From the NCBI GenBank assembly GCA_017887695.1, contig JAGHHM010000001.1, positions 1 through 50,556 on the forward strand: a stretch of 50,556 nt of DNA. Direction: 5' to 3'. Of the stretch, positions 1 through 50,556 are shown piece after piece. This DNA comes from Oscillospiraceae bacterium. Its GTDB lineage: Bacteria; Bacillota; Clostridia; Oscillospirales; Oscillospiraceae. The notes beneath the pieces were generated by a model. It was not told the origin of the DNA, did not search any database, and saw only the letters and a program-made list of their open reading frames with translations. Numbering within the stretch: position 1 is the first letter of the stretch; the number at the start of each line of letters is the position of its first letter. The translations under genes and the position numbers were made by a program.

Positions 1-88
1 GCTCCGCCTTTCTTGCCACAACGGGAGCCTCGATCTCCATCATGGTGACCGTTGGGTTCAATACTCTTTTTTTAACAATCCGATACAT
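1..88 (-). CDS. NfnA-like FAD/NAD-binding subunit, 5' end only
   Basis: The first 29 codons of a minus-strand gene run off the left edge of the window. The N-terminus (MYRIVKKRVLNPTVTMMEIE) matches what I know of the sulfide/dihydroorotate dehydrogenase-like FAD/NAD-binding proteins. In clostridia these act as the small subunit of NADH-dependent ferredoxin:NADP oxidoreductase (Nfn), an electron-bifurcating soluble flavoprotein complex. The start is supported by AGAGGAAA eight bases upstream. A promoter-like pair lies between this gene and the regulator gene at 185-883, so it is probably transcribed separately. Only the N-terminal strand of the ferredoxin-reductase barrel is visible, so the assignment rests on a short stretch. 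Confidence 0.55.
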   Translation of the reverse strand, partial: MYRIVKKRVLNPTVTMMEIEAPVVARKAE

Positions 89-153
89 AGTGTTTCCTCT
101 TTCCACTTAGATTCGGTTCTTTGTTTTTTGTATGCTCCTGCACATACGTCAAT

Positions 154-182
154 AGTCTAACATAGTCTTTCGCCCGCGTCAA
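154..182 (-). promoter_or_regulatory. Putative sigma-A promoter for the NfnA-like gene
   Basis: On the minus strand TTGACG, a 17-base spacer and TAGACT lie 66 bases upstream of the ATG at 88. It is the only well-spaced pair in the gap. An imperfect dyad (GTATGTGC-agga-GCATAC, about 129-146) lies just downstream of the -10 and could be an operator, perhaps for the neighbouring Crp/Fnr regulator; that link is a guess. Confidence 0.4.
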
Positions 183-184
183 TT

Positions 185-883
185 TTAATTCCCGAATTTA
201 TCTGGAATTCCCTGCCGGACCCAGTTTTCCTCCGCCACAGGCTCCAGCAGCGTCAGCTGCCGGCCCTCCATAGCGATGAGACCATCCTGCCGCATTTTCT
301 TCAGCTCCCGCATCATGGCACTGCGGTCCGTACTGATGTAGTCCGCCAAAGTACCCAGGGTAAAGGGCAATGTGACTGTCTGGCTGCCGCTTTCCAGACA
401 CAGGATCTGGAAATAGCAGCGCAGCTTATCCCGGATGGAGCGCTGGCTGAGAACCTCCACCCGGCGGCTGAGCCGCCGGGCCTGCTCTGCCACCAGATGA
501 AAAAGATTTTCCACCAGGCGGCTATGGTGGCGGCAGGCCTTTTCGCAGCGCTTCATAATATGGGGATAATCCATGAACAGCACCTCGCACTCTCCGGTGG
601 CAATGACCTCCAGGCCATCCCCCAGAGCAGCGGTAAACGCCAGCAGCTCTCCAAACACGCCGCCGGTTTCCAGACGCTCCAAAATGGTCCGGGTACCTTC
701 GCTGTCAAAGCGAACCAGTTCCGCTGTTCCCCGGATCATAATCCCCACATCCTGGCTGCCGCCATATACCCGAATGGTTTCTCCCGGCCGGAACACCGCC
801 TGTCGCATCCGGAAGCATGTGATCATGGCCTCTACTTCGCTGTTGGCAATATCCTGGAAAATGGCAAAGCGCGCATAATCCAT
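185..883 (-). CDS. Crp/Fnr-family transcriptional regulator
   Basis: A 232-residue cytoplasmic transcription factor with the usual Crp/Fnr layout. An N-terminal cyclic-nucleotide-binding-type beta roll covers about residues 15-110 and includes the turn GGVFGELLAF. A long dimerisation helix rich in Arg follows at about 120-155, then a winged helix-turn-helix at about 178-202 (LADYISTDRSAMMRELKKM). The Arg-Ser pair that contacts cAMP in true Crp is absent after FGELLAF, and there is no N-terminal Cys cluster as in Fnr, so the effector is unknown. The ORF track starts 14 codons too early: the ATG at 883 has GGGGAGAGG just upstream, whereas the upstream extension runs through a hairpin. Its own promoter is at 958-985. 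Confidence 0.85.
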   Translation of the reverse strand: MDYARFAIFQDIANSEVEAMITCFRMRQAVFRPGETIRVYGGSQDVGIMIRGTAELVRFDSEGTRTILERLETGGVFGELLAFTAALGDGLEVIATGECEVLFMDYPHIMKRCEKACRHHSRLVENLFHLVAEQARRLSRRVEVLSQRSIRDKLRCYFQILCLESGSQTVTLPFTLGTLADYISTDRSAMMRELKKMRQDGLIAMEGRQLTLLEPVAEENWVRQGIPDKFGN

Positions 884-909
884 GGCCTCTCCCCTTTCAT
901 CCACACATC

Positions 910-937
910 GCGCCGCCGGAGACATCTCCGGCGGCGC
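910..937 (-). repeat. Perfect inverted repeat in the leader of the Crp/Fnr gene
   Basis: A 13-bp perfect inverted repeat (GCGCCGCCGGAGA / TCTCCGGCGGCGC) with a 2-base centre lies between the promoter at 958-985 and the ATG at 883. In RNA it would form a very stable hairpin starting about 14 bases after the expected transcription start and ending about 26 bases before the start codon. No U-run follows on either strand, so it is not a standard terminator. It could stabilise the mRNA or be an operator. Confidence 0.6.
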
Positions 938-957
938 TTCTGCATCATTCTGCTATT

Positions 958-985
958 ATTGTACCCCTTCCGCCCTATTTGTCAA
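958..985 (-). promoter_or_regulatory. Putative sigma-A promoter of the Crp/Fnr regulator
   Basis: On the minus strand TTGACA, 16 bases and TACAAT lie 75 bases upstream of the regulator start. This is close to consensus and unobstructed. Confidence 0.65.
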
Positions 986-1077
986 CGCTTTTCCCCTATT
1001 TCTCCCGGTCTGGCATGCCGCTGCCGGGAAAATAAAAAGCCAACATACTCCCATAAACAACACGAAGGATGAAAATT

Positions 1078-1107
1078 GCCGCCCGCCGCATGAAAGCGGC
1101 GGACGGC
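1078..1107 (-). terminator. Probable clpB terminator
   Basis: A GC-rich stem (GCCGcCCGCCGC / GCGGCGGaCGGC, one mismatch, 6-base loop) lies 37 bases past the clpB stop codon, followed on the minus strand by AATTTTC. The U-run is short, so strength is uncertain. Confidence 0.55.
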
Positions 1108-1143
1108 ACAACAAAAACACAGTACAAATCCGGCAGCTATCCC

Positions 1144-3738
1144 TTAGCCTTGCACCGTAAAGGTCAGCTTCTCGCCGTCGCTGCCTACGGTAACACTCTG
1201 GCCATCGGATACCTCTCCCCGGATCAGCATGGCCGCCAGTTCCGTTTCCACATACTTCTGGAGATACCGCTTTACGGGCCGGGCACCGTAGGCGGGAGTG
1301 TAGCTGGCGTGGGCGATAAACCGCTTGGCCTCGTCGGTGAGAGTGACGGTAATCTCCCGATCCGCAAGGCGCTGGGCAATGGAGCCCATGGCGATGTCGA
1401 TGATGCCGGTGATCTGGCCCTCCGTCAGGGGGGAGAATACCACAATATCATCCACACGGTTAATAAACTCAGGACGGAAGTACTTATTGAGCTCCTGACG
1501 GACCTGTTCCTTCACGTTGGGGTCAATGGAACCGTCAGAGTGGATATTCTCCGTCAAGTAGGCGGAGCCAATATTGCTGGTCATGATAATGATGGTATTC
1601 TTGAAGTCCACCGTCCGGCCCTGGTTGTCGGTCAAACGACCATCATCCAGCAGCTGGAGCAGGATGTTGAACACATCCGGGTGGGCCTTCTCGATCTCAT
1701 CAAACAGCACCACGCTGTACGGCTTACGGCGCACCGCCTCGGTGAGCTGGCCGCCCTCATCGTAACCCACATATCCCGGAGGCGCGCCTACCAGACGAGA
1801 GACGGCGTGCTTCTCCATATATTCGGACATATCAATCCGGATGATATTGCGCTCATCGTCAAAGAGGGCCTGGGCCAGGGTCTTGGCCAGCTCCGTCTTG
1901 CCCACGCCGGTGGGTCCCAGGAAGATAAAGGAGCCGATAGGCCGGTTCTCATCCTTCAGGCCCGCCCGGCCACGGAGGATGGCCTCGCTGACAGCGGTAA
2001 CAGCCTCATCCTGACCGATGACCCGCTGGTGGAGAATTTCCGGCAGCCGCAGCAGCTTTTCCTTCTCGCTTTCCATCAGCTTGCTCACCGGGATGCCAGT
2101 CCACTTGGCCACCACCTCGGCGATCTCCTCCTCAGTGACCTCCTCTTTGAGCAGGTGGTCGTCCTTACCGGCTTCTACCCGTTGACGTTCCTCCTCCAAC
2201 TGCTTCTCCAGGGCGGGAAGGGTGCCGAACTTCAGCTGGGCCATCTTCTCCAGATCGTAGCTGCGCTCTGCCTCCTCCATCTGGTGCTTGGTGTCCTCGA
2301 TCTGCTGCTTGATGCGCTTAAGACCGGCGATAGACTGCTTCTCCGTCTCCCACTGGGCCCGCATGGCGTCATTCTTGGCTTTCAGCTCTGCCAGCTCCTG
2401 GTCAATATGGGCCATACGGTTCTTGGAGCCATTGTCCTCCTCCTTGCCCAGGGCCTGCTTTTCGATCTCCAGCTGCATGATCTTGCGGCTGATCTCATCC
2501 AGCTCCGAGGGCATGGAGTCGATTTCCATACGGATCTTGGCCGCCGCCTCATCCATCAGGTCGATGGCCTTGTCGGGGAGGAAACGGTCGGTAATATACC
2601 GGTCAGACAGGGTAGCGCAGGCGATGAGGGCTCCATCGGTGATCCGGACACCGTGATGGATCTCAAAGCGCTCCTTCAGGCCACGGAGAATGGAAATGGT
2701 ATCCTCCACCGTGGGCTGGTCAATGAGGACCTTCTGGAACCGGCGCTCCAGAGCGGCGTCCTTCTCAATATATTTGCGGTACTCGTCCAGGGTGGTGGCG
2801 CCGATGCAGTGGAGCTCGCCCCGGGCCAGCTTGGGCTTGAGGAGGTTGCCCGCGTCCATACTGCCCTCAGTGCGGCCGGCGCCTACAATGTTATGGAGCT
2901 CATCGATAAAGAGGAGGATCCGGCCCTCGCTCTTCTCGATTTCATTGAGAACGGCCTTCAGCCGCTCCTCAAACTCCCCCCGGTATTTAGCCCCGGCGAT
3001 GAGGGAGCCCATATCCAGAGCGAAAATGGTCTTGTCCTTCAGGCCCTCCGGCACATCGCCGTTAAGAATCCTCTGGGCCAGTCCCTCCACCACGGCGGTT
3101 TTGCCCACGCCGGGCTCACCGATGAGCACCGGGTTATTCTTGGTCTTACGGCTAAGGATCTGGATGGTATGACGGATCTCCGCGTCACGACCAATGACCG
3201 GGTCCAGCTTCCCCTGACGGGCCATTTCCACCAGGTCCCGGCCATACTTGCTCAGGGCCTCGTAGTTCTCTTCCGGGTTCTGGCTGGTGACCCGCTGACT
3301 GCCCCGCACCTTGGTCAGGGCCTGGAGCAGCTTTTCCCGGTCAATGCCGTACTGGCGGAAGATCCGGGCGCTGGGGGTACCGTTCTCGTCCACCAGGGCC
3401 AGATACAGGTGCTCCACGGACACATATTCATCCTTGAATTGCTGGGCGTTCTTTTCAGCAGCCATCAGCAGCTGGCTGAAGCGGCGGCTGGCATAGAGCT
3501 GGTCGCTGCTGCCGGATACCTTGGGCAGCTTGTCAATTTCCTGCTGGACCTGGCGGATAAGAGTATCCACATCCAGGCCCATATAGGTCAGGAGCCTTGG
3601 CACAAGGCCGTCCTGCTGGCGCAGCAGGGCCAGATGGAGGTGCTCCCCCTCCAGCTGCTGCTGGCCATTCTCGATGGCGATATTCTGGCAGTCCGCCACA
3701 GCGGCCTGGGCGTTCTGGGTATATTTGTCAAAGTTCAT
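1144..3738 (-). CDS. clpB: ATP-dependent chaperone ClpB (Hsp100 disaggregase)
   Basis: 864 residues, the normal ClpB length. The cytoplasmic hexameric AAA+ disaggregase extracts polypeptides from aggregates together with DnaK. Domains in order: N-terminal Clp repeat domain (about 1-145); NBD1 with Walker A GEPGVGKT at 207-214, Walker B LLFIDELH and sensor [13 protein letters not shown]; the long coiled-coil middle domain (about 400-520), which separates ClpB from ClpC/ClpA; NBD2 with Walker A GPTGVGKT near 605, followed by [17 protein letters not shown] and [11 protein letters not shown]; then the C-terminal oligomerisation domain. It starts at ATG 3738 with GGAGGCAGAGACT upstream. A perfect CIRCE operator at 3843-3869 indicates HrcA repression and heat induction. 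The gene appears monocistronic. Confidence 0.97.
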
Positions 3739-3842
3739 AGTCTCTGCCTCCTTCGTCGGCGGGGCGCGGCTTTCGCCGCAACCTGTCTTTTTCTTTTCGC
3801 TGGTTATTGTACACCTGTTCTACCCGGATGTAAAGAGGAGAA

Positions 3843-3869
3843 TTAGCACTCTCGTGTCTAGAGTGCTAA
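3843..3869 (-). promoter_or_regulatory. CIRCE operator (HrcA-binding site) of clpB
   Basis: TTAGCACTC, nine bases, then GAGTGCTAA is a perfect 9-9-9 CIRCE inverted repeat. It lies about 105 bases upstream of the clpB ATG and is symmetrical, but it belongs to clpB by position and by known family regulation. HrcA bound here represses class I heat-shock genes. No sharp sigma-A pair is obvious beside it. Confidence 0.95.
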
Positions 3870-3958
3870 TTTTTTGTGAACGAATTGTGAATTTTTTCTT
3901 CCGGGCAAATAGACGGGCCTGAGAAGCCGTCCCGCTGCCATTCTGGTCGAAATAAACA

Positions 3959-3987
3959 TTGAATGAATGGTAAATTTATGGTATTTT
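3959..3987 (+). promoter_or_regulatory. Weak candidate promoter for the BMP-domain operon
   Basis: TTGAAT, 17 bases and TATTTT lie about 90 bases upstream of the ATG at 4079. Apart from this and the CIRCE element I see nothing else in the 340-base gap 3739-4078. Confidence 0.35.
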
Positions 3988-4078
3988 CAGAGCAGAATAA
4001 TACCCAACAGCACCGGAAAAAGCCAGGCACCTATCCACATTCCGCCGGCATTCCTGTGAACATAAAAGGAGGAAGCAT

Positions 4079-5956
4079 ATGCTACTGGAGGAATACCGCA
4101 AGGCCCTCCGCCAGGGGCTCAAGGAGGTCAAGGCTGCCGCCGCCGCCGGAAAGGAAACCGGACTTCTGGTCCTTCCCGACAGCATGGAAGCCAAGGCAGT
4201 ACGCCGGGAATCCCTTGGCGTGGTGGAGATCCCCATGGAGCTGATCGACGGTACCTACAACGCCATGCGCCGGGACGATTTTTCCCCCGGCTTCTATCCG
4301 GTGGTCCAGGAGGAAAGTGAGTTTGCCAACAAGTGGGAGATGCTCTGCAAGGCCCACCTGGATGAAGGGATCCGGGATCCCATCAAGGCAGTGGAATACC
4401 TCCACCATTTTTATGTGATCGAAGGCCACAAGCGGGTCAGCGTCCTCAAGCACTTTGGGGCCATTTCCGTCCCCGGCACCGTTACCCGCCTCTACCCGCC
4501 CCACTCCGATGACCCGGAAGTAGTGGCATACTATGAGTTCCTGAATTTTTATCAGATGACCGGCCTGAGCTTTCTGGTTTTCCGGCGGCCCGGGGAATAC
4601 CAGGAGCTGCTGGAAGCCGTGGGCATGCCCGGCCGTGACCCCTGGAGCGCTGAGGACGTCTACCGCTTCCGCTCCTTCTATTACATGTTCCGGGACGCCT
4701 ATCTCCGTCGGAACATGGATCCCAGCTATGTTGCCCAGGCCTTCCTGGTCTATATCCAGATTTTCGGCTACCGGGCTTCCCGGGAAAAGATGACATCCCA
4801 GATCCTCAAGGACCTGCCCAAGATCCGCCAGGAGATTCTCAACCGGTTGGAAAACGCCGGCACCACCGTGCTCCTGGAGGACACCGTCAGGCGGCCCATC
4901 ATCTCCCCCATGGTCACCATGCCCGCCGGAGGCAAGCTGTGCGTGGCCTTCCTCCACGGCAGCTCCTCCTCCACTTCCCGGTGGGAGTACGGCCACGAAT
5001 ATGGCCGGTACAGCCTGGAAAACAATATGGCTGGACAAATCCGCACCCTGTCCTTTGAAAATGTAGATACAGACGAAAAAGCAGAGGAAGCCTTTGAAAA
5101 CGCGGTCAACGAGGGAGCGGGTGTGATCTTCACCACCACCCCCAAGCTGCTTCTGCCCAGCGTCAAGCAGGCGGTACTCCACCCTGACGTAAAAATTCTT
5201 AACTGCTCCCTCAACACCACCTATCCTTCTGTACGCACCTACTATCCCCGGCTCTATGAAGCCACCTTCATCAAGGGCGCCATCGCCGCTACCCTCACCA
5301 CCGACAACCGCATCGGTTTTGTCGCGGACTATCCCACCTTCGGCAATATCGCCGGCATCAATGCCTTTGCCCAGGGCGCCCGGATGGTCAATGCCAATGC
5401 CACCATCTACCTCACCTGGGATACGCTGCGGGAAGGCGGCGGGCTGGAGGAGCTCCATGAGATGGGCATCCTGTATATCGACCGCCGAGGCCGCCTGGCC
5501 GCCCACTCCGGCCGGAACCTGGACGGCGCCCACAACCTGGCCCTGGCCCAGATCCGTTGGGGCAAGTTCTATCTGAGCATCGTGCGCCGAGTTTTGGAAG
5601 GCAGCTGGAAACAGGAGCTGCGGGGCAACAGCGCCATCAACTACTGGTGGGGCATGAACCAGGGGGTGGTGGACGTGCTCTGCTCCCGGAGCCTGCCCAT
5701 CGGTACCCGCCGGCTGGTAAGCGTGCTGCGCACCGCCCTCCAGGCCGGACGGTTGGACCCCTTTTACGGTATGCTCATGGATCCTCAGAGCCAGGATGAC
5801 TATGAGGACAGCGCTCCCCCTCCGGCAGAACAGATCCTTTCCATGAACTGGCTCTCCCCCTACGTCCAGGGACGGATCCCTGCTTTTGAGGAGCTGACGG
5901 AGTCTGCTCAGGAGCTGGTAAAGCTCCAGGGGGTGGAAAGGCGGACCACGACATGA
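4079..5956 (+). CDS. BMP-domain (Med/PnrA-type) protein with ParB-like N-terminal region
   Basis: 625 residues. The C-terminal part (about 285-560) resembles the basic membrane protein family of periplasmic-type nucleoside-binding domains, with strands such as GVIFTTTPKLLLPSV, LNCSLNTTYPSVRTYYPRLYEATFIKG and IGFVADYPTFGNIAGINAFAQGA. The N-terminal part (about 35-260) has a ParB/sulfiredoxin-like segment around YVIEGHKRVSVLKHFG. There is no signal peptide or lipobox, so unlike ordinary BMP lipoproteins it should stay in the cytoplasm and may sense rather than import a ligand. The start follows AAAGGAGG with 6-base spacing. Its stop overlaps the next gene by four bases (ATGA), so the two are translationally coupled. 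Substrate is unknown; purine nucleosides are the usual BMP ligands. Confidence 0.75.
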   Translation: MLLEEYRKALRQGLKEVKAAAAAGKETGLLVLPDSMEAKAVRRESLGVVEIPMELIDGTYNAMRRDDFSPGFYPVVQEESEFANKWEMLCKAHLDEGIRDPIKAVEYLHHFYVIEGHKRVSVLKHFGAISVPGTVTRLYPPHSDDPEVVAYYEFLNFYQMTGLSFLVFRRPGEYQELLEAVGMPGRDPWSAEDVYRFRSFYYMFRDAYLRRNMDPSYVAQAFLVYIQIFGYRASREKMTSQILKDLPKIRQEILNRLENAGTTVLLEDTVRRPIISPMVTMPAGGKLCVAFLHGSSSSTSRWEYGHEYGRYSLENNMAGQIRTLSFENVDTDEKAEEAFENAVNEGAGVIFTTTPKLLLPSVKQAVLHPDVKILNCSLNTTYPSVRTYYPRLYEATFIKGAIAATLTTDNRIGFVADYPTFGNIAGINAFAQGARMVNANATIYLTWDTLREGGGLEELHEMGILYIDRRGRLAAHSGRNLDGAHNLALAQIRWGKFYLSIVRRVLEGSWKQELRGNSAINYWWGMNQGVVDVLCSRSLPIGTRRLVSVLRTALQAGRLDPFYGMLMDPQSQDDYEDSAPPPAEQILSMNWLSPYVQGRIPAFEELTESAQELVKLQGVERRTTT

Positions 5957-6543
5957 GAATTCTCGCCTTATCTGACCACGAGTCCCCTTATCTGTGGGAC
6001 TATTTCACCCGGGACAAGCTGGACGGCATCGACCTGATTCTCTCCTGCGGAGACCTTAAGCCGGAGTATCTGTCTTTTATCGCCACCTTTGCCCACTGCC
6101 CGGTGCTGTACGTTCATGGCAACCATGACGACCGGTATGAGAAGAATCCGCCTCTTGGCTGCATCTGCATCGACGGGGATCTCTATGAGCACGAGGGGCT
6201 GCGGATCCTGGGGCTGGGCGGCTCCATGCGCTACAAGGACGGCGTCAACCAGTATACTGAGCGGCAGATGGCCTGGCGGGCCCTGAAGCTCACGCCCCGG
6301 CTGTATTTTAAAAAGGGGTTTGATATCCTTTTGACCCATGCCCCCGGGGAGGACATGGTGGATTGCCATGATCTGGCCCACCTGGGTTTTTCCACCTTCA
6401 ACCGTTTGCTGGACAAATATCATCCCGCTTTGTTCCTTCACGGCCACACCCACCTTTCCTATGGCCGGAGCATTCAGCGGGAAAGCCGTTACGGCGACAC
6501 CCGTGTGGTCAACGCCTACGAGCGGTACATTATTGACCTGTAA
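5953..6543 (+). CDS. Calcineurin-like metallophosphoesterase
   Basis: 196 residues of a cytoplasmic two-metal phosphoesterase. The motif order is complete: an N-terminal LALSDHES (first metal site; the usual D-x-H is S-D-H-E here), ILSCGDL (GD), YVHGNHDD (GNHD/E), LLTHAPG (H) and LFLHGHTHLSYG (GHxH). Its length fits the small YfcE/MJ0936-like and Ser/Thr-phosphatase-like branch. Substrate cannot be read from the sequence. It overlaps the BMP-domain gene by four bases, implying coupled expression and a shared process, possibly nucleotide turnover given the polyphosphate:AMP phosphotransferase 60 bases downstream. Confidence 0.85.
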   Translation: MRILALSDHESPYLWDYFTRDKLDGIDLILSCGDLKPEYLSFIATFAHCPVLYVHGNHDDRYEKNPPLGCICIDGDLYEHEGLRILGLGGSMRYKDGVNQYTERQMAWRALKLTPRLYFKKGFDILLTHAPGEDMVDCHDLAHLGFSTFNRLLDKYHPALFLHGHTHLSYGRSIQRESRYGDTRVVNAYERYIIDL

Positions 6544-6602
6544 GAGCAACTGCTCTCCCCAGGACGGGAGGCCCGGATACATTGCGTGAAGGAGGAGATA
6601 TC

Positions 6603-8069
6603 ATGCTGATGGATTGGCAATTTCAGAAGGACAAACGAGAGGCCCGGGACTGCCGGGAACGGTTAAAGGCCCGGCGGACCGATCTGGCCGCCCTGCAGCA
6701 GCCTCTCAAGGAAGCCAAGCTGCCGGTGATTGTACTGGTAGAAGGCTGGGGCGCCGCCGGCAAGGGCAGCGTGATCCACTCCCTGATCCGGGAGCTGGAT
6801 CCCCGGTTCTTCAAAGTACGCAGTGTCGGGATGCCCACGGCAGAGGAACAGCGCTGGCCTTTCCTCAAGCGACACTTTGAGACGATTCCTGAAGAGGGAA
6901 AGATCCTGTTCCTGGATTCCGGGTGGATGGATGAAACTGTCCGGGAACGGATGCGGCGGGACCTGTCTGATCAGGAATATCAGCGCCGTCTGGAAAGCAT
7001 CCGGGTATTTGAACGCCAGCTGGCCGCAGGGGGCTACCTCCTGGTAAAGCTCTTCCTCCATATCAGCCAGGAAACCCAGGAACAGCGGCTGGAAAAGCTG
7101 GCTGAGGACAAGGACACAGCCTGGCGGGTGGGAGAAAACGACCGCAAGCAAAACAAGAACTATGACAAGGCACTGGAGGCCTTTGAGGAATATCTCACTG
7201 CTACCGACTTCCCCTGGGCGCCCTGGAAGATCATCGACGGCACTGACGCTGTCTGCTCCCAGCTGGATGCGGCAGACTGGCTCTATGCCCAGATTTCCGA
7301 CGCTCTCCAGCGCCGTCCCCGTCCGGAGCAGCCCCGCCGGGCCTGGCCGCTGGTTCCCATCCCGCTTCTTAAGGATGTGGCCCTGGACAAGACCATGGAG
7401 GAAGAGGACTACGATAAAGCCCTCAAGCGCTGCCGCAAAAAGCTGGCAAAGCTCCACAACGAGCTTTACCGCCGGCAGGTACCGGTGGTTATCGTTTACG
7501 AGGGCTGGGATGCCGCCGGCAAGGGCGGCAATATCAAGCGTCTTTCCTCTGCCCTGGATCCCCGGGGCTGCGAGGTGCTGCCCATTGCCAGTCCCACTCC
7601 CGACGAGCTGCACCGCCAGTATCTCTGGCGGTTCTGGACCCGTCTGCCCAAAACCGGTCACATTGCCATCTTTGACCGCAGCTGGTACGGCCGCGTGATG
7701 GTGGAACGGCTGGAAGGCTTCTGTACCGAGGATGACTGGAAGCGGGCCTACGACGAGATTAACGAATTTGAACGGGAACTGACCGACGCGGGCACAGTGG
7801 TGGTGAAGTTCTGGGTCCAGATTGACAAGGATACCCAGCTGGCACGATTCCAGGACAGGCAGAACACACCGGAAAAGCGCTGGAAAATCACCGACGAGGA
7901 CTGGCGCAACCGGGAGAAATGGGATGCCTATGAGGTAGCCATCAACGAAATGCTTCAGAAAACCAACACCCGCAACGCCCCCTGGCATATTCTTGAATCT
8001 GTGGACAAGCGCTACGCCCGGATCAAAGCTATGAGCATTGTGATAGAGGCTCTGGAGGCCGCGCTGTAA
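6603..8069 (+). CDS. pap: Polyphosphate:AMP phosphotransferase (tandem PPK2 domains)
   Basis: 488 residues made of two PPK2 domains in tandem, the arrangement of class II PPK2/PAP enzymes that make ADP from AMP and polyphosphate. Each half has its own P-loop: EGWGAAGKGS (about 45) and EGWDAAGKGG (about 295). The C-terminal half also has the lid/Walker B region IAIFDRSWYGRVMVERLEGF, while the N-terminal half has FLDSGWMDE at that place, so the C-terminal domain is probably catalytic and the N-terminal one degenerate, as in known PAPs. I chose ATG 6603 over the ORF-track start because AAGGAGGAG lies seven bases upstream. A strong terminator follows. ppk1, which makes polyphosphate, is 4.8 kb downstream. 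Confidence 0.9.
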   Translation: MLMDWQFQKDKREARDCRERLKARRTDLAALQQPLKEAKLPVIVLVEGWGAAGKGSVIHSLIRELDPRFFKVRSVGMPTAEEQRWPFLKRHFETIPEEGKILFLDSGWMDETVRERMRRDLSDQEYQRRLESIRVFERQLAAGGYLLVKLFLHISQETQEQRLEKLAEDKDTAWRVGENDRKQNKNYDKALEAFEEYLTATDFPWAPWKIIDGTDAVCSQLDAADWLYAQISDALQRRPRPEQPRRAWPLVPIPLLKDVALDKTMEEEDYDKALKRCRKKLAKLHNELYRRQVPVVIVYEGWDAAGKGGNIKRLSSALDPRGCEVLPIASPTPDELHRQYLWRFWTRLPKTGHIAIFDRSWYGRVMVERLEGFCTEDDWKRAYDEINEFERELTDAGTVVVKFWVQIDKDTQLARFQDRQNTPEKRWKITDEDWRNREKWDAYEVAINEMLQKTNTRNAPWHILESVDKRYARIKAMSIVIEALEAAL

Positions 8070-8117
8070 TTGTCAGACCGGGCAGGAGCAACAAACCTCC
8101 CTGTTAATAACAAATAA

Positions 8118-8157
8118 ACAGGCCGGCAGCCTCATCGGCTGCCGGCCTGTCCTTTTG
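8118..8157 (+). terminator. Intrinsic terminator after pap
   Basis: A 14-bp perfect stem (ACAGGCCGGCAGCC / GGCTGCCGGCCTGT, 5-base loop) followed by CCTTTTG, 49 bases after the pap stop codon. Confidence 0.9.
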
Positions 8158-8270
8158 TAGGTGCAATCAGATCAGCCCCTGCCTTTTCCTCACTTTTGTA
8201 CCCCCTTTGTCAAAGGCGGCATCTGGCGCATATTGTGTAAAGAGAATTTATAAGAGCGGGAGGAAAACCC

Positions 8271-9344
8271 ATGACAAATGCCACACGCTTTTTCCTGGGA
8301 GCCAACAGCGGCCAGGGCTTCCAGAGCCTGTTTCCCCAATTCTGCGATCCGCAGCGGCACTATGATCTGCTGGTACTTAAGGGCGGTCCCGGTGCGGGAA
8401 AATCCACCCTGATGGCCCGGATCGGCGAGGCCATGGAGGAGGCCGGAGAGGACGTAGAGTATCTGCACTGTTCCGGGGATCCATCCTCCTTGGACGGCAT
8501 CCACATTCCCCGGATCCGCACCGCCATCGTGGATGGCACCGCCCCCCATGTGGTGGAGCCCCGGTATCCTGCCGCCGTGGAGCGGTATGTGGATATGGGC
8601 GTCTGCTATGACGTCGCCGCCGCCAAGGCGGCCAGAGCAGAGATTATCCGCCACTCCACTGACTGCTCCGCCGCCTACCAGCGGGCTTTCCGGGCCCTGG
8701 GGGCCGCCCGGCAGATGGCGGACAGCGCGGCCCTTCTGGCAGCAGAGGGCATGGATCGGGATAAACTGCGCCGCAGGGGCGAAGGGATCATCAGCCGTGA
8801 AATCCGGGGTCATGGGGCTGGAAAGCCGGATGAGTACCGCTTTTTAGGAAGTGCCACCTGCCAGGGGCCTGTATGGCGCTTTGACAGTGTAGAAGCCCTG
8901 TGCCCCCGCATCTACCAGCTCCAGGACAGCTATGACCTGGCCGTCCCTCTGCTGGAACAGCTCCATGATGCCGCCCGGGCGCGAGGATTTTATGCGATTC
9001 TCTGTCCTGACCCGGAGCATCCTGCCCGGCTTCAGCACCTGCTGCTGCCGGAACTGGGGCTGGCCTTTCTCACCTCCCGGGAAGGGATGCGCTACCAGGG
9101 CAGCGCCTACCGCCGCATTCGCGTTGACGCCATGGTTCCCGCCGCCCACTACCGGCAGTACCGCTCACGGCTGCGTTTTACCGCCCGGATGGCAGCTGCT
9201 TTACGGCAGGAAGCCCAGGAAGCACTGGCTGAGGCCAAGACGTTTCATGACGCACTGGAGGCTGTCTATCAGCCCCATGTGAATTTTGCCCGGGCTGATG
9301 AAATCACTGCCCGGGAGCTGGAACGGATTCGCAGCTATCTCTGA
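8271..9344 (+). CDS. PRK06851-like P-loop ATPase
   Basis: 357 residues, cytoplasmic, resembling the PRK06851 family of uncharacterised ATPases common in sporulating Firmicutes. Residues about 7-160 carry a Walker A motif (KGGPGAGKSTLM) followed by a YLHCSGDPSSLDGI strand-loop. Residues about 185-330 look like a second copy of the same fold: the opening RFLGSATCQGP mirrors RFFLGANSGQG, and ILCPDPEHPARLQHLLLPELGLAFLTS mirrors the first half. The second P-loop has been replaced by LQDSYDLAVP, so only the first half should bind ATP. The start follows GCGGGAGG. It is flanked by terminators on both sides and so is probably a single-gene unit. Function is unknown. Confidence 0.7.
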   Translation: MTNATRFFLGANSGQGFQSLFPQFCDPQRHYDLLVLKGGPGAGKSTLMARIGEAMEEAGEDVEYLHCSGDPSSLDGIHIPRIRTAIVDGTAPHVVEPRYPAAVERYVDMGVCYDVAAAKAARAEIIRHSTDCSAAYQRAFRALGAARQMADSAALLAAEGMDRDKLRRRGEGIISREIRGHGAGKPDEYRFLGSATCQGPVWRFDSVEALCPRIYQLQDSYDLAVPLLEQLHDAARARGFYAILCPDPEHPARLQHLLLPELGLAFLTSREGMRYQGSAYRRIRVDAMVPAAHYRQYRSRLRFTARMAAALRQEAQEALAEAKTFHDALEAVYQPHVNFARADEITARELERIRSYL

Positions 9345-9383
9345 CTTACCACAGCTTACCGGCAAGCTTGCCTCAAACAGCAA

Positions 9384-9428
9384 ATCCGCGCCCTCTCTGC
9401 CCGCAGGCAGCGAGGGCGCGGATCTTTT
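9384..9428 (+). terminator. Intrinsic terminator after the PRK06851-like gene
   Basis: A 12-bp stem ATCCGCGCCCTC / GAGGGCGCGGAT enclosing a smaller CTGCC-GGCAG stem, followed by CTTTT. It may also stop the opposing DUF1667 operon, although the U-run on that side is poor. Confidence 0.85.
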
Positions 9429-9469
9429 AGGTCAACACTGGAGCAGCAGCCTTGCCTGAAACTTCCCAG

Positions 9470-9838
9470 CTACCGGCCAGGCACATCGCCCACCGCCGCC
9501 ACATCCACGCCGGTGCCCAGAATATCCCGGCATACCACATCCCCAGCGGCTACCGGGGCAGAAACCCTTACCGCCCGCAAGGCTCTGGCACAGAACAGTA
9601 CCAGCTCCTTTGGCACCTCCCCGACGGTTTTTACCGGTACCACAGGCGCCATGCCGCCGGTTACACGAACCGTGGTGGTCAGCACACGGGTGGGGGCCGT
9701 TACCTCCCGGCGGGCATACGCATCTCCCCGGCGGCAGGTGTTGCCCGTTACTGCCGTTACAGCACCCTCTTCCAAGGAAACCGTCAGCCGGCAGCCCATA
9801 GGGCAGCCGATACAGGTCAACACTCTTGTCTCACTCAT
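9470..9838 (-). CDS. DUF1667 protein of the glycerol-3-phosphate-oxidase-like operon
   Basis: 122 residues matching DUF1667. It has four conserved cysteines visible as LTCIGCPMGC near the N-terminus and TGNTCRRGDAYA, which suggests a small metal- or FeS-binding site. The family is known almost only as the last gene of operons with a GlpA-like FAD/BFD protein and a second FAD oxidoreductase, as here. It overlaps the upstream gene by four bases (ATGA). A role as a small electron-transfer or assembly subunit is inferred from context. Confidence 0.85.
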   Translation of the reverse strand: MSETRVLTCIGCPMGCRLTVSLEEGAVTAVTGNTCRRGDAYARREVTAPTRVLTTTVRVTGGMAPVVPVKTVGEVPKELVLFCARALRAVRVSAPVAAGDVVCRDILGTGVDVAAVGDVPGR

Positions 9839-11097
9839 GGCGCCACCTCCAGTGAAATGGTAATTTCCCGCAGCTGCGGCCGCTCCAGCAGCTCCTTCCG
9901 GCTCAGACGGATCTCCTCCATCTCTCCCGGGATCAGGATCAGCTTTTTCCGCCGCTGAAGAATCTCTTCGCCGGCAGACACCACTACTGCCGCGCCCCGG
10001 TACTCATTGTCTACCCGGAAACGCACGGTCAGATCCTCCTCCATCCGCAGAGGATCCACCTGAGCGGGCACTGTGTAGCGCACCCCCCGGCCCGCCGTCA
10101 GGCGGACAGGCTCTCCCCGCTCCCCGCCGCCGGACAGGTACCGGGCGGCCCGGCGGCCCGCCTGAGCCGCCTCCTGGGAGACGAAATCCACCAGATCATG
10201 GACATGGAGCACATTGCCGCAGGCAAAGATTCCCGGTACGCTGGTTTCCAGACTCTCATCCACCACCGGCCCGTTGGTCACCGGCGAGAGGGCCACTCCG
10301 GCCCCACGGCTGAGCTCATTCTCCGGAATCAGGCCGCAGGAGAGAAGCAGCGTGTCGCAGTCATAATGCTCCTCTGTACCGGGGATGGGACGGCGGTTCT
10401 CATCCACCTGGGCCAGCGTCACCCCCGTGAGCCGTTCCCGGCCCTGAATATCCACCACGGTGTGGCTGAGCTTGAGAGGAATGCCGAAATCATCCAAGCA
10501 CTGGACGATATTGCGTTTGAGGCCGCCGGAGTAGGGCATCAGCTCCGCCACTACCTGGACATGGGCCCCCTCCAGGGTCATCCGCCGGGCCATGATGAGG
10601 CCAATATCCCCGCTGCCCAGGATCACGACCTCCCGGCCGGGCATGAGCCCCTCCTTATTTACCAGGCGCTGGGCGGTGCCGGCGGTATAGACTCCGGCGG
10701 GCCGGAAGCCGGGAATGTTCAGAGCCCCCCGGGGCCGCTCCCGGCAGCCCATGGCCAAAATCACCGCTCCGGCCTGGATCTGGAACAGCCCCTGCTGGGT
10801 GTTCACTGCCGTAACCATCCGCTCCGGCGAGACCTCCAGCACCATGGTGTCCAGCAGGCAGGAAATCCCCAGCTCCTCCACCCGCTGGATATACCGCCGG
10901 GCGTACTCCGGTCCGGTGAGCTCCTCCTGGAAGGTGTGGAGGCCAAAGCCGCTGTGGATGCACTGGTTGAGAATACCGCCCAGTTCACGGTCCCGCTCCA
11001 GAAGCAGGATATCCTCCACTCCCGCCTCCCGGGCGGCAATGGCCGCGGCCAAGCCTGCGGGCCCGCCGCCGATGATCACCAGATCACACCGCTCCAT
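9835..11097 (-). CDS. NAD(P)/FAD-dependent oxidoreductase of a GlpA-like complex
   Basis: 420 residues. An N-terminal dinucleotide fold begins CDLVIIGGGPAGLAAAIAAREAG, then AVILAMGCRERPRG and a second nucleotide-binding site VVILGSGDIGLIMARRM around 185-200. SVPGIFACGNVLHVHDLVDFV near residue 300 is the typical FAD-contact region of the pyridine-nucleotide disulfide oxidoreductase superfamily. The redox CxxC pair of thioredoxin-reductase-like members is missing, as in opine-oxidase/HcnB-like subunits. The ATG at 11097, with GAGGAGGACAGCT upstream, is preferred to the ORF-track start. It overlaps the preceding gene by 14 bases and the next by four. It probably passes electrons between the GlpA-like partner and NAD(P) or a quinone. 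Confidence 0.85.
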   Translation of the reverse strand: MERCDLVIIGGGPAGLAAAIAAREAGVEDILLLERDRELGGILNQCIHSGFGLHTFQEELTGPEYARRYIQRVEELGISCLLDTMVLEVSPERMVTAVNTQQGLFQIQAGAVILAMGCRERPRGALNIPGFRPAGVYTAGTAQRLVNKEGLMPGREVVILGSGDIGLIMARRMTLEGAHVQVVAELMPYSGGLKRNIVQCLDDFGIPLKLSHTVVDIQGRERLTGVTLAQVDENRRPIPGTEEHYDCDTLLLSCGLIPENELSRGAGVALSPVTNGPVVDESLETSVPGIFACGNVLHVHDLVDFVSQEAAQAGRRAARYLSGGGERGEPVRLTAGRGVRYTVPAQVDPLRMEEDLTVRFRVDNEYRGAAVVVSAGEEILQRRKKLILIPGEMEEIRLSRKELLERPQLREITISLEVAP

Positions 11098-12553
11098 AGC
11101 TGTCCTCCTCTCCAAACCCTTCCTTATTCTCTCCCACAATCAATCGGGAGCCGCCGCCGGACTTGGTGATCTCTTCCATAGGCAGATCCAGCTCCTGGGC
11201 CAGAATTTCCATCACCCGAGGAGCACAGAAGCCTCCCTGACAGCGTCCCATGCCCGCCCGAACCCGCCGCTTGACGCCATCCAGACTTCTGGCCCCCAAG
11301 GGACGATGAATGGCATCCAAAATTTCTCCCTCGGAGATCCCTTCGCAGCGGCAGATAATCCGGCCATAGGCTGGATTTTCCTCAATCAGCGCCCGCCGCT
11401 CTTCAAAGGGCAGCTCCGCCGGATTCACGATTCCCCGCCGGGTGGCTTTATAGGATGCTTTCCGACGCAGCAACAGTTTGTCCCGCACCATCTCCGCAAC
11501 CATTCTCCCAATCGCCGGCGAGCTGGAAAGGCCGGGCGACTCGATCCCTGCGCAATCAAAAAACCCCGGCGCCCCTTCCGCCTCTCCGATAACAAACTCG
11601 TGGCCGTCCTCGTGGGCCCGAAGGCCGGCAAAGGAAGTGATGACCTGGCGCAGCGGCGCGTCCTTTACAATATTGGCCGCCTTTCGCATCACCTGCTCCA
11701 GGCCCTCGGCGGTGGTATTTACCCCGTCCCGGTCGTCAATATCGATGGCAGTGGGGCCCACAATGGTATTGCCGTGGACCGTGGGAGCCACCAGGACACC
11801 CTTGCCGTACTTGCCGGGAAGCTGAAACAGAGTGTGGTGGGCATAACCGCCGGTGGTCTTGTCCAGAAGGTAGTAGTCTCCCCGTCGGGGCGTAATGTGG
11901 AGCTTATGGGTACTGACCATATTGTGAAGGACGTCGGCATACACACCGGCGGCATTGATCACCGTCCGGGCCTCCACATCTCCCTGGTTCGTGTGGACCG
12001 TCCACCCCTCACGGGTGTGGGTAAAGCCGGTAACCGTGGTGTCAAACCGGAACTCCACCCCGTTCTCCGCCGCATTCTCCGCGAAAGCAATATTCATGCC
12101 GAAAGGACACACGATCCCCCCAGTGGCAGCCTCCATCCCCGCCACCACATCCTCCCGGACGTGGGGCTCCATGGCGAGGATCTCCTCCCGGGTGACCATC
12201 CGCAGGGCGGACACTCCGTTGCGACGTCCCCGTTCATAGAGTTCCTGGAGCAGGGGCAGGTCCTCCTCGTGCATGCACAGCACCAGGGAACCGTTGTTCC
12301 GGTAGAGAAAGTCCAGATCCCTGGCCAGCTGGGGGATCATATAGCTGCCCTCCACATCCAGCCGGGCCATCAGCGTCCCGGGCCGGGCGTCATAGCCTGC
12401 GTGGACAATGGCACTGTTGGCCTTGGAGGTACCGCAGCATACATCCTCACAGCGCTCCAGTACGCACACCCGCGCCTCATATTTTGCCAGCTCCCTGGCA
12501 ATGGCGGCCCCGGACACCCCGGCGCCGATAATTACCGCATCGTATCCCGTCAT
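11084..12553 (-). CDS. FAD-dependent oxidoreductase with BFD-like [2Fe-2S] domain (GlpA-like)
   Basis: 489 residues. Residues 1-370 form a DAO-type FAD domain (YDAVIIGAGVSGAAIARELAKYE, GYAHHTLFQLPGKYGKGVLVAPTVHGN, AGIESPGLSSSPAIG). Residues about 400-465 are a BFD-like [2Fe-2S] domain with IICRCEGISEGEI and GMGRCQGGFCAPRV, giving a C-x-C ... C-x4-C cluster. This matches anaerobic glycerol-3-phosphate dehydrogenase GlpA-type proteins of Firmicutes; substrates of the family also include other 2-hydroxyacids and opines. The start at 12553 has GGAGGGAGATT upstream; the ORF-track extension translates the leader terminator. First gene of a three-gene operon transcribed from 12659-12687 through a terminator-containing leader. 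Confidence 0.85.
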   Translation of the reverse strand: MTGYDAVIIGAGVSGAAIARELAKYEARVCVLERCEDVCCGTSKANSAIVHAGYDARPGTLMARLDVEGSYMIPQLARDLDFLYRNNGSLVLCMHEEDLPLLQELYERGRRNGVSALRMVTREEILAMEPHVREDVVAGMEAATGGIVCPFGMNIAFAENAAENGVEFRFDTTVTGFTHTREGWTVHTNQGDVEARTVINAAGVYADVLHNMVSTHKLHITPRRGDYYLLDKTTGGYAHHTLFQLPGKYGKGVLVAPTVHGNTIVGPTAIDIDDRDGVNTTAEGLEQVMRKAANIVKDAPLRQVITSFAGLRAHEDGHEFVIGEAEGAPGFFDCAGIESPGLSSSPAIGRMVAEMVRDKLLLRRKASYKATRRGIVNPAELPFEERRALIEENPAYGRIICRCEGISEGEILDAIHRPLGARSLDGVKRRVRAGMGRCQGGFCAPRVMEILAQELDLPMEEITKSGGGSRLIVGENKEGFGEEDSYGAV

Positions 12554-12572
12554 AATCTCCCTCCGTTCCCGC

Positions 12573-12622
12573 AAAATAAAAAAGAGCAAGGCAACCAAAG
12601 GCCCTAAGGACCTTGTCTGCTC
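12573..12622 (-). terminator. Leader terminator/attenuator of the GlpA-like operon
   Basis: In the mRNA leader, GAGCAGACAAGG ... CCTTGCTC folds into a hairpin followed directly by TTTTTT, 20-30 bases before the gpA-like RBS. An alternative inner stem (AAGGTCC-tta-GGGCCTTT) shares its bases. A terminator between promoter and first gene implies controlled read-through. The known precedent for glycerol genes is the GlpP antiterminator of Bacillus; its use here is inferred. Confidence 0.6.
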
Positions 12623-12658
12623 TCGCTCTCATCTCTCGCGAATTCTATATTTTATTTT

Positions 12659-12687
12659 ATTCTATCATTGGCCATACCTCCTGTCAA
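12659..12687 (-). promoter_or_regulatory. Sigma-A promoter of the GlpA-like operon
   Basis: Minus-strand TTGACA, 17 bases, TAGAAT. It is nearly consensus and sits 37 bases upstream of the leader hairpin. Confidence 0.75.
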
Positions 12688-12754
12688 GAGTAGTTCCAAA
12701 CTGGGGCCAAGTGGTTGTATTTTCCCAAAATTTAACATAAAAACTATTTTAAAC

Positions 12755-12783
12755 TTAACACAGCAGGCATATTATGATATAAT
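12755..12783 (+). promoter_or_regulatory. Sigma-A promoter of ppk1
   Basis: TTAACA, 17 bases, TATAAT, about 70 bases before the ppk1 start. A second TTAACA lies 23 bases upstream at 12732, a spacing compatible with PhoP-box-like repeats, but the intervening repeat is poor. Confidence 0.75.
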
Positions 12784-12853
12784 GGTTGCATGGCGCTGTG
12801 GCGTCATAATTTGTATGATTATGTAGGATTGATCCTGCATGGGAGGGATTACT

Positions 12854-14998
12854 GTGGCAAAAAGTCCGGATAAAGCCGCTGGTCAATACAGCTATACCCA
12901 GAGCCGGGAGCTCAGCTGGCTGCGCTTCAACCGCCGGGTGCTGGAGGAGGCTGGGGACAATACCGTCCCCCTTCTGGAGCGCCTGAAATTTATCTCCATT
13001 TTTACCAGCAACCTGGACGAGTTTTTTATGGTCCGGGTGGGGAGCCTGTTTGACCTGTCCCTGGTCTCCCCCAATGAAATCGACAACAAGACCGGCCTTA
13101 CCCCCGCAGGGCAGCTGGATCAGATTTACAGCGTAATCCCTGGCCTCATCGAAATCAAAAACCACCTGTATACAGAGGTGTCCAGCCTCCTGCGGCAGAA
13201 GGGGATCTGGGACCTCTCCCCGGAGGATCTCACCCCCGAGGAAAAAAAGTACATGACCCAGTACTATAAGGTAAAGATCCTGCCGGTACTGTCCCCCCAG
13301 ATCGTGGACAGCCGTCATCCATTTCCGCATCTGGTCAGCAAGGGCCTGTATATCGCCGCCCTGCTCCGCAGTAAAAAAGGCAATCCCTCCCTGGGCTTTA
13401 TCCCTGTGCCCGCCACCCTGCCCGCCTTTCTGACCTTCCCCGGAACGCCGGGGCGATTCATCCGTATGGAAACTGTCATCCATCAGTGGGCGGAAACCCT
13501 TTTCGGCGGCTACCGGGTGGAGGATTCCTGCGTGCTTTGCGTCACCCGCAATGCCGATATCAGCTTCGACGAAGAAAAATTTGAGGATAACGACGACGAT
13601 TTCCGCAGCCGCATGAGCAAGCTGCTGAAAAAGCGGGCCAATCTGGCGGTAGTACGCCTGGAGCTGAGCCGCAAGATCAACAGCGATTTCCTCAAGCTTC
13701 TGAAAACCCGCATCCAGGTGGAGGATCATCAGATCTATATCGACCACACTCCCCTGGATATGAAGTATGTCTATGACTTCATCCGCACCCTCCCCGCAGA
13801 GATCGCCGACCCGCTCTCCTTCGTCCCCTACCAGCCCCGCTGGCCCGAAGATCTGGATGAGAAGCGCAGCATGATCGAGCAGATCCAACGCCGCGACAAG
13901 CTGCTGTTCTTCCCCTTCGACAAGGTGGACCCCTTCCTGCGGCTCCTCAGCGAGGCTGCCGACCGCCCCGATGTCCTCTCCATCCGCATTACCATCTATC
14001 GTCTGGCCTCCTCCTCCAAAATTGCCCACATTCTCTGCCGGGCGGCGGAGAACGGCAAGGAGGTTACGGTGCTCATGGAGCTGCGGGCCCGGTTTGACGA
14101 AGCCAACAACATCTCCTGGTCCAAGCTGCTGGAGGATTCCGGCTGCCGGGTAATCTACGGCCTGGAGGGCTATAAGTGCCACAGCAAGCTCTGCCTCATT
14201 ACCCTGCGCAAGGGCGACAAGCTCAGCTATATCACCCAGATCGGCACCGGCAACTACAACGAAAAAACCAACACCATGTACACCGACCTGAGCCTGATGA
14301 CTGCCAACGAAGCCATTGGCCTGGACGGCACCGTGTTCTTCCAGAACATGCTGGTGGGGAACCTTACCGGCAGCTATGACCATCTGCTGGTGGCTCCTGC
14401 CGGCATCAAGGCCAAGCTTCTGGAGCTCATCGACCAGGAAATTGCCAAGGGCCCTGACGGCTACATCTGTATCAAGGCCAACTCCATGACCGAGCGTGAG
14501 GTCATGGACAAGCTGGCGGAAGCCTCCCGCTCCGGCGTACAGATCCAGATGATCCTCCGGGGCATCTGCTGCCTGCGGCCCGGCATCCCCGCCCAGACAG
14601 AAAACATCCACGTCACCAGCATCGTGGGCCGCTATCTGGAGCATGGCCGGATCTACTGCTTTGGCCGGGGCAAGGACGCCAAGCTGTTTATCTCCTCTGC
14701 CGACCTGATGACCCGCAACCTCAACCGCCGGGTGGAGATTGCCTGCCCCATTTATGACCAGGAAGTAAAGGATCAGCTGCTGTGGATCCTCCACACCCAG
14801 CTGGAGGACAACGTCAAGGCCAGCTCTCTGCTGCCTGACGGCTCCTATGCCCGGAAGATCAACAGCCTTACCCCCTGCGCCAGCCAGGAGGTATTTATGG
14901 AGCAGTCCATTCACAAGGCTTCCGCCTGTCAGGATGAGCCGGAACAGCACCGCTCCTGGTGGAACAGCCTTTTTGGCCTGTTCCGTAAAAAGCAATAA
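12854..14998 (+). CDS. ppk1: Polyphosphate kinase 1
   Basis: 714 residues from a GTG start. PPK1 reversibly polymerises the ATP gamma-phosphate into polyphosphate. The N domain carries the signature YTQSRELSWLRFNRRVLEEA and FISIFTSNLDEFFMVRVGSL. The catalytic C domains carry the autophosphorylated-His motif KCHSKLCLI (His near 440) and the second-His region LEHGRIYCFGRGKDAKLFISSADLMTRNLNRRVE. Length fits the family. I prefer GTG 12854 because GGGAGG lies seven bases upstream; the ATG at 12839 has no such site. A bidirectional terminator follows. It is divergent from the GlpA-like operon and functionally paired with pap upstream. Confidence 0.95.
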   Translation: MAKSPDKAAGQYSYTQSRELSWLRFNRRVLEEAGDNTVPLLERLKFISIFTSNLDEFFMVRVGSLFDLSLVSPNEIDNKTGLTPAGQLDQIYSVIPGLIEIKNHLYTEVSSLLRQKGIWDLSPEDLTPEEKKYMTQYYKVKILPVLSPQIVDSRHPFPHLVSKGLYIAALLRSKKGNPSLGFIPVPATLPAFLTFPGTPGRFIRMETVIHQWAETLFGGYRVEDSCVLCVTRNADISFDEEKFEDNDDDFRSRMSKLLKKRANLAVVRLELSRKINSDFLKLLKTRIQVEDHQIYIDHTPLDMKYVYDFIRTLPAEIADPLSFVPYQPRWPEDLDEKRSMIEQIQRRDKLLFFPFDKVDPFLRLLSEAADRPDVLSIRITIYRLASSSKIAHILCRAAENGKEVTVLMELRARFDEANNISWSKLLEDSGCRVIYGLEGYKCHSKLCLITLRKGDKLSYITQIGTGNYNEKTNTMYTDLSLMTANEAIGLDGTVFFQNMLVGNLTGSYDHLLVAPAGIKAKLLELIDQEIAKGPDGYICIKANSMTEREVMDKLAEASRSGVQIQMILRGICCLRPGIPAQTENIHVTSIVGRYLEHGRIYCFGRGKDAKLFISSADLMTRNLNRRVEIACPIYDQEVKDQLLWILHTQLEDNVKASSLLPDGSYARKINSLTPCASQEVFMEQSIHKASACQDEPEQHRSWWNSLFGLFRKKQ

Positions 14999-15012
14999 AA
15001 TAAACCCCTTAA

Positions 15013-15050
15013 AAATATCCGCGCTGCCTCATTGGCAGCGCGGACATTTT
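15013..15050. terminator. Bidirectional terminator between ppk1 and plsY
   Basis: An 11-bp stem TCCGCGCTGCC / GGCAGCGCGGA with U-runs on both strands (CATTTTG on plus, ATATTTTTAAG on minus), placed between the convergent ppk1 and plsY. Confidence 0.9.
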
Positions 15051-15072
15051 GCATTCCGATATTTTTACTTGG

Positions 15073-15684
15073 TTACACCCGATCCTTTTTGCTCATGGCA
15101 CGGCGCAGGCCGATCTCCTGTCCGGTAAGCAGCCGCTGGATATTCACAAAATGCTTGGCAAAGATCACCAGAGAGGCTACGCACACCGCCGCCACCACCA
15201 GCCAGCCCGCTTTTGCAAAAAGCCCAAGATAAGCAGGAAAAGAAGCGATGGTGGTAAACGTGCCGATCACGATATAATCCGTCACCAAAGTGATTACCAG
15301 CACCACCGCCACAATGACCAGGAAAAAACGCCAGTCCAGAGCCAAGGTCAGCCCCAGGAAGGGAGCAAACCCCTTTCCTCCCCGAAAACGGAGGTAAAAG
15401 GGGAAAATATGGCCTGCCACAGCGGCGGCCCCAGCCACAGCGGCAGCGGCAGGCAGCTGGGGAAACAGCACGGCGGCCAGCAAAGCGGCAGTGCAGGCCT
15501 TAGCCATATCACATACCCCCACCATAACGCCGCTTTTGGCGCCCATAGTAATAAAAGCGTTGCTGGCTCCGGCGTTGTTGGAGCCGGTGGTACGGATATC
15601 AAAGCCTCTGCGGCGGGCCAGGAAAAATGCCGGACTCAGGCACCCCAGAGCATACCCCAAAAGGGCCGCCAGCACATACATCAT
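15073..15684 (-). CDS. plsY: Glycerol-3-phosphate acyltransferase PlsY
   Basis: 203 residues and about six hydrophobic membrane segments. This integral membrane enzyme uses acyl-phosphate to acylate glycerol-3-phosphate, the first step of phospholipid synthesis. Visible family motifs are GCLSPAFFLARRRG (N-terminal substrate loop), GSNNAGASNAF (the GSGNxGATN-type phosphate loop, slightly diverged), AGHIFPFYLRFRGGKG and a C-terminal IGLRRAMSKK. The start ATG overlaps the queH stop (ATGATG), so the pair is coupled. The phosphate-loop divergence suggests a PlsY paralogue, perhaps not the sole one in the genome. Confidence 0.85.
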   Translation of the reverse strand: MMYVLAALLGYALGCLSPAFFLARRRGFDIRTTGSNNAGASNAFITMGAKSGVMVGVCDMAKACTAALLAAVLFPQLPAAAAVAGAAAVAGHIFPFYLRFRGGKGFAPFLGLTLALDWRFFLVIVAVVLVITLVTDYIVIGTFTTIASFPAYLGLFAKAGWLVVAAVCVASLVIFAKHFVNIQRLLTGQEIGLRRAMSKKDRV

Positions 15685-16241
15685 ATTGACCCCTCCTTAT
15701 CCCGCCGGATCTGCTTACTGTACCGCTCCTCCTCAGAGAATACGCAGCCGCAGTATTTCTGCATATACAGTCCCAGCTCCCGGGCCTTGGCCTGACCCTC
15801 ACGAAACCCTGGCCGGAAATCCCGGTACAAAAACGCCACGCCGTAGCGCGCTGCCATCTCCTCCGCCGTGGCCCGCAGCCGCTCATGGTCCTGGTAGGGA
15901 CTTACCAGCAGGGTGGTGGAAAAATGGGTAAAGCCATGCTCGGCGGCATACCGGGCCGTCTCCTCCAGCCGGCAGGCATAGCAGTAGCCGCAGCGGTGGT
16001 CCAGGTCCTCCGCCACCGCCTTCACAAAGGTCCGCAGGCCGTAGTCCTCCCGCACCAGCAGCTTCATTCCAATGGATGCGGCATACTCCTTCAGGGTATC
16101 CCGCCGGGCTTTGTACTCCTGGTAGGGATGGATATTGGGGTTGTACCAGAAGCTCACCGGCTCGATCCCCTCGGACCGCAGGCTGTCCACACAATAAATG
16201 CTGCAAGGGGCGCAGCAGGTATGCAGCAAAAGGCTATCCAT
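15681..16241 (-). CDS. queH: Epoxyqueuosine reductase QueH
   Basis: 186 residues of the DUF208/QueH family, which reduces epoxyqueuosine to queuosine in tRNA and replaces QueG in many anaerobes. The Cys pairs that bind the [4Fe-4S] cluster and metal are visible: LLLHTCCAPCS at the N-terminus, CGYCYACRLEETA near 90 and YCGCVFSEEERY near 165. STTLLVSPYQDHERL is also typical. ATG 16241 is preceded by GGAGAGGAGGG, so the 10-residue extension in the ORF track is rejected. It leads a two-gene operon with plsY, a pairing without obvious biochemical logic. Confidence 0.92.
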   Translation of the reverse strand: MDSLLLHTCCAPCSIYCVDSLRSEGIEPVSFWYNPNIHPYQEYKARRDTLKEYAASIGMKLLVREDYGLRTFVKAVAEDLDHRCGYCYACRLEETARYAAEHGFTHFSTTLLVSPYQDHERLRATAEEMAARYGVAFLYRDFRPGFREGQAKARELGLYMQKYCGCVFSEEERYSKQIRRDKEGSI

Positions 16242-16377
16242 AGCAGGCCCTCCTCTCCTCCAGACGGTCACCGCCGCCTGACTCGCCGCTATGATACCAC
16301 ACCCCCCGCCTAATGTAAAGCGATCCCTGAGAGACAGAGCAAGTCTCTTCCTTTTCTCATAAAATAGCCGGCATTTG

Positions 16378-16406
16378 TTGACAAATTCCGGGGAGAACGG
16401 TACAAT
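16378..16406 (+). promoter_or_regulatory. Sigma-A promoter of the cobalamin operon
   Basis: TTGACA, 17 bases, TACAAT, ending a few bases before the riboswitch. Confidence 0.8.
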
Positions 16407-16411
16407 ATCCT

Positions 16412-16618
16412 GTGCTGAATAGGCTGCAAGTGCCCTAAGGGATCCTTTTGTCCCGGCGGGAGAATAGGGAACCGGGTGGAAATCCCGGACGGTACCGCCG
16501 CTGTAAGCGCCGCGGCCCCTCCCATTGGCGAAAGCCAGCCACCGGGGAAGCCGGGAAGGCAGGGAGACGGCATGGAGGGAACTCCCTCCACCGGCGTAAG
16601 TCAGAAGACCTGCTTGCC
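16412..16618 (+). ncRNA. Cobalamin (AdoCbl-type) riboswitch
   Basis: The conserved core elements are in order: GGGAACCGGGTGGAAATCCC (P3-L3 with the GGTGGAAATCCCGGAC-type core), GCCGCTGTAAGCGC, GAAAGCCAGCCACC (J6/3-P7 region) and the 3' box GTAAGTCAGAAGACCTGC. It lies between a strong promoter and cbiA and is followed by two terminator hairpins. Cobalamin binding would favour termination and shut off cobamide synthesis genes. Boundaries are approximate, and the 5' P1 strand (TGCTGAATAGGCTGCAAG) is placed by eye. Confidence 0.93.
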
Positions 16619-16622
16619 AGCC

Positions 16623-16662
16623 GCGCCCTCCCTGCGGGAAACAGGGACGAGGGCGCTTTTGT
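16623..16662 (+). terminator. Riboswitch-proximal terminator 1
   Basis: A GCGCCCTC / GAGGGCGC stem with an inner CCTG/CAGG pair, followed by TTTTGTT, directly after the riboswitch core. It is a likely expression platform. Confidence 0.8.
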
Positions 16663-16674
16663 TGCGGAAAAACG

Positions 16675-16712
16675 GCCGCGGCAGCGTTGCTGCCGCGGCT
16701 TTTACTTTTTAT
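16675..16712 (+). terminator. Riboswitch-proximal terminator 2
   Basis: An 11-bp perfect stem GCCGCGGCAGC-gtt-GCTGCCGCGGC followed by TTTTACTTTTTATTT, 13 bases after terminator 1 and 24 bases before the cbiA ATG. It has the longer U-run of the two. Confidence 0.85.
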
Positions 16713-16735
16713 TTATAGGAGAAAGGAGGGGCCCC

Positions 16736-18097
16736 ATGGCATCCTACATTGCCCCCCGGGTGCTGCTGGCCGGCACCAACAGCGGCTGCGGAAAAACTAC
16801 CCTCACCTGCGCCATTCTTCAGGCTCTGGTGGACCGGGGCCTGGCCGTCAGCTCCTGCAAATGCGGCCCGGACTATATTGACCCCATGTTCCACAGCCGG
16901 ATCATCGGCACCAAAAGCACCAACCTGGACCCCTTCTTCTTTTCCCGGGACACCCTCTGCTCCCTGCTGGAAAAAAACGCCCGGGGCCGGCGTCTCTCCG
17001 TCATTGAGGGCGTCATGGGCTATTATGACGGTATCGGCATCACCGATCCCCGGGCCAGCACCTATGAGGTGGCCAAGGCCACGGACAGCCCCGCGGTGCT
17101 GGTAGTCGGCGTGGGCGGCGCATCCCTCTCCGTACTGGCGGTAATCCAGGGCTTTCTCACCCTCTACCCTGACAACAACATCCGGGGCGTTATCCTCAAC
17201 CGGTGCAGCCCCATGCTCTACCCCGCTCTGGCGGAGGAGATCCGCCGCCGGTTCGGCCCCACAGTGACGCCTCTGGGCTACCTGCCTCCCATGCCGGAAT
17301 GCACCCTGGAGAGCCGCCATCTGGGGTTGGTCACCGCGGCCGAGGTAACAGACCTGCGGGAGAAGCTCTCCCTCCTCAGCCGCCAGGCGGAGGAAACCAT
17401 TGACCTCGACGGCCTTCTCCGCCTGGCGGACCAGGCCGCCCCTCTCGCCTTTACCCCGCCCCGTCCCCTTCCTTGCCGGGAGCCAGTGCGAATCGCCGTG
17501 GCCCGGGACACCGCCTTTTGCTTCTATTACGAGGACAGTTTGGACGTGCTGCGGAATATGGGCGCGGAGCTGGTGGACTTCAGCCCCCTCTCCGATCACA
17601 GTCTCCCTGAAAATATTCAGGGTCTGTACCTGGGCGGCGGCTATCCCGAGCTGCGGGCCCGGGAGCTGTCGGAAAACACCGCCATGCGTCAAAGCATCCG
17701 CGCCGCCCTGGAGGGCGGGCTCCCCTGCATTGCCGAGTGCGGCGGCTTCATGTACCTCACCGAGCACATTGCCGGCTTCCCCATGGTGGGCTTTCTTCCC
17801 GGAGGCTGTGAGGACAAAGGCCGTTTGGTCCGCTTCGGCTATGTGAATCTCACCGCCCGGCGAGACAACCTCCTCTGCCGGGCAGGGGAAACCATCCGGG
17901 GCCATGAGTTCCACCGCTGGGATGCTGATGATCCCGGTGACGGCTTTACCGCCCGCCGGGAGTCCGGCCGCAGCTGGGACTGCGCTGTGGTGAGTCCCAC
18001 CCTCTACGCCGGGTTCCCCCACTTTCACTTCTGTGCCAATCCCTCTTTTGCAGAGAATTTTTACAGCGCCTGCCTTGCAAAAAAGGCCCTCCGCTGA
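16736..18097 (+). CDS. cbiA: Cobyrinate a,c-diamide synthase CbiA
   Basis: 453 residues. This ATP- and glutamine-dependent enzyme amidates carboxylates a and c of cobyrinic acid. The N-terminal dethiobiotin-synthetase-like ATPase has GTNSGCGKTTLTCAI (about 12-26), SCKCGPDYIDPMFH and IEGVMGYYDG. The C-terminal class I glutaminase-like domain has LYLGGGYPEL and the nucleophile Cys in IAECGGFMYL (near 336). The ATG at 16736 follows GAAAGGAGGGG. The ORF-track start lies inside the riboswitch and is wrong. First gene of the riboswitch operon; cbiB follows 87 bases later. Confidence 0.95.
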   Translation: MASYIAPRVLLAGTNSGCGKTTLTCAILQALVDRGLAVSSCKCGPDYIDPMFHSRIIGTKSTNLDPFFFSRDTLCSLLEKNARGRRLSVIEGVMGYYDGIGITDPRASTYEVAKATDSPAVLVVGVGGASLSVLAVIQGFLTLYPDNNIRGVILNRCSPMLYPALAEEIRRRFGPTVTPLGYLPPMPECTLESRHLGLVTAAEVTDLREKLSLLSRQAEETIDLDGLLRLADQAAPLAFTPPRPLPCREPVRIAVARDTAFCFYYEDSLDVLRNMGAELVDFSPLSDHSLPENIQGLYLGGGYPELRARELSENTAMRQSIRAALEGGLPCIAECGGFMYLTEHIAGFPMVGFLPGGCEDKGRLVRFGYVNLTARRDNLLCRAGETIRGHEFHRWDADDPGDGFTARRESGRSWDCAVVSPTLYAGFPHFHFCANPSFAENFYSACLAKKALR

Positions 18098-18184
18098 TAG
18101 GCCCATACAGTTCCACGGCGCGCTTTGTGCAAAAATGCCCGGATGCGCTGATCCCCCCTACTTTCTCCATAAGGAGTCCTGCTC

Positions 18185-19150
18185 ATGAAATGGTCCCTGC
18201 TGGCCCTGGTAATCGGCTTTGTCATTGATTTCTTTGTGGGAGATCCCCACGGTTTCCCCCACCCTATTATCCTGATCGGTAAGCTCATCTCCGCTCTGGA
18301 GAAGGGCCTGCGCCGTCTTTTTCCCGCCACGCCCCGGGGCGAGCGGTGGGCCGGCGGTATCCTCTGGTGCATTACCGCCGGACTGGCCGCCGCTGTCCCT
18401 GCCGGCACTCTCTTTCTCTGCGGCCTGGTAAGCCCCTGGCTGCGCCTGGCTGTGGAGAGCATTATGTGCTGGCAGATTCTGGCCGCCCGGGCCCTGGAAA
18501 AGGAGAGCATGCTGGTCTACAAGGCCCTGGAGAGCGGCGACATTATTGCCTCCCGGAAGGCCGTATCCATGATCGTGGGCCGGGATACCGCCGCTCTGGA
18601 CGACGCCGCCGTCACCCGGGCCGCTGTGGAAACGGTGGCGGAAAACACCTCCGACGGCGTGGTGGCCCCCCTGCTGTTCCTGGCCATTGGCGGCGCGCCT
18701 CTGGGCTTTTTCTACAAGGCGGTGAACACCATGGACTCCATGCTGGGCTACACCGAGCCGCCCTTCAAGAATATCGGCCTCATCCCTGCCAAGGCCGACG
18801 ATGTGTTGAACTTTCTCCCCGCCCGGCTCTCCGCCCTGCTGATGCTGGCGGCGGGAGCCCTGCTGGGGATGGACGTCAAAAACGGCTGGCGGATCTACCG
18901 CCGGGACCGCCGCCGCCACGCCAGCCCCAACTCCGCCCAGACCGAGGCCATGTGCGCCGGGCTTCTGGGTCTGCGGTTAGCTGGAGACGCCTGGTACCAT
19001 GGCGTGCTCCACCGCAAGCCCTTTATCGGCGATCCGGTCAGAGAAATCCGGCACGACGACATTCCCCGTACCTGCCGGCTCATGTACCTGACCGCCCTTC
19101 TGGCCCTGTTGCTGTGCGGCGGTGTCAAGCTGGCCCTGATCCTTTTATAA
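18185..19150 (+). CDS. cbiB: Adenosylcobinamide-phosphate synthase CbiB
   Basis: 321 residues with several membrane-spanning segments. CbiB attaches the aminopropanol (phosphate) linker to adenosylcobyric acid at the membrane. Recognisable family segments are GFVIDFFVGDPHGFPHPIILIGKLI at the N-terminus, ETVAENTSDGVVAPLLFLAIGGAPLGFFYKAVNTMDSMLGY in the middle and HASPNSAQTEAMCAGLLGL with a C-terminal DIPRTCRLMYLT. It starts after AAGGAG, is spaced 15 bases from cobD and is read in the same operon. Confidence 0.95.
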   Translation: MKWSLLALVIGFVIDFFVGDPHGFPHPIILIGKLISALEKGLRRLFPATPRGERWAGGILWCITAGLAAAVPAGTLFLCGLVSPWLRLAVESIMCWQILAARALEKESMLVYKALESGDIIASRKAVSMIVGRDTAALDDAAVTRAAVETVAENTSDGVVAPLLFLAIGGAPLGFFYKAVNTMDSMLGYTEPPFKNIGLIPAKADDVLNFLPARLSALLMLAAGALLGMDVKNGWRIYRRDRRRHASPNSAQTEAMCAGLLGLRLAGDAWYHGVLHRKPFIGDPVREIRHDDIPRTCRLMYLTALLALLLCGGVKLALILL

Positions 19151-19165
19151 AGGAGATACCCTCTC

Positions 19166-20224
19166 ATGCTCTACCAGACAGAAAATCCCCACGGCGGCGA
19201 CCTCTACGGCCGCGCCGTTTCCCTGGACTTCTCCGCCAACACCAACCCCTTGGGCACCCCACCCGCTGTGATGGGGGCGGTGGTGGATGCCGCCCGGCTC
19301 CTCAACCAGTACCCGGACCCCTACTGCCGGGAGCTGGTGGCGGCCCTGGCCGCCTTTGAGGGCGTTCCGGAATCCTACATCCTCTGCGGCTGCGGGGCGG
19401 CGGAGCTGATCTTTTCCTTCTGCGCGGCGGTCAAACCCTGCCGGGCCCTGGAGCTGGCCCCCACCTTCTCTGAATACGCCACCGCCCTGGAGGCCATGGG
19501 CTGCGGCGTGGACCGCTATCCCCTGTCTGAAGCCAACGGCTTTGTCCTGACAGAGGCGTTCCTCCCCTTCCTGGATAAAGGCCCCTGGGACGCGGCGTTC
19601 CTCTGCAACCCCAACAACCCCACCGGCCAGACCATCCCTCCGGCCCTACTGGAGGAAATCCTGGCCCTGTGCCACCGGAAGGGAATCCGCCTGTTTGTGG
19701 ACGAGTGCTTCCTGGACCTCACCGACGGCGGCAGGGATCTGTCTCTGAAGGGCCGTCTGGCGGACCACCCGGAGCTGTTTCTCCTCAAAGCCTTTACCAA
19801 GAGCTACGGCATGGCGGGCCTGCGCCTGGGTTACTGCCTCAGCGGCGACAGTGATCTGCTCCGGGCCATGGGCCGCACCGTCCAGCCCTGGAACGTATCC
19901 CTCCCCGCTCAGGCCGCCGGAGTGGCAGCTCTGGGGGAGACGGCGTTTCTGGAGCGGACAAGGGCAGTGATTCATGAAGAGCGGGCCTGGCTGCGGCGGG
20001 AGCTGGAGGCGCTGGGCCTCTGGGTATGCCCCTCCCAGGCTAACTACCTGCTGATACGGGGCCGGGAGGATCTCTGGGAAAAGCTGCTGGTGCGTGGAAT
20101 CCTGGCCAGAAGCTGCGCCAACTACCACGGCCTTGGCCCCCAGTGGCTGCGGCTGGCCGTGAAACGGCACGAAGAAAACAGGGCGCTGATCGCCGCCCTG
20201 ACGGATATTGGCAAGGAGGGCTGA
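19166..20224 (+). CDS. cobD: Threonine-phosphate decarboxylase CobD (PLP-dependent)
   Basis: 352 residues of a fold-type I aminotransferase-like enzyme. In a cob operon next to cbiB this is CobD, which makes (R)-1-aminopropan-2-yl phosphate for the nucleotide loop. It resembles histidinol-phosphate aminotransferase: LDFSANTNPLGTPP near the N-terminus, CNPNNPTGQ, and the PLP-lysine region LKAFTKSYGMAGLRLGY (Lys near 212), with WLRLAVKRHEEN at the C-terminus. The start is preceded by AAAGGAG. Context favours CobD over HisC. Confidence 0.9.
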   Translation: MLYQTENPHGGDLYGRAVSLDFSANTNPLGTPPAVMGAVVDAARLLNQYPDPYCRELVAALAAFEGVPESYILCGCGAAELIFSFCAAVKPCRALELAPTFSEYATALEAMGCGVDRYPLSEANGFVLTEAFLPFLDKGPWDAAFLCNPNNPTGQTIPPALLEEILALCHRKGIRLFVDECFLDLTDGGRDLSLKGRLADHPELFLLKAFTKSYGMAGLRLGYCLSGDSDLLRAMGRTVQPWNVSLPAQAAGVAALGETAFLERTRAVIHEERAWLRRELEALGLWVCPSQANYLLIRGREDLWEKLLVRGILARSCANYHGLGPQWLRLAVKRHEENRALIAALTDIGKEG

Positions 20225-20225
20225 T

Positions 20226-21686
20226 ATGGCAAAGAACATTATGATCCAGGGCACCATGTCCAACGCCGGCAAGAGCCTGCTGGCGGCAGGCCTGTGCCGG
20301 GTACTGCGGCAGGAAGGGCTACGGGTAGCCCCCTTCAAGAGCCAGAATATGGCCCTCAACTCCTTCATCACCGCCGCCGGCGGAGAGATGGGCCGGGCTC
20401 AGGTGGTCCAGGCAGAGGCAGCGGGTATTGCCCCGGACGTGCGGATGAACCCTATCCTCCTCAAGCCCACCACCGACCGGGGCAGCCAGGTGATCGTAGG
20501 GGGCCGGGCCCTGGGCAATATGGACGCCGCAGCCTACTACCGCCGGAAAAAAGAGTTTATTCCTGCTGTGCTGGAGGCCTATGAGAGCCTGGCCGCGGAA
20601 TACGACGTCATTGTCATCGAGGGGGCAGGCAGCCCCGCCGAGATCAACCTTAAGGCCGATGACATTGTGAACATGGGCCTTGCCAAGCTGGTGGACGCCC
20701 CCGTTCTTCTGGCGGGGGATATTGACCGGGGCGGTGTGTTCGCCCAGCTCTACGGCACGGTGGCCCTGCTGGAGCCGGAGGAGCGGCAGCGGATCAAGGG
20801 TCTCATCATCAACAAGTTCCGGGGAGATCCGGCTATTTTGCGGCCGGGCCTCGGGGATCTGGAGCGGCTGTGCGGCATACCGGTGGCGGGGGTGATCCCC
20901 TATCTCCACGTGGATATCGACGACGAGGACAGCCTCACCGAGCGATTCTCCCGGCAGGAGGGCCGCCGGGACATCGACCTTGGGGTGATCCGCCTGCCCA
21001 AGATCTCCAACTTTACGGATTTCGGCCCCTTTGAGCGCTACAACAACGTCTCACTACGGTATGTGGGAAGCCTGCGGGAACTGGGGAACCCGGATATGAT
21101 TCTCCTGCCCGGCACCAAGAGCACCATTGCCGACCTCCTTTGGCTCCGCCAGAGCGGCCTGGAGGCCGCTATCCAGAAGGCTGCCGCCGCCGGAACGCCG
21201 GTATTCGGCATCTGCGGCGGCTACCAGATGCTGGGCCGCAGCGTGTCCGACCCGGAGGGGGCGGAGGCGGAAAAGGGCACTCAGGTGGCCGGCATGGGCC
21301 TCCTCCCGGTGGACACCGTGTTCCGGGGAGAAAAGCGGCAGACCCAGGTCAGCGGAACGCTGAACCCGGTGGAAGGTCTCCTTTCCCCTCTCTCCGGCAT
21401 GGCCTACCAGGGCTATGAAATCCACATGGGCCGCAGCGGCGACGCCCCCGCCATCCTGGGAAAGGGCTGCGTCTACGGCACCTACATCCACGGCATCTTC
21501 GACGCTCCCGGGATAGCAGAAGCCCTGCTGGGGGCCCTGTGCCGGAAAAAGGGGCTGTCTCCCGAAACCCTCGCCGCCTTCGATCCCGCCGCCTACAAGG
21601 AGCGACAGTACGATCTGCTGGCCCAGGCGGTACGGGACAACCTGGACATGGAGCTGGTCCATCGGATTTTGGACCGGACAGTGTAA
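20226..21686 (+). CDS. cbiP: Cobyric acid synthase CbiP
   Basis: 486 residues; amidates carboxylates b, d, e and g of adenosylcobyrinic acid a,c-diamide using ATP and glutamine. It opens with IMIQGTMSNAGKSLLAAGLCRVLRQEG (P-loop variant), then APFKSQNMALNSFIT and PILLKPTTDRGSQVIVGG. The glutaminase half includes LLPGTKSTIADL, the Cys motif GICGGYQMLG and GTYIHGIFD with the catalytic His. The start at 20226 lies two bases past the cobD stop codon, with AAGGAGG overlapping the end of cobD. It is the last gene of the riboswitch operon and a terminator follows. Confidence 0.96.
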   Translation: MAKNIMIQGTMSNAGKSLLAAGLCRVLRQEGLRVAPFKSQNMALNSFITAAGGEMGRAQVVQAEAAGIAPDVRMNPILLKPTTDRGSQVIVGGRALGNMDAAAYYRRKKEFIPAVLEAYESLAAEYDVIVIEGAGSPAEINLKADDIVNMGLAKLVDAPVLLAGDIDRGGVFAQLYGTVALLEPEERQRIKGLIINKFRGDPAILRPGLGDLERLCGIPVAGVIPYLHVDIDDEDSLTERFSRQEGRRDIDLGVIRLPKISNFTDFGPFERYNNVSLRYVGSLRELGNPDMILLPGTKSTIADLLWLRQSGLEAAIQKAAAAGTPVFGICGGYQMLGRSVSDPEGAEAEKGTQVAGMGLLPVDTVFRGEKRQTQVSGTLNPVEGLLSPLSGMAYQGYEIHMGRSGDAPAILGKGCVYGTYIHGIFDAPGIAEALLGALCRKKGLSPETLAAFDPAAYKERQYDLLAQAVRDNLDMELVHRILDRTV

Positions 21687-21757
21687 ATTCTGTTTTGGGG
21701 GAAATTTTCCCACGATCCCTGTTTCGACAAAATGGCGGCCACCCAGGCCGGTATAAT

Positions 21758-21792
21758 GGCTGCAAGCAAATCTGCTTGCAGCCATTTTTTTC
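21758..21792 (+). terminator. Terminator after cbiP
   Basis: An 11-bp perfect stem GGCTGCAAGCA-aatc-TGCTTGCAGCC followed by ATTTTTTTCTTT. It separates the cbi operon from spoIIAA. A GTATAAT just before the stem may be a -10 for spoIIA, but no matching -35 is seen; spoIIA operons are usually driven by sigma-H. Confidence 0.85.
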
Positions 21793-21812
21793 TTTCACGA
21801 AGGAGACAAGCC

Positions 21813-22118
21813 ATGGAAATGAAATATAAGGCGGAAAACCGCCAGCTCACCATATCCCTGGCCGGGGAGCTGGATCACCATGCCGCCAGGGGGCTTATGG
21901 AGTCCATTGACCGATGCATTGAGCAGAACCTGCCCATGAAAACCATTCTGGACATGGGCGGCCTTACCTTTATGGACAGCTCCGGCATTGCCGTTGTGCT
22001 CCGGGCCCGGCGGAGGATGGAAGCCCTGGCCGGAAGTCTGGTGGTGGTAAACATCCCCCGTCAGGCCGCCCGGGTACTGGAGACGGCGGGGCTGGGCCGC
22101 TACGTCAATCTCATATAG
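21813..22118 (+). CDS. spoIIAA: Anti-sigma F factor antagonist SpoIIAA
   Basis: 101 residues of a STAS-domain protein. Dephosphorylated SpoIIAA displaces sigma-F from SpoIIAB in the forespore. ILDMGGLTFMDSSGIAVVLRARRRM holds the phosphorylatable Ser (the D-S-S-G motif near residue 57). The start ATG 21813 follows GAAGGAGACAAGCC; the ORF-track extension reads through the upstream terminator and is rejected. First gene of the canonical spoIIAA-spoIIAB-sigF tricistron. Confidence 0.95.
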   Translation: MEMKYKAENRQLTISLAGELDHHAARGLMESIDRCIEQNLPMKTILDMGGLTFMDSSGIAVVLRARRRMEALAGSLVVVNIPRQAARVLETAGLGRYVNLI

Positions 22119-22128
22119 GAGGCGCGTC

Positions 22129-22572
22129 ATGACAAAAACCACCAACTACATAATTTTTGAATTCCTCAGCCGCAGCGCCAACGAGGGCTTTGCCCGCAGC
22201 GCCGTGGCCGCTTTTGCCGCCCAGCTGGATCCCACCCTGGAGGAGCTGGGGGACATCAAAACCGCCGTCAGCGAGGCGGTAACCAACGCCATCGTCCACG
22301 CCTACCCAGACACCCTGGGCCGCATCGTGGTCAAGGCCAAGATCCTGGAGGGGAATGTACTGGAGATCTCCGTCCGGGATTGGGGCCGGGGCATCCCCGA
22401 CGTGGAGCAGGCCCGCCAGCCCCTTTACACCACCGGCGGCGAGGAGCGCAGCGGTATGGGCTTTACCATCATGGAGAGCTTTATGGACAAGCTCTCCGTC
22501 CGCTCTGCCGAGGGGAAAGGCACCAAGGTCACCATGCGCCGGCGGATCCTGCCCCGCCCGGCGGGAAAATGA
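22129..22572 (+). CDS. spoIIAB: Anti-sigma F factor SpoIIAB
   Basis: 147 residues of a GHKL-type serine kinase and anti-sigma factor. The N box is IKTAVSEAVTNAIVHAYPD; the G1 box is VRDWGRGIPDVEQARQPLYTT; and ERSGMGFTIMESFMDKLSV covers the ATP lid and G2. It binds and inhibits sigma-F and phosphorylates SpoIIAA. It starts 10 bases after spoIIAA with GGAGGCG upstream and overlaps sigF by four bases, ensuring stoichiometric production. Confidence 0.96.
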   Translation: MTKTTNYIIFEFLSRSANEGFARSAVAAFAAQLDPTLEELGDIKTAVSEAVTNAIVHAYPDTLGRIVVKAKILEGNVLEISVRDWGRGIPDVEQARQPLYTTGGEERSGMGFTIMESFMDKLSVRSAEGKGTKVTMRRRILPRPAGK

Positions 22573-23276
22573 CCGCCGACACCCTGGATCTCCTGGACCT
22601 GGCCCGCCAGGGGGATCAGGCGGCAGTTTCCCAGGTACTGGAGGAAAACAGCGGCCTCATCTGGGCAGTAGTGCGGCGCTACTACGGCCGGGGAGCCGAG
22701 CCGGAGGACCTTTATCAGCTGGGCTGCCTGGGATTCCTCAAGGCGGTGCAGGGCTTTGACAGGGCCTACGGCACCCAGTTTTCCACCTATGCCGTACCCA
22801 AAATCGCCGGGGAAATCCGCCGCTACCTCCGGGACAACGGGGCCATCAAGGTCAGCCGGGGACTGCGGGAGCAGAGCCTTGCCATTTACGCCGCCCGGGA
22901 GCAGCTGCGCTCCCGGCTGGGGCGGGAACCGGCCCTGTCAGAGCTCAGCGAGGCCACAGGCCTTGCCCCTGAGGAGATCGCCGTGGCGGAGCTGGCCGCC
23001 GCCGCTCCCGACAGTCTCCAGCAGGAGAACGCCGAGGGACTGACCCTGGAGTCCACCCTGGCGGACAGTGCCGCCACCGAGGAGGCCCTGGTGGAGCGCA
23101 TCGCTCTGCGCTCCGCCATCGACGCCCTGCCGGAGCAGGAGCAAAAAACCATACTCCTGCGGTTTTACAAGGGGCTCACCCAGCAGCAGTGCGCCCGAAT
23201 CCTGGGTGTCTCCCAGGTACAGGTATCCCGGCTGGAGAAACGGGCTCTGGACCACCTGCGCCGGGATATGGGGTAG
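22569..23276 (+). CDS. sigF: RNA polymerase sporulation sigma factor F
   Basis: 235 residues. Region 2 is visible as NSGLIWAVVRRYYGRGAEPEDLYQLGCLGFLKAVQGFD and TQFSTYAVPKIAGEIRRYLRD, region 3 follows (SRGLREQSLAIYAAREQLRSRLGREP), and region 4 ends LTQQQCARILGVSQVQVSRLEKRALDHLR. It directs early forespore transcription. The start is the ATG overlapping the spoIIAB stop (ATGA at 22569); the ORF-track start is far upstream inside spoIIAB. A bidirectional terminator lies about 165 bases downstream. The intervening 23277-23440 holds no gene I can support. Confidence 0.96.
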   Translation: MTADTLDLLDLARQGDQAAVSQVLEENSGLIWAVVRRYYGRGAEPEDLYQLGCLGFLKAVQGFDRAYGTQFSTYAVPKIAGEIRRYLRDNGAIKVSRGLREQSLAIYAAREQLRSRLGREPALSELSEATGLAPEEIAVAELAAAAPDSLQQENAEGLTLESTLADSAATEEALVERIALRSAIDALPEQEQKTILLRFYKGLTQQQCARILGVSQVQVSRLEKRALDHLRRDMG

Positions 23277-23440
23277 GCGGAAAACGCATTGTCCCGGCGG
23301 CTCTTTCATCCGACCTTTTTTCATCCGTTGTTTTTTCGGTGCTCTTTCGGGACACTCTTTTGTGCACTTTCGTCCCCCGTCTGGTCAGCCTGGTGGGCAA
23401 TGCGCTGCGGTGCCTTTCTTTCTATCCGACTATCAAAAAA

Positions 23441-23468
23441 GCCCCCCGCCGTTTTTACGGCAGGGGGC
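23441..23468. terminator. Bidirectional terminator between sigF and pepT
   Basis: A stem GCCCCCcGCCG-ttttta-CGGCaGGGGGC with TTTTC on the plus side and TTTTTTGATAG on the minus side, between the convergent sigF and pepT. Confidence 0.9.
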
Positions 23469-23508
23469 TTTTCTTATTTTTGCTTTTCCTCAGCAGCTAT
23501 GCCCTCTC

Positions 23509-24735
23509 TCACTCCCGGACATCCGCGTACAGGGCCACGATATTGCGGAGAATGGCTACCACCGCGTCCATGCCCTCCACGCTGATGCACTCATAGGGGC
23601 CGTGGAAGTTGCAGCCGCCAGTGCCCAGGTTGGGGCAGGGCAGGCCCATGAAGGACAGCCGGGCACCGTCAGTGCCGCCCCGGATAGGATTTGTCACCGG
23701 CTCCACTCCCGCCATGCGGGCAGCCTTGTTGGCATTCTCCACCAGGTGCATGCATTCCTTCAGCTGGCTGGACATATTGTAGTAGCTGTCCTTGATGGTC
23801 AGGTGCAGCTGAGCCGTGGGATGGGCCGCCTGGACTTCCGCCGTCACCTTCTCCAGCAGCTCTTTCCGCTTTGCAAAACGATCCTTGTCATGCTCCCGGA
23901 TCAGATAGTACATCCGGGCAGCGGCCACACCGCCTTCGATTTCATGGAGATGGAAAAAGCCCTCATAGCCCTCGGTCCGGGCAGGGATCTCCTCCGGAGG
24001 CAGTTTTCCAGCCAGCTCCATGGCAATCAGCAGCGCATTCTCCATGGTTCCCTTGGCGCTGCCGGGGTGGACGGACACACCGGTGATCTCCACCGTGGCG
24101 GAGGCGGCGTTGAAGTTTTCGTACTCAATAGCACCTTCCCGGTCACCGTCCACAGTATAGGCATACTTCGCACCAAAGGCGGGCACATCGAAGTGATCGG
24201 GGCCCTCACCGATCTCTTCGTCGGGGGTAAAGGCCACGCAGACCTTGCCGTGGGGCTTTCCGGAGGCAATCAAGTCCTCACAGAGGGTCATAATTTCCGC
24301 GATACCCGCCTTGTCATCGGCCCCCAACAGGGTGGAACCGTCGGCAGTAATAACCGTGCGGCCCTTCCAGGCCGTCAGTCCCGGGAAATCCGCCACACGG
24401 ATCACCCGTCCATCCCGGGGCAGGGCAATATCACCGCCGTCATAGTTCTCGTGGATCACCGGTGTCACATGCTCCCCGGAAAAATCCGGGGCGGTGTCCA
24501 TATGGGCCAGGAAACCCAGAGCCGGGGCGGCCTCGCAGCCCGCCGTGGCCGGCAGCACTGCCGTCACCACGCCAAACTCACTGAGGGCTACATCCTGAAG
24601 CCCCAGGGTCTTCAGCTCCTCCACCAGCTGCCGCGCCAGATCCCATTGGCAATCGGTGCTGGGACTCTTCCCCGTCCCTTCAGCAGACTGGGTATATACC
24701 TTCACATAGTTCAGAAGTCTCTCATATGCACGCAT
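23509..24735 (-). CDS. pepT: Peptidase T (tripeptide aminopeptidase)
   Basis: 408 residues, M20B metallopeptidase, cytoplasmic, removing N-terminal residues from tripeptides. Zinc-site motifs are in order: LGFLAHMDTAPDFSG (His/Asp), TLLGADDKAGIAEIM (bridging Asp), FTPDEEIGEGPDHFDV (catalytic Glu) and NPIRGGTDGARLSFMGLPCPNLGTGGCNFHGPYE with the last His. Length matches the family. Together with cobO, cls and pncB upstream it forms a same-strand run with short gaps (27-49 bases), probably one transcript. Confidence 0.95.
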   Translation of the reverse strand: MRAYERLLNYVKVYTQSAEGTGKSPSTDCQWDLARQLVEELKTLGLQDVALSEFGVVTAVLPATAGCEAAPALGFLAHMDTAPDFSGEHVTPVIHENYDGGDIALPRDGRVIRVADFPGLTAWKGRTVITADGSTLLGADDKAGIAEIMTLCEDLIASGKPHGKVCVAFTPDEEIGEGPDHFDVPAFGAKYAYTVDGDREGAIEYENFNAASATVEITGVSVHPGSAKGTMENALLIAMELAGKLPPEEIPARTEGYEGFFHLHEIEGGVAAARMYYLIREHDKDRFAKRKELLEKVTAEVQAAHPTAQLHLTIKDSYYNMSSQLKECMHLVENANKAARMAGVEPVTNPIRGGTDGARLSFMGLPCPNLGTGGCNFHGPYECISVEGMDAVVAILRNIVALYADVRE

Positions 24736-24762
24736 AACTTCGTTCTTCCTTTCCTGTTTCCA

Positions 24763-25281
24763 TCAAAATTCCACACCCAGCCGGGCAGGGACCCCCTGAT
24801 CGAAGGGGTGTTTAATTTTCCGCATCTCCGTGACGTAATCCGCCTGGTCCATCAGGGCCTGGGAGGGATTGCGCCCGGTCATGACCACCTCCAGGGCGTC
24901 GGGCTTCTCCCGCAGCAGTTCCAGCAGCCGCTCCTCTTGAATCATACCGGTGGTGCAGGCGCTCATGGCCTCATCCAACACCAGCAGGTCATACTCCTTG
25001 CTTTTGGCCATGGCATCCTCCAGCAGGCTGGAGTAATAGGCCTTGGCTTCCCGGAGTTCCTCCTCCGAAAGGGTCCAGGAAAAGCCAAAACGCCTGGTCT
25101 GCTCCACCACATCCACAGTGGCAAAGTTCTTCAGGGCCTTTACCTCCGAAGAGTTGCCATCCTTGAAAAACTGGAGCACCAGCACCCGTCTCCCGGCGCC
25201 GGCAGAGCGCAGGGCAAGGCCCATGGCCGCAGTGGTCTTTCCTTTCCCGTCGCCGCAGTAAATATGAATTAATCCCTTCAA
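24763..25281 (-). CDS. cobO: Cob(I)yrinic acid a,c-diamide adenosyltransferase
   Basis: 172 residues of the CobO/BtuR family, which transfers the 5'-deoxyadenosyl group from ATP to cob(I)alamin precursors. The P-loop IYCGDGKGKTTAAMGLALRS is at the N-terminus, followed by VLVLQFFKDGNSSEV, YDLLVLDEAMSA and VVMTGRNPSQALMDQADYVTEM. The start codon is TTG (25281) with GGAGGAAACAGA upstream. It belongs to the same pathway as the riboswitch operon but is read on the other strand, and no cobalamin riboswitch precedes it here, so it may escape B12 repression. Confidence 0.95.
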   Translation of the reverse strand: MKGLIHIYCGDGKGKTTAAMGLALRSAGAGRRVLVLQFFKDGNSSEVKALKNFATVDVVEQTRRFGFSWTLSEEELREAKAYYSSLLEDAMAKSKEYDLLVLDEAMSACTTGMIQEERLLELLREKPDALEVVMTGRNPSQALMDQADYVTEMRKIKHPFDQGVPARLGVEF

Positions 25282-25330
25282 ATCTGTTTCCTCCTGTTAT
25301 CCACAGGCTGCGGAATGTCTTTTCCGCGCC

Positions 25331-26899
25331 TTACATCCAAATAGAGAAGATCCGCAGCACCTTCTCAACCGCTTTCCGAAACCAGGAACGCTTCTTCCAG
25401 ACCTCCAGATCCACTGGCGCGCTGCGGGTAATGATCCGCTCCATATCCTGCCGGATATCGGCAATGGCGGCGGCACCATAGAGCATCACACCGCATTCAT
25501 AGTGGAGCTGGAAGCTGCGGTAATCCATGTTGATGGTGCCCACCATAGCCACCTCCCCATCGGCTACAAAGCTCTTGGCGTGGAGGAAGCCAGGGGTAAA
25601 TTCATAAACTTTCACCCCATGGGCAATCAGCTTTTCATAGTACGACCCTGCCACGATCTGGGTATATTTGTGGTCTGGGATTCCCGGCAGCATCAGCCGC
25701 ACATCCACGCCGCTGTCCGCTGCCAGACACAGTGCCCGCACCACACTGTCCTCTACCGCAAAATAGGGGGTGGTGAGCCAGACATAGTCGTGGGCATTGG
25801 AAATGCACTGAAGGAACACATCCTCCGCCGGATTGTCAGGGTTATTGATGGGGCCATCGGCAAAGGGCTGACACCAGCCGCCGCCGGGCCGGGACTCCAG
25901 GGGATGGTAATAGTCATACTCGTTCTGGACATGGCAGGAGAGCATCTCCCACATGTGGATAAACCGGGCGGTGAGGCCCCAGGCGCCGGGCCCGTCCAGC
26001 AGCACGCCGCTGTCCTTCCACTCCCCAAAACGGCGGATAAAATTGGCATACTCATCCGCCACATTCACCCCGCCGGTATAGGCATACTGCCCGTCAATGC
26101 ACAGGATCTTCCGGTGATCCCGATAATTGAAGTACAGGCGGTTGACATACTGGTGGACCGGGTTGAAGATTTCCACCTCCATCCCGGCCTCCCGCATCCG
26201 CTCAATAGTCTCCCGACGCATCCGGGTGATATTTCCGAAATCGTCAAAAATGATCTTGACCTCCACCCCATGGCTGGCCCGCTCTGTCAGGACCTCCATA
26301 AACCGATCCCAGAGCTTGCCCTCCGCCAGGATGAAGTATTCCAGGAAAATAAAGCGCTCCGCCCGGGCCATCCGGCTCAGGGCATCGGCAAAAAGAGCAT
26401 CTCCGCCGGGAAAGTAGGTCACATCCGTCTCACGGTAGAGCAGAAAATCCCGCTTGGCCAGCATGGCAGCGGTCCGCCGCCAGTTGGGCAGCACCTCTCC
26501 CAGCCGCTCCAGGTTAGCCTCGCTCTGGCGCTTTTCCGCACCCCGGTTGGCCGGAGCCTTTACCGGCAGCAGATTCAGCCGTTTGCTCTGGATATTGCCG
26601 CCCCAGAGAACATACAGGATCAGCCCCGCCACCGGTACCGCTACCACCAGCAGCGTCCAGGCCAGCTTGTAGCTGCCGCTGGAGGAGCTGCTCTGGATAT
26701 TGATGGCCACAAGGATGGCGGCCGCCTCCATAATGATGGTCAGCACAAGGGCGGAATGGGCCTGAAGAAAATAGGACAGCAGCATTACCGCCGCCACATT
26801 CACTACCAGCAGCACCAGCACCAAAGCCAGACGCAGCGTGGCGGAAATCCGCCGCTCTGTGGTTTGCTTGACGGGACGCTTCATAATGGGATGTTTCAC
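25331..26899 (-). CDS. cls: Cardiolipin synthase (phospholipase D family)
   Basis: 522 residues, membrane-bound. The N-terminus has a basic stretch and then two hydrophobic segments (LALVLVLLVVNVAAVMLLSYFL; LAWTLLVVAVPVAGLILYVLWG). Two PLD active sites follow: HRKILCIDGQYAYTGGVN (about 240) and HAKSFVADGEVAMVGTINMDYRS (about 420), both complete HxKx4D motifs. It joins two phosphatidylglycerols into cardiolipin. The start is GTG 26899 with AAAGGAG upstream. It is 32 bases downstream of pncB. Confidence 0.93.
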   Translation of the reverse strand: MKHPIMKRPVKQTTERRISATLRLALVLVLLVVNVAAVMLLSYFLQAHSALVLTIIMEAAAILVAINIQSSSSSGSYKLAWTLLVVAVPVAGLILYVLWGGNIQSKRLNLLPVKAPANRGAEKRQSEANLERLGEVLPNWRRTAAMLAKRDFLLYRETDVTYFPGGDALFADALSRMARAERFIFLEYFILAEGKLWDRFMEVLTERASHGVEVKIIFDDFGNITRMRRETIERMREAGMEVEIFNPVHQYVNRLYFNYRDHRKILCIDGQYAYTGGVNVADEYANFIRRFGEWKDSGVLLDGPGAWGLTARFIHMWEMLSCHVQNEYDYYHPLESRPGGGWCQPFADGPINNPDNPAEDVFLQCISNAHDYVWLTTPYFAVEDSVVRALCLAADSGVDVRLMLPGIPDHKYTQIVAGSYYEKLIAHGVKVYEFTPGFLHAKSFVADGEVAMVGTINMDYRSFQLHYECGVMLYGAAAIADIRQDMERIITRSAPVDLEVWKKRSWFRKAVEKVLRIFSIWM

Positions 26900-26931
26900 T
26901 CGCTACTCCTTTCCCAGGGATAAATCGGGGG

Positions 26932-28380
26932 TCAGTGGTTCTCCTCCAGCAGGGTGTACTTCACATCCCACAGCTTCTGGGAGAGGTCCACATAATAGTT
27001 GTGGGGATTGTCAAAGCGCTTGACCTCTTCCCACAGGGTATCCAGCTGCTGGGCGCAATAGGCGCGGATCTCCTCCAGAGAGGGCGCGTCATATACCAGC
27101 TTTCCTCCCTGGAATACCGGCACCTGCAGCTCCTTGGCCGTAAAATTATAGACCTCTTTCTTCTTCCAGGTAGCATCCGGATCAAAAATCACCAGAGGCT
27201 TACTGTCGTCCACCACCTCGTCGTGGATGGTCAGATAATCGGCAATGGCCTTTCCGGTATCATTGCCATAGAAGCGATAGAGCTTCTTATAATGTGGCGT
27301 GGTGATCTTGGAGACATTTTCGCTGATTTTGATCTTGGGGATAATGGTACCGTCGGACTCCTCCACCGCCACCAGCTTGTATACACCGCCGAATACCGGC
27401 TCACTGCGGGCGGTGATCAGCCGCTCGCCCACGCCGAAGCAGTCCACCTTGGCACCCTGGAGCAGCAGATCCCGGATCAGATTCTCATCCAGAGCGTTGG
27501 AGGCGGAGATGGTGCAGCTCTCCCACCCCGCCGCATCCAGCATCTTCCGGGCCTCCTTGGAAAGATAGGCGATGTCGCCGGAGTCCAGACGAATGCCGCA
27601 CTTGGTGATTCCCCGGGGCCGCAGCACCTCGTTGAATACTCGGATGGCATCAGGCACGCCGCTTTTCAGGGTGTTGTAGGTATCCACCAGCAAAATAGCG
27701 TTGTTGGGGTAAATCTCGCAGTAGGCCTTGAAGGCCTCGTACTGGCTGGGGAACATCTGCACCCAGGAGTGGGCCATGGTACCGGCGGCAGGAACGCCGA
27801 ACACCTGGTCGCTGAGGGCGCAGGCGGTACCGTGGACGCCGCCGATATAGGCAGCTCTCGCCCCCACCACCGCGCCGTCCACGCCCTGGGCCCGGCGGGA
27901 ACCAAACTCCAGCACCGTCCTGCCCTGGGCAGCCCGCACCAGGCGGCTGGCCTTGGTGGCAATCAGGCTCTGGTGGTTGATGCACAGCAGGGCGTAGGTC
28001 TCGATGAGCTGGGCCTGAGGCGCCGGCGCCCTGACCGTAATCAACGGTTCATTGGGAAATACCGGCGTTCCCTCGGGCACTGCCCAGATGTCCCCGGTAA
28101 AGCGGAAGGACCGCAGATAGTCCAGGAAATCCTCCTCAAAAAGGCCCTTTGTCCGCAGGTAGGCAATATCCTCTTCGTCAAAATGCAGATCCTTGATATA
28201 CTCGATCAGCTGCTCCAGGCCGGCAGCGATGGCATAGCCGCCGCCATCGGGAACCCGGCGGAAAAAGACATCAAAATAGGTAATGCGCTCCTGCATTCCC
28301 TGACGAAAATAGCCGTTGGCCATGGTCATCTCGTAGAAGTCGAACAGCATCGACAGATTCAGCTTCTCTTTGCGCTCCAT
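26932..28380 (-). CDS. pncB: Nicotinate phosphoribosyltransferase
   Basis: 482 residues of the NAPRTase family, making nicotinate mononucleotide from nicotinate and PRPP for NAD salvage. The typical opening MLFDFYEMTMANGYF is present, then ITVRAPAPQAQLIETYALLCINHQSLIATKASR, EFGSRRAQG, GTMAHSWVQMFPSQYEAF (with the phosphorylated-His region) and GIRLDSGDIAYLSKEARKMLD. The start is ATG 28380 with AGAGGATTG upstream. First gene of the pncB-cls-cobO-pepT run, with a promoter at 28441-28469. Confidence 0.95.
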   Translation of the reverse strand: MERKEKLNLSMLFDFYEMTMANGYFRQGMQERITYFDVFFRRVPDGGGYAIAAGLEQLIEYIKDLHFDEEDIAYLRTKGLFEEDFLDYLRSFRFTGDIWAVPEGTPVFPNEPLITVRAPAPQAQLIETYALLCINHQSLIATKASRLVRAAQGRTVLEFGSRRAQGVDGAVVGARAAYIGGVHGTACALSDQVFGVPAAGTMAHSWVQMFPSQYEAFKAYCEIYPNNAILLVDTYNTLKSGVPDAIRVFNEVLRPRGITKCGIRLDSGDIAYLSKEARKMLDAAGWESCTISASNALDENLIRDLLLQGAKVDCFGVGERLITARSEPVFGGVYKLVAVEESDGTIIPKIKISENVSKITTPHYKKLYRFYGNDTGKAIADYLTIHDEVVDDSKPLVIFDPDATWKKKEVYNFTAKELQVPVFQGGKLVYDAPSLEEIRAYCAQQLDTLWEEVKRFDNPHNYYVDLSQKLWDVKYTLLEENH

Positions 28381-28440
28381 TGCTCAATCCTCTGTTTCAT
28401 CATAATGGCCGGGACCGGAAAAGCCTGTCCCAACTCTTTT

Positions 28441-28469
28441 ATAGTATATCTTTTCCCCATCTTTTGCAA
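28441..28469 (-). promoter_or_regulatory. Putative promoter of pncB
   Basis: Minus-strand TTGCAA, 17 bases, TACTAT, about 60 bases upstream of the pncB ATG and back-to-back with the coaW promoter. Confidence 0.5.
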
Positions 28470-28477
28470 CGATAGAA

Positions 28478-28506
28478 TTGACAATTCTTTCCCTTTCCCC
28501 TAATAT
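28478..28506 (+). promoter_or_regulatory. Sigma-A promoter of coaW
   Basis: TTGACA, 17 bases, TAATAT. The transcript leader then has a GCCGGC...GCCGGC hairpin (28513-28533) before the RBS GGGAGG. Confidence 0.7.
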
Positions 28507-28562
28507 AGAGGGGCCGGCAGACCTGCGCGCCGGCAACTTTTTCCCCATGGGAGGCTTTTGCC

Positions 28563-29396
28563 ATGTCTGTGATTTTAGGTATCGATATCGGCGGCTCCAC
28601 TACCAAGATCGTGGGCCTGCGTTCCGACGGCTCCGCCATTGCCATGCATCGGGTTCAGGCCCAGGATCCCATTACCTCCCTCTATGGCGCCCTGGGCAAT
28701 TTCCTCTTTACCAATGGTCTGGCCTTGGGGGATGTATCCCGGATCGCCCTGACCGGCGTAGGCGCCTCCTATGTGGACGGAAATATCTACGACATCCCTA
28801 CGGAAAAGGTGGAGGAGTTTACCGCCGTGGGTGTAGGCGGCCTGGCTCTCAGCGCTCAGGAGAAGGCCGTGGTGGTCAGCATGGGTACCGGCACCGCCTT
28901 TATCTGGGCGGAAAAAGGCAAGGAGGTCCGCCATCTGTGCGGCTCCGGCGTAGGCGGCGGCACCCTGGCGGGGCTTTGCTCCCGTCTGTGCGGCACCCGG
29001 CAGTACAGCCAGATCATCAAGCTGGCCGGCGAGGGCGATATCAATCACATTGACCTGACCGTAGGCGATATTACCCGCAACAGTCACCCCTCCCTGCCTT
29101 TGGACATCACCGCCGCCAACTTCGGCAATGTATCCGACAGTGCCACCGCCGGGGATTTCGCCGCCGGTGTTGTCAATATGGTTCTCCAGTCCATCGGCAC
29201 CACCGCCGTCATGTCCTGCCGTGCCTGCGGCTGCGATACCGTGGTCCTTACCGGCTTCATGTCCGGTCTTCCCCAGGCAGAGGAGTGCTTTGCCCTCTTT
29301 ACCCGCCTTCATGGCATCCGCTTTATCACGCCGGAGCATGCCGCCTTTGCCACCTCCATCGGCGCAGCCCTGTGTTCTTTCCGGGGCGAGGTATAA
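28563..29396 (+). CDS. coaW: Type II pantothenate kinase
   Basis: 277 residues of an ASKHA-fold kinase. It begins VILGIDIGGSTTKIVGL (phosphate 1 loop), then ALTGVGASYVDG, VVVSMGTGTAFIW (phosphate 2), GSGVGGGTLAGLCSRLCG and VVLTGFMSG near the C-terminus (adenosine loop). It phosphorylates pantothenate, the first step of CoA synthesis. Type II enzymes are sporadic in bacteria (known from Staphylococcus) and resist CoA feedback. Monocistronic, with its own promoter and terminator. Confidence 0.9.
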   Translation: MSVILGIDIGGSTTKIVGLRSDGSAIAMHRVQAQDPITSLYGALGNFLFTNGLALGDVSRIALTGVGASYVDGNIYDIPTEKVEEFTAVGVGGLALSAQEKAVVVSMGTGTAFIWAEKGKEVRHLCGSGVGGGTLAGLCSRLCGTRQYSQIIKLAGEGDINHIDLTVGDITRNSHPSLPLDITAANFGNVSDSATAGDFAAGVVNMVLQSIGTTAVMSCRACGCDTVVLTGFMSGLPQAEECFALFTRLHGIRFITPEHAAFATSIGAALCSFRGEV

Positions 29397-29458
29397 ACTT
29401 TACTGGCACCTGGAACCCGTCTCACGAAGTCCCTTCCGTCTTTTTTCACCAAGTATCA

Positions 29459-29492
29459 AGCGCCGCCCCGGATACCGGGGCGGCGCTTTTTA
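29459..29492. terminator. Bidirectional terminator between coaW and ilvE
   Basis: A 13-bp stem AGCGCCGCCCCGG-ata-CCGGGGCGGCGCT followed by TTTTAC on plus. The minus-side run is weaker (TGATACTT). Confidence 0.9.
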
Positions 29493-29511
29493 CTTCAGTT
29501 TCCGCTGTGGA

Positions 29512-30588
29512 TCATGCCTTCCGGGGCACCTTCACCACCCAGCCGTAGGGATCCGGACGGCGGCCCCACTGGATGCCGGTGAGGGTATCGTAAAGATCCT
29601 GGGCACAGGGACCGATCTCCCGGTTGTTCACTGTGTGCTGCTTGTCCCGGTAAGCGAGGCTGCCGATGGGAGAAATGACCGCCGCGGTACCGCAGCCCCA
29701 GGCCTCCTCCATCTCACCGCTCTCCAGGGCGGCCATTACCTCGTCCACACTGATAAGGCGCTCCTCCACCTCGTAGCCCTTGTCCTTCAGCAGCTGGATA
29801 CAAGAGCGGCGGGTAATGCCCGGCAGGACGGAGCCGGTAAGGGCGGGGGTGACAATCTTGCCCGCCATCTTGAACATGACGTTCATGCCGCCCACCTCTT
29901 CGATATACTTCTGGTGGACGCCATCCAGCCACAGCACCTGGTCAAAGCCCCGGCGCTCCGCCTTGGCGGCAGCCCGGTTGGCGGCGGCGTAGTTCCCGCC
30001 GCACTTGGCATAGCCGGTACCACCCCGGACCGCCCGGACGTCGGTGTCCTCAATGAGGATGTTCACCGGCTTGAGACCGCCGGAGAGGTAGCTCCCCACT
30101 GGGGAGAGAATGATCATCATCTTCGCCCGGGAAATAGAATGGAGCCCCAGGTCAATGTCGGTGCAGAACTCTACCGGCCGGATGTACAGGGAGGCGCCGG
30201 GCAGCGTAGGCACCCAGTCCTGATCCATCTCCACCAGCTTCAGCAGGGCTTCCAGCAGAAAGTCCGCATCAAAATCCGGCAGCTGGATGCGCTCGGCGCT
30301 GTCCCGCATCCGCCGCATATTGTCCGCCGGGCGAAACAGCTGCACACTGCCCTCATCGGTGCGGTAGGCTTTGAGGCCTTCAAACACCTCGGCGCCGTAG
30401 TGGAACACAGCGGCACCGGGATGGATCGTGAGATCTGTCAGCGGCACGATCTGTGCATCGTGCCAGCCCTTCTCCCCATCGTAGTCCATGGTGAACATAT
30501 GGTCGGTAAACACGGTGCCAAAGCCCAGCTTCCGGGGGTCCTCCGGCTTAGGCCGGGGATGCTCCGTCTTACAGATCCGAATTTCCAT
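29512..30588 (-). CDS. ilvE: Branched-chain amino acid aminotransferase
   Basis: 358 residues of the fold-type IV PLP family, longer BCAT2-like class. It interconverts Val/Leu/Ile and their 2-oxo acids. Motifs: LHPGAAVFHYGAEVFEGLKAYR-type segment (here TIHPGAAVFHYGAEVFEGLKAYR), VRGGTGYAKCGGNYAAANRAAAKAERRGFDQVLWLDG with the PLP Lys, EEVGGMNVMFKM and EEAWGCGTAAVISPIG. It has its own promoter at 30639-30667; the leader contains a small GGGCCG-tcag-CGGCCC hairpin but no leader peptide that I can support. Confidence 0.95.
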   Translation of the reverse strand: MEIRICKTEHPRPKPEDPRKLGFGTVFTDHMFTMDYDGEKGWHDAQIVPLTDLTIHPGAAVFHYGAEVFEGLKAYRTDEGSVQLFRPADNMRRMRDSAERIQLPDFDADFLLEALLKLVEMDQDWVPTLPGASLYIRPVEFCTDIDLGLHSISRAKMMIILSPVGSYLSGGLKPVNILIEDTDVRAVRGGTGYAKCGGNYAAANRAAAKAERRGFDQVLWLDGVHQKYIEEVGGMNVMFKMAGKIVTPALTGSVLPGITRRSCIQLLKDKGYEVEERLISVDEVMAALESGEMEEAWGCGTAAVISPIGSLAYRDKQHTVNNREIGPCAQDLYDTLTGIQWGRRPDPYGWVVKVPRKA

Positions 30589-30638
30589 TACAGGTCACTC
30601 TCCCTCTTCCCGGGCCGCTGACGGCCCTGTTTTTCGCC

Positions 30639-30667
30639 ATTATACCCCTGCTGTTTTCCTCTGGCAA
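30639..30667 (-). promoter_or_regulatory. Sigma-A promoter of ilvE
   Basis: Minus-strand TTGCCA, 17 bases, TATAAT, about 50 bases upstream of the ilvE ATG. Confidence 0.65.
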
Positions 30668-30675
30668 GATAAAAT

Positions 30676-30713
30676 GCCGCCGGAGGAGGAAAAAACTCAC
30701 TCCTTCCGGCGGC
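30676..30713 (-). terminator. Terminator of the ABC exporter operon
   Basis: A long stem GCCGCCGGA...TCCGGCGGC with inner GGAG/CTCC pairs, followed on the minus strand by ATTTTAT. It lies 11 bases past the last ABC gene and just upstream of the ilvE promoter. Confidence 0.8.
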
Positions 30714-30723
30714 AAAATTGTGA

Positions 30724-32505
30724 TCAAACAGCATACTGGCTGGTATAAAGCTGATAGTAAAAGCCTTTTTTCTCCAGCAGCTGATGGTGATTACCCTGTT
30801 CCACAATCTGTCCGTCCCGGACCACCAGGATGTTGTCCGCATCCACAATGGTACTCAGTCGGTGGGCAATCACAAAGCAGGTCCGGTCCCGCATCAGCTT
30901 ATCCATAGCCTTTTGGATCAGGATCTCCGTGCGGGTATCCACATTGGACGTAGCCTCGTCCAAAATCAGAAGCTTCCTGTCAGAGAGCAGTGCCCGTGCA
31001 ATGGTGAGCAGCTGCTTCTGGCCGCCGGAGATGGTAATGTTATCCTCTCCGATGACCGTGTCGTACCCCTTGGGCAGGGTACGGATAAAATGGTCGCAGT
31101 AGGCCTCATCACAGGCCCGCTCGATCTCCTCCCGCGAGGCATCCGGCCGGCCATAGGCCACGTTCTCCGCGATGGTGCCCTGGAACAGCCAGGTATCCTG
31201 AAGCACCATGGCAAACAGCCTGCGGCTGTCCTCCCGGGACACCTGAGAAAGATCCTGCCCGTCCACGCGGATGCATCCGCTGTCCACATCGTAAAAGCGC
31301 ATCAGGAGGTTGACAATGGTGGTTTTGCCTGCACCGGTGGGGCCTACGATAGCCACCTTCTGCCCCGGCTCCACATGGATCGTAAGATCCCGAATCAGAG
31401 GCTTCAGCTTGTCATAGGAGAAGGCCACATCCTCAAAATCCACCCGTCCCTCAATCGTCTCCCCATCCAGGTGACCGGAGATGGGCGGTTCTTCCTCCTG
31501 ATCCAGGATGGCAAACACCCGGCCCGCCGCCGCAGTGGCATGCTGGATATTGCTCATGCCGTTGGCAATTTGCTCCAGAGGTGAGGCGATCTGCCGGGCA
31601 AAAAGAACAATGGTCATGACCGTTCCCACCTCTACCCCCTGGTAGACGATGAGCCAGCCACCCAAAAGGTTGATGAGGATATAAGCCAGGGCGTTGCTGA
31701 AGGCGATCACCGGCTGGACCACGCTGCCCAGGAAGTTGGCCCGGGCCTCCGCCTTCCGCTGAAGCTGGTTGATCTCCTCGTGGCGCTGGTGGTTATACTC
31801 CTCCAGGTTATAGGCCTTGGTGGTGGCATAGTTGGTGTAGCTCTCCTCCACCACGGAGTACAGCCGCCCGCTCTGGCGGTGCATCTCACGGTAATAGCGG
31901 CTGCTTTTTTCCGCCAGCACGCTGCTGAGCCACACGGACAGCGGCATCAGCACAATCACCATCAGTGCCAGGCGCCAGTCCTCCCACAGCATCACTGCCG
32001 CAATGGCAATGATCTGCAAAAAGCCGCTCATCATGGTATCAATAATATCGTGAACGGTACCACCCATCCGGGAAACATCATCGGTCATCCGCTGGAGCAC
32101 CTCGCCCACCGGGGTATCATCTACAAATTTTACCGGCAGACGCTGGATCTTATCAGAAATCTGGATCCGCAGATCACAGGTAAAATGACGGCTCACTACC
32201 TGATTCATCAGCCGCATCTTCAGATAGGCAAAAAGGCTGTGGGTCACATATACTCCCAGCAGGAGCAGCAGCCCCGGGGCCATAGCCGCCGTCAGAGCTG
32301 CGGCACCGCCGGAACGGTCCCCAGCCCAGAAGTCGTAGAGATGCTGCACCAGAATTCCAGTGAGCTTAGGCCCTGCCAGGGAACAGGCAATGACCACCAA
32401 AGCCAGCACACCCGCCAAAGCCAGCCACCATCGAATCGGCTTGGCATAGTACAAGGTACGCCAGATCACGCCCCGTCTTTTCCTTCGTTTTCTTATCCTG
32501 CTCAC
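30724..32505 (-). CDS. ABC exporter half-transporter, second subunit
   Basis: 593 residues: an N-terminal six-helix type-1 exporter membrane domain (about 25-330) and a C-terminal nucleotide-binding domain. Walker A is VGPTGAGKTTIVN (near 390), the signature is ISGGQKQLLTIARALLSD, Walker B is LLILDEATSNVD and the switch His follows in IAHRLSTI. The signature starts ISGGQ rather than LSGGQ. The start overlaps the upstream subunit by four bases, so the two are produced together, probably as a heterodimer of the YheI/YheH or LmrCD type exporting drugs or lipids. Substrate is not readable. A strongly basic N-terminus (RKRRKRRG) precedes the first helix. Confidence 0.9.
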   Translation of the reverse strand: MSRIRKRRKRRGVIWRTLYYAKPIRWWLALAGVLALVVIACSLAGPKLTGILVQHLYDFWAGDRSGGAAALTAAMAPGLLLLLGVYVTHSLFAYLKMRLMNQVVSRHFTCDLRIQISDKIQRLPVKFVDDTPVGEVLQRMTDDVSRMGGTVHDIIDTMMSGFLQIIAIAAVMLWEDWRLALMVIVLMPLSVWLSSVLAEKSSRYYREMHRQSGRLYSVVEESYTNYATTKAYNLEEYNHQRHEEINQLQRKAEARANFLGSVVQPVIAFSNALAYILINLLGGWLIVYQGVEVGTVMTIVLFARQIASPLEQIANGMSNIQHATAAAGRVFAILDQEEEPPISGHLDGETIEGRVDFEDVAFSYDKLKPLIRDLTIHVEPGQKVAIVGPTGAGKTTIVNLLMRFYDVDSGCIRVDGQDLSQVSREDSRRLFAMVLQDTWLFQGTIAENVAYGRPDASREEIERACDEAYCDHFIRTLPKGYDTVIGEDNITISGGQKQLLTIARALLSDRKLLILDEATSNVDTRTEILIQKAMDKLMRDRTCFVIAHRLSTIVDADNILVVRDGQIVEQGNHHQLLEKKGFYYQLYTSQYAV

Positions 32506-34220
32506 TGGCGCTCACCTCCTGTCTGGGAGGCATAGATCTCCCGGTAGATCCGACAGCGCTCCAGCAGCTCCTCGTGCCGTCCGCAGTCCACAATCCGCCC
32601 TTGATCCATCACAAAAATCTTGTCGGAGTCCATAGCGGAGGTCACCCGCTGGGTGATGACAATACGGGTACGGCCCGCCATGGTCGTGTTCAGCTCCTGG
32701 CGCAGCTTCGCCTCCGTGATAAAGTCCAGGGCAGAGAAGCTGTCGTCAAAGAGGAAAATAGGGGCATCCTTCAAAATGGCCCGTGCAATGGACAGCCGCT
32801 GCTTCTGACCGCCGGAAAGGTTCTTTCCCGCCTGGGAAAGCACATGGTCATACTGCCGGTCCAACTTTTCAATAAACTCTCCAATCTGGGCCGCCCTGGC
32901 CGCCGCCCACATCCGCTCCTCGCTGGCACCGGCATCTCCCATGAGGAGGTTTTCCCGGACCGTACCGCTGAAGATGGCAGTTTTTTGCAGCACAGCACTG
33001 ATATTCCGCCGCACGGTGGGGGCTCCCCACTGGCGCAGCTCCTTCCCATCAAAGCGGATAGTCCCTTCTGTGGGAGAGCGAAAGCCCAGCATCAACTGCA
33101 CCAAGGTGCTCTTCCCGCTGCCGGTGCCGCCGATGACAGAAACCTTCTCCCCCGCCCGAATATGGATGTCGATATCAGTGAGAGCGCTCTCGTCGGCATC
33201 CTCATAGCGGAAGGTGACATGGTCGAAATCCACATCTCCCCGGAAACGCACCGCCTGCTCCGGCTCCTGGGCCATACTTTTCGCCCTGGTTACCTGGGCA
33301 ATACGCTCCGCCGCTACCTGAGCGTGAGGATACATGACCATGGCGAACGCCGCCATCACCACACCGTTCATCACCAGAGCAATATACTGAACGATGGCAA
33401 AAATATCTCCGGCACTGGGGCTGCCATAGGCAGCCATCCGGCTGCCTCCCACCCAAAGGATCAGCACAGCGGCGGCGTTGAACACCAGCAGCGCAAGAGG
33501 CTGCACCGCTCCCATACTCACATTTGCCCGGATAATGTTTTCCGCCATTACCCGGGTGGCCTGGGCAATGCGCTGCTGCTCATGGGGTTCTCTGTTGAAC
33601 GCCCGGATTACCCGGATCCCCCACAGCCGCTCCCGCATGATATCGTTTTGCCGGTCTGTATAGTGGTCGGCCTCTTTCCAGAGCGGAGATATTTTCCGTC
33701 CGATGATCACCACCGCCACGAAAACCAGAGGCACAAAGCACAGCAAAATCAGGGACAGCACCATGTCCTTGCTGAAAGCCAGCAGCACACCGCCTACAAA
33801 CAGCACCGGAATGGTGACAATCGTGGCGGAAAGGAGGGCGGCCACCCAGGAGACAGTATCCACATCGTGGGTGGAACGAGTCACCAGAGCGGCAGTTCCC
33901 ATGGCGCCAAACTCCTCAAAGGTCAGACTATTGACCTTTCGAAAAATGTCCCGGCGGATATCGGCACAGAAGGACGCCACTACGGCGGCGCTGATCTTCG
34001 TCCCCACCAGAACCGTTCCCAGGCCACAGGCAGCCACCAGAAGCATCTTTCCGCAGCAGCGGAGGATATAGGGGAAGTCCGCATTGTACACGCCATTATT
34101 GACAATATCGCTCATGATGGTGGGCAGGAGCAAATTGCAAAAGGTGGACAAAGCAATCATTACTGTCGCCAGGGCCACCTTACCCTTATAGGGCAGAAGA
34201 TAACGTAAAATATTCTTCAT
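32502..34220 (-). CDS. ABC exporter half-transporter, first subunit
   Basis: 572 residues with the same type-1 exporter layout: YLLPYKGKVALATVMIALST begins helix 1 and about six helices extend to residue 310. The NBD has Walker A IGGTGSGKSTLVQ, signature NLSGGQKQRLSIARAILKD, and FLFDDSFSALD as Walker B, where the usual catalytic Glu is Asp (DD-S). That degenerate site is typical of one half of heterodimeric exporters, whose partner keeps the Glu (DEATSNVD in the second subunit). I prefer ATG 34220 to GTG 34235 because the only purine-rich site (GAGAAGAG) precedes it. Promoter at 34361-34389. Confidence 0.9.
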   Translation of the reverse strand: MKNILRYLLPYKGKVALATVMIALSTFCNLLLPTIMSDIVNNGVYNADFPYILRCCGKMLLVAACGLGTVLVGTKISAAVVASFCADIRRDIFRKVNSLTFEEFGAMGTAALVTRSTHDVDTVSWVAALLSATIVTIPVLFVGGVLLAFSKDMVLSLILLCFVPLVFVAVVIIGRKISPLWKEADHYTDRQNDIMRERLWGIRVIRAFNREPHEQQRIAQATRVMAENIIRANVSMGAVQPLALLVFNAAAVLILWVGGSRMAAYGSPSAGDIFAIVQYIALVMNGVVMAAFAMVMYPHAQVAAERIAQVTRAKSMAQEPEQAVRFRGDVDFDHVTFRYEDADESALTDIDIHIRAGEKVSVIGGTGSGKSTLVQLMLGFRSPTEGTIRFDGKELRQWGAPTVRRNISAVLQKTAIFSGTVRENLLMGDAGASEERMWAAARAAQIGEFIEKLDRQYDHVLSQAGKNLSGGQKQRLSIARAILKDAPIFLFDDSFSALDFITEAKLRQELNTTMAGRTRIVITQRVTSAMDSDKIFVMDQGRIVDCGRHEELLERCRIYREIYASQTGGERQ

Positions 34221-34360
34221 TGCTTCTCTTCTCACTCAAAACACACAGGTGAACGCATCTGGGTCAAGTCCCCGGGCAACAAAGCAGACGGCAGCATCCC
34301 CCTGCCCTTGCCCCCGTAAAAAGCTAAGACGGCAATTACCGCCGCCACAGCAGTTCAGTT

Positions 34361-34389
34361 AGTATACCATATCCCCCTTACTTCTTCAA
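34361..34389 (-). promoter_or_regulatory. Promoter of the ABC exporter operon
   Basis: Minus-strand TTGAAG, 17 bases, TATACT. It leaves a leader of about 135 bases (GC-rich, no riboswitch that I recognise) before ATG 34220. Confidence 0.6.
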
Positions 34390-34446
34390 GAGGAGCACCC
34401 TGTTTAAAGCGCCTCCATAATTTTTTCAAAATTTTTCAAAAACCTA

Positions 34447-34475
34447 TTGCATTTTCAAAAACAGTGTGGTATTAT
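34447..34475 (+). promoter_or_regulatory. Promoter of tRNA-Arg
   Basis: TTGCAT, 17 bases, TATTAT, 23 bases before the tRNA, in an AT-rich stretch. Confidence 0.7.
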
Positions 34476-34498
34476 AATTGAGCTGTCTGAGAGGACAC

Positions 34499-34575
34499 GC
34501 GCCGTTAGCTCAGCTGGATAGAGCGTCTGGCTACGGACCAGAAGGCCGGGGGTTCGAATCCCTCACGGCGTGCCA
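34499..34575 (+). tRNA. tRNA-Arg (anticodon ACG)
   Basis: A 77-base cloverleaf: acceptor GCGCCGT/ACGGCGT (first pair G-U), D stem GCTC/GAGC, anticodon stem TCTGG/CCAGA with loop CTACGGA, T arm GGGGG-TTCGAAT-CCCTC (one G-U), discriminator G and an encoded CCA. The anticodon ACG (wobble A to inosine) reads CGN arginine codons. Its 3' half is the likely attachment site of the element that follows. Confidence 0.96.
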
Positions 34576-34616
34576 CCCCGAAACCATTGGGACTCAATGG
34601 TTTCGGGGCTTTTTCT
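34576..34616 (+). terminator. Terminator immediately after tRNA-Arg
   Basis: A 14-bp perfect stem CCCCGAAACCATTG-ggact-CAATGGTTTCGGGG followed by CTTTTTCTTTT, starting at the base after CCA. Confidence 0.93.
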
Positions 34617-34660
34617 TTTCCCTCCCGATGGGCCTTTTTCAAGCGTTTTCTAACACTTTT

Positions 34661-35806
34661 CTAACGCATCAGGCACTGGGTCAGCTTATCTGCCAGCCCT
34701 TTCTTGCGGGTACTGTCCAGATGGCCGTAGATATTGGCTGTGGTCTGGATATCGCTGTGGCCCATCCACTCCTGTACGTCTTTGAGACTGCATCCCTGAT
34801 TCAGCAGTAAGCTTGCGCAGCTGTGGCGCAACTCATGAAAGCGGATAGGTGGTAGATTATTTTTGCGTAGCACTTTGAGAAAATGGTGAGTTACATAGTC
34901 CGGTTCAAAGGGAGTGCCGTCCGGCCACTTGAAAATATAATCATTTTCTTGGTAGTCCCTGCCCAACAAGCGTCGGTTTTCCTCCTCCGCTGTCTTTGCG
35001 GCCAGGAAAATGCTACGGGCATCCGGCGTCAGCGGGAAACTGCGGCGGCTGCTTTGCGTCTTGGTCTTGTCCTTCTCGATACGTGTCATCATTTTACAGA
35101 CAGTATGGCGGATCAACAGGATATCATTTTTAAAGTCTACGCTGTCCCATTTCAATCCAAGCACTTCACTTCGACGCAGACCATACAGTGCAGTAATCTT
35201 GACTAATGGCAGTAGGGGGTCACCCTCCATCACGTCAAACAGATGCTGAATCTGATCAGCGTTGTAAAATGCAGCCTCAAAGCGCTCATGGCGAGGCAGT
35301 TCCACATAGTCACAGGGATTGCTTGTCAAAAGGTTCTCCTTCACCGCCTCTGCCAGCGACTGGCGGATGATATTCCGATGATGGCGCATGGTCTTTGCTG
35401 ATAATCCACCCTTTCCGTCCAGACGGCCGCTCCGGGACTTTTCATCAAAATATGCCTGTAGTGCCTTAACGGTACACCCTTGCAGCGTAAGGCCGTTTGC
35501 GTCAAAGTATGGAAGGACTTGTTTTTCCGCTGTATTGAGATAGCCCAGGTAGGTTACCGCATCCACACGCCGCTCCACGCAGGAAAGCCAGTGCCGTATA
35601 CAGTCAGCCACCAGCATGTCTGGTTGAGGAAGGGATTCTTCCTCCCTCTCCTGCACCAGCTGCTCCCGAAGCATCTGTTCTGCCTTGCGTTTATTTCCCT
35701 TTTCCGGTAAGCCGGTTGAAATCCATCGTTGTTTCCTTTTTCCATTTTCCGTGCTGTTAAGCACCATGTAAAATTTCCCGCTTTTTACTTGCAGACTTCC
35801 TGTCAT
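34661..35806 (-). CDS. int: Tyrosine site-specific integrase
   Basis: 381 residues of the phage-integrase family. The N-terminal AP2-like/SAM-like arm and core-binding domains (about 1-170) precede a catalytic domain with the full tetrad: Arg in YGLRRSEVLGLKWD (about 211), HELRHSC (His 324, Arg 327), MGHSDIQTTANIYGH (His 350 and the nucleophile Tyr 360). The start follows AAAGGAG. The stop is 86 bases from the tRNA 3' end, the usual position of int beside attL. It is transcribed toward the tRNA behind the Xis-like gene. Confidence 0.95.
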   Translation of the reverse strand: MTGSLQVKSGKFYMVLNSTENGKRKQRWISTGLPEKGNKRKAEQMLREQLVQEREEESLPQPDMLVADCIRHWLSCVERRVDAVTYLGYLNTAEKQVLPYFDANGLTLQGCTVKALQAYFDEKSRSGRLDGKGGLSAKTMRHHRNIIRQSLAEAVKENLLTSNPCDYVELPRHERFEAAFYNADQIQHLFDVMEGDPLLPLVKITALYGLRRSEVLGLKWDSVDFKNDILLIRHTVCKMMTRIEKDKTKTQSSRRSFPLTPDARSIFLAAKTAEEENRRLLGRDYQENDYIFKWPDGTPFEPDYVTHHFLKVLRKNNLPPIRFHELRHSCASLLLNQGCSLKDVQEWMGHSDIQTTANIYGHLDSTRKKGLADKLTQCLMR

Positions 35807-35839
35807 GCCGTTCTCCTTTCTGACAGCAGCCTGCTGTTA

Positions 35840-36031
35840 TCATCGCATAACTGTGTTGCGAGCTGATGTAAGATAGTCCGCTACACATACTTTGGGAATG
35901 AGGATTCGTTTTCCCACCCGGATGCAGCCAATTTGCTTTTCCTTAACCAATCGATAGGCAGAGTTAAGGCCAATCCCCAGAATACATGCCACCTGTTTCA
36001 CCGTCAGCACATCGGGGTAATCCCGCAACAT
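35840..36031 (-). CDS. xis: Excisionase-like winged-helix DNA-binding protein
   Basis: 63 residues with an excisionase/MerR-type helix-turn-helix: LTVKQVACILGIGLNSAYRLVKEKQIGCIRVGKRILIPK. Such proteins bend attachment-site DNA and bias the integrase to excision. It starts at ATG 36031 with AAGGGGGTGG upstream and lies 33 bases ahead of int, so the two are probably co-transcribed. It overlaps the preceding small ORF by 28 bases. Confidence 0.85.
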   Translation of the reverse strand: MLRDYPDVLTVKQVACILGIGLNSAYRLVKEKQIGCIRVGKRILIPKVCVADYLTSARNTVMR

Positions 36032-36339
36032 ACGGCCACCCCCTTAAGACATAGGGAATTCACCTGTAGTCTGTTGTTTTCCAGTTCATTCAGGGCGTTG
36101 CAGAAATGCCGTGCATATTTCCGGTTCTGCCAACTGTACTTGCGGGTACTGCTCCTTTTAGGGAATAATGTCTTCCGTTCTTCCCGCTGGTGCCACAATA
36201 GTTTTTTTCGGCTTCCAACTGAAAATAAGTCGTGGCTTTCTTTCGATGTCAAAGTATTTGAAATAAACTTTTTTGCTTTGCAAGGGTTCTCTCCATTGCG
36301 AAAAATGCGCTTTCTATTATTGCGCCTCTTCTCATTCAT
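36004..36339 (-). CDS. Small basic hypothetical protein upstream of xis
   Basis: 111 residues, very basic (opens MNEKRRNNRKRIFRNGE; runs of Lys/Arg throughout), with no family I recognise. The start at 36339 has AAAGGAGCATCGAT upstream, which is better supported than the 14-residue longer ORF-track version. It overlaps xis by 28 bases and would be the first gene of a three-gene recombination operon. The strong RBS and position argue that it is real, perhaps a DNA-binding accessory protein; function unknown. Confidence 0.5.
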   Translation of the reverse strand: MNEKRRNNRKRIFRNGENPCKAKKFISNTLTSKESHDLFSVGSRKKLLWHQREERKTLFPKRSSTRKYSWQNRKYARHFCNALNELENNRLQVNSLCLKGVAVCCGITPMC

Positions 36340-36371
36340 ATCGATGCTCCTTTCGTTTTCGCATGGAAAAA

Positions 36372-36410
36372 GCCTCAACACCGATAATTATAATATATCA
36401 TAGTTGAGGC
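36372..36410. promoter_or_regulatory. Inverted repeat around the -10 of the xis-int operon
   Basis: GCCTCAAC and GTTGAGGC (8 bp) are separated by 23 AT-rich bases containing TATAAT on the minus strand. The arrangement fits a repressor operator over the promoter. On the plus strand the same stem is followed by TATTTTTCT and could act as a terminator. Confidence 0.4.
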
Positions 36411-36843
36411 TATTTTTCTATAAAAAACTGCGTATTCAGCCTAATATTTCATTATATTTTGTCGGTTACTGTATTCAAATCAAATTGCCCCTCTCTGCCG
36501 ATCAAGAATTCAACAGGAAGATTTGTCGGATCATTTGAACCCGGTGCCTGCAGCGAACAGGTCCACAGATATTCCATCTCTCCGCATTCTGATGCCGAGC
36601 CGGCCGATGCAGTGACGCGTCCAAGCCGGGCGTACCATTATACCCAGCCGAATCTTCGCGTTATGCGGGCGCCACCCGCATATAAGTGCTCATGATCTGT
36701 ACGCCAAACAGATGGATAGCCGCTCCTCGGTCAGGGGATGTACCGGGTTTTTTTATGGAATTGTCAAGCTGCTCTGAAGCGGGATGCCTTCGTAATATAA
36801 GTACACAATAAATCCTCGCAATCTAATGCAATAAAAATCATAA
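36411..36843. other. Gene-poor spacer with possible coding remnant
   Basis: 433 bases without a supported gene. A minus-strand open stretch ending at about 36450 (frame containing EMEYLWTCSLQAPGSNDPT) has a protein-like composition and higher GC than the surroundings, but it hits stops upstream and has no start with an RBS. It may be the 3' remnant of a decayed gene. The plus ORF 36459-36695 is its shadow. Confidence 0.35.
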
Positions 36844-36878
36844 AAATACGCTGCCCTAAATTTCAGGGCAGCGTATTT
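36844..36878. terminator. Hairpin AAATACGCTGCCCT/AGGGCAGCGTATTT
   Basis: A 14-bp perfect stem with a 7-base loop and A/T-rich ends on both sides, so it can terminate in both directions. It sits immediately before the IS200/IS605-like element. Confidence 0.6.
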
Positions 36879-36889
36879 CATTGAGTAGG

Positions 36890-37132
36890 GAAACCACCGG
36901 CTCTGCCGGTGGAGGTGCCCCGGGAAAAAGCTTTTGCTTTAAGCGTCGAGCGAAGCGAGCTGCTAACAGCAAGCTATCAGGGATGAAAGGCCACCGTAAG
37001 AACAGCGATTGCCCGTTTACGGGCTGTGGGGCAAGTGATGCGAGCAAAATAAAATCCAGTGCGTCTTGAGACGCATGCCGGTAATAGGCCCTTATAGGAC
37101 CAACTCAAGCCACCGGCTTAGCCGGTGGTTAT
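36890..37132. mobile_element. Non-autonomous IS200/IS605-like element with structured interior
   Basis: Two near-identical hairpins, CCACCGGC-tct-GCCGGTGG (36894-36912) and CCACCGGC-tta-GCCGGTGG (37110-37128), are in the same orientation 216 bases apart. Subterminal imperfect palindromes of this kind at both ends are the recognition sites of the single-strand transposase TnpA of IS200/IS605. There is no tnpA or tnpB. The interior is rich in short stems (TTGCCCG...CGGGC, GTGCGTC-ttg-AGACGCAT) and resembles the 3' region of tnpB/iscB elements that encodes guide (omega) RNA. Exact ends are uncertain. Confidence 0.5.
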
Positions 37133-37436
37133 GACTATATTCGCAGCCACATATTTTTCACAAAAATAAAGCTGTCCCTTTTCTCTTTAAATTAAACATA
37201 TAGATAAATGGATGCTATGCCATAATCTTTCTTCATGCAGATCTGTCGCTTCTTTTTTCATCGGGTCATCGATACATTATTGCAAAACATATGTCATGGT
37301 ATTCATCTAAAATTGACCGACATGAGAGGAGGATATGTCAACTTATTTTATAGCGAACAAGCTTGTTACGCATTATTACCTGAGTTTGCAAAGTCCATGA
37401 AGAAATCAAAATACAACAAGAAATCGTGAGGGAAAT

Positions 37437-40400
37437 ATGAAGAAGAGAGATAGAATCACAAGTTTCCTGCTCGTATTTATTCTGACTATTCAACTTATTC
37501 CGGCTCAAGCGCTTGCTTTTTCTACCAATTTTGCCACCTCATTCACTGACTATGGCCCATATGAATTTAGTATTCCCAGTGAAGAAGAAAGCCAGTATCA
37601 AAATTCTACAGATCGCTATTATGACCTCGTTTATACACCTGAAGGTGATCTGAGTACTGATTTCCCAGAAACTGATTCTGGAGATAACACATATAATTCT
37701 GAGCTAAAAGATCCAACATCTCTAGTTCCAACGGAAGCAGATCATCATTTCATAGAAATAGTAAAGGTATATTCCAGTTTTCTGGAGCTGACCCCTTCCG
37801 ATCAAGAATTTTTATGCAGCTACACTGGCATAGCATCTGAAATGCTTGCTACGTTATCAGTGTCAGGTGTATCCATCTCTGACGCATTAGGTTACGCATC
37901 ACTTTCGTTATCTATTGAACTTCCTATAGAAGAAATTATTGCCGTATCACCAACACTGGATGAGATTAATTCTATAGCAATTCAAGCTAAACTCTATAAT
38001 TCTTATTTGGATTCAGAAATTTCGGAGCCAACTGTAGATTTAGAGTTGAAAAAATTCCTGCTTCAGGGCTATTCTTTTGAACAGATTAATAATGCATTTA
38101 CGATTAATCAAAAATACAATATTGCTATCAGTGACTTATTGGAAGGTATCTTGCAGGGCGAATCTATGCCTGTGGGCAACAACATACTGACGGAAAATGA
38201 ATTATCAGAACTGTCTGACTTAGCTCAGGAAGCTGGGATTTCTGAATCTGCAATTATAAATTACACGGATCAGAATCAGGAGCAATATTCTGACATAAAA
38301 TCCACCTTGCAGTCTATCAATACATCTCCCGTTGCTGCTGGTTATGAAAATGAAGCCAGCGACAGCTGGTCTTCACAATCTGACAGCTCAATTGGCTCTG
38401 CAAGTCCTAATGCCACTGATGATGTCGTCGTTACCCCAATGGAAACGCAGTACTTAGGCGCCCCCTATACCTATAGCGCTAGCGACAACGAAAAAGTCTC
38501 TCTAAATACCGGCGCTCTGATTGAAGAAGCGATTGATTACATTCTTCCCGGCATAAATGGTTTGGATCTCGTTATTGGAAGACGATATAATTCTCAGGAA
38601 GCAAATAACGTTACACCAGTCTCCATGTATGGCTCTCTCCCAGTTTACCAATACTATGTCAACTATGGGGCTGAGGCATCTTACTATGTTCCCGGCATTG
38701 CTTCTGGGGCTTGGGATTATTATGATGAGCATTATGTTGCCGGCCCATTTGCCACATTAATGGATGCGCAAAATTTCTGCGCAACACTGCCTTCAGGGCG
38801 GCGTGTAATACCCAATTTTGAAGATGGAGCAGATCTGATATTTGATTACTATGCAAATATCGTCCCTGTTCTCATCGGATACAACTATATTACAACCTCT
38901 GGTACCCAGCCAAACAATTACTTAAAGAGCATGTATGGCCTTGGCAATGGATGGAGCTTCATGTTCTCTTCTATTGAGATGACTGGCAGCAGTCCGCTGC
39001 TACATCTCTCTGACGGCAGAACCTACGAAATTGCCTTCGGATCAACTATTTCTAATTTGAAGGACTATCTTCTGTCTGACCTCCGAATCGTACAAGAACC
39101 TAATGCTTATTTTAATGGACAAGAATATTCTTTATATACCCTTTACTATGCCGATGGTACTCGAGAGTATTTTTCCGGCTTTGGAAAACTGCTTGCTAAA
39201 GCGGACCGCTACAACAATACAATTAAATTCAGCCACAGCATACTTAACGGTTTTCCTTATATCACAATAACTGATACATTGAATAGGGTTACTACAATCT
39301 CTGGTTCTCCCATTCTTAATGGTCATATCATGACAGTAACCCTACCAGATTCCAGAACGATGACTTACACAGTTAATTATCTGGGGAACAGTTGTGATCT
39401 GCTGGGTATTCATACAAACACCAGCAACCAAAATACATACTATTCATACTCTGTCAACACTGCAGGCTTTGATGCAAACAGCAAAGGTATTTCTGCAGCA
39501 TCCTACCAATTTGCTAATTTGACGGCTATCCAACATCCTACCGGAGCACTAACCCAATTCAACTATTCTTCCAAAGTACGTAATCTCGGAGTCAGTGGCG
39601 CAACTCAAGTATTTGTCCTATCTAACCGTTTCGACCGTACAATTACCGATAGTTCTCCGAAAAATGTCACTAATTATTCGTACTTCTCTGATTGTTCCGG
39701 GTACCCCAACTATACGGATGGAAACAACTTACCCACAATATTCACATACAGCACAACGGTAATAAATCCTAGCACGGGTCTTGCCGAAGGAACCACATTT
39801 AACTACAAACACCGTCCTATTGCCATTTCCTACAGTAATATATCATCCAATGCACTTCTACGGCAAACCGTCTATAATTATGATATAGCTACATGGCTGC
39901 CAACATCTTGTTACGATAATTGGTATGGCACAAACCCACAACAGCCACCGTATCAAATTATTACCAGCATGACATACGATCAGTATGGAAATGTGACCGC
40001 TGAATGGTCGCCTTTGGCGGAAGGCTCTACGATTGACACAGAGTACAAAACAACTTATACATACGGTGGTCCATATCAGCTTCTATTATCAAAAACGTAT
40101 AAAACAAATCTCAACACTACCGTAGAAGAGAGGAATACCCTCACTGAAGATGGTCGATCTATTGCGCGTACAGAAGTATATGAAAACAATGTGCTTAAAA
40201 GCCGCACAGACTTTACCTATGATAGTTCTGGTAATGTAACAAGCCAGAGAAATTATAAGGACGGTTTTACCGACTTTTATTTGACTGAGTACACCTACGA
40301 GAGCGGGTATCTATCCTCGGAGTCACGTTATGATGTACTTGATCCTGATGGCGCTGCCGCGCTTCCCACTCCTGGACAGGCAGCTGGAGTAATTCGCCGA

Positions 40401-43400
40401 ACATATACTTATGACCGTATGGGTAGATTGTTCCAGTCAACTGATGCCAACGGCGGAACTACTACATATTACTACGATAACCTGGATAATGTCTCTTTAA
40501 TCCTTAATCCTGACAACACATCCATATCCTATACTCGTGATTACTTCGCAAACACTGTAACTGTCCGTGATGAAGATGGCGCGAATATCAAGTACACGTA
40601 TACACCGTTAGGTCTGGAATATCAGACCATCGATGTGCAGAGTGGAGCTATATTGTCCCAGAACAACTATGACAGTGCATCCCGCCTGATTCAAAAATTT
40701 GACTACACCTATGGATCATCAGCACTGTATTCCTACGATGTTTGGGGAAGGTGCCTTAGCGAAAGTATTGGTACATTAAACGGGGAAATCCTATCTCAAA
40801 AACTGTACAACTACACAGATGCACCCGCAGACCAACTTTACCAGATAAAAACCGAGACAATCCTCGGTGATACTATGGCACCTTCTATCATCACTAACTA
40901 TTACACCAACAAAATTGGCCATCCTGTGAAGACAGGGAAAATGCTCAATGGTACTGAGTATTTTGAAAACTACACCACCGATTATAGGGGTAATGTAGTT
41001 ATCACTCAATCTGCACAGGCAGCAGCTCAAGGCTTAGGTTTTAGTGAAAAGAATGAATATGACTATGCAGGCCGCGTAATAAAAACATACAATGCGGACA
41101 ACCAGAGCACCTCTAATACCTACAATGCTTTGGGGCAGCTTATCCAATCAACAGATTACTCAGGGACCCCAACCATCTATTCTTATGATGCCCTGGGCCG
41201 GATGCTGACACAGACACTCAAGATAGATGCCTCCAATAGTGCGGTAACTAAATACTACTATGATGCAGCAGGAAACATTATCCGTCAACTGACACCTAGC
41301 CAAAGTCTGGGATCTGGTGCAATATGGAATAGGATCGATTACACTTACGATTCGCGAAACAGGCTAGAAACAGCGTCCCTCTACGATGGTAATTCTATTG
41401 CCACCGCTTCTCGCTATACTTATAGTGGCACCGGCAATCCTTTGACCATGACCACAGGGCTCTCCTCCCCCACTGCCTCCGGTGGCAGCACCACAACCTA
41501 TACCTATGATCATTTTGGAAATGTCCTATCGGAAACCGATGCCACTGGTGCAGCCGAAACATATAGCTATAGCATAACTGGATGCCTAATCAGCAAAACC
41601 AATCGAAATGGAATAACAGAACGTTATTCGTACGATGCATTAGGACGCCTAATCGGTTATAACACAGGTGTCGAAATCTTTGCAAACATCTATTCCAAAA
41701 CTGGCGCTCTGATTGGCGAGCTTTCAGGAAAAATCCTCTCCACCACTATTCCCGTTCTGCAGCGTACCGAGTACAGCTATGATTCATGGGGACGTTTGGC
41801 GCAAGTTGTTTATAGTGATTTTGGAGCAGAAGGAACTACTAATGTCACAGCAGCCACTCCTCAAATCTCCTACACCACACAGTATACCCACGATCTGGCC
41901 GGAAATCGTACAAACATGACTGTACAGATGGGAGATGTGCAGGTCCAGAACGTTACCTACACTTACGACACACTCAATCGGCTCTCCACTGTAACCGAGG
42001 ACGGTGCACTCAAAGCTACCTATACATACGATACCAACGGCAACCGGGCCAGCTTGACCTACGCTAACGGTGTTTCTGAGACATATAGCTACAACCTGGC
42101 CAATTGGGTCACCGGCCTCACCAACAAATTAGGGAGCACTACGCTTTCCTCTTATAGTTACACTTATTTCGCCAGTGGAAACCAGAAAACCAAGACTGAT
42201 CATACCGGTAAAACCACCACTTACACCTATGATGGGCTTGGCCGCCTGACTGCTGAAAGTAGCGGAGAGCTCTCCGTATCCTATGTATATGATGCAAACA
42301 GTAACCGTACACAAATGTCGGTAAGTGGTCCTGAGAGCAGCATTATTGCGTACTCCTATGATGCAGCTAACCGGTTGGTCAGCGAAACAACGACCCGTGA
42401 CGATGCCATTGTAAAGTCCATTTCTTATTCCTATGACGACAACGGCAATCTACTGTCCAAGGCAACAACTGGAGCAGACAATATTGTCAACACGGATACT
42501 TTCCAGTATAATACGATTGACCAGTTGATTTCCCACACGTCGGACAGTGTTACCACCTCCTACACCTATAATGCGCAGGGCATCCGAACCAGCAAAACTA
42601 CCGGCGCTCTTACCAGTTACTATGTTCTGGACGAGGAAAATGTGGTAGGCGAGGTCCAAAATGGAGCTGTTACCGCCAGCTATCTGCGGGGCGTCAACCC
42701 GATCCTCATGGATATTGCCGGTTCTGAAAGCTACTATCTCTACAACGCTCATAGCGATGTGGTGCAGCTTACCAGCGCCGCAGGTGCTGTCAGCCGTTCC
42801 TACGACTACGATGCCTTCGGCAATGAACTGGATCCCGACACCGCAGATATCAACCCCTTCCGCTACTGCGGCGAATACCGAGATACTGAATCCGGCGCCT
42901 ACTATCTCCGGGCCAGGTATTATGATCCCAGCATTGGACGCTTTACCCAGGAAGATACGTATTGGAACATCGCCAATATGATCTACGGAACCAGCCCTCA
43001 AAAAATCAACCAGCAAAAGGATTATCTTGGCCTTACAAATTATACCTATGCACCCGAGATATCCGCTATCCTACAAAGTGGTAATCTTTATGTCTATGCT
43101 ATCAATAACCCAGTGTTATACCACGACACCTCCGGTAATATAGTTCAATTTGTTATTTTAGGTACCGCCATATCAGCAGAGTCTATTATTGCCGCCGCAG
43201 GTGCAGCAGCACTGAGTGGTATATTAATTTTTTCCGACTTTCGCGACAAACTAGCCAATCTACTTAAGTATGCATATGATTCTACCGAAGATGCCATAGA
43301 AGACATACTTGCCGCATTTTCTAATATTGCTGCTGCATCACCCACGCCCGACCCTAACGGCAACGATAACGACAGATCATCAGATACCAAAAGCATAAAA

Positions 43401-43598
43401 AAAATCAAAAGTAACAAAGAAGCTAATAAAATCGCCAAACAATTTGGCTATGATAATGCTGAGCAGCTAAAGCAAGATTATGTAAACAGAAGTGGATCTC
43501 ACTTTAACATGTTTTATAATACAAAAACTGGAGAAGTTATCTTGCAGTCAATAGGAAATAGCAAATTAAATATTCCTACAGGTCTGTTTTTATGGTAG
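37437..43598 (+). CDS. Secreted RHS/YD-repeat polymorphic toxin (WapA-like)
   Basis: 2,053 residues. A Sec signal peptide is clear (MKKRDRITSFLLVFILTIQLIPAQALAF). Residues about 30-330 are unique. A conserved RHS entry segment follows (YTYSASDNEKVSLNTGALIEEAIDY, then LVIGRRYNSQE), then some 1,300 residues of YD repeats such as YTYDRMGRL, YSYDALGRL and YTYDGLGRL, forming a beta cocoon. The RHS-associated core is at about 1806-1843 (NPFRYCGEYRD...YYLRARYYDPSIGRFTQED) and ends NPVLYHDTSGN near 1893. The roughly 160-residue variable C-terminus has a hydrophobic stretch (FVILGTAISAESIIAAAGAA) and a final ~70-residue domain (KSIKKIKSNKEANKIAKQFGY ... TGEVILQS ... IPTG) that looks like a small nuclease-type toxin; its family is not certain. 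RBS GAGGGAAAT. The 37129-37436 gap holds nothing I can support. Confidence 0.93.
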   Translation: MKKRDRITSFLLVFILTIQLIPAQALAFSTNFATSFTDYGPYEFSIPSEEESQYQNSTDRYYDLVYTPEGDLSTDFPETDSGDNTYNSELKDPTSLVPTEADHHFIEIVKVYSSFLELTPSDQEFLCSYTGIASEMLATLSVSGVSISDALGYASLSLSIELPIEEIIAVSPTLDEINSIAIQAKLYNSYLDSEISEPTVDLELKKFLLQGYSFEQINNAFTINQKYNIAISDLLEGILQGESMPVGNNILTENELSELSDLAQEAGISESAIINYTDQNQEQYSDIKSTLQSINTSPVAAGYENEASDSWSSQSDSSIGSASPNATDDVVVTPMETQYLGAPYTYSASDNEKVSLNTGALIEEAIDYILPGINGLDLVIGRRYNSQEANNVTPVSMYGSLPVYQYYVNYGAEASYYVPGIASGAWDYYDEHYVAGPFATLMDAQNFCATLPSGRRVIPNFEDGADLIFDYYANIVPVLIGYNYITTSGTQPNNYLKSMYGLGNGWSFMFSSIEMTGSSPLLHLSDGRTYEIAFGSTISNLKDYLLSDLRIVQEPNAYFNGQEYSLYTLYYADGTREYFSGFGKLLAKADRYNNTIKFSHSILNGFPYITITDTLNRVTTISGSPILNGHIMTVTLPDSRTMTYTVNYLGNSCDLLGIHTNTSNQNTYYSYSVNTAGFDANSKGISAASYQFANLTAIQHPTGALTQFNYSSKVRNLGVSGATQVFVLSNRFDRTITDSSPKNVTNYSYFSDCSGYPNYTDGNNLPTIFTYSTTVINPSTGLAEGTTFNYKHRPIAISYSNISSNALLRQTVYNYDIATWLPTSCYDNWYGTNPQQPPYQIITSMTYDQYGNVTAEWSPLAEGSTIDTEYKTTYTYGGPYQLLLSKTYKTNLNTTVEERNTLTEDGRSIARTEVYENNVLKSRTDFTYDSSGNVTSQRNYKDGFTDFYLTEYTYESGYLSSESRYDVLDPDGAAALPTPGQAAGVIRRTYTYDRMGRLFQSTDANGGTTTYYYDNLDNVSLILNPDNTSISYTRDYFANTVTVRDEDGANIKYTYTPLGLEYQTIDVQSGAILSQNNYDSASRLIQKFDYTYGSSALYSYDVWGRCLSESIGTLNGEILSQKLYNYTDAPADQLYQIKTETILGDTMAPSIITNYYTNKIGHPVKTGKMLNGTEYFENYTTDYRGNVVITQSAQAAAQGLGFSEKNEYDYAGRVIKTYNADNQSTSNTYNALGQLIQSTDYSGTPTIYSYDALGRMLTQTLKIDASNSAVTKYYYDAAGNIIRQLTPSQSLGSGAIWNRIDYTYDSRNRLETASLYDGNSIATASRYTYSGTGNPLTMTTGLSSPTASGGSTTTYTYDHFGNVLSETDATGAAETYSYSITGCLISKTNRNGITERYSYDALGRLIGYNTGVEIFANIYSKTGALIGELSGKILSTTIPVLQRTEYSYDSWGRLAQVVYSDFGAEGTTNVTAATPQISYTTQYTHDLAGNRTNMTVQMGDVQVQNVTYTYDTLNRLSTVTEDGALKATYTYDTNGNRASLTYANGVSETYSYNLANWVTGLTNKLGSTTLSSYSYTYFASGNQKTKTDHTGKTTTYTYDGLGRLTAESSGELSVSYVYDANSNRTQMSVSGPESSIIAYSYDAANRLVSETTTRDDAIVKSISYSYDDNGNLLSKATTGADNIVNTDTFQYNTIDQLISHTSDSVTTSYTYNAQGIRTSKTTGALTSYYVLDEENVVGEVQNGAVTASYLRGVNPILMDIAGSESYYLYNAHSDVVQLTSAAGAVSRSYDYDAFGNELDPDTADINPFRYCGEYRDTESGAYYLRARYYDPSIGRFTQEDTYWNIANMIYGTSPQKINQQKDYLGLTNYTYAPEISAILQSGNLYVYAINNPVLYHDTSGNIVQFVILGTAISAESIIAAAGAAALSGILIFSDFRDKLANLLKYAYDSTEDAIEDILAAFSNIAAASPTPDPNGNDNDRSSDTKSIKKIKSNKEANKIAKQFGYDNAEQLKQDYVNRSGSHFNMFYNTKTGEVILQSIGNSKLNIPTGLFLW

Positions 43599-44008
43599 GT
43601 GTGGAAATGGAAATAATAAAAACTTGTTTTACCATCAGTGCCCCTGATCTTTCTTTTAGTGATATTACGAATTCTCTTGGAATTTCTCCCACAAATATTC
43701 GAAAGAAAAAAGACTGGCCACAACCATCCATCATTGCTGGTATTGCAGAAGATGCATGGACATTGTCAATGGAAAACGAACAGTTCAGTTGTGTCTCGCA
43801 ATCTATACAAAAACTTTGTCAGCTTCTGTTACCAAAGGCACCTATCGTACGCCGTCTATGTGACCGCTATCACGCCACAACACATATCGAAATTATTATT
43901 CATACCGAGGAAAATTCTTTACCCGAAATGGTTTTGCCTGCAGAACAAATTTCTTTTTTGTCTGAACTTCATGCAGAACTTGGATTTGATATCTATTTTG
44001 ACCTTTAG
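43592..44008 (+). CDS. DUF4279-like probable immunity protein
   Basis: 138 residues (133 if the second ATG at 43607 is used, which has GGTAGGTG upstream). It resembles DUF4279: ITNSLGISPTNIRKKKDW at the N-terminus, a middle L..L...L helix and a C-terminal acidic beta end (LGFDIYFDL). The ATG overlaps the last codons of the RHS gene by seven bases, the position of the cognate immunity gene in polymorphic toxin loci. It is expected to stay in the cytoplasm and neutralise the RHS C-terminal toxin. Family assignment is moderate; the role is from context. Confidence 0.65.
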   Translation: MVGVEMEIIKTCFTISAPDLSFSDITNSLGISPTNIRKKKDWPQPSIIAGIAEDAWTLSMENEQFSCVSQSIQKLCQLLLPKAPIVRRLCDRYHATTHIEIIIHTEENSLPEMVLPAEQISFLSELHAELGFDIYFDL

Positions 44009-44031
44009 ATTATTTTTTATGATGTGGTAAA

Positions 44032-44125
44032 GAAGGGCTATCCACTGATCTTGAGACATCTGGCCTATTGTCCAATGGTGTTGTCGGCAACAATCCCTAT
44101 CTCGATCTGCTCCCAGGCTGGGATG
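44032..44125 (+). pseudogene. 3' remnant of a third orphan immunity gene
   Basis: The reading frame here ends ...GLLSNGVVGNNPYLDLLPGWDD. It aligns with the C-terminal tails of the two intact 292-294-residue proteins (VLLTDGVIGTNPYLDSPPGLG). It is followed, as they are, by TTCTCGTTCTCTGCAC and the GCCGCCGCCGG terminator. Everything upstream is replaced by the DUF4279-like gene, so this is the scar of a displaced module. Confidence 0.65.
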
Positions 44126-44150
44126 ATCGATTTTCTCGTTCTCTGCACAG

Positions 44151-44180
44151 CCGCCGCCGGTTTATCCCGGCGGCGGTTTT
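44151..44180 (+). terminator. Module-end terminator, copy 1
   Basis: CCGCCGCCGG-tttatc-CCGGCGGCGG followed by TTTT. The same hairpin ends both downstream modules. Confidence 0.85.
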
Positions 44181-44220
44181 ACCTAACTTTAATTTTAGGT
44201 AACATCCAGCTAGGAAAATA

Positions 44221-44249
44221 TTGCACTCTAAAAATCCATTCGGTAAAAT
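44221..44249 (+). promoter_or_regulatory. Conserved module promoter, copy 1
   Basis: TTGCAC, 17 bases, TAAAAT, just upstream of the orphan toxin. It is repeated unchanged at 45711-45739. Confidence 0.6.
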
Positions 44250-44295
44250 GGAGTAAATTGTCTCACCGTGCGCTCAGTAGTAATCACTTTGCGAC

Positions 44296-44727
44296 TTGTT
44301 GTCCAAAGCAGATAATATTGCAGATGCTGCTGAGGCGATTGTCGACGGCAGAAGCGCTATTGTCATGAGTTACACGGAGCTCAGAAAAACGGTGAAGAGC
44401 CTTGGGATCAAGGGCATGGAGGTCCATCACCTGATTGAGAAGCGTTTTGCTAAAACTCTTGGTATTGATCCCGATGATATCCCAAGCATTCTCTTGCCTA
44501 AGGGAGATCACCAGACCATTACCAAAGCATTTCGTAAATTAATTGGGTATAGCAACGATATAAATAGCGAAGTAACTACTAAATATGCATCTGTAGAGAA
44601 AATTTGGAGCGTAATTAAGGAGGTGTACAATAAAAACGGAATGGAACAATATATACCCATTATTGAAGAATTTCTGCAGATTAATTCTTCCAAATTTGGA
44701 AATATTAGAATTTGGAAAATAGATTAG
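44296..44727 (+). CDS. Orphan (headless) RHS C-terminal HNH-like nuclease toxin
   Basis: 143 residues from a TTG codon without a convincing RBS. It looks like the C-terminal tip of an RHS protein lacking the rest: SKADNIADAAEAIVDGRSA, then GMEVHHLIEKRFAKTLGI (His 44, His 45, Glu 48) and GDHQTITKAFRKLIGY (His 72, Arg 80). That spacing fits the HNH/Endo VII-like nuclease toxins found on clostridial RHS proteins. The frame is open from just after a TAA at 44281. It may be silent and serve as a donor cassette, or be translated weakly. It is followed 10 bases later by its probable immunity gene. Confidence 0.65.
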   Translation: MLSKADNIADAAEAIVDGRSAIVMSYTELRKTVKSLGIKGMEVHHLIEKRFAKTLGIDPDDIPSILLPKGDHQTITKAFRKLIGYSNDINSEVTTKYASVEKIWSVIKEVYNKNGMEQYIPIIEEFLQINSSKFGNIRIWKID

Positions 44728-44737
44728 AGGTGTAACT

Positions 44738-45616
44738 ATGCGGCGAGCAACCTCCGTAATCGCACTCTCTATGGACGAAGAGAAGTGTCATACGCTATAC
44801 AACACATATAAGCCATATTTTGTACAGGGTATTCATGCCAACAACTACGGGCAAGTTGTTCTTCCCCTCAAGCCAGATTCCTCTATATTAAATGAAGCTA
44901 TTGAAGATGCTCGTAAACTTGATTGTGGCGGAAATTATATGTTGTGCAGTCGAGCTTACTACACAAAAAAAGAACTGGAGGCTGTCCCCTTTTTTCAGTT
45001 AGACGTTGGCTTTCCTCTGGAATTGGAAGGGACAGATCCCTCAGACTATGGGACAAAATACACCGGGGGCTGCCCCGTCTGCGGACTTGGCAAGCAACTG
45101 ACCAGCGACGTGTTCGTAGATCGAAAGTTTATTCGTAAATATAGAATTGGTCAATTGCAGCCCGACTATTTTGTCTCCGAGGAGATCCGCCAGCTCATCG
45201 AAGAAGCCGGCCTCACCGGCGTCTCTTTTGAACGAGAGGTCAGGGACTACAAGGGCCGGGAGCTGCCCCATCGCTTCTATGTTATGAACATCCACCACAT
45301 CCTGCCGCCCCTCAGCCCTTCCACCTGGCTTGAGGATACAAAAAAGCGCCAAATGGTCTCCTCCTGCGGCCACGGCACCATCTACCTACGCTCAGACCTC
45401 CAGTACGAGCGTGAAAAGCTGGAGGGAGCCATGGATTTTAACCTGACTGCAGAAATCCTCAACAATGATCAGATCCCCGCTCTCGTGGTCAGTGCGAAAA
45501 CCAGGAAGGTGTTTCGTGAGCACAAGGTGGGGTGGGCCCGCTATACCCCTGTGCTGCTGACCGACGGCGTTATCGGCACCAATCCCTATCTTGATTCGCC
45601 CCCGGGCCTGGGTTGA
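44738..45616 (+). CDS. Probable immunity protein of orphan module 1
   Basis: 292 residues, no signal peptide. The N-terminal half (1-140) is specific to this copy. The C-terminal half (from YFVSEEIRQLIEEAGLTGV) is almost identical to that of the protein at 46226-47110. A CPVC pair (112, 115) and CGHG (210-213) suggest a zinc site. The segment IPALVVSAKTRKVFREHKVGWARYTPV recalls the C-terminal motif of Imm11/DUF1629-type immunity proteins, a weak resemblance. It starts after AGAGGTG, 10 bases behind the orphan toxin. An immunity role is inferred from position. Confidence 0.6.
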   Translation: MRRATSVIALSMDEEKCHTLYNTYKPYFVQGIHANNYGQVVLPLKPDSSILNEAIEDARKLDCGGNYMLCSRAYYTKKELEAVPFFQLDVGFPLELEGTDPSDYGTKYTGGCPVCGLGKQLTSDVFVDRKFIRKYRIGQLQPDYFVSEEIRQLIEEAGLTGVSFEREVRDYKGRELPHRFYVMNIHHILPPLSPSTWLEDTKKRQMVSSCGHGTIYLRSDLQYEREKLEGAMDFNLTAEILNNDQIPALVVSAKTRKVFREHKVGWARYTPVLLTDGVIGTNPYLDSPPGLG

Positions 45617-45640
45617 TCCTTTTCCGCGTTCTCTGCACAA

Positions 45641-45670
45641 CCGCCGCCGGTTTATCCCGGCGGCGGTTTT
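45641..45670 (+). terminator. Module-end terminator, copy 2
   Basis: CCGCCGCCGG-tttatc-CCGGCGGCGG then TTTT, after the first orphan immunity gene. Confidence 0.85.
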
Positions 45671-45710
45671 ACCTAACTTTATTTTTAGGCAACATCCAGC
45701 TAGGAAAATA

Positions 45711-45739
45711 TTGCACTCTAAAAATCCATTCGGTAAAAT
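45711..45739 (+). promoter_or_regulatory. Conserved module promoter, copy 2
   Basis: TTGCAC, 17 bases, TAAAAT, identical to the copy at 44221-44249. Confidence 0.6.
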
Positions 45740-45785
45740 GGAGTTAATTGTCTCACCGTGCGCTCAGTAGTAATCACTTTGCGAC

Positions 45786-46211
45786 TTGTCCAAAGCAGAT
45801 AATATTGCAGAATGCTGCTGAGGCGATTGTCGATGGCAGAAGCGCCATTGTCATGAGTTACATGGAGCTCAGAAAAACGGTGAAGAGCCTTGGGATCAAG
45901 GGCATGGAGGTCCATCACCTGATTGAGAAGCGTTTTGCTAAAACTCTTGGTATTGATCCCGATGATATCCCAAGCATTCTCTTGCTAAGGGAGATCACCA
46001 GGCCATTACCAAAGCATTTCGGGATAAAATCGGATATATCGGTTAAAAGTACAAATTCTTAACAACATCCACAGCTAGTGCACAAGATATCTGGAATGTT
46101 TTGACAGAAGTTTACAAAGAGCAGGGAATGGAAAAATACATTCCGATACTGCAGAAATTTTTGCAAAATAATTCCAAAAATTACGGAATAACAATCTGGA
46201 AAATTAAGTAG
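45786..46211 (+). pseudogene. Decayed second orphan HNH-like toxin
   Basis: Homologous to 44296-44727 but broken three ways. An extra A (GCAGAATGCT versus GCAGATGCT) shifts the frame early. A missing C (CTCTTGCTAAGG versus CTCTTGCCTAAGG) shifts it after the HHLIEKRF motif. After restoring frame, a TAA interrupts at KIGYIG*. The distal part still reads QDIWNVLTEVYKEQGMEKYIPILQKFLQ and ends WKIK, diverged from copy 1 (EKIWSVIKEVYNKNGMEQYIPIIEEFLQ). The ORF-track entry 45748-46062 is an artefact of these shifts. The downstream immunity gene is intact. Confidence 0.85.
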
Positions 46212-46225
46212 AAAGCAGGGCCCTT

Positions 46226-47110
46226 ATGCTGTGTGCAACATGTATCGTAACCGTTCCACGCTCCTTTACTAAAGAAGAACGGAAACGTCTCTACAACAAG
46301 TTTGAACCTTATTTTGTAAAAGAATTTTCAAGATATGTCACATGGGAGCATGTAATTTGTTTTCCATTTCCACCTGATTCAGATATTCTGCATACAGCAA
46401 TACAAGAGATCTACAATAGGGAGCTGTACTATCATCTCATAAGCAAAACCTATTATACAAAAAAAGAGCTGGAGACTGTTTCTTTTTTCCAGATGGGTGT
46501 AAGGAATCCTTTGGAGCTAGAAGGCGTCGATGCCTCACGCTATAATACTCAATACACAGGAGGCTGCCCAAACTGCGGAAGAGGCAAACATCTGATCGGT
46601 AACTTGTTTATTGACAGAAAGTTTATTCGAAAGTACAGGATTGGAATGCTGGAACCCAACTACTTTGTCTCCGAGGATATCCGCCAGCTCATCGAGGAAG
46701 CCGGCCTCACCGGCGTATCTTTCGAGCAGGAGGTCAGGGACTATAAGGGGCGTGAGCTGCCCCAGCCCTTTTATGTCATGAATATTCACCACACCCTGCC
46801 GCCCCTCAGTCCTTCCACCTGGCTTGAGGATACGAAAAAGCGCCAAATGGTCTCCTCCTGCGGCCACGGCACCATCTATCTGCGCTCAGACCTCCAGTAC
46901 GAGCGTGAAAAGCTGGAGGGAGCCATGGATTTTAACCTGACAGCAGAAATCCTCAACAATGACCAGATCCCCGCTCTCGTGGTCAGTGCGAAAACCAGGA
47001 AGGTGTTTCGTGAGCACAAGGTGGGGTGGGCCCTCTATACCCCTGTATTGCTGACCGACGGCGTTGTCGGCACCAATCCCTATCTTAACCCGCCCCCGGG
47101 CCTGGGTTGA
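46226..47110 (+). CDS. Probable immunity protein of orphan module 2
   Basis: 294 residues, paralogue of 44738-45616. It keeps the CPNC pair and CGHG, and from about residue 147 differs from its paralogue by only a handful of residues, while residues 1-140 are only loosely similar (both have SKTYYTKKELE/SRAYYTKKELE and FIDRKFIRKYRIG). The toxin it should pair with is a pseudogene, so it would persist as protection against kin or competitors carrying that toxin. The RBS is weak (AGCAGGG). A terminator follows. Confidence 0.6.
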   Translation: MLCATCIVTVPRSFTKEERKRLYNKFEPYFVKEFSRYVTWEHVICFPFPPDSDILHTAIQEIYNRELYYHLISKTYYTKKELETVSFFQMGVRNPLELEGVDASRYNTQYTGGCPNCGRGKHLIGNLFIDRKFIRKYRIGMLEPNYFVSEDIRQLIEEAGLTGVSFEQEVRDYKGRELPQPFYVMNIHHTLPPLSPSTWLEDTKKRQMVSSCGHGTIYLRSDLQYEREKLEGAMDFNLTAEILNNDQIPALVVSAKTRKVFREHKVGWALYTPVLLTDGVVGTNPYLNPPPGLG

Positions 47111-47134
47111 TCCTTTTCCTCGTCCTCTGCACAG

Positions 47135-47164
47135 CCGCCGCCGGTTTATCCCGGCGGCGGTTTA
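47135..47164 (+). terminator. Module-end terminator, copy 3
   Basis: Same CCGCCGCCGG / CCGGCGGCGG hairpin as the other two, here followed by TTTATC. Confidence 0.8.
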
Positions 47165-47241
47165 TCTTTGCCACAGTGAATGTACCATTATTGCCCAGTT
47201 TTAAACTAATTGCTGCTTTCCGTTGGTGCCGATGTATTTTA

Positions 47242-47279
47242 TATGCATAGCGTCCATCTTTGCGCTAGCTCTATGCATA
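47242..47279. repeat. Inverted repeat TATGCATAG ... CTATGCATA
   Basis: Perfect 9-bp arms separated by 20 bases that themselves contain AGCG/CGCT. It sits at the junction between the RHS array and the opposite-strand transfer/maintenance genes. There is no U-run; it could be a protein- or recombinase-binding site. Confidence 0.5.
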
Positions 47280-47313
47280 ATGAGCTGCCCCCCAAATTTT
47301 GAGGACAGCTCAT
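47280..47313. terminator. Hairpin downstream of the sigma operon
   Basis: ATGAGCTG ... CAGCTCAT with inner CC/GG pairs, just past the stop of the small HTH gene at 47319. U-runs are weak on both sides. Confidence 0.45.
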
Positions 47314-47318
47314 ATTAT

Positions 47319-47510
47319 TTAAATTTCGAACTTACTAATATTTAGAGATATATGTAGCATAATCTCCTGCTTCAAATCCAAATCCACCACCCCATCAACC
47401 ACACTGTACCGATTGATTAATGGCATATACATACAAAGGATCTCCTCTATTGCCTTTTTATCACCGACGATCGCACGGATTAGCAACTCTCGGAACTCAC
47501 TCGCATTCAC
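47319..47510 (-). CDS. Tn916 Orf8-like small helix-turn-helix protein
   Basis: 63 residues (66 if GTG 47519 is used). I prefer GTG 47510 because AGAGGTG lies six bases upstream of it. The sequence FRELLIRAIVGDKKAIEEILCMYMPLINRYS followed by DLKQEIMLHISLNISKFEI matches the helix_turn_helix_16-type family seen next to a sigma-like gene in Tn916-type elements and resembles sigma region 2. It overlaps the upstream sigma gene, so the two products may act together as a split sigma factor. Confidence 0.75.
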   Translation of the reverse strand: MNASEFRELLIRAIVGDKKAIEEILCMYMPLINRYSVVDGVVDLDLKQEIMLHISLNISKFEI

Positions 47511-47913
47511 TATTTTCACCTCTTTCCGATAAAAGTTTGCGAAGCTTTTTGACGGCCAAAGATCGCTGATTATAAATGTGCTGAACTGTACAGCCCATTA
47601 ATTCTGCAATCTCCTCTGGATACATCTCCTCCACAAATAAATATATAAGCACTTTTTGACGTGCCATGGGAAGCTGTCTGAAAGCTTCTGCAAGCCTGCT
47701 CTCCTCGAAGGTGAATTCATGCTCTTCATAAGGCGTTGGTCCAGCAATTAACGGGATTTCTATTTCAGATACTATATCCAACGAAATTGTTTTTGGTTCT
47801 CTGCTGAGTTTCCTTAAGTAATTTTGCCGGACATGCTTCATAGTTACCTCCAGGAATCGAGTAAACCGACCTCGCAACTCATCCCGTGGTTCAAATTTAA
47901 TTTCATAATCCAT
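47497..47913 (-). CDS. Tn916 Orf7-like sigma-70 region 4 protein
   Basis: 138 residues. The C-terminal part is a clear region 4: LAEAFRQLPMARQKVLIYLFVEEMYPEEIAELMGCTVQHIYNQRSLAVKKLRKLL. The N-terminal part (RGRFTRFLEVTMKHVRQNYLRKLSREP) matches the Orf7 family of conjugative elements, thought to drive transfer or recombination genes. I use the second ATG (47913): AGGAGG is seven bases from it but only one base from the ATG used in the ORF track. Upstream lies a leader with two short ORFs, a terminator and alternative hairpins. Confidence 0.85.
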   Translation of the reverse strand: MDYEIKFEPRDELRGRFTRFLEVTMKHVRQNYLRKLSREPKTISLDIVSEIEIPLIAGPTPYEEHEFTFEESRLAEAFRQLPMARQKVLIYLFVEEMYPEEIAELMGCTVQHIYNQRSLAVKKLRKLLSERGENSECE

Positions 47914-47929
47914 TTTCATGCCTCCTGGT

Positions 47930-47972
47930 CATGCCATCCCAGCAGCCTGGGTGGCATGCCAAGATGGCATGC
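47930..47972 (-). promoter_or_regulatory. Mutually exclusive hairpins before the sigma gene RBS
   Basis: In plus coordinates, hairpin A pairs GCATGCC (47954-47960) with GGCATGC (47966-47972). Hairpin B pairs CATGCCA-t-CCCAG (47930-47942) with CTGGGTGGCATG (47947-47958). Both need bases 47954-47958, so only one can form at a time. Hairpin B ends three bases before the AGGAGG of the sigma gene. This is the layout of a translational attenuator. Confidence 0.6.
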
Positions 47973-48001
47973 GTATTGATAATCATTTCGGTTCAGGTGA
48001 G

Positions 48002-48025
48002 TTAACGCATAAATGCGATGTGCAT
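48002..48025 (-). CDS. Seven-codon leader peptide (MHIAFMR)
   Basis: ATG CAC ATC GCA TTT ATG CGT TAA, preceded by AAGGAGG at an ideal eight-base spacing, the best RBS in this region. It lies between the terminator at 48052-48087 and the alternative hairpins. Too short for the ORF track. It is likely a regulatory leader whose translation controls the hairpins. Confidence 0.5.
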   Translation of the reverse strand: MHIAFMR

Positions 48026-48051
48026 TGGACTCACCTCCTTTCAATAAGTAC

Positions 48052-48087
48052 AAAAAAAAGCTGTGCCGCAAAGCTTTGCGGCACAGC
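48052..48087 (-). terminator. Strong intrinsic terminator/attenuator upstream of the sigma operon
   Basis: A perfect palindrome GCTGTGCCGCAAAG / CTTTGCGGCACAGC followed on the minus strand by TTTTTTTTG. Only 11 bases separate the U-run from the RBS of the seven-codon ORF, too few for a new promoter, so the sigma operon must be reached by read-through. Confidence 0.88.
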
Positions 48088-48150
48088 AACACATAATAAC
48101 GCCAATCAAGACTCCAGAAACATACCGAGTATCTTGAGCAGACGAGAATA

Positions 48151-48234
48151 TTACACAAAAATGGATCCCTGAAAAATCAATATTTCCCCACACCCCAACA
48201 AATAGCTAGATTTATTTATGGGGTATACGTACAT
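48151..48234 (-). CDS. 27-codon leader peptide upstream of the attenuator
   Basis: MYVYPINKSSYLLGCGEILIF... (27 residues), preceded by GAGAGGAG with a six-base spacing. It ends 64 bases before the terminator stem. Its length and place resemble the Tn916 orf12 leader, whose translation controls read-through into downstream genes; this parallel is inference. No similarity to known resistance leaders was recognised. Confidence 0.45.
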   Translation of the reverse strand: MYVYPINKSSYLLGCGEILIFQGSIFV

Positions 48235-48253
48235 CGCTTTCTCCTCTCAATTT

Positions 48254-48269
48254 ATCACATCGATGTGAT
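48254..48269. promoter_or_regulatory. Perfect palindrome ATCACATCGATGTGAT
   Basis: A 16-bp perfect palindrome about 20 bases upstream of the 27-codon leader, downstream of parR. Its length and symmetry suit a dimeric repressor operator. No clear -10/-35 pair can be placed beside it. Confidence 0.5.
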
Positions 48270-48344
48270 TCTTTATGTACTATGTTTGCCCCAACCTTCC
48301 ATCATCAACTATACTTTCATTTGAAGAATCCGCACCTTTCTTTA

Positions 48345-48701
48345 TCATTCAAAAAGATCCAAATTGTTCAGCATTTGCGAAATATCGTCTTCCTGGAGAT
48401 TGTCTGTATCTACAGTATGAGAGCCGGTAACCGAACTGCTATTTCGGCTCAGTTGTTCAGATACTATTTCTCGAATCGTCTGTTCTAACCTCTTGCGACT
48501 CAGAGAGGATTGCTCCTCAACTTTTATGCGAAGGGACTCATCAAGAATCCTAGGATTTCTCTGAATAAACTCGTTGAGCGCCTTCACTACTAAAGCACTT
48601 TTTTTATTGCCAAGTCGCTCTAATAATTCTCCTGCACAAATGCCAGGTTCTGTATCTGCTGAAAATTGGAGGGAAAATCGATAAACATTCCCCTTCTTCA
48701 T
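48345..48701 (-). CDS. ParR-like partition adaptor
   Basis: 118 residues. Opening MKKGNVYRFSLQFSADTEPGICAGELLERLGNKKSALVVKALNEFIQRNP resembles the ribbon-helix-helix DNA-binding N-terminus of ParR-type adaptors. The rest is polar and probably disordered, with an acidic C-terminal tail (EDDISQMLNNLDLFE) of the sort that contacts the filament. It lies 11 bases downstream of the ParM-like gene, the canonical parM-parR order. Its centromere (parC) is not identified; direct repeats were not obvious. Confidence 0.7.
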   Translation of the reverse strand: MKKGNVYRFSLQFSADTEPGICAGELLERLGNKKSALVVKALNEFIQRNPRILDESLRIKVEEQSSLSRKRLEQTIREIVSEQLSRNSSSVTGSHTVDTDNLQEDDISQMLNNLDLFE

Positions 48702-48712
48702 AACTGTCTCTC

Positions 48713-49630
48713 CTAATTGAGGCCCATACGATTCAACTGTTTGTCTGCAAGCATAGCATATCCTACGGCATTTGCCTTGACGTCTTCCACATAGCTTGCT
48801 TGAGCAATCAAAGGTGATTTTTCGAACAAAGGTCTGAACAATGCGCTTCCGCCTCCGATAAAAATCACTGGATTTGTGCGCAAGTCTACCTGTAGCTCTC
48901 GAAGCTGATCCAGTATCCCCTTCGCATGCATTTGCGCAGCATCACGAATTGTCTTTTTTACATCTTCTGGCAGTATGGTTTCCCTTCCCGATAGCACCGC
49001 ACTGATATGCTCGTCCTCGATCTTCATGTCATGCTGAGCACTGATTTTCCCGATAATATTATTGTTCATGGTGATAACGCCACTCTCCAGGCTTCTGCAA
49101 AATTGAAGATCAGGCTTTCCATTTCTCAGCAGCAGCACGTCTGTTGTAAATCCACCAATATCAACAATAAAAACCCGCAAGGTGTTAATCAGCTTGGTGC
49201 ACTGAGGGATCACTGCTGCATAAGCTTGCGGATATACAAAAATATGTCGAATCTCAATACTCAAGGGACAATTATTATACAAGAAATTGATTTTTTCGTC
49301 ACGACGGAAGTATTGTGCAAAGCGGTCTCTAAGGCGGTAGTGTTCCGGTGGAAGCCCTATTGCCAAATCAATTTTCTCAAGTGAAGCATCCTGCACTGAC
49401 GCCTGCAGCTCCCTGGCAATAGCAAATAGAGACAGAATAAAATACCGATCATCTTGCGTTTTGTCCCGCATGTAAGGAACACGATGTCCAGACAGGGTCC
49501 AATACTTCCCGGCATATTCCAGGACGTCCTCCGCAAGTGGCGGCTTTACCATATGCTCTGATAAGCCAGCGACAAACGAGAAGTGCGGCGTTTTGATGGC
49601 ATAGTTACCATGGTCAATTGCTATTAACAT
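48713..49630 (-). CDS. ParM/StbA-family actin-like ATPase
   Basis: 305 residues of an actin-fold plasmid segregation protein. MLIAIDHGNYAIKT is phosphate loop 1, FIVDIGGFTTDVLLLRNGKPD is phosphate loop 2 (about 155-175), and NPVIFIGGGSALFRPLFE is the adenosine motif (about 260). It polymerises to push plasmid copies apart via ParR. ATG 49630 is chosen because AGGAGG is eight bases upstream; the ORF-track start is only two bases from it. A plasmid-type partition gene inside an apparently tRNA-integrated element suggests a replicative excised stage. Confidence 0.85.
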   Translation of the reverse strand: MLIAIDHGNYAIKTPHFSFVAGLSEHMVKPPLAEDVLEYAGKYWTLSGHRVPYMRDKTQDDRYFILSLFAIARELQASVQDASLEKIDLAIGLPPEHYRLRDRFAQYFRRDEKINFLYNNCPLSIEIRHIFVYPQAYAAVIPQCTKLINTLRVFIVDIGGFTTDVLLLRNGKPDLQFCRSLESGVITMNNNIIGKISAQHDMKIEDEHISAVLSGRETILPEDVKKTIRDAAQMHAKGILDQLRELQVDLRTNPVIFIGGGSALFRPLFEKSPLIAQASYVEDVKANAVGYAMLADKQLNRMGLN

Positions 49631-49702
49631 AATCATTACCTCCTAGTTGGTTCTATTTTGACTACACGTTTTCAAATGCTCATTTACAACAAAATACGTA
49701 TT

Positions 49703-49738
49703 AAAAAAGAAAAGGCGGATACCCGCCTTTTCTTTTTT
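49703..49738 (-). terminator. Terminator of the primase gene
   Basis: A 16-bp perfect stem AAAAAAGAAAAGGCGG / CCGCCTTTTCTTTTTT; the lower part is A/U so it doubles as the U-run in either direction. It overlaps the primase stop codon. Confidence 0.9.
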
Positions 49739-50556
49739 AAGGAATCTGGCGATGCAAGCAGTACTGCCACACGTAGTCGTCCAGTCCTTTATACTGTGGG
49801 TCCCAGAGATAGGTCCCGTATTGGAAACCATTGTCTGTTAAATGACGCTTCAGATTCTTATACCCATTTTCAACATGTGGATTTGTCAGGAAGTCCATAT
49901 CAAACGCAGTCATGATCTTCCTCACCCCTTTTTCCCGTAGCTGAACAAGCACACCATCAAGCTGTGACAAGGCGCTCACACCTGCTACTGCGAGCACAGT
50001 CTGGCTTGTCAATTCGTGAACGATGTCCGCTTTCATAGGTCCTTCCGTCAGAATTATCTTCTCACACGGTTTACCCGCGATATGGATCCATGCTTCCGCT
50101 TTACATCCATCATCTTTTCCAATGCTGGATATCCAGCGAAACTTTCTGCGTGTTGCATTGTCTCTCCGGATTTGTAGGCCTTGAATCCTTCCGTCCAGAT
50201 CTCTCACTGGGATCAGTATTCCTCTGCTCTCATGGATGAATGTCCATTGCCCGTCCTTGCGATAGAATCCTGGAACACCAGAAAGATAAAATCCTTCCGC
50301 GAGGAGCTGTTTGGCCAATGTCTTCATTCCAACAATCGGCGTTGTCTTATACCCAAGCGTGATAATCTTTTCTTCGGACAATCCACGCGACACCAGGTTA
50401 GCCCGGTGATCTGACGCGAGCGTCAGCCGACTAAGCATCGCCTCATAAGTCGCATGACGCGAGTCAATGTCTGTCAAAGGACATTCCTGTACATCCGAAA
50501 ATCCAGCGGAGTCGTTCTCTCCACACTTATCTCGTCTAGGCGAACCCAGTCGGGTA
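49737..50556 (-). CDS. Toprim-domain DNA primase-like protein, 3' part (5' end outside window)
   Basis: At least 272 codons are open to the window edge. The ORF track begins at an internal TTG, but the frame continues upstream (SPRRDKCGENDSAGF...). The visible part has a DUF3854/Toprim-like core: IPVRDLDGRIQGLQIRRDN, then IILTEGPMKADIVHEL (the Toprim Glu), VLAVAGVSALSQLDGVL and IMTAFDMDFLTNPHV (the DxD). Two Cys just inside the edge may be the end of a CHC2-type zinc finger. Such proteins prime replication or act in conjugative elements and plasmids. It is followed by a terminator and the ParM-like gene. Confidence 0.8.
   Translation of the reverse strand, partial: TRLGSPRRDKCGENDSAGFSDVQECPLTDIDSRHATYEAMLSRLTLASDHRANLVSRGLSEEKIITLGYKTTPIVGMKTLAKQLLAEGFYLSGVPGFYRKDGQWTFIHESRGILIPVRDLDGRIQGLQIRRDNATRRKFRWISSIGKDDGCKAEAWIHIAGKPCEKIILTEGPMKADIVHELTSQTVLAVAGVSALSQLDGVLVQLREKGVRKIMTAFDMDFLTNPHVENGYKNLKRHLTDNGFQYGTYLWDPQYKGLDDYVWQYCLHRQIP

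Follow-up and report, generated by a model that had tools for sequence, protein, structure and literature searches.

The window analysed here, a stretch of 50,556 nucleotides from an Oscillospiraceae bacterium, carries at 36883-37136 of the (+) strand a 254-bp protein-less element that descends from an IS200 insertion sequence and lies directly behind a transcription stop signal. It is highly probable that this is a PATE-like IS200 derivative, mobilised in trans by TnpA, which lands behind terminators because these mimic its own right end. Sequence comparison established where the element comes from, its limits and its mobility, as well as the target preference and the spacing; that TnpA recognises the terminator hairpin as a right-end mimic and moves the element in trans is what we infer from them. 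The features of the element and of its target are as follows.

36849-36882, (+): target, a hairpin resembling an intrinsic terminator (GC stem 36849-36873, CGCTGCCCT/AGGGCAGCG), then TATTTCATT
after 36882, (+): insertion point, 9 nt beyond the target stem
36883-37136, (+): whole non-autonomous IS200-derived element, 254 bp, delimited by nested insertions, alignment and sister empty sites
36888-36893, (+): putative left guide GGGAAA (GL) at the 5′ base of the left hairpin, placed as in IS608 (PMC5934647)
36894-36912, (+): left perfect hairpin IPL, CCACCGGC TCT GCCGGTGG, with covariation
36925-36959, (+): conserved left interior block AAAAAGCTTTTGCTTTAAGCGTCGAGCGAAGCGAG; its start, AAAAAGCTTTAGC, is common to some IS200 left ends
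37011-37024, (+): hairpin GCCCGTTTACGGGC, a relic of GACCCGTTTACGGGT, the palindrome in which the 3′ end of IS200 tnpA encodes ..DPFTG
37061-37074, (+): covarying hairpin GCGTCTTGAGACGC (one pair occurs as GC, CG, GU and AU; both sides are altered in 12 sequences)
37087-37101, (+): hairpin GGCCCTTATAGGACC, one mismatch in the window; GGCCCTTATAGGGCC in sister copies
37104-37109, (+): putative right guide CTCAAG (GR), conserved, at the 5′ base of the right hairpin; assigned by comparison with IS608 (PMC5934647)
37110-37128, (+): right perfect hairpin IPR, CCACCGGCTTAGCCGGTGG, with AU/UA/CG covariation (columns 237-251)
37129-37136, (+): right cleavage site TTATGACT; the cut follows 37136, at 8 nt from the stem

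The preliminary description of this DNA had placed the element at 36890-37132. The position was right, and the true span proved to be a few bases wider. The limits were derived from nested insertions and from the empty sites of sister copies. The left limit (36883) follows from the nested insertions L112 and L117 together with the family alignment, and the right limit (37136) from the conserved ...TGACT end. At both nested loci the element begins immediately after the right end of another element (L117, ...GGTTTTGATT/GATTTTGGAAACC; L112, ...TCATGACT/GATTATGGAAACC; the slash marks the junction). The two perfect hairpins of the same orientation, CCACCGGCTCTGCCGGTGG at 36894-36912 and CCACCGGCTTAGCCGGTGG at 37110-37128, were present as described; they sit in 22-nt direct repeats that are 86% identical and spaced 216 nt. 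The 197 bases between the hairpins contain no transposase, as had also been stated. The terminator directly upstream was a feature absent from that description. In the putative left guide, GG at +7/+8 was found in 38 and 35 of 39 copies, and AAA at +9..+11 in 36, 39 and 38 of 39.

The window element is unique in its own genome, and matches to it were found in 32 of 199 related genomes. In some of these the match covered the full ~250 bp at 75-81% identity; in others it was confined to the right end, and the right-end matches that were inspected turned out to be parts of complete tnpA-only IS200s. A search with a pattern of the conserved interior gave 93 stretches in genome contigs, with named sources almost all in Oscillospirales, and two viral contigs besides; copies also occur on Subdoligranulum and Vescimonas plasmid records. 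Copy number reaches about a dozen per genome, with at least 10 copies in one Anaeromassilibacillus MAG, several in Angelakisella massiliensis and many in an uncultured Oscillospiraceae MAG; such copies are related elements at different sites. Aligned copies are uniform in length (235-255 nt). At L071 a second, degenerate copy directly follows the first at one terminator, so that the same site was reused, and at L033 (about 2060-2260) a copy is interrupted by an unrelated insert with inverted ends GGGCAACACCG... / ...GTTGCCCTA.

Mobility was assessed from four empty-site comparisons for the family, two of which were too diverged for base precision. A related rabbit-gut MAG (G226) holds the sites of L065 and L072 without the insert; its flanks join at the T-tract with no duplication. 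Dispersed copies and empty sites lacking a target duplication were thus obtained through sister copies. The insertion at L072 falls between a terminator-like hairpin and the ribosome-binding region of the downstream gene. By eye, this hairpin is the putative terminator of a TPP riboswitch, and the insertion may alter riboswitch control of the next gene. For the window copy, no empty site was found among 25 genomes of its genus, and its flanks were not found in 24 genus-mates. The preliminary description had proposed a genome-wide copy count and regarded a single copy with no covariance-model match as evidence against its reading. That is formally what the element's own genome gave (one copy, no covariance-model match), while other genomes hold a multi-copy family; mobility is not refuted by the single copy because the family is mobile in related genomes. 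Its suggestion of a MITE-like, non-autonomous IS200/IS605-type element held up well, given the multi-copy family, the sharp boundaries, the empty sites and the ends common with complete tnpA-only IS200s.

The alignments show that the family derives from tnpA-only IS200 elements. The autonomous relatives consist of a left hairpin, tnpA and a right hairpin, with no tnpB, and the mini-element has in common with them both ends, the hairpin from the tnpA end and the 3′-UTR stems. Its hairpin GCCCGTTTACGGGC is the IS200 palindrome, altered in the closing pair. All 19 distinct tnpA genes ending in DPFTG write these residues as the palindrome GACCCGTTTACGGGT and otherwise prefer the codons CCA, ACA and GGA; this codon usage points to a nucleotide-level constraint at the end of tnpA. 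The ends of an Angelakisella IS200 nearly match those of a second mini-element subfamily. An ancestral tnpA-only IS200 probably lost the interior between its left end and the tnpA 3′ end; the 254-bp unit left behind, in which the subterminal perfect hairpins of both ends, the guides and the right cleavage site are kept, then spread by itself as a family. A different type of short IS200 derivative (L115, L127 and L035) has kept the 5′ UTR and the start codon of tnpA ahead of the GCCCGTTTACGGGC hairpin. At a number of IS200 loci (L013, L021, L036, L133, L154, L157, L166 and others), about 10-15 nt of the tnpA 5′ UTR, located roughly 22-38 nt before the start, are perfectly complementary to the 3′ UTR. 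The complementary sequence differs between IS200s (e.g., GGTTTGCCGACC and TTTGCCAACCGCA), and long-range UTR-UTR pairing is possible. On a Vescimonas fastidiosa plasmid, the IS200 copy L036 lies near an erm(B) gene.

The element is too short for a transposase, has no conserved ORF and carries subterminal palindromes related to IS200/IS605, as do PATEs and non-autonomous IS200s; its TnpA is presumably supplied in trans. A TnpA above the family cut-off was detected in 20 of 28 mini-element-bearing genomes and was absent above that cut-off in the other 8. The window's own genome, a MAG of 92.9% completeness, gave no match to the TnpA model, and therefore the window copy appears to be stranded there. 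Given these negative results, no cognate TnpA can be named for the window's subfamily.

The structured interior noted in the preliminary description is real. The element strand folds at -98.7 kcal/mol as compared with -82.1 (sd 5.0) for shuffled sequences (z -3.3; 0 of 200 shuffles as low); part of this excess is pairing between the two ends of the element, and the individual stems are backed by covariation in related copies. RNAalifold on 33 copies gave 43 pairs, 13 of them with changes on both sides; the latter belong to the two end hairpins, to GCGTCTT-AGACGC and to other stems. Nearly all copies were gathered by a pattern over GCCCGTTTACGGGC, so the variation in that hairpin is underestimated. 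A long-range GCATC/GATGC pairing was checked by eye, found broken in several copies and is not claimed. The interior is truly conserved and structured, and corresponds to the tnpA 3′ end plus the 3′ UTR. Folded RNA and folded single-stranded DNA are indistinguishable from these alignments.

The same interior could be read as a stand-alone guide RNA, of the omegaRNA or HEARO-like type, working with a TnpB or IscB encoded elsewhere; the preliminary description had offered a relic of this kind as its other option. Its conservation, the covarying stems, the nucleotide-level constraint on the tnpA-end hairpin and its location between the tnpA 3′ end and the right end, which is the place of omegaRNA in tnpB elements, would suit such a function. 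We nevertheless consider it very improbable. Rfam returned no family for the element at gathering or permissive thresholds, and the permissive scan listed neither HEARO nor an omegaRNA family; a search for TnpB in the window's genome gave no match, and the autonomous relatives examined encode TnpA only. An IscB-type search of that genome was empty, but so was its control. Rfam likewise gave no intron match to the element that would make it an IStron, a group I intron combined with an IS.

Alternatively, the interior may be a functional RNA, a regulatory sRNA or a 3′-UTR element, which serves host or transposon regulation independently of transposition. The conservation of the interior exceeds what ends-only mobility needs, the stem changes are GU-compatible, and a regulatory sRNA arises from the Salmonella IS200 tnpA RNA, according to PMC12594629. 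On the other side, the middle third of the interior is variable, and the conserved stems may equally serve as folded single-stranded DNA in transposition; we regard this reading as unlikely. That the element encodes a small peptide (27 aa in the window version, MKGHRKNSDCPFTGCGASDASKIKSSAS) is hardly credible. Many copies still show, in frame, what is left of the tnpA C-terminus (PFTG), but only 29 of 60 have any start codon in that frame and frameshifts vary the lengths, and the peptide was rejected.

The target of the mini-elements was examined in the flanks of full copies. A site was called terminator-like when a hairpin of -8 kcal/mol or better was followed by at least 4 T in 7. A hairpin with a T-run resembling an intrinsic terminator was present in 49 of 56 left flanks, as compared with 4 of 55 right flanks, 2 of 54 positions 300 nt upstream and 8 of 145 random positions (p = 1e-30 for left flanks against random positions). 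In the 39 copies of subfamily I, the cut lies at a median of 8 nt past the last GC pair of the stem (IQR 7-9), and the target consensus is a stem followed by TTTT[RT]TT/G (slash, cut), with T at -1 in 38 of 39. The element's own right end has the same layout: a stem, then TTATGACT and the cut, likewise 8 nt. These comparisons show a preference of the mini-elements for terminator-like sites and for a narrow stem spacing, as far as can be judged from sequence.

Such a pattern could also arise by survival, if insertions land anywhere T-rich and only the harmless ones, behind terminators, outlive selection. Insertions do the least harm at intergenic 3′ sites, and the target PWM is indeed T-rich. 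However, the spacing from the stem is narrow, the right flanks and the positions 300 nt upstream show no enrichment, and a hairpin is present at 36 of 39 insertion sites but, on the same contigs, at only 61 of the 246 remaining T-motif sites (p = 3e-16). T-runs alone were rejected as the target rule on this last comparison. Moreover, the nested insertions at L112, L117, L138 and L157 lie right behind the right-end hairpin of another element, which is not a terminator, and fit right-end mimicry. Survival is an improbable explanation of the pattern.

The same rule was found in autonomous IS200s. A terminator-like hairpin lies upstream of 26 of 27 tnpA-bearing IS200s; the control gave 52 of 150 in 165-nt windows, which is a high background (p = 6e-10). 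IS200s on a Ruminococcus albus plasmid and in two lambda-like phages sit behind terminator-like hairpins, and such a hairpin was seen by eye upstream of those on a Tetragenococcus plasmid and in Lactobacillus phage LR2. In the case of a Pseudodesulfovibrio IS200 copy, inspection by eye revealed no terminator-like hairpin. In E. coli, with 10,608 IS200C places in all, the 12 distinct chromosomal sites scored were all terminator-like, as a raw count, with stems ending 6-9 nt before the element; a thirteenth site agrees by eye. These sites lie after eno, creD, fabF, guaA, yggN, ompX, rnb, dgcZ, plaP, a tRNA-Thr and others. The joined flanks of the lambda-like phage IS200 match uninserted phages at 100% over 300 nt. 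In E. coli, the joined flanks of IS200C are 100% identical to uninserted E. coli at guaA and 99.5% identical, with one base of difference in length, at eno. That such sites are polymorphic and exactly excised, in E. coli as in lambda-like phages, points to movement of IS200. As its relatives and the IS200s examined nearly always sit behind a stop-signal hairpin, the data suggest that IS200s from gut Oscillospirales to E. coli use the terminator hairpin to choose their landing site.

In the mechanism that we propose for the mini-element, a Y1 HUH TnpA acting in trans would excise it as single-stranded DNA, and reinsertion would occur without target duplication, 3′ of a T-rich site (about TTTT-R-TT, cut after the last T), ~8 nt downstream of a hairpin that in practice is an intrinsic transcription terminator. 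The terminator hairpin and T-tract would imitate the transposon right end (hairpin, about 8 nt, cut after TTWTGAYT); TnpA would take the mimic as a target, and the left guide would pair with the T-rich cleavage site. It is known that TnpA acts on single-stranded DNA and that the cleavage sites base-pair with guides located 5′ of each hairpin (PMC5934647, PMC8266576). The palindromes are perfect in the IS200 subgroup and irregular in IS608 and ISDra2 (PMC8266576). As a tentative extension, to which we give somewhat less than even confidence, IS200-group TnpAs may read terminator structure as a right-end mimic across Bacillota and Proteobacteria, with the mini-element interior being additionally a functional folded RNA or ssDNA.

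As an object, the mini-element is an IS200-derived PATE-like element, which is a known kind. The closest systems are the PATEs of Haloquadratum (PMC3119063) and a PATE-like element in Halanaerobium (PMC7290912). Like the window element, these are short, lack a transposase and terminal inverted repeats, bear near-end palindromes related to IS605-type elements and make no target duplication; some arose by deletion of a core. Unlike them, the mini-element occurs in Oscillospirales, has a tnpA-only IS200 origin and a conserved covarying interior, and lies behind intrinsic terminators. IS200 itself (E. coli IS200C and the tnpA-only IS200s of Oscillospirales) has the same ends, the same layout of guide, hairpin and cleavage site, the tnpA 3′ hairpin and the terminator target; the mini-element differs in being without tnpA. 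IS608 and ISDra2 also have an HUH TnpA, hairpin ends, guide-cleavage pairing and insertion 3′ of TTAC or TTGAT, but their palindromes are imperfect, tnpB is present and no target hairpin is reported (PMC5934647). In the TnpAREP/REP system, too, a Y1 HUH protein acts on palindromic elements that are not autonomous, but each REP is one hairpin, REPs lie in extragenic arrays and their transposase is domesticated (PMC8266576).

The precedent for terminator targeting is that of group IIC introns, which insert a short distance downstream of intrinsic terminators with recognition of the target stem-loop (Robart et al. 2007, as cited in PMC3240598). They differ in being retroelements with a ribozyme and a reverse transcriptase, whereas IS200 is a single-strand DNA transposase system. 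For IS200, no report of terminator targeting was found in the open-access literature; a subscription journal or the ISfinder notes may nonetheless contain an earlier one. If true, group IIC introns would no longer be the only invention of terminator targeting: as a second case, a small single-strand transposase would have arrived at it independently, by reading structure. IS200 is described as widespread yet apparently immobile (PMC12594629), and landing behind terminators would explain how it could move without gene knock-outs. Such insertions can separate a terminator or a riboswitch from the next gene, which would be relevant to annotation, and terminator-directed insertion would be a lead for harmless genome-insertion tools.

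In the window, the surroundings of the mini-element comprise a tRNA (34499-34572), a phage-type integrase (34661-35806, (-) strand), the element itself and a gene for a 2053-aa RHS-repeat protein (37437-43598), and the segment 34499-43598 has the look of a mobile island. Beyond the RHS gene, in the downstream direction, the ORFs 44738-45616 and 46226-47110 are nearly equal in length (292 and 294 aa); both have an antisense ORF of 110 aa at a similar offset, and they probably represent a duplicated gene. A cobalamin riboswitch (Rfam RF00174, 83.9 bits) is located at 16411-16631 (+).
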